64,000 nucleotides of DNA from Xanthomonas vasicola (GTDB taxonomy: Bacteria > Pseudomonadota > Gammaproteobacteria > Xanthomonadales > Xanthomonadaceae): assembly GCF_000772705.2 (NCBI RefSeq), contig NZ_JSBW02000027.1, forward strand, positions 186,001-250,000. Reading direction: 5' to 3'. A program made the translations under genes and the position numbers. The first letter of the stretch is position 1. Each line of letters opens with the position of its first letter. Below the pieces are notes generated by a model, which was given only the letters and a program-made list of their open reading frames with translations, made no database searches and was not told the DNA's origin. Positions 1 to 64,000 of the stretch are shown piece after piece.

Positions 1-2
1 AC

Positions 3-1394
3 GTGATGTCCGATTGGGGCGGCGTGCACAGCGGCTCCAAGGCAGCCTTGGCGGGACTGGATCAACAATCGGCCGGCGAAGTGTTCGATGCGGCGGTGTT
101 CTTCGATGCGCCGTTGCGCATGGCAGTGTCTGCCGGCGTGGTGCCGCGCGCGCGCTTCGATGACATGGTCAAGCGCATCTTGCGCAGCCTGTTCGCGCAT
201 GGCGCCTTCGATTACCCGACCCAGCGCCAGCCCATCGATGGCAAGGCCGGTCTGTTGGCTGCGCAACATGTAGCCGAAGAAGGCAGCGTCTTGCTGCGCA
301 ACGAGCAGGCCATGTTGCCGTTGTCCAAGGACGTGCGCCGCATCGCCGTGATCGGCGGCTACGCCGACAAGGGCGTGATGTCCGGGGGCGGCTCCTCGCG
401 CGTGGACTACACCATCAACGGCGGCAACGCGGTGCCCGGCATCACCCCGACCACCTGGCCTGGCCCGGTGATCATCCATCCGTCCTCGCCGCTGCAGGCA
501 TTGCGTGCTGCCTTGCCGAACGCGCAGATCGATTACGTGGACGGCAAGGACCACGCCGCTGCCGCACGCGCCGCCAAGGCGGCCGATGTGGCGATAGTGT
601 TCGCCACCCAATGGGCGGCCGAATCGGTGGACCTGCCGGACATGCGCTTGCCCGATAACCAGGACGCACTGATCGACGCGGTGGCCAAGGCCAACCCCAA
701 GACCAGCGTGGTGCTGGAAACCAACGGACCGGTGCGCATGCCGTGGGCCGAACGCGTGCCGGCGGTGTTGCAAGCGTGGTACCCGGGCATTGGTGGCGGT
801 GAGGCGATTGCCAACCTGCTGACCGGCGCGGTCAATCCTTCCGGCCATCTGCCGGTGACCTGGCCGGTGGACGAATCGCAGCTGCCGCGCCCATCGATTC
901 CCGGCCTGGGCTTCAAGCCGGCCAAGCCGGGCGAAGACACAATCGACTACGCCATCGAAGGCGCCAATGTCGGCTACAAGTGGTTCGCCGCGCGCAAGCT
1001 GACCCCGCGTTATCCGTTCGGCCATGGCCTGTCGTACACGCAGTTCCGCATGGGTGGGCTGCGGGTGGAGGCGAACGGCAGCCAGCTCACCGCCAGCTTC
1101 GAAGTGGAAAACATCGGTCGGCGCGAAGGTGCTGCCGTGCCGCAGCTCTACGTCACCCTGCCCGACGGCCACGCCACCCCGCTGCGTCTGATTGGCTGGC
1201 AGAAGCTCACGCTCAAGCCGGGCGAAAAGCGCAGCCTGCAAGTGATTGCAGAGCCCAAGACGCTGGCCGACTTCGACGCCAATGCACGTCGCTGGACGAT
1301 TGCGGCGGGCACCTACCGCGTGCAACTGGCGCGCTCGGCGAGCGAACCGGTGCAGAGCGCGGAGGTCACTTTGCGGGCGGCACAGTTGCCGTAA
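3..1394 (+). CDS. Beta-glucosidase, GH3 family (5' truncated by window edge)
   Basis: This is the C-terminal part of a glycoside hydrolase family 3 enzyme, which releases terminal beta-linked glucose from oligosaccharides, usually in the periplasm. The visible part opens in the VMSDWGG motif; its Asp (fourth residue here) is the GH3 nucleophile. The rest of the catalytic half is upstream of the window, and the GTG at position 3 is probably an internal Val. The C-terminal alpha/beta sandwich domain (PGIGGGEAIANLLTG, then NPSGHLPVTWP) and a terminal fibronectin-III-like domain (RYPFGHGLSYT onward) are complete. About 460 residues are present against 700-900 for the family. The substrate cannot be set from this fragment; a xylosidase-like activity is possible. 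Confidence 0.9.
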   Translation: MMSDWGGVHSGSKAALAGLDQQSAGEVFDAAVFFDAPLRMAVSAGVVPRARFDDMVKRILRSLFAHGAFDYPTQRQPIDGKAGLLAAQHVAEEGSVLLRNEQAMLPLSKDVRRIAVIGGYADKGVMSGGGSSRVDYTINGGNAVPGITPTTWPGPVIIHPSSPLQALRAALPNAQIDYVDGKDHAAAARAAKAADVAIVFATQWAAESVDLPDMRLPDNQDALIDAVAKANPKTSVVLETNGPVRMPWAERVPAVLQAWYPGIGGGEAIANLLTGAVNPSGHLPVTWPVDESQLPRPSIPGLGFKPAKPGEDTIDYAIEGANVGYKWFAARKLTPRYPFGHGLSYTQFRMGGLRVEANGSQLTASFEVENIGRREGAAVPQLYVTLPDGHATPLRLIGWQKLTLKPGEKRSLQVIAEPKTLADFDANARRWTIAAGTYRVQLARSASEPVQSAEVTLRAAQLP

Positions 1395-1491
1395 GCGCAC
1401 GCAGCGCACGCACTGACATGTGCGTGCGCCAGCTCGGGTTGGTCCGCTTGCCATGCGGCGCACGTCGCCACGAAAAAATGCGCAGGATGCG

Positions 1492-1520
1492 TTGACAGTC
1501 TTGCGCGCAGCTTGCACAAT
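1492..1520 (+). promoter_or_regulatory. Sigma70-type promoter of tRNA-Leu
   Basis: A perfect -35 TTGACA (1492-1497) is followed after 17 nt by CACAAT (1515-1520) as -10. Transcription would start near 1527, about 8 nt before the mature tRNA. Seen directly; activity is inferred. Confidence 0.7.
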
Positions 1521-1534
1521 TCGCCCCCTGAGTC

Positions 1535-1621
1535 GCCCAGGTGGCGGAATTGGTAGACGCACTAGCTTCAGGTGCTAGCGGGGGCAACTTCGTGGAGGTT
1601 CGAGTCCTCTCCTGGGCACCA
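1535..1621 (+). tRNA. tRNA-Leu (anticodon CAG)
   Basis: The acceptor arm GCCCAGG (1535-1541) pairs with CCTGGGC (1611-1617), followed by discriminator A and an encoded CCA. The anticodon stem CTAGC/GCTAG encloses the 7-nt loop TTCAGGT, giving anticodon CAG, which reads CUG. The long variable arm typical of class II leucine tRNAs and a TTCGAGTCC T-loop are present. CUG is the dominant leucine codon in this GC-rich genome. A promoter lies just upstream and an intrinsic terminator follows about 20 nt downstream, so it looks like a single-gene transcript. Confidence 0.96.
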
Positions 1622-1638
1622 CGACTCACGGTAGATCG

Positions 1639-1667
1639 TAAAAAACCTCGCTTCGGCGGGTTTTTTG
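1639..1667 (+). terminator. Rho-independent terminator after tRNA-Leu
   Basis: An A-tract, the stem CC(T)CGC / GCGGG around a TTCG tetraloop with one bulged T, and then six T residues. It ends the tRNA-Leu transcript. Confidence 0.85.
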
Positions 1668-1895
1668 CGTTTTAGCGGTTGTCTGATAGATGGCTCGCTG
1701 TCGTCACTCTCGTTTGACGACGACGCCCCAAAGCCGGCGAGCGCCAAGCGGCTCCGCGTCAGCGCACAACGCACTGGTCGCGACTTGCAGACAGTGCGGA
1801 GCTTCAGCGTGATCCAGCCCCTACCGTGCGACGCAGTGACTTTCGACACGCGTGGCTGGTCGTCACCACAGGTGCGTTGACGGCGCGAGTCTAGC

Positions 1896-1914
1896 AGCCC
1901 CTCAACAGGGGGCT
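1896..1914 (-). terminator. Weak hairpin at the end of the efflux operon
   Basis: AGCCCC and GGGGCT arms enclose 7 nt and abut the stop codon of the MFS gene. There is no T-run on the minus strand, so this is at best a weak or Rho-assisted terminator. From here to the tRNA terminator (about 1668-1895) I see no gene. Confidence 0.3.
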
Positions 1915-3488
1915 CAGTGGCCCCCGGCCGCCGCTGCACCACCCGCACCCGCGCCGAACGGCGGTTTGGCCAGCCACAGCAAGAAGATGATCGCCAGGAA
2001 GATCCAACCAAGCAGATAGAAGATGTCGTTGAAGCCCATCTGCGAGGCTTGGTGGTTGATGCTGTTGTTGAGGAAGGCGGCGCCGCGTTGCAGGTCGCCC
2101 TGCCCCATCGCGGCGACCTGCTCCTGCATGCCGGGCGTATAGACCGAAATGTGCTCGGTGATATGCGCATGGTGCACCTGGGTGCGGCGTGCCCACAGAT
2201 ATGTGGTCAACGACGCAGCGAAGCTGCCGCCCAGTGTCCGCAGGAAGGTAGCCAGACCGGAACCTGCCGCGATTTCGCGCCCATCCAGATCCGACAGCAG
2301 GATCTGCAGCACCGGCATGAAGAACAACGCTACGCCTACGCCCATCACCAGCTGGATAGTCGCCACATGGCTGAAGTCCACCTGCAGGTTGAAATTGGAG
2401 CGGAAGAAGCAGGTGAACGACATGAAGATAAAGGCGATGGTGGCCAGCATGCGCAGGTCGAAGCGCAGCGCATATTTGCCTACGAACGGCGTCATCAGCA
2501 CCGGCAGGATGCCGATCGGTGCGGTGGCAAGGCCGGCCCAGATCGCGGTGTAGCCCATGTCGCGTTGCAGCCATTGCGGGATCAGCAAGCTCACGCTGAA
2601 GAACGCGGCATACGCCACCACCATTGCCAAGGTGCCGGCGCGGAAATTGCGATGCCGGAACAGCTTGAGATCGACGACGGGGTCTTTGTCGGTCAGCTCC
2701 CAGATCACGAACACCACCAGCGCCACCGCAGCGATGCAGGCCAGCACCACGATCTTGTCGGAAGAGAACCAGTCTTCGTCATTGCCCAGGTCCAGCACCA
2801 GCTGCAGTGCGCCCACACCGACCACCAGCAGGATCAGGCCGATGTAATCCATGCGCGGTTTTTCGAGCTGTTCGGGGCGATGCCGCAACTGCGAACCCAC
2901 GATACTGCTGGCGATGATGCCCAGCGGCACGTTGATCAAGAAGATCCATTCCCAGCTGTAGTTGTCGGTGATCCAGCCACCGAGAATTGGTCCGGCGATT
3001 GGCGCCACCACGGTAATCATCGCCAGCAACGCCAGCGCCTGCCCGCGTTTTTCGCGTGGATAGATCGACACCAGCAGACTCTGGGTGATGGGATACATCG
3101 GCCCGGCAACAAAGCCCTGCAACGCACGCGCCACCACCAGCATGCCCATGCTTTGGGCAAGACCGCACAGCAGCGAGGCAATGGTGAATGCCAGCGTGGA
3201 CCACACGAACAATTTGGTTTCGCCGAAGCGCCGACTCAACCAGCCGGTCAACGGCAACGCGATCGCGGTACTGACCGCGAACGAAGTGATGACCCAGGTG
3301 GCCTGCTGCGAACTGGCGCCGAGATTGCCAGCGATGGTGGGCAGCGAGACGTTGGCGATGGTGGTGTCCAGCACCTGCATGAACGAGGCCATGGCCAGGC
3401 CAACAGTGCACCACGCCACGCTGGCCGGGCGAAATCCGGCAGCGGGCGCCGCCGGACCGCCGGGCGCGGTGGAAGCTTGCGAAGACAT
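1914..3488 (-). CDS. emrB: DHA2-family MFS multidrug exporter (EmrB/QacA type)
   Basis: Inner-membrane proton antiporter of 524 residues, the usual length for 14-helix DHA2 transporters. The N-terminal helix carries MQVLDTTIANVSLPTI, the typical EmrB motif C/D1 region, followed by the motif A-like loop GWLSRRFGETK and the motif GPILGGWITDNYSWEWIF in helix 5. It ends in a Gly/Ala-rich tail. It is the last gene of the operon MarR-NodT-EmrA-EmrB and starts 6 nt after the membrane fusion protein gene, so it should form a tripartite pump with the two upstream products. Substrates are not predictable from sequence; hydrophobic or phenolic toxic compounds are typical for the family. Confidence 0.93.
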   Translation of the reverse strand: MSSQASTAPGGPAAPAAGFRPASVAWCTVGLAMASFMQVLDTTIANVSLPTIAGNLGASSQQATWVITSFAVSTAIALPLTGWLSRRFGETKLFVWSTLAFTIASLLCGLAQSMGMLVVARALQGFVAGPMYPITQSLLVSIYPREKRGQALALLAMITVVAPIAGPILGGWITDNYSWEWIFLINVPLGIIASSIVGSQLRHRPEQLEKPRMDYIGLILLVVGVGALQLVLDLGNDEDWFSSDKIVVLACIAAVALVVFVIWELTDKDPVVDLKLFRHRNFRAGTLAMVVAYAAFFSVSLLIPQWLQRDMGYTAIWAGLATAPIGILPVLMTPFVGKYALRFDLRMLATIAFIFMSFTCFFRSNFNLQVDFSHVATIQLVMGVGVALFFMPVLQILLSDLDGREIAAGSGLATFLRTLGGSFAASLTTYLWARRTQVHHAHITEHISVYTPGMQEQVAAMGQGDLQRGAAFLNNSINHQASQMGFNDIFYLLGWIFLAIIFLLWLAKPPFGAGAGGAAAAGGH

Positions 3489-3494
3489 GGTGGC

Positions 3495-4688
3495 TTAGCC
3501 CGCCTTGCCGGCAGCCTGCGACGGCAGGTTGTCCTGGATGATGCGTTGGATGTCGGCGTCAGCGGCCTTGAGCTGCTGCGCATACACCTCGGTGGAGAAC
3601 ACCGCGCCATTGGCCAGCTTGGTGGGCAACACGCTGCCCTGTTGATCGTGCAGATTGACCTCGACCTTCATCGACAACCCAATCCGCAGCGGATTGCTGG
3701 CCAGCTGCTTGCTGTCCACCGCAATGCGCACCGGCACGCGCTGCACGATCTTGATCCAGTTGCCGCTGGCGTTTTGCGCCGGCAACAGCGAGAACGCGCT
3801 GCCGGTGCCCAGGCCCAGGCTTTCGATACGGCCGGTGTAGTTGACGCCGCCGCCGTACAGATCCGAATGCAGCTCCACTTCCTGGCCCAGGCGCATGTGC
3901 TTGAGCTGGGTTTCCTTGAAGTTGGCTTCCACCCACACCTGCTCCAGCGGCACCACGGCCATCAGCACGCTGCCCGGCTGCACACGCTGGCCAACTTGCG
4001 CCGAGCGCCGTGCGACATAACCCGACACCGGCGCGACCACGCCGGTGCGCGCATGATTCAAATACGCCTGACGCAGCTGCGCGGCAGCGGTCTGCACGTC
4101 CGGCTGGTTGGCCACCGCACTGTCGTCCACCAACGCACGGTTACGCTCGAAGCTCTCGCGCGAGCCGCTCACCGCCGCTTCGGCCGCAGCCAATTCGTCG
4201 CGGGCGTGTGCCAGTTCTTCGTTGGAGATCGCGCCGGTGGCAGCCAGATTCTTGCGCCGTGCGAAGTCAGAGCGCGCACTGCGCAGCGTGACTTCGCGTG
4301 CCGACAATTCGGCCTGCGCGCTTTCCACGCTGCGATACAGACCGCGTACCTGACGCACGGTCTTGGCGAGGTTGGCTTCGGCCTGCTGCACGGCGACCTC
4401 GGTGTCGGCCGGGTCCAGCTGCCCCAGCAACTGGCCGCGCTCCACGCGCATGCCGTCTTCGGCACCGATGCTGACCACAGTGCCGCCCACCATCGGGGTG
4501 ATCTGCACCTGGTTGCCCTGCACATATGCGTCGTCGGTGTCTTCGTGCCAACGGCCGACCAGGAAGTACCACACCACCAGGCCGATGATCGCCAGGATCA
4601 CCACAATGGCCACGATGCGCAGCGCAGCACGGCGCTTGTTGGGCGCGGCGGGTGCGGGTTGAGGAGAAGTTGAAGTCGTCTGGCTCAT
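3495..4688 (-). CDS. emrA: HlyD/EmrA-family membrane fusion protein
   Basis: Periplasmic adaptor of 397 residues linking the MFS pump to the outer-membrane channel. An N-terminal cytoplasmic stretch (Pro/Ala-rich, then KRRAALR) is followed by one transmembrane helix (IVAIVVILAIIGLVVWYFLV). The barrel-sandwich lipoyl half-motifs flank a long alpha-helical hairpin (roughly residues 85-190) rich in Ala, Gln and Glu, and a beta-barrel domain follows. The frame is open 31 codons further upstream, but the ATG at 4688 opens MSQTTSTS, directly before the cytoplasmic segment, 10 nt after the preceding stop, so I chose it. Confidence 0.92.
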   Translation of the reverse strand: MSQTTSTSPQPAPAAPNKRRAALRIVAIVVILAIIGLVVWYFLVGRWHEDTDDAYVQGNQVQITPMVGGTVVSIGAEDGMRVERGQLLGQLDPADTEVAVQQAEANLAKTVRQVRGLYRSVESAQAELSAREVTLRSARSDFARRKNLAATGAISNEELAHARDELAAAEAAVSGSRESFERNRALVDDSAVANQPDVQTAAAQLRQAYLNHARTGVVAPVSGYVARRSAQVGQRVQPGSVLMAVVPLEQVWVEANFKETQLKHMRLGQEVELHSDLYGGGVNYTGRIESLGLGTGSAFSLLPAQNASGNWIKIVQRVPVRIAVDSKQLASNPLRIGLSMKVEVNLHDQQGSVLPTKLANGAVFSTEVYAQQLKAADADIQRIIQDNLPSQAAGKAG

Positions 4689-4698
4689 CGTCGATGTC

Positions 4699-6216
4699 TC
4701 AGGAATTCGGTTGTACGGAAGTGGGCGCGGTGTGTGCGGTATCGCGTGCGGGCTCCGGCGTGAATCCGCCGCCCAGCGCACGCTGCAACCTCACCGAGGC
4801 CAGGAGTTGTTGCGACTGCAGCCCGGCCATGCGTTGGCGTGCGACGAGCAGCTGCTCCTGCACGCTGAGCACTTCCAGATAGCTGCCAATGCCGGCACGG
4901 TAGCGCTGCTGGGCCAGATCGAAGGCCTCCGTTGCGGTCTGCACCGCGTCGTTCTGCGCCTGCGCGCGTTGCTCCAGCGAGCGCACGGCGGTGACCTGGT
5001 CGGCCACTTCGCGCAGCGCAGCGATCACTTTCTGGTTGTAGTCGGCCACGGCCAGGTCGTACTGCGCGTCGCTGCCGGCCAGATTGGCGCGCAGCTTGCC
5101 GCCGTCGAAGATCGGCAGACTCAGCGCCGGCGCGACCAGACCGAACACCGAGCCGCTTTCCAGCAACTTGCCGACATCCGGGTTGATCACACCGCCCAAC
5201 GCAGTGAGGTTGAGGCTGGGATAAAAGCGCGTCTTGGCGACCGCGATGTCCTTGTCGGCCGCCTCCACGCGCCAGCGCGCGGCGACCACGTCGGGGCGAC
5301 GGCCAAGCAGATCGGCCGGCAGCATGCTCGGCAACTGGGCGGCGATGCCCGCGCCCAATACCGGGCGAGCAATGTCCAAGCCGCGATCCGGGCCCTGCCC
5401 GACCAACGCCGCCAGCGCGGTGCGGGCTTCGTCGATCTGCTGCTGCGCGGACTGCACCTGCTGCTGCGCAGCCGGCACACGCGCTTGCGCCTGACGCACC
5501 TGCAACTCGCTGTCGATGCCGGCGCTGCGGCGTTGCCGGGTCAGCTCCAGCAGTTTCTGCGCGCGGTTTAATTCATCGTTGGCCAGATCATGCAGGCTCC
5601 ACGCGTAAGCGAGCTGCGCGTAGCCTTCGGCGATTGCTGACGAAAGATTCAATCGCGCCGCATGCGCATCCACTTCGGCCGCATGCGCCTGATCGACCGC
5701 AGCTTCCCACGCACTCCGCTTGCCGCCCCACAGATCGACGCCGTAGCGGAAATCCAACGCGAGCTGCGCACTGCCGCCGTACTTGCCACCGAGTTCTTCG
5801 CCGACCATGGATTCGGGCAGCTGCAGGCCGGTGTAGCCACCGGACACCGACAAGCTGGGGCCGCGATTGGCCTGCGCAGTGTCGATACGGGCCTGCGCCT
5901 GATGCAAGCGCGCATCGGCCGCAGCCAGACTGGGGCTGTGTTGCAGGCCTTCGGCGATCAGCGCGTCCAGCTGCGCATCGCCCAGCGCACGCCACCAATC
6001 GCTGGCCGGCCATGCGGCAGGGCTCAGCGTGGTCTGCTGCGACAGGGTGCGTTCGGCGTGCAGCGTGCCGGGGTCCAGCACGGCGCCTTGCGGAGTGAGG
6101 CCACGGCTGCTGGCACAGGCGGCCAACGCCAGCGCCAGGGCAGTGATAACGAACGGCCGCGCCAGGCGCATCGAGCGCGAGCGCAGCGTATGGGTCGGGG
6201 AACTAGCAGCGTTCAT
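4699..6216 (-). CDS. NodT-family outer-membrane efflux lipoprotein
   Basis: TolC-like outer-membrane channel of the RND/MFS pump type, 505 residues. The N-terminus has a signal sequence ending in a lipobox-like LAAC (ALALALAACASS), so it is probably lipidated. Two repeated OEP domains with long coiled-coil helices follow (GGYTGLQLP in the first, TRFYPSLNLTALGG in the second). The ATG overlaps the stop of the MarR gene by 4 nt (ATGA), which argues for translational coupling and fixes this start, although an ATG 15 codons later would give a more compact signal peptide. It completes the tripartite pump with the next two genes. Confidence 0.92.
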   Translation of the reverse strand: MNAASSPTHTLRSRSMRLARPFVITALALALAACASSRGLTPQGAVLDPGTLHAERTLSQQTTLSPAAWPASDWWRALGDAQLDALIAEGLQHSPSLAAADARLHQAQARIDTAQANRGPSLSVSGGYTGLQLPESMVGEELGGKYGGSAQLALDFRYGVDLWGGKRSAWEAAVDQAHAAEVDAHAARLNLSSAIAEGYAQLAYAWSLHDLANDELNRAQKLLELTRQRRSAGIDSELQVRQAQARVPAAQQQVQSAQQQIDEARTALAALVGQGPDRGLDIARPVLGAGIAAQLPSMLPADLLGRRPDVVAARWRVEAADKDIAVAKTRFYPSLNLTALGGVINPDVGKLLESGSVFGLVAPALSLPIFDGGKLRANLAGSDAQYDLAVADYNQKVIAALREVADQVTAVRSLEQRAQAQNDAVQTATEAFDLAQQRYRAGIGSYLEVLSVQEQLLVARQRMAGLQSQQLLASVRLQRALGGGFTPEPARDTAHTAPTSVQPNS

Positions 6217-6653
6217 GAGTTGAGTGCATCGCGGACACGGATAAGAAGTGAGGTAAGAAGTTCGCGCTCGGGCGCAGACAGATCGCGCAGGCCGTGCTCG
6301 ATGGCGCGTTCGCCGCGCAAGCGCAGCCGCTCCCAGAGCGCCACGCCCTGTTCGGTCATGACGATCTGCAGTGCGCGCCGGTCCTGCGCATGCGGCTCGC
6401 GCCGCACCGCGCCCAGCGCTTCAAGCTTGTCGAGCAGGCGGGTCACCGCGCTCGGGGTCTGGTCCAGTGCCAGCGCCAATTCGTTGGCTGTACACGGCGA
6501 GCGCACTGCCAGGATCTTCAGGCCCACGTAGTGGCTGAAGCCAAAATCGGGCAGTTCGCCCTTCATCTCGGCATCGAGCTGGCGCATCAGCGCATCACGC
6601 ACCTGACGCAGCAACAGGCCAAACGACGGCGCAGCGGTAGATGAAACATTCAT
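6213..6653 (-). CDS. MarR-family transcriptional regulator (EmrR-like)
   Basis: Winged-helix repressor of 146 residues, first gene of the efflux operon and therefore probably its ligand-released autorepressor. The helix-turn-helix is visible around CTANELALALDQTPSAVTRL, followed by the wing DKLEALGAVRREPHAQDRR. The start at 6653 (MNVSSTAAP) was chosen over ATGs at 6662 and 6704, because the latter would lie inside or upstream of the apparent promoter/operator. The stop overlaps the next start (ATGA). A near-palindrome with a TTGACA box lies directly upstream and is the likely operator. Confidence 0.88.
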   Translation of the reverse strand: MNVSSTAAPSFGLLLRQVRDALMRQLDAEMKGELPDFGFSHYVGLKILAVRSPCTANELALALDQTPSAVTRLLDKLEALGAVRREPHAQDRRALQIVMTEQGVALWERLRLRGERAIEHGLRDLSAPERELLTSLLIRVRDALNS

Positions 6654-6657
6654 GCAG

Positions 6658-6688
6658 TACATTTTGTTACATAAAATATATTTGTCAA
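6658..6688 (-). promoter_or_regulatory. Putative promoter/operator of the efflux operon
   Basis: On the minus strand a consensus TTGACA (6688-6683) precedes an A/T-rich stretch containing the near-palindrome TA.ATTTT-GTTACAT-AAAAT.TA (6658-6680). An A/T-rich palindrome overlapping a promoter and next to the MarR gene is the usual MarR-family operator arrangement. The operator lies only a few bases from the chosen ATG, so the mRNA leader would be very short. Confidence 0.5.
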
Positions 6689-6775
6689 AGCAATTATCCC
6701 ACAAGGGATTAAACCGCCTGCAAGGATCGCCACCTTAATCGGCCAGCGGACTGGCTCGGTAATACAATTCGGCCA

Positions 6776-7627
6776 ATGAGTATCGAAAACCCGCCAACCC
6801 AGATCGACGCACTGCCGCCTGGCGTACGCGCCAGCTTCGAAAAAGCCGATGGCCCGGTGCTGATCGCGTTTCTGGCAGAGCTGCGCGAGGTCTGGGCGCC
6901 GGAAACCGCCTGGCACGCGCATGTCCGCGGCCAGCTGATGTATGTGGAACACGGCGTCTTGACCGTGCACACCGAGCAGGGGACCTTGTCGTTGCCGCCG
7001 GGCTGCGCCGGCTGGATGCCGCCCGGCCGACAGCACACCGTGGAACTGGCCGGGCCGCTGCGTGGCTGGGGCGTGGTGGTGCGCCCGGATGCCTGCAGCG
7101 CCTTGCCAGCGCAAGGCGGGGTGATCCGACTCACCGGACTGGCCCGCGAGGCCATCATGCGGGCCGCCGACTGGCCACTGGATCAGCCGCTGGGCGCCGC
7201 CCAGCAACGCCTGGCCGCAGTGTTGCTGGACGAGCTATGTCAGGTGCAGATCGACTACCTGCACCTGGCAATGCCGGCCGACCGCCGGCTGCTGCGAATC
7301 GCCCGCCAGCTGCTCGACACCCCAGCCGACCCGCGTTCGCTGGAGCAATGGGCCGACTGGGGCGGACTTTCGCCGCGCAGCCTGAGCCGGCATTTCCGCG
7401 ACGAGACCGGCCTGAGTTTTGCGCAGTGGCGACAGCAGGCCCGGCTGACCGAAGGCCTTCGGCGGCTGAGTCAGGGCAACGCAGTGGCACAGGTGGCCGA
7501 CCAGCTCGGCTACAGCAGCCCCAGCGCCTTCGTCAGCGTCTTCCACCGCCATTTCGGCGCCCCGCCTGCCCGTTATTTAGCCAACCCCCATGCGCGCGGC
7601 TTGGCATCCCCCGCCGCATCCGGATAA
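6776..7627 (+). CDS. AraC-family transcriptional regulator with cupin sensor domain
   Basis: A 283-residue regulator. The N-terminal half (roughly 25-120) has a cupin-like sensor with AWHAHVRGQLMYVEHG and PPGRQHTVE. The C-terminal third carries the two AraC helix-turn-helix motifs (SLEQWADWGGLSPRSLSRHF and VAQVADQLGYSSPSAFVSVF). It is transcribed divergently from the MarR-efflux operon, with about 120 bp between start codons. It may regulate that operon or itself; this is inferred from position only. The inducer is unknown. Confidence 0.9.
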   Translation: MSIENPPTQIDALPPGVRASFEKADGPVLIAFLAELREVWAPETAWHAHVRGQLMYVEHGVLTVHTEQGTLSLPPGCAGWMPPGRQHTVELAGPLRGWGVVVRPDACSALPAQGGVIRLTGLAREAIMRAADWPLDQPLGAAQQRLAAVLLDELCQVQIDYLHLAMPADRRLLRIARQLLDTPADPRSLEQWADWGGLSPRSLSRHFRDETGLSFAQWRQQARLTEGLRRLSQGNAVAQVADQLGYSSPSAFVSVFHRHFGAPPARYLANPHARGLASPAASG

Positions 7628-7687
7628 TCGGCGCTCTTCGAGTCCGCGCCCCGGTGCGGTTCCTCTTCACGCAGGACCTGGCTTTAC

Positions 7688-9931
7688 ATGACCGATCTGA
7701 CCCGCCCCACCTTCCATGGCTTCGAACAGCTGCCACTGCGCGAGTACGCCGAACGCGCCTATCTCGATTATTCGATGTACGTGGTGCTCGACCGCGCCCT
7801 GCCGTTCCTGGGCGACGGCCTGAAGCCGGTGCAGCGGCGCATCATCTTCGCCATGAGCGAGCTCGGCCTGAATGCGGCCGCCAAGCCGAAGAAATCCGCG
7901 CGCACCGTGGGCGATGTGATCGGCAAGTACCACCCGCATGGCGACAGCGCCTGCTATGAAGCGTTGGTGCTGATGGCGCAGCCGTTCTCGTACCGTTACC
8001 CGCTGATCGAAGGCCAGGGCAACTTCGGCTCCACCGACGATCCCAAGTCGTTCGCGGCGATGCGCTACACCGAATCCAAGCTGACCCCGATCGCCGAAGT
8101 GCTGCTGGGCGAAATCAGCCAGGGCACCACCGACTGGGCGCCCAACTTCGACGGCACCCTGGAAGAGCCCACCTGGCTGCCGGCACGCCTGCCGCACCTG
8201 TTGCTCAACGGCACCACCGGCATTGCCGTGGGCATGGCCACCGACGTGCCGCCGCACAACCTCAACGAGATGGTCAGCGCGCTGCTGCGGCTGCTCGACA
8301 ACCCCGATGCCACCGTCGCCGAACTGTGCGAACACGTGCTGGGCCCGGACTACCCGACCACCGCCGAAATCATCACCCCGGCGGCCGACCTGCGTGCGAT
8401 CTACGAAACCGGCCACGGCAGCGTGCGCGCCCGCGCCACCTACAAGAAAGAACACGCCAACATCGTCATCGACGCGCTGCCGTACCAGGTGTCGCCGTCC
8501 AAGGTGATCGAGCAGATCGCCCAGCAGATGCGTGCCAAGAAGCTGCCGTGGCTGGAAGACATCCGCGACGAATCCGACCACACCAGCCCGGTGCGGGTGG
8601 TGCTGGTGCCGCGCTCCAATCGCGTCGATGCCGAACAGCTGATGGGCCACTTGTTCGTCACCACTGATCTTGAGCGCAGCTACCGCTGCAACCTCAACGT
8701 GATCGGCCTGGATGGTCGCCCGCAGGTCAAGAATCTGCGCCAGTTGCTGAGCGAATGGCTGACCTTCCGCAGCGACACCGTCACCCGCCGCCTCAACCAT
8801 CGCCTGCAGAAGGTCGAGCGTCGTTTGCACCTGTTGGAAGGCTTGTTGATCGCCTTCCTCAACCTGGACGAAGTGATCCGCATCGTCCGCAGCGAAGACG
8901 AACCCAAGCCGGTGCTGATCTCGCGCTTTGCGCTGAGCGAGGAACAGGCCGAATACATCCTGGAAACCAAGCTGCGCCAACTGGCGCGCCTGGAAGAAAT
9001 GAAGATCCGCGGCGAGCAGGAAGCACTCGCCAAGGAACGCGCACAGATCATGGCGATCCTGGAAAGCAAGACCAAGCTGAAGAAGCTGATCAAGGACGAG
9101 CTGATTGCCGACGCCAAGAAGTTCGGCGATGCGCGCCGTTCGCCGCTGGTGCAACGTGACGCCGCGCAGGCCATCGACGAAACCGAGATGGTCGCCAGCG
9201 AACCGATGACCGTGGTGCTGTCGGAAAAAGGCTGGGTGCGCGCCGCCAAGGGGCATGAAGTGGATCCGGCTGGCATGTCCTACCGCGATGGCGACGGCCT
9301 GCTGGCGGCGGTACGCAGCCGCAGCACGCACCAAGTGGCGTTCCTCGATTCGGAAGGCCGCGCCTATTCCACCGCCGTGCATACCTTGCCCTCGGCGCGT
9401 GGCAATGGCGAACCCTTGACCGGCCGCTTTTCGCCGGCTTCGGGCGCAGCGTTCCAGGTCATGGCCAGTGCCGACAATGCCACCCGGTTCGTGCTGGCGT
9501 CGTCGCACGGCTACGGCTTTGTCACCCGCTTTGAAAACCTCACTGGCCGCAACAAGGCCGGCAAGGCGATGCTCAATCTCACCGCCGGCTCGCACGTGCT
9601 GACGCCGGCGCAGGTGAGCAACCCGCAAACCGATCGCATTGTTGCGGTCACCAGCGCCGGCAATCTGCTTGCAGTGCCGGCCAGCGATGTGCCTGAGTTG
9701 GACAAGGGCAAAGGCAACAAGATCATCGAGATCCCCAAGGCCAAACTCGGTACCGAACGCGTGGTGGCAGTGGTCGCGGTAGCACCGGGCAACACGTTGC
9801 TGGTACGCAGCGGCGCACGCACCATGAGCCTGTCGTTCAAGGATCTGGACACGTATGTGGGTGCACGTGCAAGCCGTGGGTCGCTGTTGCCGCGAGGGTG
9901 GCAGAAGGTTGATGGATTAGAAGTGCAGTAA
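7688..9931 (+). CDS. parC: DNA topoisomerase IV subunit A
   Basis: The breakage-reunion subunit of topoisomerase IV, which decatenates daughter chromosomes together with ParE. The 747 residues match the family length. The catalytic tyrosine is Tyr127 in AAMRYTE. The quinolone-resistance region [10 protein letters not shown] has Ser87 and Glu91, equivalent to E. coli Ser80 and Glu84, so there is no classical resistance substitution. The tower and coiled-coil regions and a shortened C-terminal beta-propeller-like region follow. The last 31 bases of the gene, including the stop codon, are copied twice more in the tandem repeats downstream. parE is not in this window. Confidence 0.97.
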
Positions 9932-10290
9932 AGGCGATTCACTCGTCTGGCGCGCGGCGGCGCGGCTACAACTGCGGTCGCCTCAGGCTGCTGAGGCGCG
10001 GCAGAAGGTTGATGGATTGGAAGTGCAGTAAAAGCGATTCACTCATCTGGCGCGCGGCGGCGCGGCTACAACTGCGGTCGCCCCAGGCTGCTGAGGCGCG
10101 GCAGAAGGTTGATGGATTGGAAGTGCAGTAAAGGCGATTCACTCATCTGGCGCGCGGCGGCGCGGCTACAACTGCGGTCGCCTTAGGCTGCTGAGGCGCG
10201 GGAGTGCAGTAACGGTTGTTCGCCAGATCGGCGCGCGGCGGCGCGACCGGCATTTTTGCGCCTCAAGGCACCTGAGGCGCGCTCGTTGAG
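9901..10290 (+). repeat. Tandem array of 100-bp units copying the 3' end of parC
   Basis: Three nearly identical units begin with GCAGAAGGTTGATGGATT at 9901, 10001 and 10101, a period of exactly 100 bp. A degenerate fourth unit begins near 10201. Each unit holds the last 31 bases of parC, a GCGCGCGGCGGCGCGGCTACA stretch, and a stem-loop CGCCTCAG-GCTG-CTGAGGCG. Differences in the stem's left arm (CCCC, CTTA) are single substitutions. The array fills the space between parC and the next small gene, and no other gene lies there. Confidence 0.9.
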
Positions 10291-10302
10291 CCAGGAGGAT
10301 GC

Positions 10303-10554
10303 ATGCAGTATTCGAATGGGCATGAAGCGAAGTCAGGCGATCTGATTCAGATCGACACGCTGTCTCGCGGCAAGGTCATCGCCTGCATGGACACAGCTGA
10401 TTACCTTCCGGAACAGGAAACCTGGGCATATCTCGGCGAGGGCATCATGGTCGATACGGATTTCTGCGGCCTAGTCCACTACACGCAAGAGTCTGCGGTT
10501 GCCGAGGAACTGATCCGTCTTCAACGGGGCACGTCTACCCTGCAAGGCAATTGA
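10303..10554 (+). CDS. Conserved hypothetical small protein
   Basis: An 83-residue soluble, acidic protein of unknown function. It opens MQYSNGHEAKSGDLIQID and contains GKVIACMDTADY, EQETWAYLGEGIMVDTDFCG and LVHY; the pattern of short beta-strands suggests a small beta-barrel or SH3-like fold. I recall similar short proteins in other proteobacteria but no assigned role. It has a strong ribosome binding site (AGGAGG, 10292-10297) 5 nt before the ATG, which supports it as a real gene. It follows the parC repeat array and precedes the thiopurine methyltransferase gene. Confidence 0.75.
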   Translation: MQYSNGHEAKSGDLIQIDTLSRGKVIACMDTADYLPEQETWAYLGEGIMVDTDFCGLVHYTQESAVAEELIRLQRGTSTLQGN

Positions 10555-10773
10555 ATCTCCACTCCTCCTGCGCAATGCGACCAAGTGCCTGAACACGTGT
10601 CGCGTTTTAGCAGATAAAAATTGCTGCAGCACCGGCATTGCGTCACCCGCTCTTCCAGGCGTAACAGCTGCAAGCGCTGAGCTCACCGCCAACGCTGAGC
10701 ACTGCATCAGAACGCGCGATGACCCGCCATTTCAAAAGACCACAGCGGGCAACAACCACTGACAAGGCGATGC

Positions 10774-11430
10774 ATGGACACGAATTTCTGGTTGGAACGT
10801 TGGCAGCTCGGACAGACCGGCTTTCATCAGCAAGAGGTATTGCCGCTACTGCAAAAGCACTGGCCTGCGCTGCAATTGCCGAAAAAGGGACGCGTGCCGG
10901 TTCCCCTATGCGGCAAGACGCTGGACATGCATTGGCTGGCAGCGCAAGGCCATCGCGTGCTCGGCGTGGAGCTATCGCCGCTGGCGGTAACGCAATTCTT
11001 CGATGAGGCAGGACTGCAACCGCAACGGCATATCAGCGCTGCAGGCGAGCATTTCATCGCTGGCCCGATCGAGATCATCTGCTGCGATGCATTCGCGTTG
11101 GACGCTAACGTGTTAGCCGATTGCACTGCCGTCTACGACCGCGCCGCACTGATCGCGCTACCGGTCGATTTGCGCCAGCGTTATCTGCAAACGGTCTACG
11201 CGCAGTTGCCAACACCCTGCCGTGGCCTGCTGATCACCCTGGAATATCCGCAGGCAGAGAAGGCCGGCCCGCCGTTCTCGGTGGGCGCAACAGAAGTGCA
11301 CGCACTTTTCGATGCCGTGTGGCAGCTAGACCAGCTGGAAAACCGCGACATCCTCAATCAGGAACCACGCTTCCGCGCTGAGGGCGTCACTGGGTTATCG
11401 ACTGCTGTCTATCGCCTGCAACGCCACTGA
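10774..11430 (+). CDS. tpm: Thiopurine S-methyltransferase
   Basis: SAM-dependent methyltransferase of 218 residues, the usual bacterial TPMT length. Bacterial members methylate thiopurines and also selenium and tellurium oxyanions. The start MDTNFWLERWQLGQTGFHQ is the family N-terminus, the SAM site is PLCGKTLDMHWLAAQGHRVL followed by GVELSPLAV, and CTAVYDRAALIALP is the conserved central motif. It stands alone between the small upstream gene and a repeat element. The preceding 10555-10773 has no gene I can support. Confidence 0.93.
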   Translation: MDTNFWLERWQLGQTGFHQQEVLPLLQKHWPALQLPKKGRVPVPLCGKTLDMHWLAAQGHRVLGVELSPLAVTQFFDEAGLQPQRHISAAGEHFIAGPIEIICCDAFALDANVLADCTAVYDRAALIALPVDLRQRYLQTVYAQLPTPCRGLLITLEYPQAEKAGPPFSVGATEVHALFDAVWQLDQLENRDILNQEPRFRAEGVTGLSTAVYRLQRH

Positions 11431-11839
11431 ACGCAGTGGTCGAACGCTGCATGGCGACTGACGCTGGTGGCTAAGAGTGGGTAACAAAACGTAGCAGTCG
11501 TCGGTGGGCGCGGATGGCGCGGAGGAACCGCAGTGTACGAGCGGTACATGCCGATTCCGAGCGCCGGCGGTGACCGTCTGGCGAATGCGCAGTCGCTTTG
11601 TTAGCTGCTCTCAGTAGTTTGCATGGAGCAAGTGCCGCTAGCCAAGCAAGACCGCGCGGCATCGCGCCACATGGTGGTTCTGCATAGCAAAGCAATGAAA
11701 ATAAATCCGGCAAACAGCTGCAGCAAATAGCCGGCAGGTCGCACGGGCAATAACCGGGAATGGCAAAGCACTCGTATTAAATGCCGAGCCGATACCCCCG
11801 CTGCGTCAGCCAGGCGGCTACGCAGCGTCGGTCACCGGC
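11431..11839. other. Intergenic stretch holding a MITE-like element
   Basis: About 410 bp between the convergently transcribed tpm and bacterioferritin genes. The left third holds the inverted-repeat element 11474-11611. The remainder (11612-11839) shows no coding frame with a start and ribosome binding site and no clear terminator. Confidence 0.6.
11474..11611. mobile_element. MITE-like repeat element, copy A
   Basis: A 138-bp non-coding element. Its left end GAGTGGGTAACAAAACG and the reverse complement of its right end GAGCAGCTAACAAAGCG form imperfect terminal inverted repeats. Its interior (TGGGCGCGGA-GGCGC, GTACGAG, GCCGATTCCGAGC) matches a second copy at 52125-52268. There is no transposase, so if mobile it would be moved in trans. 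Confidence 0.65.
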
Positions 11840-12325
11840 TTAACCTGCAACGTGCCCCTTGTCGATCTTCGAGGTCTGGTAAAGCTCCAGACCAATGCGC
11901 TTGATCAAGCCAAGCTGCTGCTCCAGCCACCACGCATGATCTTCTTCGGTGTCCTGCAGCTGCTTGAGCAGCATGTCGCGGCTGACGTAATCGCCGTGGT
12001 CCTCGCACAATTTCATGCCGGCGGCGAGCGCGGCGCGCACTTCGTATTCGACGACCAGATCGCGCTCGAGCATCTCCACCACGGTCTTGCCGGGCGAAAA
12101 TTCGGCCGGGCGCATGTCCGGGTCGCCTTCCAGGAACAGGATGCGCCGCAGCAGCGCGTCGGCGTGCTCGGTTTCCTCTTCCATCTCGTGGTTGATGCGC
12201 TCGTACAGCGCCATCAGGCCCTGATCCTCGTAACGGCGCGAATGCAGGAAATATTGATCGCGTGCCGCCAATTCGCCGCGCAGCAGCTGCTTGAGGTAAT
12301 CGACGACTTCGGGATGGCCTTTCAT
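11840..12325 (-). CDS. bfr: Bacterioferritin lacking the haem-ligand methionine
   Basis: Iron-storage ferritin subunit of 161 residues. Ferroxidase ligands Glu18, Glu51 and His54 are present, and so is the C-terminal EEDH motif. Aligned without gaps to E. coli Bfr over the first 67 residues, position 52 is Thr (E51-T52-E53-H54) instead of the haem-ligating Met52. This is the pattern known for haem-free bacterioferritin-type subunits such as P. aeruginosa FtnA. I chose the ATG at 12325 because [11 protein letters not shown] is the family N-terminus, although the frame is open 23 codons further up. It is convergent with tpm and divergent from the acylase gene. Confidence 0.93.
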
Positions 12326-12471
12326 GATGTGCTCCAGCGACGCAATGCGCGCATGGTGCCCTAAGCCGGCGGGCAATGATCTAATCGGAATCACTTTCAG
12401 TTGCGCTTGCGGCCAGACCCGCCACGGTCATGTCCGCCGGCCACACTTCAACCGGGCTCAAGGAAGCGACA

Positions 12472-14889
12472 ATGCGTAAATGGCTGGGCCGGCTGCTGCT
12501 GGCAATCGTGCTGCTGGCCCTGACGGCCAGCCTTGCGCTCTATCTATTGATGCGCGGCAGCTTGCCGCAGCTGGATGGCGACGCCGCCCTGAGCGGCCTG
12601 GCTGCGCCGGTCAGTGTGCAGCGCGATCAGCTGGGCGTGGTCACCATCGATGCCACAAACCAGCTCGACGTGATGCGGGCGCTCGGCTACGTGCACGCGC
12701 AGGAACGCTATTTCGAAATGGACCTGATGCGCCGCGCGCCGGCCGGCGAGTTATCCGAACTGTTCGGCCCCAAGGCCGTGGACCTGGACAAGCGCAACCG
12801 CGTGCACCGCCTGCGCGCCCGCGTGCATGCCAACCTGGACATCGCCGCCGGCAGCCAGCACGCCGCATTGCAGGCTTATACGGATGGCGTCAACGCTGGG
12901 CTTGCCGCGCTCCGCGTGCGGCCCTGGCCCTACTTGCTGCTGCGCCAGACACCGCGCGCATGGACGCTGGACGATTCCATCCTCACCGGCCTGGCGATGT
13001 ACGCGGACCTGCAAGACAACAGCAACCAGACCGAATTGGCTGCTGCGCGCATCCGCGCCGTGGTGCCGCCTGCGCTGGCGGCGCTGCTCGACCATCAGGG
13101 CTCCAGCTGGGACGCGCCGTTGTTCGGGCCGCCGCAGGGCGACGCCAGCTTACCGGATGCCGCCACGCTGGACTTACGGCGCCTGCCGCATCCGGCGACC
13201 GCACCCCACGCGGAAACGCCGACACCAGGCAGCAACAACTTCGCGGTAGACGGCAGCCTCACCGCCGACGGCCGCGCCATCGTTGCCGATGACATGCACC
13301 TGGGCCTGTGCGCGCCCAACATCTGGTTCCGCGCACGCCTGCGCTATGCAGACAGCAATGCAGCCGATGGCAAGGTGGATGTCACCGGATTCACCCTGCC
13401 CGGCCTGCCGGCGGTGGTGGTCGGCAGCAACGGGCATGTGGCCTGGGCGTTCACCAACAGCTACATCGACACCGCGGATTTCGCACGCATTCCTGCGCCC
13501 ACGCCGGGCCATCGGCAAGCGCTGACCACGCATGTGGAAACCATTCGCGTGGCTGGCGCGGCGCCGATGCGTTTCGAGGTGCGCGAAGCGGCGTGGGGAC
13601 CGGTGTTGCACACCAACGCGGACGGCAGTGTGCTGGCGTTGCGCTGGGCCGCGCAGCTCCCGGGGGCGATTCGGCTGGACTTCGCACAGATGAGCACAGC
13701 GGGCGATCTGCAAGCTGCATTCGCGGTGGCCGACCGCTCCGGCATTCCGACGCAGAACCTGCTGCTGGCCGATCGCAGCGGGCGTATCGCCTGGCGTCTG
13801 ATCGGTGCGCGCCCAGAACGCAATGCAGGATGCAGCCCAAGTGGGATTGCCGAACTTGCAACGTCGGCGCCTGTGCCAAACGCAGCAACCAGCGCACCTG
13901 CGGATACGGCTGCAACGCCGTCCATGCCAGGCATTTGCCTGCCGTGGTCGCTGCGCAGCGATGCGGCGCCTGCGCTGATCGACCCGCCGTCGCACCGGCT
14001 CTGGACCGCCAATAGCCGTATCGTTGATGCGCAGCAACTGGCCACGCTTGGCAGTGCCGGTTACGACCTTGGCGCGCGCGCGCAGCAGATTCGCGATGAT
14101 CTCTTTGCAAAGCAGCGCTTCAACGAACGTGATCTGCTTGCCATCCAGCTCGACAATCGCGCCGTGCTGCTTACGCGTTGGTGGCACTTGCTGCGCAGGG
14201 TGGTCGACCACAGCAAGGATCCGGCGCTGCAACAGATCGCCCTCGTCACACGCGATTGGGATGGGCATGCCTCCAGCCAGTCGGCCAGCTATCGCATCGT
14301 GCGCGAATTCCGTACCAAGACCATCGATGCCGTGGAAGCCGGCCTGCTGGCACCCGCCCACGCCGCACTCGGCGAGGATTTCTTGATGCCACGTCGCGCG
14401 CAGCTGGAAGGCATCGTCTGGCCGTTGCTGCAACAGCGCCCGGCCAACCTGCTACCGCCAGCCTTCGCAAGTTGGGATCAATTGCTCAGCGATGCCGCGC
14501 GCAACGCGCAATCAGACGTGATCGCAGAAGACGCACAGAGCGAGCACCGCGGCCAACACACCTGGGGCCAGCGCAACACCGCTGCCATCTGCCATCCCAT
14601 CGCGCGCGCATTGCCCGCCCTCGCCAAGCGTTGGCTGTGCATGCCGCCGGATCAACTACCGGGCGACCGCGACATGCCGCGCGTGCAAGGCCCGGCTTTT
14701 GGCGCCTCCGAACGCATGGTGGTCTCGCCCGGCCACGAGCAGGACGGCATCGTGCACATGCCCGGCGGCCAGAGCGGACACCCGCTATCGCCGTTCTGGG
14801 GCGCAGGCCACGACGATTGGGTGCATGGAAGACCAACACCGTTTCTGCCCACTGCCACGCGCTACACGCTGCAATTGCGTCCGCAGTAA
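12472..14889 (+). CDS. Penicillin acylase family protein (Ntn-hydrolase)
   Basis: N-terminal-nucleophile amidase of 805 residues, of the size of the penicillin G / AHL acylase precursors. An N-terminal hydrophobic segment (LLLAIVLLALTASLALYLLM) directs export or anchors it. The alpha chain runs to the autocatalytic site before Ser254 in PGSNNFAVDG; the beta chain contains HVAWAFTNSYIDTADF, and HTWGQRNTAAICHP near the C-terminus. A low-complexity Ala/Thr/Pro stretch lies around residues 465-485. The ATG at 12472 follows AAGGAAGC, a good ribosome binding site, and was preferred to an upstream ATG. The substrate could be an acyl-homoserine lactone, a beta-lactam or another amide; sequence does not decide. 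Confidence 0.88.
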   Translation: MRKWLGRLLLAIVLLALTASLALYLLMRGSLPQLDGDAALSGLAAPVSVQRDQLGVVTIDATNQLDVMRALGYVHAQERYFEMDLMRRAPAGELSELFGPKAVDLDKRNRVHRLRARVHANLDIAAGSQHAALQAYTDGVNAGLAALRVRPWPYLLLRQTPRAWTLDDSILTGLAMYADLQDNSNQTELAAARIRAVVPPALAALLDHQGSSWDAPLFGPPQGDASLPDAATLDLRRLPHPATAPHAETPTPGSNNFAVDGSLTADGRAIVADDMHLGLCAPNIWFRARLRYADSNAADGKVDVTGFTLPGLPAVVVGSNGHVAWAFTNSYIDTADFARIPAPTPGHRQALTTHVETIRVAGAAPMRFEVREAAWGPVLHTNADGSVLALRWAAQLPGAIRLDFAQMSTAGDLQAAFAVADRSGIPTQNLLLADRSGRIAWRLIGARPERNAGCSPSGIAELATSAPVPNAATSAPADTAATPSMPGICLPWSLRSDAAPALIDPPSHRLWTANSRIVDAQQLATLGSAGYDLGARAQQIRDDLFAKQRFNERDLLAIQLDNRAVLLTRWWHLLRRVVDHSKDPALQQIALVTRDWDGHASSQSASYRIVREFRTKTIDAVEAGLLAPAHAALGEDFLMPRRAQLEGIVWPLLQQRPANLLPPAFASWDQLLSDAARNAQSDVIAEDAQSEHRGQHTWGQRNTAAICHPIARALPALAKRWLCMPPDQLPGDRDMPRVQGPAFGASERMVVSPGHEQDGIVHMPGGQSGHPLSPFWGAGHDDWVHGRPTPFLPTATRYTLQLRPQ

Positions 14890-14968
14890 AAGCGGCTAGC
14901 CCCTCTGCTACGCAGCGGCCTGAGAATGGAAGAAGGACGAAGGCGATCAAGCATCGCCGCTCCGCAAA

Positions 14969-15133
14969 AGCCCCTCCCCCTCGGGAGAGGGGTTGGGGTG
15001 AGGGTACGGCCATCACGCAGCATTGGATTAGTGCGCAAGGTGGCCCTGCCCTTAGTCATTCAAAAACGCTCGGCACACAAGCGCATGAGACTTCGCACGT
15101 ACCCTCATCCGCCCTTCGGACACCTTCTCCCCC
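14969..15133. repeat. Inverted GAGAGGGG...GAGGGTACG / CGTACCCTC repeat
   Basis: The left part has CCCCTCCCC-CTCG-GGAGAGGGG followed by TTGGGGTGAGGGTACG. About 80 bp later comes CGTACCCTCATCC, then CGCCCTTCGGACACC and TTCTCCCCCATG. The outer GAGGGTACG/CGTACCCTC pair could close a large hairpin. Repeats of this C/G-rich type are common between genes in Xanthomonas and other proteobacteria, from memory. Confidence 0.55.
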
Positions 15134-15392
15134 ATGAAGAGGACAATGTCCCAGCGGGAAAAGCGAGACCACGCTCTCGTACGTTCTGCTTTGCCTGCTC
15201 TGCCTTATTTGACTGCCTTACCCGCCTTGCCTTCTGCATTTTCTGGCTTCTACGACTCCGCGTCTCGCGTGCATACCTCCGCACCTGTACGTGCATTTGC
15301 GCACAGCACATCGCACCTCCACTACAAAGCCTCGTGCCCATCATTGCAGCGGCCTCTGCAATTCAACGAACACACCATGCTAAGATGCATTT

Positions 15393-15411
15393 GATAACCA
15401 TTCCCATTAGT
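15393..15411 (+). promoter_or_regulatory. Putative Fur box
   Basis: GATAACCATTCCCATTAGT matches 12 of 19 positions of the Fur consensus GATAATGATAATCATTATC. It lies 5 nt before the start of a siderophore-type TonB receptor gene, which is what iron repression would require. The very short distance to the ATG implies a short or absent 5' leader, or a start slightly further downstream. Confidence 0.45.
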
Positions 15412-15416
15412 GACCA

Positions 15417-17555
15417 ATGCGCCCCACGCTTCTTGTCACCGCGCTCGCCGCTGCGCTCGCTCTGCATACCCAGCCTGCCTTCGCTCAACATACCGCCAGT
15501 CCCGCCGTAACCGAGCTGGACGGCGTGGATGTCGTCGGCCGTGCGCAGACGCTCTACAAATCCGAAGACGCTGCCGTTGCCACGCGCACCGATACGCCAT
15601 TGGCGCTGGTGCCGCAGTCGGTGCAGGTGTTGCCGCGCGAGTTGATCGACGACCAGGCTGCGCGTCAGATCACCGATTTGTATCGCAGCATCAGCGGCAT
15701 CAGCTTCTTCAGCTATGCCGGTGTGACCTTGCGCGGTTTCCGCCAGGAAAACGTGCTGTACGATAGTCTGCGCGGCGACCCGTATGCCGGCTTCTCAGTG
15801 CCGCAGCTGTTCAACATAGAGCGCGTGGAAGTGCTCAAAGGCCCGGCCGGCGCGCTGTATGGCGGTGGCGAACCGGGCGGCGTCATCAATTATGTCACGC
15901 GCAAACCCGGCCATCAGGCTGAGCGGCGCATAGAACTGCAGGTCGGCAATCAATCCTTCGGCGCGGCCTCGTTCGAAGCCACCGGGCCGGTGCGCGAAGA
16001 TGGCCGTGTCCGCTACCGCATCGGCGCCTATGCCGATGGCGAAGATGGGTTTCGCTGGAACACCGATAGCCAAAGCCAGATCGGCGATGCGTCAGTGGCC
16101 TTCGATATCGGCGACACTGGCGAGCTAACCCTGCAGTACACCGACATCACCCAAAACCTGGGCGGCAATCGCCTGCGCGGGGTGCCGGTGGATAACGCCG
16201 GCAACTTCCTTACCGACCGGCGTTGGAATCACAACGAGCCCACCGACTTCCTGGACATGCGCGCAAAGGTGGCGTTTGCGCAGTACCGGTTCGCACCGTC
16301 CAGCGCGTGGGAGGTGGACATGGCGCTGCGCTGGTTCAAGAACGACGAGCATCAGATCTATCACGAGCCGATGGGCTTGATCGACCGCGATCGCGATGGC
16401 ACTGCCGAATGGATGACCCGACAGTTGCGCAATCAGTACCGCGACAACGATGCGATCTCCAGCAATGTCAATGCGGTGTTCCGCACCAGCACCGGTGCGA
16501 TCGAGCACAAGCTGCTGATGGGCGCGGACTACTACCGCCTGGATGCTGATTTCCGCGCGCAAACCGCTAATACCGCCGACACCGGCCGCGTACGTGGCCC
16601 AGTGCCGGGTATCGATCTGTTCAACCCCGTGTACGGGCGCAGCGGCTTCTACGATTACGGCTTGGACACCTTGCCATGGCGCGCAACCAGCACGCGCGGT
16701 CAACGTTATGGCGCATATCTGCAGGACGAACTCACACTGACCCCGCGCTGGTATGCAATGGCCGGGCTACGCTGGGATGGCTTCAGGGACGACAACCTGC
16801 TGGACGGCTCACGCGTTACCGGCAACGATATGAGTTGGCGCGTCGGCAGCACTGTCGTGCTGCGCGAGGGCATCAATGCCTACGCAAGTTACGCCAGCGG
16901 TTTCTTGCCGCAGGACGCCGCCAATCAGGACAGCAGCGTGGGCGGCCCGTTCGACCCGGAACGCAGCACGCAATGGGAAGTGGGCCTGAAGACTGCCCTC
17001 AACGACGGTGGGTTGACCCTCCACACGGCGCTGTATCGCATCGAGCGCAGCAACATCGTGCAGGCCAACGGCCGCATCGTCGATGGCGTCAATCAGCTCT
17101 CTGCACTTGGCCTGGTGCGCAGCGAAGGTCTGGAAGTAGACCTGCTGGCCGATCTCACCGAGCGCTGGGTACTTAACCTCACCTACGCTTACAACGATGC
17201 ACGCGTGCTCGATGCAGGCACCGACGGCATCACCAATGCGGCCGGCGATCGCTTCGCCAATGCGCCGCGCAACACCTTCGGTTTATGGACACGCTACGAC
17301 CTGCCGGTGTGGCGCTCGGCAATCGCCTTTGGTGCCGACTACGTGGGCGAACGCGTCAGCCTGGACGGGCAGCGCGTCAAACCGTATGCCATTTACGACA
17401 TCAGCTGGCAGACGCAATGGGACGCGTGGAAACTGCAGATCAACGTCAAGAACCTGTTCGACAAGGTGTATGCGGTGAGCGGTTTCAACACCCGCGCCGG
17501 GCATTTCCCTGGCGAGCCGCGCCGCATCTATGCGCAGTTGGCATACAGCTTTTGA
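15417..17555 (+). CDS. TonB-dependent siderophore receptor
   Basis: Outer-membrane gated channel for ferric siderophores, 712 residues. The signal peptide ends AFA|QHT near residue 23. The plug domain contains PQSVQVLPRELIDDQ, YAGVTLRGFRQENVLYD, VEVLKGPAGALYGGGEPGG and VINYVTRKPG, the classical FhuA/FpvA/PupB-like signature. The 22-strand barrel ends in YAQLAYSF with the C-terminal Phe needed for outer-membrane assembly. There is no extended N-terminal signalling domain, so it is unlikely to work through a FecI/FecR cascade, and neither gene is adjacent. A Fur-like site overlaps the start region. The ligand is unknown. Confidence 0.93.
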   Translation: MRPTLLVTALAAALALHTQPAFAQHTASPAVTELDGVDVVGRAQTLYKSEDAAVATRTDTPLALVPQSVQVLPRELIDDQAARQITDLYRSISGISFFSYAGVTLRGFRQENVLYDSLRGDPYAGFSVPQLFNIERVEVLKGPAGALYGGGEPGGVINYVTRKPGHQAERRIELQVGNQSFGAASFEATGPVREDGRVRYRIGAYADGEDGFRWNTDSQSQIGDASVAFDIGDTGELTLQYTDITQNLGGNRLRGVPVDNAGNFLTDRRWNHNEPTDFLDMRAKVAFAQYRFAPSSAWEVDMALRWFKNDEHQIYHEPMGLIDRDRDGTAEWMTRQLRNQYRDNDAISSNVNAVFRTSTGAIEHKLLMGADYYRLDADFRAQTANTADTGRVRGPVPGIDLFNPVYGRSGFYDYGLDTLPWRATSTRGQRYGAYLQDELTLTPRWYAMAGLRWDGFRDDNLLDGSRVTGNDMSWRVGSTVVLREGINAYASYASGFLPQDAANQDSSVGGPFDPERSTQWEVGLKTALNDGGLTLHTALYRIERSNIVQANGRIVDGVNQLSALGLVRSEGLEVDLLADLTERWVLNLTYAYNDARVLDAGTDGITNAAGDRFANAPRNTFGLWTRYDLPVWRSAIAFGADYVGERVSLDGQRVKPYAIYDISWQTQWDAWKLQINVKNLFDKVYAVSGFNTRAGHFPGEPRRIYAQLAYSF

Positions 17556-17997
17556 CGGTGGCGCAGCTGGTGTACGCGCTGCATCCGCCGGCACCTGCGA
17601 TGTCAGCAAGCATCACGCATCACGCGTGCGATACGCATTGACGCAGCACCGGCATGACGCTCGCTTCAGGCGTCGAATAACGCACGGGCTGCGGCTGGGC
17701 GCATGCAGACGCATGCGAAAACAGCATGCAAACACTGCACCACGACTGCCAGCACCGTTGTTCGATAGATGATCGCGCAAATCACCTTGTTCCGTCAGCA
17801 CTGTGACGCACGTCAACCGATGCGACTGTGTGCTATGGCCAATGCAGCCTCGGCTGCAGCAGTGGAATGAACCTGTACCGAATCGCGCAGGCACATGTGG
17901 GCTGGAATTTAACGTCCGGTGGGACACACTAGAGCCCGTCGCGATGTCGAGCCTCGCTCCACACATCGCCCTCTTCCCCCCACTGACCGGAATCCGC
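17556..17997. other. Gene-free stretch upstream of the beta-helix protein
   Basis: About 440 bp. The downstream frame stays open back to 17803, but that N-terminal extension has no signal-peptide character, so I treat it as non-coding. I see no convincing promoter, terminator or repeat here. Confidence 0.5.
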
Positions 17998-19050
17998 ATG
18001 CCTTCGCTTGCCCGCTCCGTTTCCGCCCTGTTGCCACTGATGTTTGCGACTGCCTGCTCTGCCGCGCCGCCAGCCAAATCCGGCCCGCCGGCTGCGCCTG
18101 TGGCTGCATGCACCGCCAAAGCACGTCCTGGCCAGGACCTGCAAAAAGCCATCGACAAGTTGCCGCAAAGCGATACGCCGGCGGTGTTGTGCCTGGAAAA
18201 AGGCGAGTTCCCGCTTAATGGCCTGGTATCGATCCACCGCGGCAACCTCACCCTGCGCGGTCAAGGCCCCAGCACCATCGTGCGCATGGCCGACGGCGTG
18301 CAGCAGCCGGTTCTGGTGGTCGGCGATTACGAAAACCAGCAGCCCACCGGCGTGATCCGCAATGTCAGCATCGAAGACATGCAGATCGTCGCCAGCACTG
18401 GCGACAAAGAATTCATGCCCGAGCGCCCCTATCTAAGCAATAGCGCAGTAGTGGTGCGGTCCGGGCAAGGCATCCGGCTTGCCGGCCTGCAGGTCAACAA
18501 GTGCCGTAGCGCGTGCTTGCTGAGCGAGTATGACACTCGTGAGATCACCATCGAAAACAACGATGTGTCTGGCGCAATCTGGGACGGCGTGTCGTTCAAC
18601 CGCACCGCCAAGGTCACGATGGTCAATAACTACATCCACGACAACGTGGCTGCTGGTTTGACCACCGAACACCTGGAAGACAGCGAGATTCGCAACAACC
18701 GCTTCGAGCGCAATGGCAGCCAAGGTATCTATCTCTCGGATGCACGGCGCAATCGCTTTAGCAACAATCAATTCGACGGCAACAAAGTGGCTGGCGTGTT
18801 TCTGGCCTGCGCGATTCGTTATCGCACACCGGAAATTTTGTGCTGGGACAACAGCATGAGCCAGGACAACGTATTCGAGAACAACCGTTTCGCCAACATG
18901 CCGTTCACCTACACCATCGGCGTGGACCGGGCAGCCAACTGCACGGCGGCCGACTTCAAGCCGAATCTATGGCGCAACAACCAGGCCGACATGGCCGGTG
19001 TGGATATCGATCCGCAGCGCTATGGGTACTGCGTGCGTCTGGAGCAATGA
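17998..19050 (+). CDS. Secreted right-handed parallel beta-helix protein
   Basis: A 350-residue exported protein. The N-terminus MPSLARSVSALLPLMFATACSA is a signal peptide; the Cys could be lipidated, though the residue at -3 is not typical. The rest is a series of about 22-residue parallel beta-helix rungs with Asn ladders (ENNDVSGAIWDGVSFNRTAK, NNYIHDNVAAGL, IRNNRFERNGSQGIYL, RFSNNQFDGNKVAGVFL). This fold occurs in polysaccharide lyases, NosD-type proteins and surface proteins; I see no catalytic signature that decides. The ATG at 17998 was chosen because it opens the signal peptide. No operon partner is evident. Confidence 0.75.
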   Translation: MPSLARSVSALLPLMFATACSAAPPAKSGPPAAPVAACTAKARPGQDLQKAIDKLPQSDTPAVLCLEKGEFPLNGLVSIHRGNLTLRGQGPSTIVRMADGVQQPVLVVGDYENQQPTGVIRNVSIEDMQIVASTGDKEFMPERPYLSNSAVVVRSGQGIRLAGLQVNKCRSACLLSEYDTREITIENNDVSGAIWDGVSFNRTAKVTMVNNYIHDNVAAGLTTEHLEDSEIRNNRFERNGSQGIYLSDARRNRFSNNQFDGNKVAGVFLACAIRYRTPEILCWDNSMSQDNVFENNRFANMPFTYTIGVDRAANCTAADFKPNLWRNNQADMAGVDIDPQRYGYCVRLEQ

Positions 19051-19119
19051 GACGCGTGCACTAAGAACAGCGGCCAGGCGTGCAGCAATGCACGCCCGGC
19101 CGCTGCAGTTACGGCAGCC

Positions 19120-20814
19120 TTACGAGGCCAGCGCCTGCTCGTGCACCCCGGCAATTGCGCGGCCCGATGGATCTGCCATCGCGGCAAAACTCGCATCCCA
19201 GGCGATCGCGGTTGGCGACGAACAGGCGATCGACTTGCCACCCGGCACCGTTTCCGCCGCCGCCTGGCTGGGGAAGAATTGCTCGAACAAGGTGCGATAG
19301 AAATACGCTTCCTTGGTCTGCGGCGGGTTGACCGGATAGCGTCGATCGGCAGCGGCAAGTTCGCGATCGCTCACCTGCGCTGCGGCGTGCGCTTTCAATC
19401 CGTCGATCCAGCCATAGCCGACGCCGTCGCTGAACTGCTCCTTCTGACGCCACAGAATCGATTCCGGCAGATAGCCCGCGAATGCTTCGCGCAGCACGCC
19501 CTTTTCCATGCGCGTGGCGCCGCTGCTGGTCTTGTCGATCATTTTGAAACTGGCGTCCATGCGCATTGCGACATCCAGGAATTCGCGGTCCAGGAATGGC
19601 ACGCGCGGCTCCACGCCCCAGGCCATCATCGACTTGTTTGCGCGCAGGCAATCGTAGTTGTTGAGCGCCTCGAGCTTGCGCACCAGCTCTTCATGGAATT
19701 CACGCGCGTTCGGCGCCTTATGGAAGTACAGGTAGCCGCCGAAGATCTCGTCGCTGCCTTCGCCGGAGAGCACCATCTTGACGCCCATCGCCTTGATCCG
19801 CCGCGCCAACAAAAACATCGGCGTGGAAGCGCGAATGGTGGTGACGTCGTAGGTTTCGATGTGGCGAATGACGTCGGGCAACGCATCCAACCCTTCTTCG
19901 AAGGTGTATTCGAAACCGTGGTGCACGGTGCCCAGCGCTGCGGCAGCAACTTCCGCCGCAGCCAGATCGGGCGAGCCTTTCAAGCCGATCGCGAACGAAT
20001 GCAGGCGCGGCCACCACGCTTCGGTGGTGTCGTTTTCTTCGACGCGGTGACGGGCGTAGCGCGAAGCAACTGCTGCAACCAACGAGGAATCCAGCCCGCC
20101 CGACAACAACACGCCGTACGGCACGTCGGTCATCAGCTGGCGGTGCACGGCACGCTCGAAGGCTTCGCGCAATTCCTGCAGTTGCACCTGCACGCCTTCC
20201 ACTTCGGCATATTCGCGCCAGGCGCGTTCGTAGTAACGGCTCAGCACCCCGGTGGCGCTGTCGTACCAATGACCCGGCGGGAACTGCGCCGCGTCGGCGC
20301 AATCGTCCACCAGCGATTTCAATTCAGATGCCACCCGCAGGCGGCCTTCGCGGTCGTGCCCCCAGTACAGCGGCACCACACCGATCGGGTCGCGCGCGAT
20401 GATCACCCGCCCTTCCGTCTTGTCCCACAGCGCGAACGCAAAGATGCCGTTGAGGCGGTTGAGATACGAGGCCGGCGCATCTTCGCGATACAGCGCATTG
20501 ATCACCTCGCAATCGGAGCCGGTCTGGAAGGCGTACGGGTGCAGCAGTTCGGCCTTGAGTTCGCGATGGTTGTAGATCTCGCCATTGACCGCCAAGGCGA
20601 GCTGCCCGTCTTCGGATAGCAGCGGCTGCGAGCCGCCGGCCGGGTCGACGATGGCAAGGCGCTCGTGCACCAGAATGGCACCGGTATCGACGTAGACGCC
20701 GCTCCAGTCGGGCCCGCGATGACGCTGCCGCTGCGAACATTCCAGTGCCTGCCGGCGCAGCGCCTGCAGATCGTCACCGGGTTGCAGGCCGAAAATACCG
20801 AAGATGGAACACAT
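19120..20814 (-). CDS. asnB: Asparagine synthetase B (glutamine-hydrolysing)
   Basis: Converts aspartate, glutamine and ATP to asparagine, glutamate and AMP. The 564 residues match the family. The class II glutaminase domain starts at Cys2 (MCSIFGIFGL), which is the catalytic nucleophile after Met removal and fixes the start at 20814. The synthetase domain has the ATP pyrophosphatase P-loop LSGGLDSSLVAA and the LSGEGSDEIFGGY motif. A ribosome binding site (AGGAG) lies 9 nt upstream. It is the last gene of the minus-strand dapD...dapE run, but a leader peptide rich in Asn codons and an intrinsic terminator separate it from dapE, pointing to its own attenuation control by asparagine supply. Confidence 0.96.
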   Translation of the reverse strand: MCSIFGIFGLQPGDDLQALRRQALECSQRQRHRGPDWSGVYVDTGAILVHERLAIVDPAGGSQPLLSEDGQLALAVNGEIYNHRELKAELLHPYAFQTGSDCEVINALYREDAPASYLNRLNGIFAFALWDKTEGRVIIARDPIGVVPLYWGHDREGRLRVASELKSLVDDCADAAQFPPGHWYDSATGVLSRYYERAWREYAEVEGVQVQLQELREAFERAVHRQLMTDVPYGVLLSGGLDSSLVAAVASRYARHRVEENDTTEAWWPRLHSFAIGLKGSPDLAAAEVAAAALGTVHHGFEYTFEEGLDALPDVIRHIETYDVTTIRASTPMFLLARRIKAMGVKMVLSGEGSDEIFGGYLYFHKAPNAREFHEELVRKLEALNNYDCLRANKSMMAWGVEPRVPFLDREFLDVAMRMDASFKMIDKTSSGATRMEKGVLREAFAGYLPESILWRQKEQFSDGVGYGWIDGLKAHAAAQVSDRELAAADRRYPVNPPQTKEAYFYRTLFEQFFPSQAAAETVPGGKSIACSSPTAIAWDASFAAMADPSGRAIAGVHEQALAS

Positions 20815-20883
20815 GGAGACACTCCTGAAAAACTGCGGGGGTTGGCGGCCGGTGAGAGACCGTGCTGCATGAAAATGACACCC

Positions 20884-20915
20884 AAAAAAAACCCGCATCG
20901 GCCGATGCGGGTTTT
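20884..20915 (-). terminator. Attenuator terminator upstream of asnB
   Basis: A perfect palindrome at 20888-20915 with 14-nt arms (AAAACCCGCATCGG and its complement) is followed on the minus strand by eight T residues (20891-20884). It lies 70 nt upstream of the asnB ATG and downstream of the Asn-rich leader frame, so it would stop transcription before asnB. The 5' arm can instead pair with an upstream copy of the 3' arm (20955-20967), which would prevent terminator formation. Confidence 0.85.
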
Positions 20916-20944
20916 CTGATTCCTGGGCGATTGGTGGATTTCGC

Positions 20945-21034
20945 CTAGTCGCAGACCCGCATCGGCCGCGCACGATTATTCGTGCGCAGATTGTTGCGGT
21001 TGGCGTTATTGAGGTTGGCAAAGCGAATGACCAT
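20945..21034 (-). CDS. Asn-rich leader peptide of asnB
   Basis: A 29-codon frame from ATG at 21034 to TAG at 20945, with Asn at residues 7, 9, 10, 12, 14, 15, 19 and 20 (eight of 29). The Asn codons run over a self-complementary stretch (GCGCACGA-ATAA-TCGTGCGC). The last codons cover GGCCGATGCGGGT (20967-20955), identical to the 3' arm of the terminator 40-80 nt downstream. This is the layout of trpL/hisL/ilvL-type leaders: stalling at Asn codons would free the copy to pair with the terminator's 5' arm. No good ribosome binding site is visible before the ATG, which is the main weakness. It begins 74 nt after the dapE stop. Confidence 0.72.
   Translation of the reverse strand: MVIRFANLNNANRNNLRTNNRARPMRVCD
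20951..20998 (-). promoter_or_regulatory. Antiterminator / pause hairpin segment of the asnB attenuator
   Basis: Segment 2 (20967-20955, GGCCGATGCGGGT on the minus strand) can pair over 13 bp with the terminator's 5' arm (+ strand 20900-20912). Upstream, CCGCA and the 8-bp stem GCGCACGA/TCGTGCGC can fold with UGCGG of segment 2 into the alternative 1:2 hairpin. The UAG stop directly follows segment 2, so a ribosome finishing the leader would mask it and let the terminator form. Confidence 0.65.
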
Positions 21035-21107
21035 GTGGCCGACGCTAACCGTTCGGTTTCATCGGCGCAACTGTTTCAGCGGCAACGACGGCGTGCACGT
21101 GACCCGA

Positions 21108-22238
21108 TCACCCGACCAGCAAGCGCTCGATCAGCGTGCGATACAGCGCCGGCAGCGCCTGCAGATCGGCCACACGCACGTGCTCGTCGACCTGATGGAT
21201 GCTGGCGTTGACCGGGCCGACTTCGATGCACTGCGCGCCCAGCGGTGCGATGAACCGCGCGTCGGAAGTACCGCCACCGGTGCTCTCTTCCGGCGGCGCA
21301 CCGGCGAACTCACCCAACACCTCACGCGCGACACTGCGCAAGCGCCCTTCCGGTGTGTAGAACGGCTCGCCGCTGCGATGCCAGCGCAACGCATAGTCCA
21401 GCGCATGCCGATCGAGCAGTGCAGTGATTTCGGCCTCCAGGCGCGGCGCGTCCCAGTGGGGCGTGTAGCGCAGATTGAAGGCCACCTGCAGCTCGCCGGG
21501 GATCACGTTATTGGCGCCTGTGCCGGCGTGGATATTGGAGAGTTGCAGACTGGTCGGCGGAAAACTTTCGAAGCCATCGTCCCATTGCCGCGCGACCAAT
21601 TCGGCCAGCGCAGGCGCTGCCAGATGAATCGGATTGCGCGCCTTCTGTGGGTACGCCACGTGCCCCTGCACGCCCTTGACGGTGAGCGTACCGGACAGGC
21701 TGCCGCGACGACCGACGCGCAACAGATCACCCAAGCGCTCGGTAGACGATGGCTCCCCGGTAATGCACCAATCGATCGCCTGCCCGCGTTCGCGAAATAG
21801 GTTAGCGACACGGCGCACGCCATCGATGGCATCGCCCTCCTCATCAGAAGTCAGCAACACTGCCAGCGTGCCGGCATGCGTGGGATGCGCGGCAACGAAC
21901 TGCTCTGCGGCAACCACGAACGCAGCGACGCTGCCTTTCATGTCAGCCGTACCGCGCCCATACAGCACGCCGTCGCGGATCTGCGGATCGAACGGATCGC
22001 TGGTCCACACTTCGCGCGGGCCCGGCGGTACCACATCGGTATGCCCCAGCAGCACCAGCACCGGCGCGCCACTGCCATGCGTGGCCCATAGATTGTCGAC
22101 CTCGCCCAGTCGCAAGTACTCGCAAGCAAAGCCGGCGGCAGTCAAGCGCTCTGCAAGCAGCGCTTGGCAACCAGCATCGTCAGGGGTCACCGAGGCGCGT
22201 GCGATCAGATCGCAGGTCAGCTTCAGCACATCGTTCAT
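21108..22238 (-). CDS. dapE: Succinyl-diaminopimelate desuccinylase
   Basis: Zinc metallopeptidase-like enzyme (M20 family) that cleaves N-succinyl-LL-diaminopimelate in lysine and peptidoglycan precursor synthesis. The 376 residues match the family. Metal-site motifs are [12 protein letters not shown] (His, with Asp in [12 protein letters not shown]), [11 protein letters not shown] with the Glu pair, and the C-terminal [13 protein letters not shown] region. It lies downstream of dapD and an arsC-like gene in the same direction, as in the yffB-dapE pair of E. coli. It starts 18 nt after the broken GNAT gene. Confidence 0.96.
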
Positions 22239-22256
22239 GTCGTCAGGCCTTTTTGA

Positions 22257-22741
22257 TCACACGGTTGATTTATGCGTCGCTGGGGCAGCATCCGGGCCAT
22301 GCCACTGCATCGCCTGCACGCGCACCGCAAAACGCTCGTGTCCCGGCATACGGCCGCCGTGGCGGCCGGTGATGCCAAAGCCGCAGCGTTGGTAGAACGC
22401 CAGTGCCGTGTCATTTCCTTGCAGCAATTCCAGCGAAAGGACGTTCGGGCGGTCCTGCGGGACCGCTGCAACCAGCGCTGCGCCCACGCCGCGTCGTTGC
22501 GCGTCCGGCGCCACAGACAGCCAGGCGAGTTCCTGCGCATCGTAGGCCACGCATCCCACCACGCGTCCGTCGAGCTCGCCACGCGCAACATATAGTCGAA
22601 CGGTGACTCACGCTCGGCGGCGATCGGCAGGGGTAGAAACGCTTTCGGCAAGCCGGCCGCCCGCAGCGCCTGCTGCCGCGCCGCATCGTGTACGGCACAC
22701 AGCGTGAGCCAGTCCTCGGCCTGGTAGGGCCGCACGTTCAC
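22257..22741 (-). pseudogene. GNAT acetyltransferase, frameshifted
   Basis: Two overlapping frames together encode one GNAT protein of about 160 residues. The N-terminal part runs from GTG at 22741 (MNVRPYQAEDWLTLCAVHDA) to SPFDY. The C-terminal part, in another frame, carries ELAWLSVAPDAQRRGVGAAL, the acetyl-CoA-binding motif A, then LAFYQRCGFGITGR. The frames meet at TATA (22591-22594); a single TA would restore one frame reading FDYVARGELDGRVVGCVAYD. So this is probably a TA-duplication frameshift or a sequencing error. The GTG overlaps the stop of the arsC-like gene (GTGA), showing it belonged to the operon. Confidence 0.8.
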
Positions 22742-23094
22742 TCGATGTCGAACCGCTTCTTGAAGCCGTTATCGGAGAATCCTTGGCTCAACGCGTCGTC
22801 GTCGGTGACGACCACGGGCCGTCGGATCAGCTGCGGATACTCGCGCAGCAGCAGCTTCCATTCGGCCTGCGAGCCAGGCGTCTTTTTGTTGTCCGGCAAC
22901 TGGCGCCAGGTGGTCGAGGACTTGTTGATCAATGCATCGAATCCGCCGGCCTGTTCGGCCCAGGCGACCAGCGTTTCCGGCTCGGGTTTTTGCTCGCGGT
23001 AATCGACGAACGTGTAGGCCACGCCGAAGCGATCCAGCCACTTGGTTGCCTTCTTGCAGGTGTCGCAATTCTTCAATCCGTACAGCGTGGTCAT
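22738..23094 (-). CDS. ArsC/Spx-family reductase-like protein (YffB type)
   Basis: A 118-residue thioredoxin-fold protein, the usual length. It opens [20 protein letters not shown], with a CxxC-type Cys pair at the redox position, and has the conserved INKSSTTWRQLP and LIRRPVVVTDDD. Such proteins are related to arsenate reductase but usually have no role in arsenic resistance; the E. coli homologue yffB is also next to dapE. Starts and stops overlap both neighbours by 4 nt (ATGA upstream, GTGA downstream), so translation is probably coupled. Confidence 0.9.
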   Translation of the reverse strand: MTTLYGLKNCDTCKKATKWLDRFGVAYTFVDYREQKPEPETLVAWAEQAGGFDALINKSSTTWRQLPDNKKTPGSQAEWKLLLREYPQLIRRPVVVTDDDALSQGFSDNGFKKRFDIE

Positions 23095-23414
23095 GGTGTG
23101 CCCTTCTGGACTGCGCGGCGCACGCTTGCGCTCGCCGACAGGGTGTTTGCCAATTGATGGTGTTCAAGGCCGCGTGCGGGGAGAAACACGACATCGGCGC
23201 GTTCGCCATGGAATTTCAGCGCCATCCGCAGCGGCGGAACGAGTGCAGGCGCCAGCCAACGCAGAATGTCCAGCTGCTGCGGAATGCCATCGCGCATCAG
23301 CGAGCCGGCGATGTAGACCGCCACCCATCCCAACCGGAGGGTCGGGATGCCCCAACGGATCCAGCCACCGGGCGAACGCGACAGCATGGCGCCGACAGGC
23401 TGCGTGGCACTCAA
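23091..23414 (-). CDS. Hypothetical protein between dapD and arsC-like gene
   Basis: A 107-residue protein I do not recognise. It starts with TTG at 23414, overlapping the dapD stop (TTGA), and its stop overlaps the next ATG (ATGA); this double coupling is the main evidence that it is translated. The sequence has a moderately hydrophobic middle ([32 protein letters not shown]) and a basic C-terminus, so a peripheral membrane protein is possible. No motif suggests a function. Confidence 0.6.
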
Positions 23415-24619
23415 TCTGCCAGACCGCGCAGCAACTCGTTGACGCTGGTCTTGCTGCGCGTCTTGGCATCGACCTGCTTGACGATCACTGCGCAGTACAG
23501 CGAGTGCGAGCCGTCCTTCGAGGGCAACTGGCCGGACACCACCACGCTGTACGGCGGCACGTATCCATAGGAAATCTCGCCGGTGGCGCGGTTATAGATG
23601 CGCGTGCTCTGTCCGATAAACACGCCCATGCCGATCACGCTGTGGTGGCCGATGACCACGCCCTCCACCACTTCCGAACGTGCGCCGATGAAGCAATGAT
23701 CTTCGATGATGGTGGGACTGGCCTGCAGCGGTTCGAGCACGCCGCCGATGCCGGCGCCGCCGGAGAGATGGCAATGCTTGCCGATCTGCGCGCACGAACC
23801 CACCGTGGCCCAGGTGTCGACCATGGTGCCTTCGCCGACATACGCACCGATGTTGGTGAAGCTCGGCATCAGCACCACGTCCCTGCCGAAGTAACTGCCG
23901 CGACGCGCCACCGCACCCGGTACCACGCGCACGCCGGCCTTGCGGAATTCGGCTTCATGGAAGCCGGCAAAGCGCGATTCCACCTTGTCCCAGAACGGCG
24001 CGGGCTGGGCATCGATCACCGCCATCTCGTTGACGCGGAAATACAGCAGCACGGCTTTCTTCAACCACTCGTTGACGGTCCAGCCGCCCTGCCCGTTCGG
24101 CTCGGCGACGCGGAACTCGCCGCTTTCCAGGCCGTCGATCACGCGCGTGACCATTGCGCGCGTGGAGCCGTCGATCTCGTCCATGGTCAGCGTGGCGCGA
24201 CGTTCGAACGCGCTTTCGATACCGAACTTGAGTTCATCGTTGCCGACCTGCACTGCGGCGCTGTGCACGGCCTGCTCGGCAATCGGCAGCTTCTTTGCCG
24301 CCGCCGCCTTCTTTGCGGCCGGTGCAGCAACCACCTTGGTCGGCTGCTTGGCCACGCGCGGCGCAGCGGCAGTCGCGGTCTTGCCGACTATCTTCTTCTC
24401 AGCGGTCTTCTGGCGTGCTGCGCTCGATGCAACGGCCTTGTTGCCGGCAGCGCCAGCGGCATTCTTCTTGCCAGCGCCGGCGACCGGCTTGGAGGCGGCC
24501 GCAATGGGCGCCTTCGCAGCCTTGCCGCTTGTGGCGCTCACGCGCTTGGGCGTTGCGCTGGTGGGAGTGGTCGCGGTGGTCGCGCTCTGCTTGCGCGCGG
24601 TCTTCTTGCTGGTGGCCAT
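23411..24619 (-). CDS. dapD: Tetrahydrodipicolinate N-succinyltransferase with basic N-terminal extension
   Basis: Transfers succinyl from succinyl-CoA to tetrahydrodipicolinate in the succinylase branch of lysine/diaminopimelate synthesis; the product feeds DapE. The catalytic part (from about residue 128, [13 protein letters not shown]) is about 275 residues, the full E. coli length, with the left-handed beta-helix repeats ([35 protein letters not shown]). Ahead of it is an in-frame extension of about 125 residues made of Lys, Ala, Thr and Ser ([10 protein letters not shown] and the like), resembling histone H1/AlgP-type tails. ATG 24619 follows GGAGAACCCC, a good ribosome binding site. A GTG near residue 123 could also give a standard-length enzyme. 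glnD ends 16 nt upstream. Confidence 0.93.
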
Positions 24620-24635
24620 GGGGTTCTCCGGAGTG

Positions 24636-27245
24636 CTAGACAGGGTCGAGGCAGGCACACAGCGCATCGCGCAGTGCCTGCCGGGCGGATTCGGACAACG
24701 GGCGGTCGTGCTCGTCGGTGATCTGGAACTGGTCTTCGGCGCGCTCGCCGAAGGTGGCGATGCGCGCATCGTGCACACGCAGGTGCTGGATGCGCAGCAC
24801 ATGCGCCACATCGGCAAGCAGGCCGGGACGGTCGGGCGCGACCAGGCTGATGCGGGTGCGGCGGCCGCCGGCGCTTTCGCTGAACTCCACCCGCGGTGCA
24901 AAGCGGAAATGCCGCAGCTGGCGCGGCACTGCGCGCCGTGCCGGACGCACCTTCTGCAGGTCGCCGGCAAGCACCTGGCGCAGCGTTGCCGCCAGCCGCT
25001 GCGGGTCGCCGTCGGCATACGTTTCCTGCGGCAGCACTTCGAACACGTCGAAGATCGCATCGTGCGGCGCGTCCAGCACGCGTGCGCGGTGAATACCGTA
25101 GCCCTTGCGATCGAGCGTGGCCACGATGGCCGCAAACAGTCCATCGCGGTCCGGCGAATACACGAACACTTCCAGTGCATCGTTGTCCGGCACCGCACGC
25201 CGCGCCTTGACCAGGGTCTGGCCGATGTCCACTTCGATCAGCGACGCTGCCTGCCAGGCCAATTGCTCGGGACGGAAGCGCAGGAAGTTTTCGTCCGGCA
25301 TGCCGGCGAATTGCCGGTCGATGGTGGCATCGTCATGCCCTTGCGCCTGCATCAATGCACGTGCGGATTCGCGTGCTTCGCGTAGACGTTCTTCGCGCGG
25401 CGGCGGATGTTCCAGGCCTTCGCGCAAGGCGCGGCGTGCAGCGAAATACAGATCCGCCAATAGCCGGTCTTTCCATGCATTCCACAGTTTGGGACTGGTG
25501 CCGGCGATGTCGGCGCAGGTGAGCAGATACAGATAATCCAGACGCTCGCGTGTGCCGACCAGAGTGGCGAAACGATGGATCACTTCCGCGTCGGAGATGT
25601 CCTGCTTCTGCGCGGTAACCGACATGCGCAAATGCTGCTCCACCAACCAGGTCACCAGTTCGGTATCACCTTCGCTCAGACGATGCGCAAGGCAGAACGC
25701 GCGCGCATCCACCGCGCCCAGTTCGGAATGATCGCCGCCACGGCCTTTGGCGATATCGTGAAACAGGCCGGCCAGTAGCAGCAGTTCCGGCTTGCGCAGA
25801 CGCGGCCAGACTTCATGCGCAATAGAAAAACGCTCGTCGGCGCGGCCGGCGGCAAACAGCGCGATGTTCCGCAACACCATCAGGGTGTGCTGATCCACCG
25901 TATAGACATGGAACAGGTCGAACTGCATGCGCCCGGAAACGCTGGCGAATGCCGGAATCCACTGCCCCAACACACCGAGCCGCGCCATGCGATTGAGCGT
26001 TTCCACCGCACGCGGGCCGCGCAACAGCGCCATAAAGCGCTCGCGGGCAGTGGCATCTGCCACGTCGTACGCCGGCAACTCGCGCAGCACCTCGGCCAGC
26101 GCGCGCGCAGTCAACGAATGCAGGCCGCGTACCTCGCGGTGTGCCGCCCATTGCGCGAACAGTGCAAACACCTGCAACACATCATCGCCCGGCCAGCTGT
26201 CCGAGTCGGCAGCCAAATAGCCGCGGCGCAGGCTGAAGCCGTCGCGCAGCGGTTCCGGTGTCGCTTCGCCATCGAACTGTTCTTCGAAGCGCTGCAGCAG
26301 CCGGTCGCTGATGCGACGAATCAACGCAGCGCTGCGATAAAAGCGCTGCATCATTTTTTCCACACCCAGGCTTTCCAGGTCGTCAGCAAACCCCAGCCGT
26401 TCGGCGAGGGTCTTTTGGTAGTCGAAACGCAGGCGCTCTTCCGGCCGATTGGCCACGATGTGCAGACCGAAACGCAGGCGGGCGAGCTCTTCGCGCTCGC
26501 GACGCAATGCGGCGGCTTCGTCGAAACCGACATGGCCCAGCCCGACCAAGGCTTCCAGATCCTTGACCCCGAACGCACGCAGCGCCATCCAGCCGAGCGT
26601 CTGCAGATCGCGCAGGCCGCCGGGGCCATCCTTGATGTCGGGTTCCAGGTTGTCGGCGGTGTCGCCGAAGCGCTGATGGCGCGCCAGTAATTCCTCGCGC
26701 TTGGCCTGGAAGAAATCGCGCGGCGGCCACACCTGTGGCGGCGCGATCGCCGCGGCCAGTGCAGCGCGCGCGGCGGCATCGGCCACCAGCGCGCGCGATT
26801 CGATCAAGGCAGTGAGCACGGTCTGGTCGGCCGCTGCCGCCGTGCACTGCGCTGGCGAGCGCACCGCATGACTGATCGGCAGGCCCACATCCCACAGCAG
26901 CGCAAACAAGCGCGCCAGGGCCTGCTCGTGCTGCTGCTGCGCGACGCTTTCGCCCAGCACCAACACATCCACATCCGAGCGTGGGAACAGTTCGCCGCGC
27001 CCATAGCCGCCGACCGCATGCAGCGACAAACCGCTATCGGCCGGAATGCAGCGGGTCCACGCATTGCGCATCAATTGGTCGACCGCGCGTGCGCGCAGAG
27101 CGACCAGCCGCTCGATCGGTTCGCCCTGATCGAAGCGTTTGCATAGGCGCATGTCCGCATGCACCAGCAGCGGACGGGCCTGCGCGGCCCATTCCGCGTC
27201 GCCGGCGACGCCCGGGTCGGGTCGCTCCGCCGGCGTCTCCGTCAT
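24636..27245 (-). CDS. glnD: Bifunctional PII uridylyltransferase/uridylyl-removing enzyme
   Basis: Senses glutamine and (de)uridylylates the PII proteins, controlling nitrogen metabolism. The 869 residues match the family. Domains in order: nucleotidyltransferase with [17 protein letters not shown] (about residues 85-101), GlnD linker domain, HD hydrolase domain ([26 protein letters not shown]), and two C-terminal ACT domains ([40 protein letters not shown]) that bind glutamine. The ATG at 27245 overlaps the map stop (ATGA); the frame is open further up but that part is inside map. Confidence 0.97.
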
Positions 27246-28018
27246 ACCGGCGCTGGCGAATTGGCCGACAGCGTCAGCACATCCACGCCGTCTTCGGTGA
27301 CTGCCACCATGTGTTCCCACTGCGCCGACAACTTGCGGTCCTTGGTGACCACGGTCCAGCCGTCCGGCAGCGTCTTATGGTGATAGGTGCCTTCGTTGAT
27401 CATCGGCTCGATGGTGAAGGTCATGCCCGGCTTGAGCACCAGCCCTTCGCCCGGACGGCCGTAATGCATCACCTGCGGCTCGTCGTGATAGACCTTGCCG
27501 ATGCCGTGGCCGCAGTAATCGCGCACCACGCTGAAGCGCTCGGATTCGGCGAACTTCTGGATGGCATGGCCCACATCGCCCAGGGTGGCGCCCGGCTTGA
27601 CCGCGCGGATGCCGCGCCACATCGCTTCATACGTCGTCTCGACCAAACGCTTGGCCATCACCGACGGGGTGCCCACGTAGTACATGCGGCTGGTGTCGCC
27701 GTGCCAGCCATCCTTGATGACGGTGACGTCGATATTGACGATGTCGCCGTCCTTCAACACCTTGGCGGCGCTCGGAATGCCGTGACAGATCACGTTGTTG
27801 ACCGAGGTACACACGCTTTTGGGGAAGCCGCGGTAGCCGACATTGGCAGGAATGGTGCCCTGCACGTTGACGATGTGGTCGTGGCAGATGCGGTCCAGCT
27901 CGGCCGTGGTCACGCCCGGCTGGACGTGGGGGCCCACAACATCGAGCACTTCGGCGGCCAGGCGGCCGGCGACGCGCATCAGTTCGATTTCTTCTTTAGT
28001 TTTTAGATTGACGCTCAT
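27242..28018 (-). CDS. map: Methionine aminopeptidase, type I
   Basis: Removes N-terminal Met from nascent proteins. The 258 residues match the type I family. Metal ligands are seen in NIDVTVIKDGWHGDTSRMY (two Asp), GHGIG (His), MTFTIEPM (Glu) and TEDGVDVLT (Glu). It starts the minus-strand run and is coupled to glnD by an ATGA overlap. In many gammaproteobacteria map is divergent from rpsB with only a short gap; here a pilus cluster of about 6 kb separates them. Confidence 0.97.
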   Translation of the reverse strand: MSVNLKTKEEIELMRVAGRLAAEVLDVVGPHVQPGVTTAELDRICHDHIVNVQGTIPANVGYRGFPKSVCTSVNNVICHGIPSAAKVLKDGDIVNIDVTVIKDGWHGDTSRMYYVGTPSVMAKRLVETTYEAMWRGIRAVKPGATLGDVGHAIQKFAESERFSVVRDYCGHGIGKVYHDEPQVMHYGRPGEGLVLKPGMTFTIEPMINEGTYHHKTLPDGWTVVTKDRKLSAQWEHMVAVTEDGVDVLTLSANSPAPV

Positions 28019-28334
28019 GGCCGCGATTATCGCCGATTCGGGCTAATCTGAACGACCCGCGTCTGGGTTTTTTGTAGAACGCATCAGCTGGGCGCACGCG
28101 GACGGAACGGCAGAAAACCGTCGCGCTCGCCTATTCATGTGTGACGCAGTCCATTTAGCGTCAAAACTTGCATTAACGGAGTCATCCGTGGGACATCGCA
28201 ATTTCACGAAAAAAACCAGCTGAGGCAACTAGATAGCATGTGAATTCAGCGTTATGTTTGGCACAGCTGATGCATTACAGGCGATGCGACGAGTCGTCGC
28301 GTCATCGATGACCAGAACGGTCAAGGAAATGTCC
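28019..28334. other. Divergent intergenic region map / pilus cluster
   Basis: About 315 bp between the divergent map and pilin starts, so promoters for both must lie here. I see A-rich tracts (28208-28216) but no clear -35/-10 pair and no obvious operator. The pilin frame is open back to 28254 without a signal-peptide character. Confidence 0.5.
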
Positions 28335-28859
28335 ATGCGCACTGTCCGCCCTGTCCTGTTGTCCCTCGGCCTCCTCTCGACCATTGGCATGGCGAGCGCG
28401 GCAGATACCACCACCTTCAACGTCAAGATCGCGGTCACCAAGGCCTGCACGATCACCGCCGCGTCCGCCACGGACGTCGACTTCGGTTCGGTGCTCTCCA
28501 CCTCCACCACCAACGTCGACGCCAACGGCAGCGTCACCGCGCAATGCACCGCATTGACGCCTTACAACATCGCACTGAGCGCCGGTGGCAATGCCGGCAC
28601 TGCCAATGACGTCACCACCCGCCGCATGAAAAATACGGACCCGCTGGTGACCACCAACAACTTCATCGCCTACCAGCTCTACCAAGACTTAACTCGCAGC
28701 ACGGTTTGGGGCAGCACCACCGGCACCAATACGCTCAGTCGTACCGCCACCGGTATCAACCAGGTCTACCCGGTCTACGGTCGTGTGACCAACCCGGCAG
28801 CCAGCAATGCCGCGACCGGTAGTTACCAGGACACGATCACTGCCACGATCGTTTATTGA
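28335..28859 (+). CDS. SCPU-domain pilin subunit (Csu-type)
   Basis: Major or minor subunit of an archaic chaperone-usher pilus, 174 residues. The signal peptide ends SAA near residue 22 (LLSLGLLSTIGMASAAD). The mature part is one spore-coat-protein-U domain with Cys in KACTITAASATDVDFGSV and TAQCT forming the usual disulfide pair, and the C-terminal strand TITATIVY. The ATG at 28335 follows AAGGA with 7 nt spacing and was preferred to the ATG six bases earlier. It is the first gene of the cluster, overlapping or adjoining the chaperone gene, and its low charge and Thr richness fit a pilus rod subunit. Confidence 0.87.
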   Translation: MRTVRPVLLSLGLLSTIGMASAADTTTFNVKIAVTKACTITAASATDVDFGSVLSTSTTNVDANGSVTAQCTALTPYNIALSAGGNAGTANDVTTRRMKNTDPLVTTNNFIAYQLYQDLTRSTVWGSTTGTNTLSRTATGINQVYPVYGRVTNPAASNAATGSYQDTITATIVY

Positions 28860-28867
28860 GCACGCGC

Positions 28868-29638
28868 ATGCTTGTGCATCACCGCCTGTTGTCACGCTTC
28901 CCCGCCTGGCTGACGTCAGCCGGACTGGCGATGACGCTGGTCATGGTCAACGGCGTCTTGCTGACGCCGGCACACGCCGCCAGCTTGCAGCTGGCGCCGA
29001 CCTCGCTGAGCCTGAACGCGCAGCAGGCCGCCGACGGCTTATGGCTAAGCAATAGCGGCAGCGCGCCGGTACAGGTGCAGACCCGCGCGTATCGCTGGAC
29101 CCAGCGCGATGGGCAGGATCAGCTGGAACCCACCCAAGACCTGCTGGTCAGCCCACCGATGCGCACCCTGGCCGCCGGCGAGCGCCAGTTGATCCGGGTG
29201 ATCCGCGCCGGACCTGCGCCCACCGGGCAGGAGCACTGTTACCGCATCATCGTCGACGAGCTGCCCAGCGCCGATGCCGACCGCAAGGGCATGCAGTTCG
29301 TGCTGCGTTATTCGGTGCCAATCTTCCTGCTGCCACCCGGCACCACCGAACCCACACCAACATTGAGCGCGCAAGTGGTTGCCGGCAGCGATGGCAAGGC
29401 GCAGATCCAGATCAGCAATACAGGCAACGGACATGCCCAAGTCGCCGACCTGCGGCACCAAATCGATGGCGCGACCAAGACCACATTGAATGGTTTGGTT
29501 GGTTATGTGCTGCCCGGTCAGACCATGCGTTGGTCGCTAGGTGCGCCGCTGGCGCAGTTCGGCCGCGGCACCATCATCGCAAGGATCAATGGTGAGGCTG
29601 ACGAACGCACTCTGTTGGCTACGCCGACGGCGCCGTGA
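28868..29638 (+). CDS. Periplasmic pilus chaperone (Csu-type), first copy
   Basis: Fimbrial chaperone of 256 residues with two immunoglobulin-like domains. The signal peptide ends TPAHA|ASLQLAPTSLSL. Domain 1 has WLSNSGSAPVQVQTRAYRW and the chaperone motif ERQLIRVIRAGPAPTGQEHCYRIIVDELP (split here across its Arg/Cys region); domain 2 begins at about TPTLSAQVVAG. It caps subunits by donor-strand complementation until they reach the usher. A TTG at 28856 overlapping the pilin stop (TTGA) is an alternative start. The end overlaps the usher gene by about 50 nt. Confidence 0.87.
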   Translation: MLVHHRLLSRFPAWLTSAGLAMTLVMVNGVLLTPAHAASLQLAPTSLSLNAQQAADGLWLSNSGSAPVQVQTRAYRWTQRDGQDQLEPTQDLLVSPPMRTLAAGERQLIRVIRAGPAPTGQEHCYRIIVDELPSADADRKGMQFVLRYSVPIFLLPPGTTEPTPTLSAQVVAGSDGKAQIQISNTGNGHAQVADLRHQIDGATKTTLNGLVGYVLPGQTMRWSLGAPLAQFGRGTIIARINGEADERTLLATPTAP

Positions 29639-32006
29639 TGCGGTTCGGCTGGCGATGACGCTGCTGGCGACCGCCACCTGCCTGGGCACCGCCGCAGCCG
29701 GCGATCTGGCCGATGTGACATCGCTTCCCGATCAGCCGCCGCCAGGCGCCACGCTACAGGCGCAAACACTGTATCTGGACGTCACCTTGAACCAGGCCGA
29801 CCGCGGCCTGGCGCCATTCGAACTGGTCGATGGCCGGCTGCGCGGCTCGGTGGAAACTTTGCGCAAACTCGGCTTTATCCTGGCCGACCGCGCGCCTGCC
29901 GACTTGGTCGATCTGGACCGCCTGCCCGATGTGGAAGTGCGTTACGACGCCGCGCTGCAGCGGCTCGCGCTGCAGGTGCCACTGGCGCAGCTGTCGCTGT
30001 CCACCACGGTGCTGAAAGCCGAACAAGTGGCCCCGCCCAGCGCCACCGCATCGCCGGGCCTGCTGCTCAATTACGACCTGTATGCCACCCGTAATGCCGG
30101 CACCAGCAGCGCGTCGCTGGCGACCGAACTGCGCGCCTTCGGCATTGGCCGCGGCATGGTCGACACTACCGCCATTTTCCTGGCCTACGACCGCCCAGAG
30201 GACGAACGCTGGCGGACCGAAGCAGTGCGTCTGGACAGCGCCTGGCAAATGGATTTCCCGGACAGCGCCACCAGCCTCAGCGTGGGCGATTTCTATAGCG
30301 GCTTTGTCGACTGGAGCCGTTCGCTCCGCCTGGGCGGCGTGCAGATCGGCCGCAATTACGCCTTGCAGCCGTATCGCGTGCTGACGCCGACGCCGAGCTT
30401 TCTCGGCGAAGCGACAGTGCCCTCCACCGTGGAGCTGTACGTGGACGGGCTGCGCCAATACAGCGGCCAGGTGCCGGCCGGCCCATTTCAGCTGGCAGCG
30501 CAGCCGGGCATCAGCGGCACCGGTCAGGCGCAGATCGTGGTGACCGATGCCTTCGGCCGCGTGCGCCGGCTGGATTTCGCGTTCTATGGCACACCGCAGT
30601 TGCTGGCACGCGGCATTTCCGAATGGTCGGCCGGCATCGGCCATCTGCGCCGCGAATACGGTGTGCGCTCGTTTTCCTATGATCCACGTCGTGTGGCCAG
30701 TGCCACGTTTCGCAAAGGCCTACGCGACGATTTCACGATCGAAGCGCATGCCGAAACCGGCGGCGGCGTGATCAATGCCGGCGCAGGCGGCGTGTGGTTG
30801 CTGGGCATAGGCGGTGTGTTCAATGCCGCCTACGCGCACAGCCGGATGGACGCGCTGCGTGGTGGCCAGTACGTGCTGGGCTACGGCTGGAACAACCGGC
30901 GTTTCAACGTCAATCTGGGCACCCAGCGCACCCATGGCGATTACCGCGACCTGGGCGCGTTGCAAGGCGCATTGCCGGCGCGCGTCAGCGACCGTGCAGC
31001 GCTGGGCGTCAACGTCGGCCAGATCGGTTCGCTCGGCACCAGTTATGTGCGGCTGAGCTATCCGCAGGGCGATACCTCGCGCTATGCCAGCGTGTTCTGG
31101 TCGCGCAACTTCGGGCGCAACTGGGCTGCCAACCTGTCGGGCAATCAGAATCTGGATGTGTCCAGTGATCGCAGCCTGTACCTGTCACTGTCGACCACCT
31201 TCGGCGAACTGCGCCAGGCCAGCGCATCGATGCAGCGCAACGGCAACCGCACCGGCTTTGTGGCCGATATCAGCCAGCCACTGCCCGGCGATGGCGATCT
31301 GGGCGGCATTGGTTGGCGCCTGCAGGGACGTGCCGGCGACGATGCCAGCGGCGGACTGGCCGAACTGGGCTGGTTGAACCGGGTCGGCCGTTACAACTTC
31401 GGCGCAGCAACCCAGGACGGCGACAGTTTCGGCTATGCCAGCGCCAGCGGCAGCCTGGTATGGATGAACGGACGCGCCTTCGCCGCGCGCGATATTCAGG
31501 ACGCCTTCGCGGTGGTCTCCACCGACGGCCAGCCCGGCATTCCGGTGCGGCTGGAAAACCGCTTGATCGGGGTCACCGATGCACGCGGCACCCTGCTGGT
31601 GACGCCGTTGCAATCGTGGCAGCGCAACCAGTTATCCATCGATACCCTGACCCTGCCGGCGGACCTGCGCGTGGACCGTGTCGACACGGCGGTGACGCCG
31701 CGCCAGCAATCCGGCGTCGCCGTGCACTTCGGCATCACCCGCGTGCGCGCCGCCATCGTCGTGCTGCACGATGTGCAGGGCGCGCCGCTGCCAGTTGGCA
31801 GCGTGGTGCAGCGCGACGGCAGTTCCGAACGCGTCGTGGTCGGCTACGACGGCGAAACCTATCTGGACAACCTGCAACGCGACAACCGCATTCTGGTGGA
31901 CCTGCCGCAGGGCCGTTGTGTCGCGCAGTTCGCGTATCCGGTCGACCCGGGCGGCATTCCGCGGGTAGGTCCGCTGCCGTGCATCCTTGAGCAGACAACG
32001 CCATGA
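29589..32006 (+). CDS. Outer-membrane fimbrial usher
   Basis: Usher (about 805 residues) that threads chaperone-bound subunits through the outer membrane. An N-terminal signal region (RLAMTLLATATCLGTAAAG) is followed by the N-terminal periplasmic domain (TLYLDVTLNQADRG), a 24-strand barrel with plug (SFLGEATVPSTVELYVDGLR, GPFQLAAQPGISG) and C-terminal domains. Length and composition fit archaic (sigma) ushers such as CsuD. The start is uncertain: ATG 29589, GTG 29592 and ATG 29655 are possible. The stop overlaps the next ATG (ATGA). Confidence 0.9.
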   Translation: MVRLTNALCWLRRRRRDAVRLAMTLLATATCLGTAAAGDLADVTSLPDQPPPGATLQAQTLYLDVTLNQADRGLAPFELVDGRLRGSVETLRKLGFILADRAPADLVDLDRLPDVEVRYDAALQRLALQVPLAQLSLSTTVLKAEQVAPPSATASPGLLLNYDLYATRNAGTSSASLATELRAFGIGRGMVDTTAIFLAYDRPEDERWRTEAVRLDSAWQMDFPDSATSLSVGDFYSGFVDWSRSLRLGGVQIGRNYALQPYRVLTPTPSFLGEATVPSTVELYVDGLRQYSGQVPAGPFQLAAQPGISGTGQAQIVVTDAFGRVRRLDFAFYGTPQLLARGISEWSAGIGHLRREYGVRSFSYDPRRVASATFRKGLRDDFTIEAHAETGGGVINAGAGGVWLLGIGGVFNAAYAHSRMDALRGGQYVLGYGWNNRRFNVNLGTQRTHGDYRDLGALQGALPARVSDRAALGVNVGQIGSLGTSYVRLSYPQGDTSRYASVFWSRNFGRNWAANLSGNQNLDVSSDRSLYLSLSTTFGELRQASASMQRNGNRTGFVADISQPLPGDGDLGGIGWRLQGRAGDDASGGLAELGWLNRVGRYNFGAATQDGDSFGYASASGSLVWMNGRAFAARDIQDAFAVVSTDGQPGIPVRLENRLIGVTDARGTLLVTPLQSWQRNQLSIDTLTLPADLRVDRVDTAVTPRQQSGVAVHFGITRVRAAIVVLHDVQGAPLPVGSVVQRDGSSERVVVGYDGETYLDNLQRDNRILVDLPQGRCVAQFAYPVDPGGIPRVGPLPCILEQTTP

Positions 32007-33037
32007 AGATGTCCACGCTTTGGCACCTGGCGCTTGCGCTGATGATCGCGCTGTCATGGCTCGCGCCCAGCGAGCGTGCGCACGCGGACACCACGTGTAC
32101 TGTCACCCTCGGCACTCCACTGGCCTTTGGCAACGTGGCGGCCAACGGCACCACCGATGCAGTGGCAACGCTCACTGTGTCCTGCGCGACCGCCGCGCTC
32201 AGCGTGCTGGGCTATGCACAAGTGAGCCTTTGCCTGGACCTTGGCCCGGGCAGTGCCAGCAGTGGCGTGTACGCACCACGCCGCATGCTCAACTCCACCA
32301 GCGACGGTCTGGACTTTCAGATCTACAGCGAGGCAACGCGTACGCAGATCTGGGGCGCCACCGGGTCAGCAGCACCCTCGCCACGCACGCTGACACTTTC
32401 CTATAACGTCCCGGTGATCACCGGCGGCTCGCAGACGGCCACCATTACCGTGTACGGGCGAATTCCGGCCAGCCAGATTCTGTCGGTCGGCAACCACACC
32501 AGCAACTTTGGCGGCGCCGACACCGTGCTGCGCTATTCCTATAACGAAAGCATCACCGGTGTGCCGCTTGCGCCGAGCAGTTGCACAGCTGGCGGCAGCG
32601 GCTCCAAGACTGCCAGTAACGCATTTCCGTTCACCGCTTCGGCCAACGTGCCGGCACGCTGCGATACCTACGTCACCACCGACCTGGATTTCGGCAGCAT
32701 CGCCGGCACCATCGACGCCGCCATTGATCGCACCTCCACCATCAGCCTGGCCTGCACCAACCGCACCGCCTGGAATATCGGGCTGGACAATGGCAGCAAT
32801 GCTACCGGCAGCGTCCGACGCATGCGCCACGCCAGCAGCGCCAATTACATTACCTACGAGCTCTACAGCAACGCCGGCCGCAGTACGCGGTGGGGCACCG
32901 TCACCGGGGTGGACACGCTATCGGGCACCGGCAATGGCACGGCGCAGACAGTCACGGTCTACGGCCGCGCGCCGGCCCCACAACTGCCCATTGCCGGCGC
33001 CTACACCGACACGGTGACTGTCTCGATCACTTACTGA
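32003..33037 (+). CDS. Two-domain SCPU protein, probable pilus tip adhesin (CsuE-like)
   Basis: A 344-residue exported protein. A signal peptide (LALALMIALSWLAPSERAHA) is followed by two SCPU domains: an N-terminal one (CTVTLGTPLAFGNVAANG to about residue 190) and a C-terminal pilin-like one (ARCDTYVTTDLDFGSIAGT to VTVSITY). Two-domain organisation is that of tip adhesins of Csu pili, where the N-terminal domain carries the hydrophobic binding loops and the C-terminal domain accepts a donor strand. It is translationally coupled to the usher (ATGA overlap). Ligand unknown. Confidence 0.82.
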   Translation: MKMSTLWHLALALMIALSWLAPSERAHADTTCTVTLGTPLAFGNVAANGTTDAVATLTVSCATAALSVLGYAQVSLCLDLGPGSASSGVYAPRRMLNSTSDGLDFQIYSEATRTQIWGATGSAAPSPRTLTLSYNVPVITGGSQTATITVYGRIPASQILSVGNHTSNFGGADTVLRYSYNESITGVPLAPSSCTAGGSGSKTASNAFPFTASANVPARCDTYVTTDLDFGSIAGTIDAAIDRTSTISLACTNRTAWNIGLDNGSNATGSVRRMRHASSANYITYELYSNAGRSTRWGTVTGVDTLSGTGNGTAQTVTVYGRAPAPQLPIAGAYTDTVTVSITY

Positions 33038-33085
33038 CAATTAATAAAGTTCACATCGGGGGCGTCGCTATTTGTTACGTCTCCA

Positions 33086-33418
33086 ATGCAAACGATTGCT
33101 TTCATGACGCTGGTCACCTTACTGAAGCGCCTGATTCTGGTTGCCCTCGCTTGCGCCGCTACCTCGACTGCAGCGAGCGCGACCACCGCGAAGGGGCCGG
33201 AAAACTCCACGCTGCACATCGGCCTGCGCCTGCTCAGCGGCTGCGAACTGCGCACCACGCCGCCGCGCGCCAGTTGCTCCAGGGGCACGCCGATGGCAAT
33301 CGCCGCGCCGGTCGGCAGCAGCGAAGCCCCCTCTGTCACCAGCACGGGCCAGGACGCCAGCGCACTCGCCGGGCCGGCGCCCGCCGGCAGCGCGCGCATC
33401 ACCACCATCGCGTTTTGA
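33086..33418 (+). CDS. Small exported protein, truncated-pilin-like
   Basis: A 110-residue protein with a signal peptide (LLKRLILVALACAATSTAASA). The mature part has a Cys pair (SGCELRTTPPRASC) in the position of the first SCPU beta-hairpin and ends in RITTIAF, reminiscent of a terminal pilin strand, but the middle of an SCPU domain is missing. It could be a minimal subunit, a terminator or a degenerate pilin. It sits between the tip-adhesin gene and the second chaperone gene, 3 nt before the latter's ATG. An ATG at 33104 is an alternative start. Confidence 0.6.
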   Translation: MQTIAFMTLVTLLKRLILVALACAATSTAASATTAKGPENSTLHIGLRLLSGCELRTTPPRASCSRGTPMAIAAPVGSSEAPSVTSTGQDASALAGPAPAGSARITTIAF

Positions 33419-33420
33419 GC

Positions 33421-34134
33421 ATGGCCGCGCCCCGCCACCTTCGCGCCCTGCTGACCTCGCTCTTGGTCATGGCCGGTGCGGCAGGAAGCGGCGCCGCCGG
33501 CGCTGCCGAGATCGCCATCGCCCCGACCACCGCGCATATTCCGGCTGACAGTGACCAGGCCACCGTCTGGCTCTACAACCAGGCCGCGCAACCATGGCGT
33601 GCCGATGCCAAGCTCTACCGCTGGCGTCAGGACGGCGAACGCGAACTGCTTGAGCCGGCGACCGGCATCACCGTCAGCCCGGCGCATTTCGAAATTCCGT
33701 CGCAAGGCCGGCAGCTGCTGCGCGTGATCCGCCTCGGCCCCAGCCCCACCCAGGCCGAAGAAAGCTACCGCCTCGTCGTCACCCAGCACGCCATCGGCAA
33801 CGAGACCGAACTGCTGCGCTATTCCACCCCGGTGTTTGCACAGCCCAGCCAAGCCAGCGCACAGCAACCGGCACTGCAGGCCACCCTCGCCGGGAATGGT
33901 AGCGACCGCACGCTGCGCATCTACAATCCCGGGGTCAGCCATGCACGCCTGGCCGATCTTGCCTATATCGACGCCGGCGGCACCCGCCGCAGCATCCGCA
34001 ACGACCTGGCCGGCTACGTCTTGCCCGGCCAGACCCGCCAATGGGCCCTGCCCGCCAACCTGCCCGCAGGCAGCGGCCGCTTTGTCGCGCGTATCAATAG
34101 CGATATCGAAACCACGCTGGCGTTGGAGCCCTGA
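33421..34134 (+). CDS. Periplasmic pilus chaperone (Csu-type), second copy
   Basis: A second fimbrial chaperone of 237 residues, clearly diverged from the first copy. The signal peptide ends GAAGAAE near residue 28. Domain 1 has VWLYNQAAQPWRADAKLYRW, RQLLRVIRLGPSPTQAEESY and LVVTQ; domain 2 begins near ALQATLAGNG and has LAGYVLPGQTRQWALP, matching GYVLPGQTMRWSLG of the first copy. Two chaperones in one archaic cluster suggests that different subunits use different chaperones. It is the last gene of the cluster; a repeat pair and the rpsB promoter follow. Confidence 0.87.
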   Translation: MAAPRHLRALLTSLLVMAGAAGSGAAGAAEIAIAPTTAHIPADSDQATVWLYNQAAQPWRADAKLYRWRQDGERELLEPATGITVSPAHFEIPSQGRQLLRVIRLGPSPTQAEESYRLVVTQHAIGNETELLRYSTPVFAQPSQASAQQPALQATLAGNGSDRTLRIYNPGVSHARLADLAYIDAGGTRRSIRNDLAGYVLPGQTRQWALPANLPAGSGRFVARINSDIETTLALEP

Positions 34135-34142
34135 GGGCTGAG

Positions 34143-34266
34143 ATCGGGAATCCGGGATCAGGGATTCGCAAAAGCGTTGCTGGCCTCACCGTCCTTCGGC
34201 TGTGCGACACAACCGGTCATTCGCGATCCGCTCTAAACCAATCTCTAATCCCGACTCCCGAATCGC
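34143..34266. repeat. GGGAATCG-type inverted repeat pair 1
   Basis: Left unit with GGGAATCCGGGATCAGGG, then ATTCGCAAAAGCG, at 34143-34175; right unit TCTAATCCCGACTCCCGAATCGC at 34244-34266 is roughly its reverse complement. The pair brackets about 70 bp. It is one of six such pairs in the window. Nothing coding lies between the pilus cluster and rpsB. Confidence 0.6.
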
Positions 34267-34303
34267 CCAGCGATCACTGTCAGCTGCCTTAGAACCAGGC
34301 CAA

Positions 34304-34332
34304 TTGCACCAGACCACGCCGCCCGCTATACT
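34304..34332 (+). promoter_or_regulatory. Promoter of the rpsB-tsf operon
   Basis: TTGCAC (34304-34309), a 17-nt spacer and TATACT (34327-34332) form a good sigma70 promoter. Transcription from about 34339 would give a leader of about 235 nt before rpsB. It holds a hairpin with 8-bp arms CCGCACAT/ATGTGCGG (34503-34520). Long structured leaders that allow S2 autoregulation are known for rpsB in other gammaproteobacteria; whether this one does so is inference. Confidence 0.65.
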
Positions 34333-34575
34333 CCGCCGGCTGTTTTGCGTCTCTCACGCACTGCGTCGTTTACGTCGGACGTCACCGACGAATTCACACC
34401 TGCTGCCGCCATCCGCGCCGGGGTGCCCTCACAAAGGGTTCGTCGCGGAGGCAACAGGGAAGCCCAACCCCGGAATCGTGTGCGCATCCTTATCGCAAGG
34501 GCCCGCACATCCATGTGCGGACTCTTCAAAAAGTCAGGTCCGCGCATAGCGATTCCGCTCTCAGGAGTTACTGCA

Positions 34576-35379
34576 ATGCCCCAAGTCACCATGCGTCAGA
34601 TGCTGGAAGCCGGCGTCCATTTCGGCCACCAGACCCGCTACTGGAACCCCAAGATGGCGCCGTACATCTTCGGCGCGCGCGGCAAGATCCACATCATCAA
34701 CCTCGAGAAGACCGTTCCGCTCTTCAATGACGCGATGAACTTCCTCTCCTCGATCGCGCAGAAGCGCGGCACCGTGCTGTTCCTGGGCACCAAGCGCAGC
34801 GCGCGCGAGTCCATCAAGGAAGAAGCCGAGCGTTGCAACATGCCGTTCATGACCCAGCGCTGGCTGGGCGGCACGCTGACCAACTTCCGTACCGTCAAGC
34901 AGTCGGTCGCCCGCCTGAAGGAACTGGAAGCAGCCGAGACCGATGGCACCTTCGAAAAGCTGGTCAAGCACGAAGTGCTGGGCCTGCGTCGCGAGCGCGA
35001 AAAGCTGGACGCCTCGCTGGGTGGCATCAAGGAAATGAACCGTCTGCCCGACGCGATCTTCGTGATCGACATCGGCCATGAAGACATCGCCATCAAGGAA
35101 GCCAAGAAGCTCGGCATTCCGGTGATCGCTGTGGTCGATACCAACTACGACCCGGCCCTGGTCGACTACGCCATCCCGGGTAACGACGACGCCATCCGTG
35201 CCGTGCAGCTGTACGCACGCGCCGCTGCTGATGCCGTGCTGGAAGGCAAGGCTGCTGCGCCGAACTCGGCGTCGGTGCGTGAAGAAGAGTTTTCGGCCGA
35301 AGCCGCCGACGAAGGCAAGGGCCGTCGCGCTCCGGCCAAGAAGGGCGAGAAGAAGGCAGACGCTCCGGCTGCCGAGTAA
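34576..35379 (+). CDS. rpsB: 30S ribosomal protein S2
   Basis: Small-subunit ribosomal protein S2, 267 residues, opening [20 protein letters not shown] with the conserved [23 protein letters not shown] and [11 protein letters not shown]. The Lys/Ala/Glu-rich C-terminal tail (about 30 residues) is longer than in E. coli, which accounts for the larger size. AGGAG lies 9 nt before the ATG, deciding this start over upstream in-frame codons. It is followed by tsf in the usual operon. Confidence 0.98.
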
Positions 35380-35390
35380 TCGGCATGCAA

Positions 35391-35418
35391 TGCGGCCGCA
35401 CCATGCTGTGCGGCCGCA
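35391..35418 (+). terminator. Intercistronic hairpin between rpsB and tsf
   Basis: TGCGGCCGCA arms, 10 bp and perfect, enclose an 8-nt loop, 12 nt after the rpsB stop. There is no T-run, so it is more likely a processing or 3'-stabilising structure, or a weak attenuator that lowers tsf relative to rpsB, than a full terminator. Confidence 0.5.
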
Positions 35419-35548
35419 GCCCCGACGGCGCCCTCGCGGCCCGTCGCTGAGGCCACTGACTACATCTACGGGGGCGGCGGCACGCTGCACCGTCTCCTAC
35501 TGGCGGAAACACTTCCGCCGCACGCATTCGTCCATATGAGGTAATTCC

Positions 35549-36427
35549 ATGGAAATCACTGCTTCCCTGGTCAAAGAGCTGCGCGAGCGCACCGGCGCCG
35601 GCATGATGGAGTGCAAGAAGGCACTCGTCGAAAACGCAGGCGACATCGACGCCGCGGCCGAGTGGCTGCGCAAGTCGGGTCTTGCCAAGGCTGACAAGAA
35701 GGCCGACCGCGTTGCCGCCGAAGGCCGCATCGCCACCGCACAGGCCGGCGGCAAGGCCGTACTGGTCGAAGTCAACTCCGAGACCGACTTCGTTGCCAAG
35801 GACGAGAACTTCCTGGCCTTCACCCAGGTTGTGGCCAATGCCGCACTGAACTCGGACGCTGCCGATGCCGAAGCGCTCAAGAGCGTCAAGCTCGACAGCG
35901 GCGAGACCATCGAAGAGCGTCGCGCTGCGGTGATCGCCAAGGTCGGCGAAAACCTGCAGGTGCGTCGCCTGGTCCGTATCGACAGCGCCAACAACGTCGC
36001 GGCCTATGTGCACGGCGGCCGTATCGGCGTGCTGGTCGAGCTGAAGGGTGGCGATATCGAGCTGGCGCGCGGCATTGCCATGCACATCGCGGCGATGAAC
36101 CCGCCGCACGTCAAGGCCTCCGACGTTCCGGCCGAATTCGTTGCCAAGGAAAAGGAAATCGAACTGGCCAAGATGTCCGAGAAGGACAAGTCCAAGCCGG
36201 CCGAGATCCTGGAAAAGATCATCAGCGGCAAGATCAGCAAGATCGTCAACGAAGTGACGCTGTACGGCCAACCGTACGTGCTGAACACCGACCAGACCGT
36301 CGAGCAGGCAGTCAAGGCCGCTGGCGCCGAAGTGATAGGCTTCCAACGCCTAGCCGTTGGCGAAGGCATCGAGAAGGTGGTGGAAGACTACGCCGCCGAA
36401 GTGATGAAGCAGGCCGGTCTGGCCTGA
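35549..36427 (+). CDS. tsf: Elongation factor Ts
   Basis: Guanine nucleotide exchange factor for EF-Tu, 292 residues. The N-terminal UBA-like domain is [20 protein letters not shown] followed by ECKKALVE, then the [10 protein letters not shown] motif that contacts EF-Tu. Ribosome binding site GAGG lies 7 nt before the ATG. It is the second gene of the rpsB-tsf operon and is followed by a strong terminator. Confidence 0.98.
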
Positions 36428-36441
36428 TCTTCGCCACTCAG

Positions 36442-36472
36442 AAAAAACCGCGGCATGCCGCGGTTTTTTTTT
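36442..36472 (+). terminator. Rho-independent terminator after tsf
   Basis: A-tract, the palindrome CCGCGGCATGCCGCGG and nine T residues. It ends the rpsB-tsf operon. Confidence 0.93.
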
Positions 36473-36664
36473 GCCTGCACGTCACGCATCCGCAGCGCGG
36501 CGCGATCCTGAAGCGAACGCGTCCGCCACGCCATCACGCGCCCCCAACTCTACAGATGTGGTCGGCGTTGCCGTTACCTCAAGACACCGACCAGGCTTTG
36601 AGCGTCCATATTGCCGTGTGGCAATGGCGGAGCATGGCGCGCCCCACTCAACGACCGCAGCTGT

Positions 36665-38218
36665 ATGCTTGCGGTCACTGTCGGCGATGACTCAATGCAA
36701 CCAGATCTTCAGGCCGCCCTGCACTACTGCCGTAACCTGCCATCGCCGCCCGGCGTTGCGCTGCGCATCATCGAACTTGCGCAGGACCCGGACGTGGACA
36801 TGACCACCACGGCCAACGTCATCGGCATGGATATGGCATTGAGCGCGCGCATGCTGCGGGTGGCCAATTCGCCGCTGTACGCCAGCCGACGTCGCATCGA
36901 CAACCTCGGCCAAGCGCTCACCATGCTCGGCCTCAACGCAACCCTGAGCCTGGCACTAGGGTTTTCGATGGTGCACGGCGTGCGCAGCACCTTCATCGCG
37001 CATCCATTGCATGAGCGTATCTGGCGTCGCGCCGGCCTGTGCGCGCTGGCCAGCCGCATCCTTGGCCAGGCTTACGGCATCCGCAAACCCGAAGAATTGA
37101 TGCTGGCCGGGCTGCTGCAGGACATCGGCAAGCTAGCCCTGCTGGAAGGCGCGCCGGAACTGTACGGACCGCTGCTGGAACAGGCGCCCGACAACGCCTC
37201 ATTGCTGGACGCCGAACGCGAGCACCTGGGCGCCACCCATGCCGAAGTCGGCGCGTGGCTCGCGCATCAGTGGCAATTGCCGCCGTATCTGCAGAATGCG
37301 ATCGCACAGAGCGAAGAAGAACCGGCGGGTCTGGAGCCTTTTATGGCCTGCGTGGCGCTGTCCGGACGCTTGGCCGATATCTGGCTCTCGGCCGGCGCGG
37401 TCACCGCCACCGAACATGCGCAGCGGCAGGCACAGGATGTGCTGGAGCTGGATGCCGAGCGCTTCGAGAAAGTGATCGAACGCATCGCCGAATCGCTGCC
37501 GGAACTGGAAGCGCTGTTCGACATTCGCGTGCCGCAACCCGAGCACATCCAGATGATCTTCGAGCAGGCGCGCGAGCTGGCAATGCTGCGCAATCTGCGT
37601 GAATTGCAGGATGTGGCAGAGGCGCGCCGGCATGCCGGCGAATCGGAAAACCGCATGCGCCATCTGGCCGAACAGGCCAGCCGCGATGCGCTGACCGGGG
37701 TGTTTAACCGGCATCAACTCGGCACCGCGCTGACGCATGAATTCGAACTGGCCTCGCGCCAGGGCTGGCCGCTGTCGATCGCCTTCATCGACCTGGACGA
37801 CTTCAAGCGCGTCAACGATGCGCACGGGCATCTGGTCGGCGACGAAGTGTTGCGCAACTTCGCGCAGACGCTGCAACGCATGGTCCGCACCAGCGATTTG
37901 GTTGCCCGCTACGGCGGCGAAGAATTTCTGGTGATCCTGCCCAAGACACCTGCAGATGCGGCACTGATGGTGATCGAACGCATCCTGACCGAAACCGCAC
38001 GCACGCCGATGGCGCAACTGCCGGGCGGCCCATTGCACATCACCTTCTCTGCAGGCCTTGCCACGCACGGCGGTGTTGAGCGCCAGTTCGAAAGCATCGA
38101 CCATTTGTTGCAGGCGGCAGACAGCACGCTGTATCGCTCCAAGCATCGCGGCCGCAACCGCGTCACTGCGTACGATGCGAACGACGTCGCCACACCGCCA
38201 AACTCGCGCGCGCACTGA
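36665..38218 (+). CDS. HDOD-GGDEF protein (probable diguanylate cyclase)
   Basis: A 517-residue two-domain signalling protein. The N-terminal HDOD domain (about 20-280; LPSPPGVALRIIELAQDPDV, ANSPLYASRRRIDNLG, LLQDIGKLALLEGAPELY) is a non-catalytic HD relative. After a coiled linker comes a GGDEF domain with DALTGVFNRHQL and the intact signature GGEEF at residues 417-421; the inhibitory I-site RTSD is at 408-411. It is therefore expected to make cyclic-di-GMP with product inhibition. The start is uncertain: ATG 36665 was chosen, with 36611 and 36695 as alternatives. It lies between tsf and pyrH with its own space, unlike in E. coli. Confidence 0.88.
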   Translation: MLAVTVGDDSMQPDLQAALHYCRNLPSPPGVALRIIELAQDPDVDMTTTANVIGMDMALSARMLRVANSPLYASRRRIDNLGQALTMLGLNATLSLALGFSMVHGVRSTFIAHPLHERIWRRAGLCALASRILGQAYGIRKPEELMLAGLLQDIGKLALLEGAPELYGPLLEQAPDNASLLDAEREHLGATHAEVGAWLAHQWQLPPYLQNAIAQSEEEPAGLEPFMACVALSGRLADIWLSAGAVTATEHAQRQAQDVLELDAERFEKVIERIAESLPELEALFDIRVPQPEHIQMIFEQARELAMLRNLRELQDVAEARRHAGESENRMRHLAEQASRDALTGVFNRHQLGTALTHEFELASRQGWPLSIAFIDLDDFKRVNDAHGHLVGDEVLRNFAQTLQRMVRTSDLVARYGGEEFLVILPKTPADAALMVIERILTETARTPMAQLPGGPLHITFSAGLATHGGVERQFESIDHLLQAADSTLYRSKHRGRNRVTAYDANDVATPPNSRAH

Positions 38219-38323
38219 GCAGCCGATCACGCCGCTGCCAACAAAGGAATTTTTACCACGCCAGGTGACGGGCTTCCGCTAGAATTGCCGGCGTTTGCAG
38301 ATCCCCTACCCCGAGGCCTCCCC

Positions 38324-39046
38324 ATGTCTGAACTTTCCTATCGCCGCATTCTTCTCAAACTTTCCGGGGAGGCGCTGATGGGAGACGGGGATTACGGCAT
38401 CGACCCGAAGGTGATCAATCGCCTTGCACACGAAGTGATCGAAGCCCAGCAGGCCGGCGCGCAGGTGGCACTGGTGATCGGCGGCGGCAACATCTTCCGC
38501 GGCGCCGGCCTGGCTGCCAGCGGTATGGACCGCGTCACCGGCGACCACATGGGCATGCTGGCCACCGTGATCAATGCGCTGGCAATGCAGGATGCGCTGG
38601 AAAAGCTCGGCGCCAAGGTGCGCGTGATGAGCGCAATCAAGATCAACGACGTGTGCGAAGACTTCATCCGTCGTCGCGCAATCCGTCATCTGGAAAAGGG
38701 CCGCATCGCGATCTTCGCCGCCGGCACCGGCAACCCGTTCTTCACCACCGACTCGGGCGCAGCGCTGCGCGCGATCGAGATCGGTGCCGATCTGCTGCTC
38801 AAGGCAACCAAGGTCGACGGCGTGTACGACAAGGACCCGAAGAAGCACACCGACGCGGTGCGCTACGACAGCCTGACCTACGATCAGGTGATCATGCAGG
38901 GCCTGGAAGTGATGGACACCGCCGCCTTCGCACTGGCACGCGACAGCGACTTGCCGTTGCGCATCTTCGGCATGAGCGAGCCGGGCGTGCTGCTGCGCAT
39001 CCTGCACGGCGAACAGATCGGCACGTTGGTGCAGGGCCGTAGCTGA
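38324..39046 (+). CDS. pyrH: UMP kinase
   Basis: Phosphorylates UMP to UDP, the first step from UMP to all pyrimidine nucleotides. The 240 residues match the hexameric bacterial family (amino-acid kinase fold). Motifs: [45 protein letters not shown] and [13 protein letters not shown] 38324 opens [13 protein letters not shown]; the in-frame codons before it lack the family N-terminus. frr follows after a repeat pair and its own -10 box. Confidence 0.97.
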
Positions 39047-39208
39047 GGTTCGGGTTCGAGAGTCGGGATTGGGATTCGTAAAAGCGTGGTGCGATGCACT
39101 GCGCTGATGGCTGATCAAGATCGGTAGCCGCTGTGAAACGCTGCTGCAAGTGAACCGGCTGCCCAGGTCCTGGCGGCTTGCGAGTCGGGAACCCCAGTCC
39201 CGGCTATA
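39046..39208. repeat. GGGAATCG-type inverted repeat pair 2 (degenerate)
   Basis: Left unit GAGAGTCGGGATTGGGATTC then GTAAAAGCG around 39058-39087; right unit GAGTCGGGAACCCCAGTCCC around 39182-39201 is only partly complementary. The AAAAGCG tail marks it as the same family as pairs 1, 5 and 6. Confidence 0.45.
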
Positions 39209-39210
39209 AT
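39205..39210 (+). promoter_or_regulatory. Probable -10 box of frr
   Basis: A perfect TATAAT about 30 nt before the frr ATG. The best -35 (TTGCGA, 39178-39183) is 21 nt away, which is long, so only the -10 is convincing. Confidence 0.45.
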
Positions 39211-39241
39211 CCCCGGATTCAGCTCCACACGGATTCCGGCG

Positions 39242-39799
39242 ATGCTCAACCAGATCAAACAAGACGCGCAGACGCGCATGACCAAGAGCATCGATGCTCT
39301 GCGCCATTCCCTGACCACCATTCGTACCGGCCGTGCCTCGCCGGCGCTGCTGGACGGTATCAAGGTCAAGGCCTACGGCACCGACACGCCCCTGAATCAG
39401 GTCGCCAGCATCAGCGTGTCCGAAGGCCGCTCGCTGGTCATCAGCCTGTTCGACAAGGGCATGATCAAGGACGTGGAAAAAGCCATTTACGCCTCGGATC
39501 TGGGCCTGACCCCGACCGTGGTCGGCACCGTGATCCGTCTGAACCTGCCGCCGCTGACCGAGGAGCGCCGCAAGGAGCTCAGCAAGTCCGTGCATGGCGA
39601 AGGCGAAGACAGCAAGGTGGCCATCCGCAACATCCGTCGCGATGCCAACCAGCAGGTCAAGGATCTGCTCAAGGACAAGGCCGTCACCGAAGACGAAGCC
39701 CGCGGCGCCGAAGACGATATTCAAAAGCTCACCGACAAGGCCATCAAGGATGTGGATGAGGTCGTCAAGGCCAAGGAACAGGAATTGATGACGGTCTGA
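39242..39799 (+). CDS. frr: Ribosome recycling factor
   Basis: Splits post-termination ribosomes with EF-G. The 185 residues are the exact family length. Motifs: [49 protein letters not shown] and RRKELSK. It is two codons before uppS and probably co-transcribed with it. Confidence 0.98.
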
Positions 39800-39801
39800 T
39801 C

Positions 39802-40578
39802 GTGGCATCGCCTGCCATGCATCCAGTCCCTTCTGCCGCAGACGTACCGCGCCACATTGCCATCATCATGGATGGCAACGGGCGTTGGGCGCAGCGCCGG
39901 CGGCGTCCGCGCGTGATCGGCCACCGTGCCGGCGCGCGCGCGGTCAATCGCACGATCGATTTCTGCCTGGAAAAAGGCGTTTCGGCGCTCACCCTGTTCG
40001 CGTTCTCCAGTGAAAACTGGGGCCGTCCGCAGGATGAGGTCGATGCGCTGATGAAGCTGTTTCTGCATGCGCTCGACCGCGAGGTTGAAGAACTGCAGCG
40101 GCGTGGCGTGCAGGTGCGCTTCATTGGTGACCGCAGCCGCTTCGCCGCACCCTTGCGCGACCGGATGGCTGGCGCCGAGCGCAGCACCGCCGCCAATTCG
40201 CGGCTGGTGCTGAGCATCGCGGCCAGTTACGGCGGCCGCCAGGACATTGCCGCGGCTGCCCGCGCATTGGCCGAAGACGTGGCCGCCGGCCGCTTGCAGC
40301 CAGAGCAGATCGACGAAGCGCTGCTGTCCAGCCGGGTCGCGTTGGCAGACCTGCCGGCGCCGGATCTATTCATCCGCACCGGTGGCGATACCCGCATCAG
40401 CAATTTCCTGTTGTGGCAGCTGGCCTACACCGAGCTGTGGTTTACCGAAACCCTGTGGCCGGAGTTCGATGCCGGCGTGCTGCAGCAAGCGCTGGACGAC
40501 TATGCCGGGCGCGAACGCCGCTTCGGCCTGACCAGCGCACAGATCGCCGACAAGGCGACGGAGACGTCCTCCGCATGA
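39802..40578 (+). CDS. uppS: Undecaprenyl diphosphate synthase (di-trans,poly-cis)
   Basis: Condenses isopentenyl units onto farnesyl diphosphate to form the C55 carrier for peptidoglycan and O-antigen. The 258 residues match cis-prenyltransferases. The catalytic Asp lies in [16 protein letters not shown], with FSSENWGRP and [19 protein letters not shown]. It uses GTG at 39802, 2 nt after frr; an ATG five codons later is possible. Its stop overlaps the cdsA ATG (ATGA). Confidence 0.96.
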
Positions 40579-41402
40579 CCAAGACCCGCGTGATTGCCGC
40601 GCTGATCATGGCGCCGCTCGCGATTTGCGCGATCGTGCTGCTGCCCACCCAATGGCTGGCAGCGGTGGCGGCGATCCTGTTCCTGACCGGCCTGTGGGAG
40701 TGGCTCAAGCTCTCCGGCATCGACGACAGCCTGCCGCGCACCGTGCTGCTGATGCTCAATCTGCTGCTGATGGTGCTGATGGTGTGGGCCTCGGCCGGCT
40801 CCATGGTGCTGTTCCAGATTGCATCGCTCGTGGGCGTGGCGTGGTGGTTGCTGGCGCTGCTGTGGCTGCGCTTTTTCACCTTCGGCGCCGATCATGGCAA
40901 CGGCCAGGCACGTGCGCTCAAGCTGGCCGCCGGCACTTTGGCGGTGCTGCCGGCATGGGCGGCGCTGGTGCTACTGCATGCCAGCCCGGACAAGGGCAAC
41001 CTGTGGCTGCTGACGTCGCTGACCATGGTGTGGGCGGCCGACTCCGGCGCCTACTTCGCCGGCCGCGCGTTCGGCAAGCGCAAGCTCGCGCCGCGGGTCA
41101 GCCCCAACAAGACCATCGAAGGCCTGCTCGGCGGCCTGCTCGCCGGCGTTGCGGTGGCCTGCGCGTTTGGTTGGCTGGCCGGGCTGACGCTGGCGCATGT
41201 GCCGCAGCTGGTGCTGGTTTCCGCGCTGGCAGTGCTGGCATCGGTGCTCGGCGACTTGTTCGAGAGCCTGCTCAAGCGCCACGCCGGCGCCAAGGACTCG
41301 GGCACCCTGATCCCGGGCCACGGCGGCGTGTTGGACCGTATCGACGGCGTGCTCGCCGCCCTGCCGGTGTTCGCGCTCGGCAAGGAGATTCTCGGATTCT
41401 AG
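40575..41402 (+). CDS. cdsA: Phosphatidate cytidylyltransferase
   Basis: Inner-membrane enzyme making CDP-diacylglycerol, the precursor of all phospholipids. The 275 residues contain about eight transmembrane segments and end with the CDP-alcohol signature ([20 protein letters not shown] then [12 protein letters not shown]). The ATG at 40575 overlaps the uppS stop, and the preceding in-frame codons lie inside uppS, which settles the start. Confidence 0.96.
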
Positions 41403-41404
41403 GC

Positions 41405-42595
41405 ATGACGGGCACTTCTCTTCGTCAGGTCGCCGTGTTCGGCGCCACCGGCTCGATCGGCGCATCGGCGCTGGACGTGATCGCGCGCCACCCCGAGCGG
41501 CTGCGCGCCAGCGTTCTCTCGGCCGGCAGCAAGGTCGATGACCTGCTGGCCCTTTGCGCCACCCACCGGCCGGCGCATGCGGTGATCGCCGAGGCGTCGC
41601 TGTATCCGGCGCTGCGCGATGGCCTGCGCGCGCTTGGCCTGGCGACGCAGGCGCACGCCGGCGCCGAGGCGCTGGACGCACTGGCCGGCAGCGACGCCTG
41701 CGACACCGTGGTGGCAGCGATTGTTGGCGCGGCCGGGCTGCCCTCTACCCTGGCCGCAGCGCGCGCCGGCAAGCGCCTGTTGCTGGCCAACAAGGAATCG
41801 CTGGTGCTGGCCGGCGAGCTGCTGACCCGCACCGCAGCCGCCGCTGGCGCTGAAATCATCCCGATCGACAGCGAACACAGCGCCATCTTCCAGTGCCTAC
41901 GCTCCTGCGACGCCAGCCGCGGCGTGCGGCGGGTGATCCTGACCGCCTCCGGCGGCCCGTTCCGCGGCTGGGACCGCGCCGCGCTGGCAGCGGTCACGCC
42001 TGCGCAGGCGGTGGCGCATCCCAAGTGGTCGATGGGTCCGAAGATTTCGGTGGATTCGGCCACCCTGATGAACAAGGGCCTGGAAGTGATCGAGGCGCAT
42101 TACCTGTTCGGCCTGCCTGGCGAGCAGATCGATGTGCTGGTGCACCCGCAAAGCCTGGTGCATTCGCTGGTGGAATTCGTCGACGGTTCCACCCTGGCCC
42201 AGCTTGGCCTGCCGGACATGCGCACCACGTTGGCGGTAGGCCTTGCGTGGCCGGAGCGGGTCGAATCCGGGGTCGGCGGGCTGGACCTGCTGGCCCAGGG
42301 GCGACTGGATTTCGAGGCGCCCGACACCGCCGCATTCCCGTGCCTGCGCCTGGCCTGGGACGCATTACGCGCTGGCGGCACCGCGCCGGCAATACTGAAC
42401 GCGGCCAACGAAGTGGCGGTTTCAGCGTTTCTTCAGGGCCAGGTGGGTTTCCTAGCGATCCATGCGTTGATCGAACACACGCTGACAACGCTGCCGCGGC
42501 ACAATGCCGACACCCTCGACACCCTGCTTTTTGCCGATGCGCAAGCCCGGCAAATCACTGAACGCGCCCTCGCCCACCACGCCCTTCATGCCTGA
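41405..42595 (+). CDS. dxr: 1-deoxy-D-xylulose 5-phosphate reductoisomerase
   Basis: Second step of the MEP isoprenoid pathway, supplying isopentenyl diphosphate to UppS and IspA. The 396 residues match. NADPH site: [15 protein letters not shown]; active-site motifs: [36 protein letters not shown] and [20 protein letters not shown] (20 residues). It starts 2 nt after the cdsA stop. The order uppS-cdsA-dxr is that of pseudomonads, not E. coli. Confidence 0.97.
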
Positions 42596-42621
42596 TCGAT
42601 CCACGTCCGCGAGCTGCACAC

Positions 42622-43968
42622 ATGGGTGACTTCATCGGTTCGGTCTGGTGGATGATCGTCAGCCTGGGCGTGTTGGTGACTTTCCATGAATTCGGGCACT
42701 TCTGGGTCGCGCGACGCTGTAGGGTCAAGGTGCTGCGTTTTTCGGTGGGCTTCGGCAAACCGTTGTGGATGCGCCGCGACCGCCATGGCACCGAGTTCGT
42801 GGTTGCCGCGATTCCGCTGGGTGGCTACGTCAAGATGCTCGACGAGCGCGAAGGCGACGTGCATCCGGCCGAGCTGGACCAGGCCTTCAATCACAAGACC
42901 GTGTGGCAGCGCATCGCCATCGTTGCGGCCGGCCCCATCGCCAACCTGTTGCTGTGCATGGCAATGCTGTGGGCGATGTTTGTGGTGGGCAAGCAGGATT
43001 ATTCGGCGACCGTTGGCCGCGCCGATGGTCTGGCCGCCGCAGCCGGGCTGACGCCGGGCGAGCGCATCGTGCGCATCGACGGCCGCAGCGTGAGCAGCTG
43101 GAGCGATGCCAGCATGCAGCTCACCACCGCGGCGATGGACAAGCGCGATGTCCGCGTCCTGACCGCTTCCGACACGGCAAGCAGTGCCGAACACACTCTG
43201 CGCCTGTCGCAGCTGCCGGCGGGTTTCGACGAGCGCCGCGTGGCTGCGCTTGCCGGCATCGGCTGGCAGTTCATGCTGCAGCCGCCGGTCGTGGACAAGG
43301 TGGTCGCCGGCTCGGCGGCAGATGGCCTGCTCAAGCCCGGTGACCGCATTGTGGCCATCGACGGCCAGCCGATCCGCTCGGCCAGCGACGTGCCTGCCCA
43401 ACTCCAGGCGCTGGGCACACACGGGGGCGCCGGCATGATCGAGGTCGCACGTCAGGAGGACCGGCTGGCGCTGGAAATCGTGCCGCGCAAGTCGCCCGAA
43501 GGCCAGTGGATGCTGGGCGTGGGATTTGCGGCCACTGTGGCCCCGGAATACGACACCCGTCAGCAATACGGGCTGTTCGCCGCCGTGCCGGCGGCGATCC
43601 GCGAAACCGGCAGGATGACGGCCGATTCGCTGGGCATGATGAAGCGCATGCTGACCGGCCAGGCCTCGGTCAAGAACATTTCCGGCCCGGTCACCATTGC
43701 GCGCGCCGCCAATGCCTCGGCCGAACGCGGGCTCGACTGGTTCCTGTATTTTCTGGGATTGCTGTCGCTCAGCCTGGCGATCATCAACCTGATGCCCATC
43801 CCGATCTTGGACGGGGGGCATCTGCTGTATTACCTTATCGAGTTGATCAAGGGCAGCCCGATCAGCGAACGGGCCATGATTGCCGGACAATACGTCGGCC
43901 TGGCGGTCCTGGCCGGGTTGATGGGACTGGCGTTCTACAACGACATCCTCGGCTTGGTTCCACGATGA
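42622..43968 (+). CDS. rseP: Site-2 protease RseP
   Basis: Intramembrane zinc metalloprotease that cleaves the anti-sigma factor RseA and remnant signal peptides. The 448 residues match. The zinc motif HEFGH is at residues 22-26 in the first transmembrane helix; two tandem periplasmic PDZ domains follow (about 125-200 and 210-290, the second with VVAGSAADGLLKPGDRIVAI); the second zinc-site motif NLMPIPILDGGHL is near residue 390. It precedes bamA, a conserved envelope pairing. Confidence 0.97.
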   Translation: MGDFIGSVWWMIVSLGVLVTFHEFGHFWVARRCRVKVLRFSVGFGKPLWMRRDRHGTEFVVAAIPLGGYVKMLDEREGDVHPAELDQAFNHKTVWQRIAIVAAGPIANLLLCMAMLWAMFVVGKQDYSATVGRADGLAAAAGLTPGERIVRIDGRSVSSWSDASMQLTTAAMDKRDVRVLTASDTASSAEHTLRLSQLPAGFDERRVAALAGIGWQFMLQPPVVDKVVAGSAADGLLKPGDRIVAIDGQPIRSASDVPAQLQALGTHGGAGMIEVARQEDRLALEIVPRKSPEGQWMLGVGFAATVAPEYDTRQQYGLFAAVPAAIRETGRMTADSLGMMKRMLTGQASVKNISGPVTIARAANASAERGLDWFLYFLGLLSLSLAIINLMPIPILDGGHLLYYLIELIKGSPISERAMIAGQYVGLAVLAGLMGLAFYNDILGLVPR

Positions 43969-44051
43969 AGCTGCTCCACTCTTTCCGCCTGTTGTCGTCG
44001 TCATACGCCGGCATCCAGCAACACCCGAATACGACTCCAACCGGATGTGAC

Positions 44052-46418
44052 ATGACGCGTCTTCCCACTCGCCGCCTGCTTGCCCTCGCTCTTGCCGCCG
44101 GCCTCAGCCTGCCGGCCGTTGCCCTGGCCGCCGAGCCGTTCGTTGCCAGCGACATCCGCGTCGACGGCCTGCAGCGCATTGCCTCCGGCACCGTGTTCAC
44201 TTATCTGCCGGTGAACCGCGGCGACACCGTGGACGATGCCAAGGTGGCCGACTCGATCCGTGCGCTCTACCGCACCGGCTTCTTCGAGGACGTGCAACTG
44301 GACCGCCAGGGCAACATCCTGGTGATCACGGTCAAGGAGCGCCCGGCGATCAACAAGCTCACCGTAACCGGCAACAAGGACATCAAGTCCGAGGAACTGC
44401 TCAAGGGCCTGGGCGACATCGGCCTGACCGAGGGCGGCACCTTCGACCGTCTAAGCCTGGATCGCGTCACCCAGGAATTGACCCGCCAGTACAACAACCG
44501 CGGCAAGTACAACGTGGAGATCACTCCGACGGTGAGCCCGCTGGACCGCAACCGCGTTGATGTAGCCATCGCGATCAAGGAAGGCAAGGCGGCCAAGATT
44601 CGCCACGTCAACCTGGTCGGTACGGAAAAGTTCGCCAACGAGGACATCCTGGACAACTGGGAATCCAAGGAGCACAACTGGGCTTCGTGGTACCGCCGCG
44701 ATGACCAGTACTCCAAGGAAAAGATGTCCGGCGACCTGGAAAAGCTCAACTCCTGGTACCTGGACCGCGGCTATGTGGACTTCAGCATCGACTCCACCCA
44801 GGTTTCGATCAGTCCCAACAAGCGCGACATGTTCATCAGCGCCGGCGTCACCGAAGGCGAGCAGTACAAGATTTCCGAGATCAAGGTCACCGGCGACACC
44901 GTGCTGCCGCAGGCCGACATCGAGCGTTTGGTGATCCCCAAGGCCGGCGACATCTTCTCGCGTGCGTTGCTGGAGTACAGCTCCGATGCGATCACCAACA
45001 CGTTGAGCAACGTCGGTTATGCCTTCGCCAAGGTCAACCCGCTCCCGACCCCGAACCGCGAAGACCGCACCGTGGCGGTGAACCTGCAGGTGGTGCCCGG
45101 CCCGCGCGTGACCGTGCGCCGCATCCTCTACAAGGGCAACAGCCGTACCTCCGACGAAGTGTTGCGTCGCGAAATGCGCCAGTTCGAAAACACCTGGTAC
45201 TCGCAGGCGGCGATCGACCGTTCCAAGATCCGTCTGCAGCGCCTGGGCTACTTCGAAAGCGTGGACGTGGAAACGCCCGCGGTGCCCGGCAGCAACGACC
45301 AGGTCGATGTGGTCTACAGCGTCAAGGAGACCACCTCCGGCAGCTTCTCGTTGGGCCTGGGTTACTCGCAGAGCTTCGGTGTGACCACCTCGGTGCAGTT
45401 GTCGCAAAACAACTTCCTGGGGGGCGGTAACCGCGTGGCGGTGGAGGCCTCGCGCAGCAGCTATCAGCAGCGCTATGCGTTCTCTTACACCAACCCGTTC
45501 TTTACCGACGACGGCGTGTCGCTGGGCTACAACCTGTCCTGGCGGTCGCTGGATTATTCGGACTTCAACACCGCGCAGTACAACAGCAAGAACGGTTCGG
45601 CACAGGTGGTATTCGGCGTGCCGATTACCGAGAACGATACCGTCTCGGCGATGGTCGGCATCGACAGCAACCAGATCAACACGTTCCAGGGCCAAACCCC
45701 GCAGTCGATCATCGACTACATCGATGCAGTCGGTTCGCGCACCTTCCATGCCTGGCGCACTGAGCTCGGCTGGGCGCGCGACACCCGCGACGAATTTTTC
45801 ATGCCGACCCGCGGCATGTATCAGCGCGTGGGCCTGGAAACCACCCTTCCCGGTTCCACCATCGAGTACTACAAGCTCAATTACCAGATCTCCAAGTATT
45901 GGCGGGTTATTCCGGCGCTGGTGTTGAACACGCGCTTCGAACTGGGCTATGGCGATAGCTATGGCAGCGACACCACCCGCGTGTTCACCAACCCGGATGG
46001 CTCGACCCGGACCGTCACCGCCAGCGGCCTGCCGTTCTATGAGAACTTCTACGCTGGCGGTACCAACTCGGTGCGCGGCTTCGAAGACAACACCTTAGGC
46101 CCACGCTCGGAGCGCACCATTAACTACAGCCGCGGCCAGCCGCTGGGTGGTTCGTTCAAGACGGTGGGCTCGGTGGAAATGTATTTCCCCAAGCTGTTCG
46201 ATAGCCCGTCGGCGCGCATTTCCGCGTTCTTTGATTTCGGTAACGTGTACAGCGGCGTGGACAATTTCAAGGCCAACGAGTTGCGCGCCTCCACCGGTGT
46301 GGCGCTGTTGTGGCGCGCACCGGTCGGCCCCATTTCGATCAGCTACGCGTTCCCGCTGAAGAAGGAAGACAACGACGAGATCGAGCGTCTGCAGTTCACC
46401 TTCGGCGGCCAGTTCTGA
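44052..46418 (+). CDS. bamA: Outer-membrane protein assembly factor BamA
   Basis: Central Omp85 component of the machine that folds beta-barrel proteins into the outer membrane. The 788 residues comprise a signal peptide (LLALALAAGLSLPAVALAAE), five POTRA domains (starting VASDIRVDGLQRIASGTVF) and a 16-strand barrel containing the conserved GGTNSVRGFEDN loop (VRGF motif) and ending QFTFGGQF. I used ATG 44052; an ATG at 43965 overlapping the rseP stop would add 29 residues with no signal character. skp, which follows bamA in E. coli, is absent here. Confidence 0.97.
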   Translation: MTRLPTRRLLALALAAGLSLPAVALAAEPFVASDIRVDGLQRIASGTVFTYLPVNRGDTVDDAKVADSIRALYRTGFFEDVQLDRQGNILVITVKERPAINKLTVTGNKDIKSEELLKGLGDIGLTEGGTFDRLSLDRVTQELTRQYNNRGKYNVEITPTVSPLDRNRVDVAIAIKEGKAAKIRHVNLVGTEKFANEDILDNWESKEHNWASWYRRDDQYSKEKMSGDLEKLNSWYLDRGYVDFSIDSTQVSISPNKRDMFISAGVTEGEQYKISEIKVTGDTVLPQADIERLVIPKAGDIFSRALLEYSSDAITNTLSNVGYAFAKVNPLPTPNREDRTVAVNLQVVPGPRVTVRRILYKGNSRTSDEVLRREMRQFENTWYSQAAIDRSKIRLQRLGYFESVDVETPAVPGSNDQVDVVYSVKETTSGSFSLGLGYSQSFGVTTSVQLSQNNFLGGGNRVAVEASRSSYQQRYAFSYTNPFFTDDGVSLGYNLSWRSLDYSDFNTAQYNSKNGSAQVVFGVPITENDTVSAMVGIDSNQINTFQGQTPQSIIDYIDAVGSRTFHAWRTELGWARDTRDEFFMPTRGMYQRVGLETTLPGSTIEYYKLNYQISKYWRVIPALVLNTRFELGYGDSYGSDTTRVFTNPDGSTRTVTASGLPFYENFYAGGTNSVRGFEDNTLGPRSERTINYSRGQPLGGSFKTVGSVEMYFPKLFDSPSARISAFFDFGNVYSGVDNFKANELRASTGVALLWRAPVGPISISYAFPLKKEDNDEIERLQFTFGGQF

Positions 46419-46454
46419 GACTTGCGGCAAAGTCCGCATACGAGCTGAGCCGTA

Positions 46455-46488
46455 GATTCTCCTCGCTACATCCGTAGCGAGGAGAATC
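46455..46488 (+). promoter_or_regulatory. Perfect hairpin sequestering the ribosome binding site of the next gene
   Basis: Arms GATTCTCCTCGCTAC (46455-46469) and GTAGCGAGGAGAATC (46474-46488) pair perfectly over 15 bp around a 4-nt loop. The right arm contains AGGAG (46480-46484), the only ribosome binding site before the GTG at 46494. No T-run follows, so it does not look like a standard terminator for bamA. It may repress translation in the manner of an RNA thermometer or riboregulator. Confidence 0.7.
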
Positions 46489-46493
46489 ATAAG

Positions 46494-46739
46494 GTGAAGA
46501 CTTACTTATCTGTTGTTTCAGTTTGTGGGCTTCTAGCATTGAGTGGTATCACATCAAACAGCGCCCAAGCCGAGAAGCTTAGCTGCTATGACTACTACAG
46601 CAACTGTCGCGCAAACCCAGGTGGTTTAAATTGCGAAGCTAATTTAGCCTACTGCTTAGCTCACAAAGGCGGGGATATGGTTATGGGGAGCCGGGTCACT
46701 AGCGCCCCAGAAGAGCGCTCTGACCTTACCAACCGCTAA
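46494..46739 (+). CDS. Small secreted Cys-containing protein of unknown function
   Basis: An 81-residue protein with a signal peptide (YLSVVSVCGLLALSGITSNSAQA, cut near residue 26). The mature peptide of about 55 residues holds four Cys (LSCYDYYSNCRANPGGLNCE, then LAYC), enough for two disulfides, and a polar tail. I do not recognise the family. The start is GTG; its AGGAG is buried in a hairpin. Base composition is visibly more A/T-rich and codon use less GC3-biased than in bamA and lpxD, suggesting acquired DNA. Confidence 0.65.
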   Translation: MKTYLSVVSVCGLLALSGITSNSAQAEKLSCYDYYSNCRANPGGLNCEANLAYCLAHKGGDMVMGSRVTSAPEERSDLTNR

Positions 46740-46752
46740 GTCATTGCCCCAC

Positions 46753-46791
46753 GAACTCACCTTCGCAGCGCATCGCTGTGGAGGTGAGTTC
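46753..46791 (+). terminator. Hairpin after the small secreted-protein gene
   Basis: Outer arms GAACTCACCT / AGGTGAGTTC (10 bp, perfect) and inner arms CAGCG/CGCTG, beginning 13 nt after the stop. The following bases are not T-rich, so termination would be inefficient or Rho-assisted. Confidence 0.45.
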
Positions 46792-47327
46792 TAAGTTCAT
46801 AGTGATAACTCACCCCCGCTTAACCACAAGCAGAAGCCGCTGTATCAGTGCCTCAACAAACTTGACCAGCGGCCTTTTACCAACACATCAACTCACGCTC
46901 GCCGTTCTCAGACGCAACCGATAAGCGGCAGTGCCGCTTCATGGCCTGAGCCTGAACTGGGGCGATGTCCGTTGGCGCTGACGAGGAGTCATTACTAACG
47001 ACGCCTGTAAATTCATTTGGTAATATGGCGCCTACAGATGCATGGACAAGGCGCATCGTGAGCATAAACAACAGAGGCGGCTCGCGTAAGCGGGCCGTAG
47101 GTTTATTAATATTTGCACCTTACCGATTCATTCACCTGTTGAACGGCGAGGCGATACCACCGCACGGGCAACTGAAAAATCTAGCAGCCCGCAGCAGCAG
47201 AATGCACACCTCCTATATCTTTGGTTCCCGCAATAATCGAACGCTGAGCCTGACGTTGGCGACTCTGCCAATTGAGTCAAGCTTCTTGAATGGGAGCCTG
47301 TCATCATCATTCGTAGTTCGACGTAAA

Positions 47328-47362
47328 AAGGCGTGCGCACGAAATTTTCGTGCGCACGCCTT
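47328..47362 (-). terminator. 35-nt inverted repeat upstream of lpxD
   Basis: Arms AAGGCGTGCGCACGAAA and TTTCGTGCGCACGCCTT are perfectly complementary over 17 nt with a 1-nt centre. On the minus strand the hairpin is followed by TTTTTA, so it is a good intrinsic terminator for leftward transcription; on the plus strand no T-run follows. TTGACT at 47361 could serve as a -35 for lpxD, but the -10 is poor. Confidence 0.55.
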
Positions 47363-47404
47363 GACTATATCCGAGCAATTTAAGGACTATGGTAGGTTTA
47401 CCAG

Positions 47405-48418
47405 ATGCGTCTGACCGCCAGCGAGATAGCAGAACAATTTGGCCTGACCCTGGTCGGCGATGGCGCTGTCGCAGTGAGCGGGGTATCGACGCTGGCGCAT
47501 GCCGGACCGGGGCAGCTGAGCTTCCTGTCCAACCCGCGCTATCGCCCACAACTGGCTGATACCCACGCCGCTGTCGTGGTGTTGCGCGCCGACGATGCCG
47601 AGGCCGCCAAGGGCACTGCGCTGGTTGCAAAAGACCCATACACCGCGTTCGCCAAGATCGCCGCGCTGTTCGATGTCGCGCCGGTGCGCGAACCGGGTAT
47701 CCATGCGTCCGCGGTGATCGACCCGACCGCGCAGGTCTCGGCCAGCGCGCATGTCGGTCCGTTCGTCAGCATCGGTGCGCGTAGCGTCGTGGGCGATGGT
47801 TGTGTGATCGGTACCGGCAGCATCATCGGCGAAGACTGTGTGGTGGACGACGGCAGCGAGCTGCTCGCACGCGTCACCCTGGTCACCCGCGTGCGGCTGG
47901 GCAAGCGCGTGCGCATCCACCCGGGTGCGGTGATCGGCGCAGACGGTTTCGGCCTGGCGATGGATGCCGGCCACTGGATCAAGGTGCCGCAGCTCGGCGG
48001 CGTGGTGATCGGCGACGATTGCGAAATCGGCGCCAATACCTGTATCGACCGCGGCGCGCTGGAAGACACCGTGCTGGAAGAAGACGTGCGCGTGGACAAC
48101 CTGGTGCAGATCGCCCACAACTGCCGCATCGGCGCACACAGTGCGATTGCCGGCTGCACCGGCATTGCCGGTAGCGCCAAGATCGGCCGTTACTGCCTGC
48201 TCGGCGGGCATGTCGGCGTAGTCGGCCACCTGGAGATCTGCGACAAGGTCGTCATCACCGGCAAATCTGTCGTACGTAATTCCATCCATGAGCCGGGCGA
48301 GTATTCGTCCGGCACCCCTCTCACCGACAATCGCACGTGGCGCAAAAATGCCGCGCGCTTCAAGCAGCTTGATGTGCTCGCTAGGCGCATCCTGGCTGTG
48401 GGCAAGGAGAAAGAATGA
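47405..48418 (+). CDS. lpxD: UDP-3-O-(3-hydroxyacyl)glucosamine N-acyltransferase
   Basis: Third enzyme of lipid A synthesis. The 337 residues match: an N-terminal uridine-binding domain (MRLTASEIAEQFGLTLVGDG, STLAHAGPGQLSFLSNPRY), then left-handed parallel beta-helix hexapeptide repeats, with the catalytic His in VQIAHNCRIG. It heads the coupled run lpxD-fabZ-lpxA-lpxB-rnhB; its stop overlaps the fabZ ATG by 4 nt. Confidence 0.97.
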   Translation: MRLTASEIAEQFGLTLVGDGAVAVSGVSTLAHAGPGQLSFLSNPRYRPQLADTHAAVVVLRADDAEAAKGTALVAKDPYTAFAKIAALFDVAPVREPGIHASAVIDPTAQVSASAHVGPFVSIGARSVVGDGCVIGTGSIIGEDCVVDDGSELLARVTLVTRVRLGKRVRIHPGAVIGADGFGLAMDAGHWIKVPQLGGVVIGDDCEIGANTCIDRGALEDTVLEEDVRVDNLVQIAHNCRIGAHSAIAGCTGIAGSAKIGRYCLLGGHVGVVGHLEICDKVVITGKSVVRNSIHEPGEYSSGTPLTDNRTWRKNAARFKQLDVLARRILAVGKEKE

Positions 48419-48873
48419 GCCATCCCGTTTACGACCTGCCGATCGACGTCAATCAGATCCAGACGCTGCTCCCGCACCGTTACCCGTTTCTGCTGGTCGA
48501 CCGCATCCTCGAACTCGATCTTGAAACCAAGTGGATCGTGGCGCAGAAGAACGTCAGCATCAACGAGCCGTTTTTCCAGGGCCACTTCCCCAACCGCCCG
48601 GTGATGCCCGGCGTGCTGATCATCGAAGCGCTGGCGCAAGTCGGTGGCTTGATGACCCAGCTTGGCCTGGGCCGCGATGCCTTGTCGCAGCTGTTCTATA
48701 TGGTCAAGGTCGATAATGCCCGCTTCAACAAGCAGGTGGTCCCGGGCGACGTGCTGATCATGGAAGTGCAGATGAAGCGCCTGATCCGCAACGTGGGATG
48801 CTTCTATGGCGAAGCCAAGGTTGATGGCGAAGTGGTGGCCAGTGCCGAGGTGATGTGCGCCGGCGCTCGGTAA
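48415..48873 (+). CDS. fabZ: 3-hydroxyacyl-ACP dehydratase FabZ
   Basis: Hot-dog-fold dehydratase of fatty-acid elongation, 152 residues. The catalytic His is in [20 protein letters not shown], with the conserved Glu in the central helix. Its place between lpxD and lpxA is conserved; FabZ and LpxA/LpxD compete for the same hydroxyacyl-ACP pool. Confidence 0.98.
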
Positions 48874-48898
48874 TCACCCGCTTTCGGAGTAAGACACG

Positions 48899-49690
48899 AT
48901 GCGTGATTCAACACCTTTGATTCATCCGACGGCGGTCATCGATCCATCGGCAACGCTGGCCAATGACGTGCGCGTCGGCGCCTTCTCGTTGATCGGTGCC
49001 GATGTGCAGATCGGGGCGGGGACCGAGGTGGGGCCGCATTGCTCGATCCACGGCCCAGCGCGGATCGGTCGCAACAACCGCTTCATCGGCCACGCCGCGA
49101 TCGGCGGCGAACCGCAGGACAAGAAGTACGCCGGCGAGCGCACGGAACTGGTGATCGGCGACGGCAATGTGATCCGCGAATTCGTCACCATCAACCGCGG
49201 CACCGGCGGCGGCGGTGGCATCACCACGGTCGGCAACGACAACTGGATGCTGGCCTACACGCACGTGGCGCACGACTGCCATGTGGGCGACCACTGCGTG
49301 TTTTCCAACAACACCACGCTGGCCGGCCATGTCACCGTGGGCGACTACGTGATCATCAGCGGCTTCGCCGGCGCGCATCAGTTCTGCCGCATCGGCGCCC
49401 ACGCCTTCCTGGGCATGGGTGCGCTGACCAATGGCGACGTTCCGCCATTCACCATGGTTGGCAGCGAGTCGCTGGGTCGCCCGCGCGGTATCAACAGCGA
49501 AGGGCTTAAGCGTCGTGGTTTCGATGCCGAACGCATCAGCGCAATCAAGCGCGCCTACCGCACGCTGTACGTTGCCGGCCTGCCGCTGGCGGACGCCAAA
49601 CTGCAACTGGCCGAACAGGCCAAGAGCAGCGACGATGTGCGCGGGATGCTCGAGTTCATCGAAGCAGCAGAACGGCCGTTGTTGCGATGA
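48899..49690 (+). CDS. lpxA: UDP-N-acetylglucosamine acyltransferase
   Basis: First enzyme of lipid A synthesis, 263 residues. Left-handed beta-helix of hexapeptide repeats with the catalytic-His region [14 protein letters not shown], then the C-terminal helical domain ([20 protein letters not shown]). The stop overlaps the lpxB ATG (ATGA). Confidence 0.98.
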
Positions 49691-51006
49691 CCGGAATCGG
49701 AAATCGTGAGCCGGGAATCGAGACAGGCGTGCATGATCGCGCGCCTGCAGACGGCGACCCGACGGCGCTGCCGATTTCCCATTCCCCCATCCCCATTCCC
49801 GGCGCACATGCGCGCCCTCCCCGCATCGCTTTGATTGCCGGCGAGGCCTCTGGCGACATCCTCGGCGCGGGGCTGATCAAGCAGTTGCGGCTGCGCTATC
49901 CGAATGCCGAATTCGTCGGCATCGGCGGCGATGCGATGCGTGGAGTCGGTTGCCAGACCTGGTTCGATGCCAGCGAGTTGGCGGTGATGGGCCTGACCGA
50001 AGTGCTGCGGCATTTGCCGCGCCTGCTCAAGCTGCGTAGCGCGTTCAGCGAGCGCGTGCTGGCGTGGAAGCCTGACGTGTTCATCGGCATCGACGCGCCG
50101 GATTTCAATCTGCCGGTGGAGCGCTGGCTCAAGCAGCGCGGTATCAAGACCGTGCACTACGTCAGCCCCTCGGTGTGGGCATGGCGCGAGAAGCGTGCCG
50201 AAAAGATCGGCGTCAGCGCCGATCTGGTGTTGTGCCTGTTCCCCATGGAGCCGCCGATATACGCCAAACACGGCGTGGACGCGCGCTTTGTAGGCCACCC
50301 GATGGCCGACGATATCGCCTACCAGGCCGACCGCGAAGCTGCGCGCGCCAAACTGGGCATTTCTTCATCCAGCACCGTGCTGGCAGTACTGCCCGGCAGC
50401 AGACATGGCGAAATCAGCCGCCTTGGCGACACGTTTTTTCAGGCTGCCTGGCTGGTGTCCGAACACATTCCCAACCTGCACGTTCTGGTGCCGGCGGCCA
50501 ACGCGGGCTGCAAGCAGCTGCTGGCCGAGCAGCTCTCGCGCTCGTCGCTGCCAGTGATGCGCTCGCACCTGCTCGACGGCCAGGCGCGTACGGCGATGTT
50601 GGCCGCCGACGTGGTGCTGTTGGCCTCCGGCACCGCCACACTGGAAGCCATGCTGGTCAAGCGCCCGATGGTGGTGGGCTACAAGGTCGCCCCGCTCACC
50701 TACCGCATCGTCAAGCTGCTGGGCCTGCTCAAGGTCAACCGCTACGCCCTGCCCAATATCCTGGCCAATGACGACCTCGCCCCCGAGCTGATGCAGGACG
50801 ACTGCACGCCTGAGCGACTGTGCGTGACGCTGCTGGACTGGTTCAAGCACCCCGACAAGGTCGCCGCGCTGCAACCGCGCTACCTGGCCCTGCACGCCGA
50901 ACTGCGTCGCGATGCATCGGCACGCGCGGCCGATGCGGTGGCGGGGCTGCTGACGCAGCGGGAATCGGGAATGCAGAATCGGGAATCGGCAGGAGCCGGC
51001 CCATGA
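49687..51006 (+). CDS. lpxB: Lipid-A-disaccharide synthase with repeat-derived termini
   Basis: GT19 glycosyltransferase joining the two lipid A glucosamines. The 439 residues exceed the usual 380-390. Family homology begins only near residue 45 ([19 protein letters not shown]); the first 44 residues ([12 protein letters not shown] ... SHSPIPIPG) are the translation of a GGGAATCG-type inverted repeat pair. The C-terminal [15 protein letters not shown] is translated from another such unit. Core motifs [26 protein letters not shown] and [10 protein letters not shown] are intact, so it is probably active. The ATG overlaps the lpxA stop, and no Met lies closer to the homology. Confidence 0.95.
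49693..49804. repeat. GGGAATCG-type inverted repeat pair 3, inside lpxB
   Basis: Left unit GGAATCGGAAATCGTGAGCC then GGGAATCGAGAC (49693-49724); right unit GATTTCCCATTCCCCCATCC then CCATTCCCGG (49772-49802). The pair lies within the open frame and encodes the extra LpxB N-terminus. Confidence 0.65.
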
Positions 51007-51096
51007 GACGCTCCACCTCCAACGGCGCGGTTGTCGTTCCGGCGACGCAGGACGGGTTTTTCCACGATTCCCCATTCCCGAATCCCGATTCCCGTC
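50958..51096. repeat. GGGAATCG-type inverted repeat pair 4, spanning lpxB/rnhB junction
   Basis: Left unit GCGGGAATCGGGAATGCAG then AATCGGGAATCGGC (50958-50990); right unit CCACGATTCCCCATTCCCG then AATCCCGATTCCCGTC (51062-51096). Both arms are translated: the left as the end of LpxB, the right as residues 20-31 of RnhB. This is the best-matched pair of the six. Confidence 0.7.
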
Positions 51097-51731
51097 TCGT
51101 CGCCGGCGTCGACGAAGCCGGCCGCGGCCCACTCGCTGGCCCGGTCGCTGTGGCCGCAGTGGTATTCGACCCCAGCAAGCCGCGCATCAATGGGCTGGAC
51201 GATTCCAAGCAGCTCACCGCCGAGCGGCGCGAGCAGTTGTATGCACGCATCGTCGACCGGGCGCTGGCGTGGTCGGTGGTGTTGATCGACAGTGAGGAGA
51301 TCGACCGCATCAATATCTACCAGGCGACCATGCTCGGCATGCGGCGCGCGGTGGAGGGTGTGGCGCATGTGGCCGGGTTCGCGCGTATCGATGGCAACCG
51401 CGTGCCCAAGGGGCTGCCCTGCCCGGCCGAGGCACTGATCGGCGGCGATGCGCTGGACCGCGCCATCATGGCCGCCTCGATCGTGGCCAAGGTGACCCGC
51501 GACCGGCTGATGCACGCACTGCACGCCCAGCACCCGCAGTATCGCTTCGACCAGCACAAGGGCTACAGCACGCCGGTGCACCTGGCTGCATTGCAGACCC
51601 ACGGGCCATGCCCGCAGCATCGGCGCAGTTTTGCGCCGGTCCGGCTGGCGCTGGAAGGCCGCGAACAGGGATCGGCCGCGGTCAGAGACCCGGAGCAGTT
51701 GCAGGTCGGGCAGTTGGTTGCGCCGCTGTAA
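51003..51731 (+). CDS. rnhB: Ribonuclease HII
   Basis: Removes RNA from RNA-DNA hybrids, including single ribonucleotides. The 242 residues exceed the E. coli length of 198. The catalytic motif [20 protein letters not shown] starts near residue 34; preceding residues include [12 protein letters not shown], translated from a repeat unit. Other motifs: [13 protein letters not shown], and [14 protein letters not shown] with the catalytic Asp. A tail (about 25 residues after FAPVRLAL) is also extra. ATG 51003 overlaps the lpxB stop (ATGA). Confidence 0.95.
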
Positions 51732-51765
51732 CGAGGCCAAGCAGCCCGTACCCGGCTTGCCTGGC

Positions 51766-51792
51766 TGCTTCCGATGCTTCCGATGCTTCCGA
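51766..51792. repeat. Three tandem copies of TGCTTCCGA
   Basis: Exact 9-bp direct repeats just downstream of rnhB. Possibly slippage-prone; no function visible. Confidence 0.8.
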
Positions 51793-52124
51793 GGCCACAA
51801 CAGCTGAGGCAGGAACTGACTGCCGCCGCTGTCGAAGGTGCAAAGGTGCAATGATCCACACCCCGCCGTTCTGCCTGCTTGTCGGGATCAGGAGATCAGG
51901 AGAGCTACCAGCCGTCCAACCAGCCAAAGCCGTTGAAGTCATACATCGTGTCACCTCGGCCTGCCTTCGCGTATCAGGACCGGTCACAGGCGCGAGTTGC
52001 AGGATGCGCGGAGCCGTTCAGGGCACAGATCGTTCCACGCGCACCAGCCCGACACTCACCGACACACCGGGACGCAGACCCATAACGCCCCCAGCGCCCG
52101 GGCGCCAAGCGATTCACCCACATT

Positions 52125-52268
52125 AGAGCGGCTAACAAAACCTAGCGAGCGGCTCTCTGGTGGGCGCGGACGGCGCGCTCAGAACCGCAATGTACGAGTG
52201 GTCGACGCCGATTCCGAGCACCGGCCGCGCCCGCCTGGCGGCTGCGCAGTCGTTTTGTCAGCTGCTCT
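52125..52268. mobile_element. MITE-like repeat element, copy B
   Basis: A 144-bp element with terminal inverted repeats AGAGCGGCTAACAAAAC and, from the right end reversed, AGAGCAGCTGACAAAAC (15 of 17 identical). The interior matches copy A at 11474-11611 (TGGGCGCGGA-GGCGC, TGTACGAG, GCCGATTCCGAGC, GCGCAGTCG). It is non-coding and lies 115 bp upstream of dnaE. Confidence 0.7.
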
Positions 52269-52382
52269 TGGGCACCACGCGCTCGGCTCCGAGGTGTCAC
52301 CCCGACCCCGCCGCCCCAGCTGTCAAGCCTTGTTCGTCCCCGCCCCCGCCGGTACCCTGACCGCGCATTATTCCGGTCTCGC

Positions 52383-55971
<3,589 letters not shown>

Positions 55972-55973
<2 letters not shown>

Positions 55974-56060
55974 GAATGGGAATCGGGAATGGGGAATCGC
56001 AAAAGCGCGGCGGCCGGATACCTTGCTCTGATTCCCGATTCTCCATTCCCGATTCCGCTC
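55972..56060. repeat. GGGAATCG-type inverted repeat pair 5
   Basis: Left unit GAGAATGGGAATCGGGAAT, then GGGGAATCGCAAAAGCG, starting at the dnaE stop (55972-56007); right unit GATTCCCGATTCTCCATTCC then CGATTCCGCTC (56030-56060). It fills most of the dnaE-accA gap. Confidence 0.7.
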
Positions 56061-56131
56061 CCAACGCCCCCGTACGGGCCGAAGGCAGCGCTTCAGCTAC
56101 ACTCCCCGCCTTACGTTGACGACGCCATTGC

Positions 56132-57091
56132 ATGAATCCTAACTACCTCGACTTCGAGCAACCCATCGCCGATCTGGAAGCAAAGATCCAGGAACTGCGC
56201 AAGGCCAGTACCGGGCCTGCGGTCAACGTGGAGACCGAAGTGCGTGCGCTGCGCGACAAGCTGCGCGTGCGCACCGCGCAGATCTTCCGCGATCTGTCCG
56301 CCTGGCAGGTCTCCCAGCTGGCGCGCCATCCGCAGCGCCCGTACACGCTGGATTACATCGACACCATCTGCGACGAATTCCAGGAACTGGCCGGCGACCG
56401 CGCCTATGCCGACGACAAGGCGATCGTGGGTGGCCTTGGCCGTATCGACGGCCGCCCGGTGGTGATCATCGGGCACCAGAAGGGCCGTGACACCAAGACC
56501 AAGGTGGCGCGCAACTTCGGCATGCCGCGTCCGGAGGGCTACCGCAAGGCGCTGCGCCTGATGAAGCTGGCCGAGCGTTTCCGGCTGCCGCTGCTGACCT
56601 TCATCGACACTCCCGGCGCTTATCCGGGCATCGGTGCCGAGGAGCGTGGCCAGTCCGAGGCCATCGCGCGCAACCTGCTGGAAATGGCCGAGCTGAAAAT
56701 TCCGGTGATCTGCACCGTGATCGGCGAAGGCGGCTCCGGCGGCGCACTCGCGATCGGCGTGGGCGACCGCACCCTGATGCTGGAATACGGCACCTATTCG
56801 GTCATTTCGCCGGAAGGCTGCGCCTCGATCCTGTGGAAGGACGCGAGCAAGGCCAAGGACGCCGCCGAACAGCTCGGTCTCACCGCCAAGCGCCTGAAGG
56901 GCCTTGGCCTGGTCGACAAGGTCATTCGCGAACCCACCGGCGGTGCGCATCGCAATCCGGAACAGATGGGCAAGCGCCTGAAAGCCGTGCTGCTCAATGA
57001 GCTGGACGCACTGGAAAAGATTCCGGTGGATGCGTTGCTGCAGCAGCGTTACGAGCGCCTGCGCAGCTACGGTGCCTACGAAGGGCAGTGA
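56132..57091 (+). CDS. accA: Acetyl-CoA carboxylase carboxyltransferase subunit alpha
   Basis: Alpha subunit of the carboxyltransferase that makes malonyl-CoA for fatty-acid synthesis, working with AccD. The 319 residues match. Motifs: [48 protein letters not shown] (20 residues), [16 protein letters not shown] and [12 protein letters not shown]. It ends the essential gene block; tilS, which often follows, is not here. Confidence 0.98.
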
Positions 57092-57151
57092 TCTGCGTGC
57101 ATGATGACGGCCGCGCCGAGTGCGCGGCCATGGAAAGGACGCCACACCCGC

Positions 57152-57907
57152 ATGTCTCCGCTTCTGCTGATCTCACTGCTGCTGCAAGCCGCCTGCTGCG
57201 TCCACGTCGTGCGCAGCGGGCGGCCCTTGTATTGGATCTTCCTGCTGCTGGCGTTTTCGCTGCTGGCGGTGCTGATCTATGTGTGCGTAGCGGTCATCCC
57301 CGATCTGCGTAACGACCCCAACGCACGCCGTAGCCTCAAGCGCGTGCGCAGCACCCTGGATCCGCAGCGCGAACAGCGCCACGCCTCACGCCGCCTGGAT
57401 GTGGCCGACACACCGGAAAATCGTCGCCAGCTTGCCGAGACATTGCTCGCACAAGGCAATTACGCGCAGGCGGCCGAGCACTATCAGGGCGCCTTGCGCG
57501 GCTTGTATCGCGACGATCCGCATCTGATGCTCGGCCTGGCCAAGGCCCAGTTCGGGCTGGGGCAGCCGCAACAGGCACGGCAGACCCTGGATGCCTTGAT
57601 TGCGGCCAACCCCAGCTTCCGGTCGCATGACGGCCATCTGCTGTATGCACGCGCGGTCGAAGACAGCGGCGACACCGAGGCGGCCCTGCACGAGTACGAA
57701 ACGCTGGCACAGGGCTATCCGGGCGAAGAGGCACGTGTGCGCTATGCACAGCTGCTGCAACGCACCGCACGCACCGATCAGGCCAAGGCGATCTACGAAC
57801 AGGTGCTGCGTCACTCCGCCGCCTCGCCCAAGCATTACCAACGCGAGCAACGCGCCTGGGGCGACCTGGCGCGCAAGGGTCTGCGCGAGTTGGATCCTAG
57901 CGCCTGA
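57152..57907 (+). CDS. Membrane-anchored TPR protein
   Basis: A 251-residue protein with two N-terminal hydrophobic segments (LLLISLLLQAACCVHVV; WIFLLLAFSLLAVLIYVCVAV). A cytoplasmic or periplasmic domain of tetratricopeptide repeats follows (RRQLAETLLAQGNYAQAAEH, MLGLAKAQFGLGQPQQA, VRYAQLLQRTARTDQAKAI). Such proteins usually scaffold complexes; the partner is not evident from context. ATG 57152 was chosen because it opens the first hydrophobic helix; codons from 57101 lack such character. Confidence 0.8.
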   Translation: MSPLLLISLLLQAACCVHVVRSGRPLYWIFLLLAFSLLAVLIYVCVAVIPDLRNDPNARRSLKRVRSTLDPQREQRHASRRLDVADTPENRRQLAETLLAQGNYAQAAEHYQGALRGLYRDDPHLMLGLAKAQFGLGQPQQARQTLDALIAANPSFRSHDGHLLYARAVEDSGDTEAALHEYETLAQGYPGEEARVRYAQLLQRTARTDQAKAIYEQVLRHSAASPKHYQREQRAWGDLARKGLRELDPSA

Positions 57908-57990
57908 TTCACTCGTCACTCGGAGACATCTGCGCAGTTGCGCGCGGCATGCATTGAATCGATCGGCAATCTGATCAGGGCGGCCACACC

Positions 57991-58453
57991 ATGCAGAGAA
58001 AGCCGCAAATCGAGGCGGGTCTCAGAGCCGAGATCGATCACTTGCTGGAGCAATCCGCGCAGATTTTTCGCGCCGGCACCCTGGCGGAATCGCTCGCCCT
58101 GGGATGTAGGTCTTGGCGCTGATCCCCGAGCCCAAGCAGCACGGGGATTACTACCCGCAAAGCCTGTCTACGAGTTTCGTAGAGGATTACGCAGACCTGC
58201 ACGACAGAGACAACGTGTGCAGTGGATCGAGGTGATGGCGCGGATGTAGGACGACCCGGACCACACCGACCATCTTGTCCTGATGACCGAATGCGATGCG
58301 CTGCTGCAGCTGGGAGATGAAGCACGCGTCAGCGCTGTCTTGGGCAAGATTTACGCGTTGTACGGCAGGAAGGGATTTGCCGGACACCAGAAAACGTATC
58401 TGGAAATGCTGCTCAAGCAACAGCCGACAAGCGCATCACCTCGCCACGCCTGA
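57991..58453 (+). pseudogene. Decayed gene for a conserved cytoplasmic protein
   Basis: A ribosomal reading can be followed through three segments. ATG 57991 opens MQRKPQIEAGLRAEIDHLLE and continues to LAESLAL; then, after a frameshift near 58100, LALIPEPKQHGDYYP to DYADLHDRDNV; then, after a second shift near 58215, VQWIEVMARM, an in-frame TAG, DDPDHTDHLVLMTECDALLQ and LEMLLKQQP, ending at TGA 58453. The joined product of about 150 residues looks like a small helical protein of a family I recall only as uncharacterised. With two frameshifts and a stop it is not functional as one polypeptide. Confidence 0.7.
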
Positions 58454-58489
58454 CGCGCGCGTCAGACATCACCTTGGAGATGTAAAGCA

Positions 58490-58924
58490 ATGAAGTCGTA
58501 CAACTCTGATGGCGTACAAAGCCCTATGCCACTTACCGCTGAAACAGCGACGCTCGCCATGCAGGAAGATCGCATTGATCGCCTGACTGTCTCGGACAAA
58601 TGGAAGAAGCGTTTCAAGGTGATCACCAAGGCCGGTGGTCCAAGGTTGCCAGATTTTCGCTCCCTGCCGATTGCCGAACGGAGAGGAATAAACTTCAACT
58701 GGCTTGCCTTCTTGCTGGGGCCGTTCTATTTCCTGGCAAAGGGGCTGTGGCGTCAGGCCATTGTTTACGTGCTGCTTGCGATTGCCTTGGCAACCCTCTT
58801 GGAGCTCGTCGGCCTCGGTAGGTTCGGGAGAGCAGTAGGCTACGGATTCGCCGCCATCTACGCAGTCCGAGCTAACGTGAGCTATTACGCCAACGTTGTG
58901 CAAGGCCAGGCGCCGTGGGTCTGA
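58490..58924 (+). CDS. DUF2628-family membrane protein
   Basis: A 144-residue protein with a soluble N-terminal half and two or three transmembrane segments (FNWLAFLLGPFYFLAKGLW, QAIVYVLLAIALATLLELVG, YGFAAIYAVRANVSYY). The pattern KW..RF..I......P.......NW.AFLLGPFYFL is that of DUF2628 proteins. Function unknown. A weak ribosome binding site (TTGGAGA) precedes the ATG. It follows the decayed gene. Confidence 0.75.
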   Translation: MKSYNSDGVQSPMPLTAETATLAMQEDRIDRLTVSDKWKKRFKVITKAGGPRLPDFRSLPIAERRGINFNWLAFLLGPFYFLAKGLWRQAIVYVLLAIALATLLELVGLGRFGRAVGYGFAAIYAVRANVSYYANVVQGQAPWV

Positions 58925-59171
58925 TGTTTCACACTGCAGTCAAACCGACGCCGCTCTGCGGCGCAGTCTGACTCAAGCGTTATGCAGCCACTACCGGACG
59001 TGGCTGCATCGCTTACGCAGATCGATCTGCCTGATCAGTCGCTGCCCGCCGACCGACAGCAGCGTGATGCTTCACAACAGGAGGTCTGCACGCAGATCCG
59101 TCAGCAGAAACAGCGTCCTGCCTGCGACACCGAACCGCGCAGGCGCGTTTTCGGCGCAGTGCGAAATACGC

Positions 59172-59618
59172 TCAGAACGGCTTGGCCAGCACCAGCCAGA
59201 TCACGCCGACCAGCAGGAACACCGGTGCTTCGTTGAACCAGCGCAACGCCCGCCCACTGGGCACTGCACGCCCCTGTTCGGCGCCTTTGACCCAGCGGCC
59301 GGACACGATGTAGTGGGCAAGGATCAATGCCACGGCAAACAGCTTGGCGTGCAGCCAGCCGCCCGTCACCATCGTCGGGAAATCCGGGATCACCCGGTAG
59401 CCCTGCCACAACACCGCGCCCAGCAGCAGCGCCAGGCCAAGCATGCTGTGGCCGAATTTGTACAGCCGCCGCCCCATCAACACCAAGCGTGCGCGTACCG
59501 CGGTGTCGTTCCCGGCTTCGGCAATGTTGACCAGAATGCGCGGCAGATAGAACACCGCGGCCATCCAGGCGATCACGAACAACAGATGGAAGGTCTTGAT
59601 CCACAAATACAGGGTCAT
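59172..59618 (-). CDS. hemJ: Protoporphyrinogen IX oxidase HemJ-type membrane protein
   Basis: A 148-residue, four-helix membrane protein of the HemJ/UPF0093 family, expected to oxidise protoporphyrinogen IX in haem synthesis. It opens MTLYLWIKTFHLLFVIAWMA (conserved His in helix 1) with YLPRILVNIAEAGN and the conserved WLHAKLFAVALIL of helix 3. Convergent with the DUF2628 gene and divergent from the methyltransferase gene. 58925-59171 has no gene I can support. Confidence 0.85.
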   Translation of the reverse strand: MTLYLWIKTFHLLFVIAWMAAVFYLPRILVNIAEAGNDTAVRARLVLMGRRLYKFGHSMLGLALLLGAVLWQGYRVIPDFPTMVTGGWLHAKLFAVALILAHYIVSGRWVKGAEQGRAVPSGRALRWFNEAPVFLLVGVIWLVLAKPF

Positions 59619-59686
59619 GCGCTGGCTCCACTGGCTCGCGTAGGATGACCCGCATTTTCACCTATCCGCGCACGCGAAAGCAGCTG

Positions 59687-60295
59687 ATGTCCATGCAGTA
59701 CTCCGATTCCAAACAGTACGACGCCCACTATTTCCGCCGCTGGTATCGCGATGCGGGCCTGGCCGACCCCGCGCGCCTGCGACGCAAGGTCGCACTGGCC
59801 GTTGCCCAGGCCGAGTACTACCTGGAACGGCCGATCCGCAGCGTGCTCGACGTCGGTTGCGGCGAGGCGGCATGGCGTGCGCCGTTGTTGGCGTTACGAC
59901 CGAAGCTGAGCTACCTAGGCTTCGACAGCAGCGCCTATGCGGTGCAGCGCTATGGCCGCAGCCGCCAGATCCACCCCGCCCGCTTTGGCGATTTCGCCTG
60001 GCTGCGCCCGTGCGCGCCGGTGGACTTGCTGATCTGCTCGGACGTACTGCATTACGTGCCCACCCGCGAATTCAACCAGGGCCTGCCCGGATTGGCCGAG
60101 ATGTGCGCGGGGGTGGCGTTTCTGGAAGCCTTTGCCGAAGAAGATGCGTTCGAAGGCGATCACGACGGCTTCCAGGCGCGACCGGCGCGCTGGTATCGCA
60201 AGCGCTTCGCCAGCGTGGGTTTTGCTGCGCTGGGGTCGCATTGCTGGTTATCGCCGCAGTTGGCCGGAGCCACGTCTGCGTTGGAACGTGGCTAA
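59687..60295 (+). CDS. Class I SAM-dependent methyltransferase
   Basis: A 202-residue methyltransferase with the SAM-binding motif I VLDVGCGEAAWR (about residue 46) and the acidic loop LGFDSSAYAVQRYG; motif LICSDVLHYVPTREF follows. The substrate is unknown. Starts at 59645, 59687 and 59693 are possible; I chose 59687 because the first 14 residues of the longest form are not family-like. No operon partner. Confidence 0.8.
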   Translation: MSMQYSDSKQYDAHYFRRWYRDAGLADPARLRRKVALAVAQAEYYLERPIRSVLDVGCGEAAWRAPLLALRPKLSYLGFDSSAYAVQRYGRSRQIHPARFGDFAWLRPCAPVDLLICSDVLHYVPTREFNQGLPGLAEMCAGVAFLEAFAEEDAFEGDHDGFQARPARWYRKRFASVGFAALGSHCWLSPQLAGATSALERG

Positions 60296-60475
60296 CCGGA
60301 GTGTGGACAGCCCAATAATTCAGGAACAGGGGCGTGATCCCCGCCAACCCATCTCACGCCGGCGCGTTTGTTGCCACACTGCATATGACGGCCTCAACCG
60401 TCCGCAGCCCCATTAAGGTGCAAATGCGCCAAAACCGGTATGCTGCGCGGCAGCAAAACCGCACGGATGGGTGGA

Positions 60476-61783
60476 ATGCTTTATCAACTGCATGAGCTGA
60501 CCCGCAATCTGCTAGCCCCCTGGGTGCATCAGGCCCAGGCCAACTCCAAGATGTTTTCCGACCCGGACAGCCTGTGGGCTTCGCTCCCGGGCGCCGAGCG
60601 CATGGCCGCCAGCAACGAGTTGTTCCACCGTCTGGGCAAGGAATACGAAAAGCCCGCCTGGGCGCTCGACGATGTCGAGGTCGATGGCCATTCGCTGCCG
60701 ATCATCGAACGCGAAGTGCTGAGCAAGCCGTTCTGCCGGCTGCTGCGCTTCAAGCGTTTCAGCGACCACGTCGAACTGATCGGCAAGATGAAGGAGCAAC
60801 CCGCCGTGCTGGTGGTTGCGCCGTTATCCGGCCACCACGCCACGCTGTTGCGCGACACCGTGCGCACCCTGCTGCGCAACCACAAGGTCTACGTGACCGA
60901 TTGGGTGGATGCACGCATGGTGCCGCTGGAAGCGGGCGCGTTCCGGCTTGAGGACTACATCACCTACATCCAGGAGTTCATCCGCCATATCGGCGCCGAG
61001 CCTCTGCATGTGGTGAGCGTGTGTCAGTCCACCGTGCCCGTGCTGGCGGCGGTGTCGCTGATGGCGAGTAATGACGAACCCACGCCGCGTTCGCTGGTGA
61101 TGATGGGGGGGCCGATCGACGCACGTCGCAGCCCCACCCAGGTCAACAACCTGGCGACCGAAAACGGCATCGAGTGGTTCCAGAACAACCTGATTCACGC
61201 GGTGCCGTTCCCGTATCCGGGCCATGGCCGCCAGGTGTATCCGGGCTTCCTGCAGCACGCAGGCTTTCTGTCGATGAACCCCAACCGGCACGTGATGTCG
61301 CACTGGGATTTCTACACTGATCTGGTCAAGGGCGACCTGCAGGATGCACAGGCGCATCGGCAGTTCTACGACGAATACAACGCCGTGCTCGACATGCCGG
61401 CCGAGTATTACCTGGACACGATTCGCGTGGTGTTTCAGGAGTTTTTGCTGCCGCAGGGCAAGTGGAAAGTGGATGGCCAACTGGTCAAGCCATCGGCGAT
61501 CCGCAAGACCGCGTTGCTGAGCATCGAAGGCGAATTAGACGATATCTCCGGCCTCGGTCAGACCGAGGCGGTGCACGATCTGTGCACCGGCATCGATGCT
61601 GCACATCGTCGCCATCTGGTGGTGGAAGGTGCCGGTCACTACGGCATTTTCAGCGGCCGTCGCTGGCGGGAAGTGGTGTACCCGCAGGTGCGCGAATTTA
61701 TCGCCCGCTACGATGCGGACCCGGTCGGCAGCCGCGACCCTGCCACCGTGACGCCGATCCGCAAGCGCAGTAAACGCGCCTGA
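60476..61783 (+). CDS. phaZ: Intracellular polyhydroxyalkanoate depolymerase
   Basis: Alpha/beta hydrolase (435 residues) that mobilises intracellular PHA granules. The nucleophile is Cys183 in VSVCQSTVP, replacing the Ser of a lipase box, as in Ralstonia-type intracellular PhaZ. Other motifs: LVVAPLSGHHATLLRDT (oxyanion region), VTDWVDARMVP, SIEGELDDISG (Asp) and VEGAGHYGIFSGRRWR (His). The start MLYQLHELTRNLLAP is the family N-terminus. A strong terminator follows, so it is transcribed alone. phaC is not in the window. Confidence 0.92.
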   Translation: MLYQLHELTRNLLAPWVHQAQANSKMFSDPDSLWASLPGAERMAASNELFHRLGKEYEKPAWALDDVEVDGHSLPIIEREVLSKPFCRLLRFKRFSDHVELIGKMKEQPAVLVVAPLSGHHATLLRDTVRTLLRNHKVYVTDWVDARMVPLEAGAFRLEDYITYIQEFIRHIGAEPLHVVSVCQSTVPVLAAVSLMASNDEPTPRSLVMMGGPIDARRSPTQVNNLATENGIEWFQNNLIHAVPFPYPGHGRQVYPGFLQHAGFLSMNPNRHVMSHWDFYTDLVKGDLQDAQAHRQFYDEYNAVLDMPAEYYLDTIRVVFQEFLLPQGKWKVDGQLVKPSAIRKTALLSIEGELDDISGLGQTEAVHDLCTGIDAAHRRHLVVEGAGHYGIFSGRRWREVVYPQVREFIARYDADPVGSRDPATVTPIRKRSKRA

Positions 61784-61798
61784 CAGACGCAATGAAAA

Positions 61799-61825
61799 AT
61801 CCCCGGCACGGCCGGGGATGTTTTT
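61799..61825 (+). terminator. Rho-independent terminator after phaZ
   Basis: Stem ATCCCCGGC / GCCGGGGAT around ACG, followed by GTTTTTA, beginning 16 nt after the stop. Confidence 0.9.
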
Positions 61826-61918
61826 ATCGTTCTCTATGTGCAAGCGCTCGGGCAAGGTCATGTGCCGCGGCAAGCGCCGGCATCGACGCTGCGCACGCCG
61901 ACGTCTCGACAAGGCGCA

Positions 61919-62835
61919 TCACGCACCCGCCTCACCACTTCTGACCAACAGCTGCTTGGCGAACATACCATGCAGCTTGCCGAAGGCGCGTGCCACATGC
62001 AGCGTGACGAATAACAACAACACGCCCACCGCGAACAACGGCAGCGTCAGCCAGCCGCTGGTCATATCCACGCCATCCCAGGTCAGCACTGCGGCGTTGT
62101 CGAACATCGTGCCAGCGGTGACGCGGCCAGACCCAACGACAGCGACAGCAGCGTGCAAAATACGGTGAAGTAGATAACGCCCAGCGGCAGCATCAACAGG
62201 AAGTACAGCATCGTGCTCCAGGTGCGCACGTCGGTGAACATCGCACCGATGCGTTGCAACCAACCACCTTGCAGACCCGGATGTGGCGGGCGACGCGGCA
62301 TGCGCACACCGAGCAGCGTTTCGACCACGCGACCTTCTACCAGAGAAAGCACACGCACCGAGCCGAAAAACAGCACCAGCAACGGCACCCCGATGATCAG
62401 GATCATCAAGCCGATCGACAGGCTGGCGCCGGTCACGACCCAGGTGAAACAAAACACGCCGGTGAGCAGCAACAGCAGCATGTAGAACAATGCGCCGTTG
62501 GTGCGCGGGTCGGCGGCCACGCCGAAAAATGCGCCGATCCACGATGCCCGCTTGGGTGGCACCGGTGGGCGCAACGCACGGGTCACGGTGACTTCGGTTT
62601 CGCGATAGATCTCGGCCACTTCCTCTGGCGCGCCGTAGCTGCTGGCGACGCCTGCAATGACCTCGGCTTCGCTCTTGCAGTTCTGCTCTGCCAGTTCGGC
62701 ACGCAGATATTCTTCGGCGTCGTAGAGCGCGTCCTGAATCATCGCCGGGTCGGCCCCGGACAACGCTTGGCGCAACTGCAACAGATAATCGGGAATGGTG
62801 GTCGGCAGCGGATGTGCCTGTGCAATCGTGTTCAT
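61919..62835 (-). pseudogene. HAAS/sensor-type membrane protein, frameshifted
   Basis: The N-terminal frame (ATG 62835) encodes a HAAS (DUF1700-like) helical domain (YLLQLRQALSGADPAMIQDA, EEYLRAELAEQ) and two pairs of transmembrane helices (LFYMLLLLLTGVFCFTWVV onward), and then runs out of frame at 62083. The C-terminal frame continues the protein (GTMFDNAAVLTWDGVDMTSG, then LFAVGVLLLFVTLHVARAFG) to a stop at 61919. The switch is near 62105-62115. A single-frame product would be about 305 residues. HAAS proteins are usually encoded next to PadR regulators, as here. Confidence 0.75.
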
Positions 62836-62870
62836 ACGTGGGTCCCCTCCAGCACTGAATCAACGGAATC

Positions 62871-63191
62871 TCAGGTGGCACGCCAGGCGGCGGTCCAGTC
62901 GCGCAGGCAGCCACGCCCGCTGTCGGTAATGCGGTAATACCGCCGCGGCGGACCGGAGGCCGATGGCTCGATATGGCTTTGCAGCAACCCGGCCCGTTCC
63001 AGATTGCGCAGCACCGGATACAAGGCGCTCTGCTTGCCGCTGAGCACGCCTTCCGACGCTCGAGACGTTTAGCGATGAGATAGCCATACAGCGGCGCATC
63101 GGCCCGGGCCAGCAAGGCCAGCGACACCGTGCCCGCACTCAGCTCCTTCTGAAATTTGCGTAGGTAGATATCCGGCTCGCTTATCGGCCAT
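62871..63191 (-). pseudogene. PadR-family transcriptional regulator, frameshifted
   Basis: The reading DIYLRKFQKELSAGTVSLA to LYGYLIAKRLER is in one frame, and SEGVLSGKQSALYPVLRNLE, RAGLLQSHIEPSASGPPRRY and YRITDSGRGCLRDW in another; they meet near 63055-63065. The only good ATG (63191, MADKR) is in a third frame, so a second shift near 63175 is likely. Joined, it is a typical PadR winged-helix protein of about 105 residues. It would regulate itself and the adjacent HAAS gene. Confidence 0.75.
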
Positions 63192-63560
63192 CTCTGCTAG
63201 GTCGAAGGTGATGCTATGTAGAACCTAGCTATAGCGAACGTGCCGGTCGTCATGGGCGGGAATTGGGGATTCGGCATTAGGGATTCGCCAAAACGAAAGA
63301 CAAAGGCGTGGTCGCCAGCTTGTTTGAGCAATTGTCAGCATCGCAGCGAGCTCCACCGCAGAACGCAACGCCGCCGTTGCGAATCCTCAATGCCCAATCC
63401 CCAATCCCCGTCCCACTAGCGCCCGCCTGCGCAAATCCCAGTGCGTTCATTAGCTTAGAACCTTTGGGTTACAGCCTTTCTGGCGCCGCTTTACTACAGT
63501 CGGTGTCCCCGTGCCGATAAGCTTCGCTCAGGGGTTTTCACTTTTCGATGGGGCAATGCA
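63192..63560. other. Gene-free stretch with inverted repeat pair
   Basis: About 370 bp between the PadR remnant and the last gene. It is largely occupied by repeat pair 6 (63255-63414). No further gene or convincing promoter is visible. Confidence 0.5.
63255..63414. repeat. GGGAATCG-type inverted repeat pair 6
   Basis: Left unit GGCGGGAATTGGGGATTCGG then GGGATTCGCCAAAACG (63255-63294); right unit GTTGCGAATCCTCAATGCCC then AATCCCCAATCCCCGTCCC (63376-63414). The intervening 80 bp are unrelated to those of the other pairs. Confidence 0.65.
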
Positions 63561-64000
63561 ATGCAAATGACACGCTTGGCGCAGCCGGCCATGGCCGATA
63601 TTTCCTTTGGTGCCACCCGGCGCCTGTGCCTTGCGATCGGGTTGGCGTTGCCGGCACTCAGCTTTGCGCAGGTGCAAGCGACTCCCGCCAATGCCGAGCA
63701 GGCCGTGGCCGAGCCGGCGAAAGCGCCGGTCACCGCCGCACCGGCAACGGCCAAGGGCTATCCGCTCGAAGCACAAGGCTGGGGGGCCAAACAGGGCGGC
63801 AATCTGTGGCAGGTGCGCTGGGCCGAAGACTGGTCGTATCTAAAGGACCCGTCCAAGCGCAAAAGCCCGTTCGATCCGCTCAAGTTCATCCCGCTCAATC
63901 AAGACGGCGATGTGTATGTGTCGCTGAGCAACGAGCTGCGCATGCGCAGCAACACCATCACCAATCCGGGCCTGGTTCCCGGTAGTCATTCGCAGCAGCA
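63561..64000 (+). CDS. Alginate-export-type outer-membrane protein (3' truncated by window edge)
   Basis: The first 146 codons of a secreted protein. A signal peptide (RRLCLAIGLALPALSFA) is cut before QVQATPA. An Ala/Pro/Glu-rich linker is followed by WQVRWAEDWSYLKDPSKRKS, FDPLKFIPLNQDGDVYVSLS and NELRMRSNTITNPGL, which resemble the start of alginate_exp-type porins as I remember them. The gene runs off the window, so barrel and length cannot be checked. The start could be ATG 63561 or 63567. Confidence 0.65.
   Translation, partial: MQMTRLAQPAMADISFGATRRLCLAIGLALPALSFAQVQATPANAEQAVAEPAKAPVTAAPATAKGYPLEAQGWGAKQGGNLWQVRWAEDWSYLKDPSKRKSPFDPLKFIPLNQDGDVYVSLSNELRMRSNTITNPGLVPGSHSQQ

Follow-up and report, generated by a model that had tools for sequence, protein, structure and literature searches.

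A predicted and probably leaderless asparagine leader-peptide attenuator upstream of asnB in Xanthomonas vasicola and relatives of its order

The trp, his, leu, ilv, thr and pheA attenuators of Proteobacteria consist of a short frame rich in codons for the product amino acid, followed by a terminator and a competing antiterminator that is blocked by a ribosome at the stop codon, directly before a biosynthetic gene. In Firmicutes, asparagine genes are controlled by T-boxes, which report the charging of Asn-tRNA by reading the tRNA directly, without translation of a leader. Leader frames at the very 5′ end of an RNA are described, in the available part of each report, for trpL (rnTrpL/peTrpL) of Sinorhizobium meliloti, whose RNA 5′ end lies at the leader ATG and for which roles in trans are reported (PMC7298713), and for the leaderless leader peptides leuL, trpL, ilvL, metL and thrL of Streptomyces lividans, which precede amino-acid, transport or tRNA-synthetase genes and several of which have no clear intrinsic terminator (PMC8079986). 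The word asparagine is absent from the main text, as far as available, of PMC2965389, PMC1262725, PMC7298713, PMC1183508 and PMC8079986, and we recognised no description of an asparagine leader peptide in the accessible parts of the open-access literature, although Vitreschak et al. 2004, who compared attenuators across Proteobacteria, may have predicted one.

Here we describe an element upstream of asnB in a 64,000-nt stretch of the Xanthomonas vasicola genome (the window). It resembles the proteobacterial attenuators in the frame, in the terminator with its competing antiterminator and in its position before a biosynthetic gene, and differs from them in its asparagine signal, in being probably leaderless and in showing no 1:2 protector beyond shuffled sequences. 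Like the T-boxes of Firmicutes it would report Asn-tRNA charging, but by way of a translated leader. With S. meliloti trpL it shares the predicted 5′ end at the leader ATG, the amino acid there being tryptophan, and with the S. lividans leaders, which belong to another phylum and serve other amino acids, it shares the leaderless frame, as far as the two partly available papers describe them. The features are collected in Table 1.

Table 1 Features of the asnB leader locus in the window
Feature	Position	Strand	Remark
-35 box TTGCGC of leader promoter	21065..21070	-	
-10 box TAGCGT	21042..21047	-	N17 between boxes; 7 nt before leader ATG
Leader peptide frame	20945..21034	-	29 sense codons, 8 Asn (4 AAC, 4 AAT); stop TAG 20947-20945
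Hairpin GCGCACGA-AUAA-UCGUGCGC inside leader frame	20968..20987	-	contains AAU AAU codons; RNA fold of window leader
Region 2, GGCCGATGCGGGT, antiterminator strand	20955..20967	-	exact 13-nt copy of 20903-20891
Small hairpin GGCGA...TCGCC	20926..20945	-	stop codon to terminator interval; fold of window leader
Palindrome AAAACCCGCATCGGCCGATGCGGGTTTT, intrinsic terminator	20915-20888	-	28 nt; read directly
Region 3, terminator 5′ arm AAAACCCGCATCGG, also partner of region 2	20902..20915	-	
Region 4, terminator 3′ arm and run of 8 T	20884..20901	-	T run 20891-20884
asnB, asparagine synthase B, presumed regulated gene	19120..20814	-	564 aa
dapE, gene upstream of leader	22238-21108	-	NCBIfam
Next long frame 3′ of asnB	17803-19050	+	415 aa, convergent

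The initial annotation of the window, made from the letters alone, had proposed a minus-strand frame of 29 codons with eight Asn, shortly followed by an intrinsic terminator and placed between dapE and asnB. The frame and the palindrome were read directly, and both genes were named by NCBIfam (asparagine synthase B, 869.6 bits with a cut-off of 499; dapE, 544.2 bits with a cut-off of 361.8). A run of codons for the product amino acid thus precedes the predicted asparagine synthase B gene, with a predicted intrinsic terminator in between; 29 nt separate the end of the frame from the 5′ arm of the palindrome, and 69 nt separate the T run from the start of asnB. The exact 13-nt copy at the end of the leader is there as well, and because it is identical to the loop plus 3′ arm of the terminator, it can pair with the 5′ arm. 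Two details had to be corrected: the 28-nt palindrome and the eight T both exist but are not separate, four T being shared by both, and the stop codon does not follow the copy directly, since 7 nt lie between the copy and TAG. The hairpin inside the leader frame is possibly a pause hairpin, as judged from its fold, and the small hairpin after the stop codon recalls the extra hairpin of the his attenuator in the available part of PMC1183508. Since the next downstream long frame is convergent, asnB is probably transcribed alone, as a single-gene transcript. The asnB of the window is the sole full-length match in its own genome, with more distant asnB-like stretches at two other places.

The Asn codons were compared with what shuffled sequences give. 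Within 450 nt upstream, the window holds a 13-codon stretch with 7 Asn, against a maximum of 3 in 20 dinucleotide shuffles and 1 on the reverse strand. Among the 193 regions scored, 124 hold 5 to 8 Asn in 13 codons, and the maximum over all shuffles (20 dinucleotide shuffles for each region) was 5, reached in 7 regions, and 3 on the reverse strands. Of the residues in the leader frame 18.6% are Asn, whereas the two alternative frames give 0.1% and 0.2%; Ala and Arg, though also common in the leader frame, are not specific to it. Over 142 regions, the Asn codons of the leaders comprise 483 AAC and 432 AAT. Both codons being frequent, the Asn residue is retained as its third base drifts, and this codon pattern together with the frame-specific Asn content indicates that the leader frame is selected as protein code. 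The share of AAT is 432/915 in the leaders, 43/297 in the asnB genes of 37 relatives, and 11/28 when asnB, dapE and the frame 24636-27320 of the window are pooled. The excess of AAT in the leaders may mean either that AAU serves as the more sensitive codon for control or that it keeps the run unpaired.

Conservation was assessed in the best 80 named asnB loci and in 120 loci from further genomes of the window's order. At E ≤ 1e-150, asnB was matched in 213 of 299 genomes of the order, and the 120 loci were taken among the matches listed, sorted by score, so that this sample leans to close orthologues. Together with the window this gave 201 regions, 195 of them distinct. Frame and terminator were both present in 147 of the 200 asnB upstream regions outside the window, that is, at 110 of the 120 loci among the matches listed and at 37 of the best 80 named loci. 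A short frame with at least 3 Asn in 13 codons occurred in 151 of the 195 distinct regions; seven of these (L054, L056, L060, L070, L071, L073 and L074), labelled Shewanella, Colwellia, Vibrio and others, were rejected as leaders, having 3-4 Asn and lacking the layout, which left 144. A terminator was found by the script in 142 of these 144 leaders. The two leaders in which the script found none, L018 and L022, are picked up by the covariance model described below, which ends in the terminator, at 62.8 and 52.2 bits. At L142 an Asn-rich frame and a terminator were seen by eye further upstream (the genome matches the model at 55.1 bits), and at L143 the region is cut at the edge of a sequence piece (55.7 bits). 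Both of these last loci belong to a single genus of the same family, and their leader terminators are unusually distant from asnB, roughly 280-370 nt upstream, with GC-rich repeat-like DNA in between.

Of the 37 element-bearing loci among the best 80 named, 36 are labelled as this order and one (L005) as Pseudomonadota only. The script found no element at the other 43 of the best 80, L018 and L022 included; four of the loci without an element by script are nevertheless labelled as this order (L049, L052, L059 and L078). Three loci without a leader by script, labelled Holophagales, Rhodococcus and Deltaproteobacteria (L015, L027 and L039), carry an asnB 73-80% identical to that of the window, which points either to transfer or to mislabelled or contaminated assemblies. 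In the remaining element-less loci of the best 80 named (Vibrio, Shewanella and others, and the four labelled as this order) asnB is 58-67% identical. Neither was frame plus terminator found at the last eight of the 120 further loci (L203-L210), all from one other family of the order (f9).

Given that dapE lies upstream in the window and that a terminator is expected somewhere after it, the palindrome might be taken for an ordinary intergenic terminator of dapE beside a fortuitous Asn-rich frame, with no regulation involved. The relatives argue strongly against this. Among 41 loci, some with sequenced pieces that hold little upstream DNA, dapE was present in the piece in just 13, in 5 of which its end lay no more than about 310 nt from asnB, yet the element is present in 38 of the 41, which shows that it belongs to asnB and not to dapE. 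Kept Asn residues with a free third base, an alternative helix that covaries and a promoter between dapE and the leader frame would also be unexpected of such a terminator, and we regard this explanation as very improbable.

To describe the reach of the element, a covariance model was built from 24 leaders. In the window's own genome it gave one match at 92.8 bits, the next scoring 30.6. Across 299 genomes of the order, 133 matches of at least 45 bits were counted by hand among the matches listed, all in three families (f1, f2 and f12), and among 274 genomes across the class, searched with stricter filters, the only three to reach 45 bits belong to the window's own family, and the other 271 score 36.6 at best. 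The 45-bit threshold was chosen after the scores were known, and the model is blunt below about 45 bits: at E ≤ 0.01 there are matches in 249 of the 299 order genomes and in 157 of the 274 class genomes, many of which are plain terminators. Five elements at asnB loci (G231, G261, G214, G265 and G249) score 37.0-41.5 bits, within the background range, five named loci (L036, L023, L016, L044 and L014) score from 44.7 to 29.6 bits, and a place away from asnB in one genome (G185) reaches 43 bits. Since true elements overlap the background scores, a weak relative outside the order is possible, the best score there being 36.6. On the evidence of these matches, the element is found in three families of the order.

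The pairings that an attenuator needs were then evaluated in the leaders. The mean energy of the 2:3 duplex of each leader is -27.2 kcal/mol, compared with -22.1 when region 2 is combined with region 3 of other leaders and -16.3 when region 2 is shuffled; the leader's own duplex reaches P ≤ 0.05 in 122 of 142 leaders and does not beat shuffles in 20, and in the window it amounts to -33.4 kcal/mol (z of -6.1 against shuffles). Region 2 lies near the stop codon: measured from the end of that codon, the 2:3 segment stops somewhere from 10 nt before to 4 nt after in 137 of 142 leaders. Antiterminator and terminator exclude each other. Region 3 contains a CCCGC core in 139 of 142 leaders; the three leaders without it were excluded, and all fold and co-change counts below are over 139. 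Region-3 bases around the core change together with both partners, the position after the core reading T:A:T in 56, C:G:C in 8 and G:C:G in 6 of the 139, a count that leans towards pairing because the pairs come from predicted folds.

To score covariation, 24 leaders were aligned with MAFFT; one of the sequences contained a typing slip. For the 3:4 helix the score was 0.387 against 0.169 in shuffled alignments, and none of 500 shuffles reached it. For the 2:3 helix it was 0.099 against 0.072, with one of 500 shuffles reaching it and slid versions at 0.027-0.052. This second test is the weaker one, as much of the helix is a nearly invariant GCGGG core that is uninformative on covariation, 73.9% of the cells pair, and two of five measures were reached by 26 and 138 of the 500 shuffles. 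In this alignment, therefore, covariation supports the 3:4 helix strongly and the 2:3 helix moderately. The initial annotation had tied its reading to an Asn-rich frame and covarying stems in related genomes: the frame and the 3:4 and 2:3 helices are all present there, while the 1:2 stem did not hold up, as set out below. Its comparison with trp, his and ilv attenuation, transferred to asparagine, gains support from the conserved frame and these two helices.

The start of the leader is also distinctive. A pattern of TTGC-N2-N16..18, a hexamer ending in T, N6..7 and an in-frame start codon is present in 130 of 142 leaders, where 17 or 18 nt separate the two hexamers. None of the 616 other ATGs of these regions is preceded by it; the pattern was derived from the same sequences on which it was counted. 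Leader length in the 130 ranges from 20 to 45 codons. At the usual distance between a -10 box and the transcription start the RNA should begin at the AUG, and in the window the start is predicted at 21034 or within about 1 nt. A Shine-Dalgarno-like 5-mer was found at 0 of 142 leader starts versus 100 of 142 asnB starts, with start codons as first assigned, some of which were later moved, and with one extra 5-mer in the asnB list. As the start codon follows a conserved promoter at 6-7 nt and no Shine-Dalgarno-like motif is seen, we consider it likely that the leader frame is translated as leaderless mRNA.

A second probably leaderless leader was seen by eye in the same genome (L215:1514-1636, minus strand). 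It is of ilv type, with an LLVLVLI run of branched-chain residues in place of Asn, and by eye shares the layout of the asn leader, down to promoter-like boxes that end 6-7 nt before the ATG and a region-2 copy of its terminator-like hairpin. It lies upstream of the gene that precedes an acetolactate synthase match, a gene which we take to be ilvC from its sequence.

A discrete terminated RNA with a leaderless layout is predicted here, and by the precedent of rnTrpL/peTrpL in the accessible text of PMC7298713 the terminated leader RNA or the Asn-rich peptide could, besides attenuation, act in trans. A conserved function of the peptide is disfavoured by the listing of leaders, in which the part before the Asn run appears to differ from clade to clade in both length and sequence, and such a role appears unlikely to us.

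Ribosome positions were modelled by folding the leaders with 13 nt hidden from the A site onward, an assumption of the model. With the ribosome at the stop codon, the terminator forms in 139 of 139 leaders. At the stage when region 4 is still to be made, region 3 pairs with upstream sequence in all 139 leaders if the ribosome is placed at the first or middle Asn, in 112 if it is at the last Asn of the run, in 37 if it is at the stop codon and in 124 if there is no ribosome. The equilibrium fold of the full leader was rejected as a sole account, since it does not reproduce the switch in most relatives, whereas the fold before region 4 does: with the ribosome at the middle Asn, the full leader takes up the antiterminator in just 43 of 139, the window being one of them, and the terminator in 96. 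Timing must therefore matter, and the 2:3 helix would have to form during transcription.

The initial annotation had also proposed an upstream stem that sequesters the copy. Although the core of region 2 is occupied before region 3 appears in 137 of 139 leaders, its occupancy is 0.84 versus 0.81 when the upstream part is shuffled, and it exceeds all 10 shuffles in 20 of 139, so no 1:2 protector beyond shuffles was found in these folds. The models lean somewhat against such a protector in the asn leaders; the odds of the main claim are unchanged by this control, as that claim rests on the frame and the 2:3 and 3:4 helices.

These folds bear on a further explanation, in which attenuation is real but its main signal is the ribosome-free state, so that the leader reports the translation of leaderless mRNAs. 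The upstream pairing of region 3 in the 124 ribosome-free leaders, the lack of a 1:2 protector beyond shuffles and the starts devoid of Shine-Dalgarno-like 5-mers all fit it. It leaves the conserved Asn run unexplained, however, and the ribosome-free full leader at equilibrium takes up the terminator in 123 of 139; the window is an exception, its leader favouring the antiterminator (0.98). We therefore hold this explanation to be quite improbable.

With regard to the signal, the host genome has an AsnRS match at 630.7 bits, and no match to GatB or AsnA was found in it. Asn-tRNA should accordingly be made from free Asn, and its charging should report free Asn. The hisG of the same genome (L214) has no His-rich leader in roughly 400 nt upstream and thus provided no control, and the ilv-type leader served as control by eye; directly upstream of hisG lies a small frame which by eye is regulator-like.

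As T-boxes are known at asparagine genes in Firmicutes, a structured riboswitch or T-box-like RNA was also considered, one to which Asn or tRNA-Asn would bind directly and in which no leader is translated. An Rfam scan of 19000-23000 at E ≤ 5 returned 9 matches, all below threshold, with no T-box or riboswitch among them; Leu_leader (RF00512) gave 23.8 bits (E of 0.089) and missed its gathering score of 50 bits, and the locus stays below the gathering score of every Rfam family. Upstream of region 2, conservation lies in the Asn frame, while the leaders with the promoter pattern vary between 20 and 45 codons. A direct-binding RNA of this kind seems to us extremely improbable.

Taken together, the sequence evidence makes it very probable that the element is a ribosome-mediated transcription attenuator, with read-through into asnB dependent on Asn-tRNA charging, and its mechanism is probably that of the trp, his and ilv attenuators. 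Transcription would start at or adjoining the leader AUG, and the leader frame would be translated as leaderless mRNA. When Asn-tRNA is charged, the ribosome would reach the stop codon and cover region 2, region 3 would pair with region 4, and RNA polymerase would stop before asnB. When asparagine is short, the ribosome would stall in the Asn run and leave region 2 free to capture region 3 ahead of the synthesis of region 4, so that the polymerase would read into asnB. A bolder version, in which the leaderless attenuator of these three families integrates Asn-tRNA charging with the capacity for leaderless initiation and its leader RNA or peptide has targets in trans, is speculative, and we give it a small chance.

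In the available part of PMC4504480, AsnB of Xanthomonas oryzae pv. oryzicola is reported to be regulated by DSF and Clp; if this is the same asnB gene, attenuation would be a second, amino-acid-specific layer beside DSF/Clp. With 130 of 142 leaders looking leaderless, the element would offer a natural test of attenuation with a ribosome loading on a bare 5′ AUG. If the proposed attenuator is true, asparagine would join the amino acids sensed by classical leader-peptide attenuation, in a host group that includes plant pathogens and environmental species, and the leader would be a ready reporter of Asn-tRNA charging.
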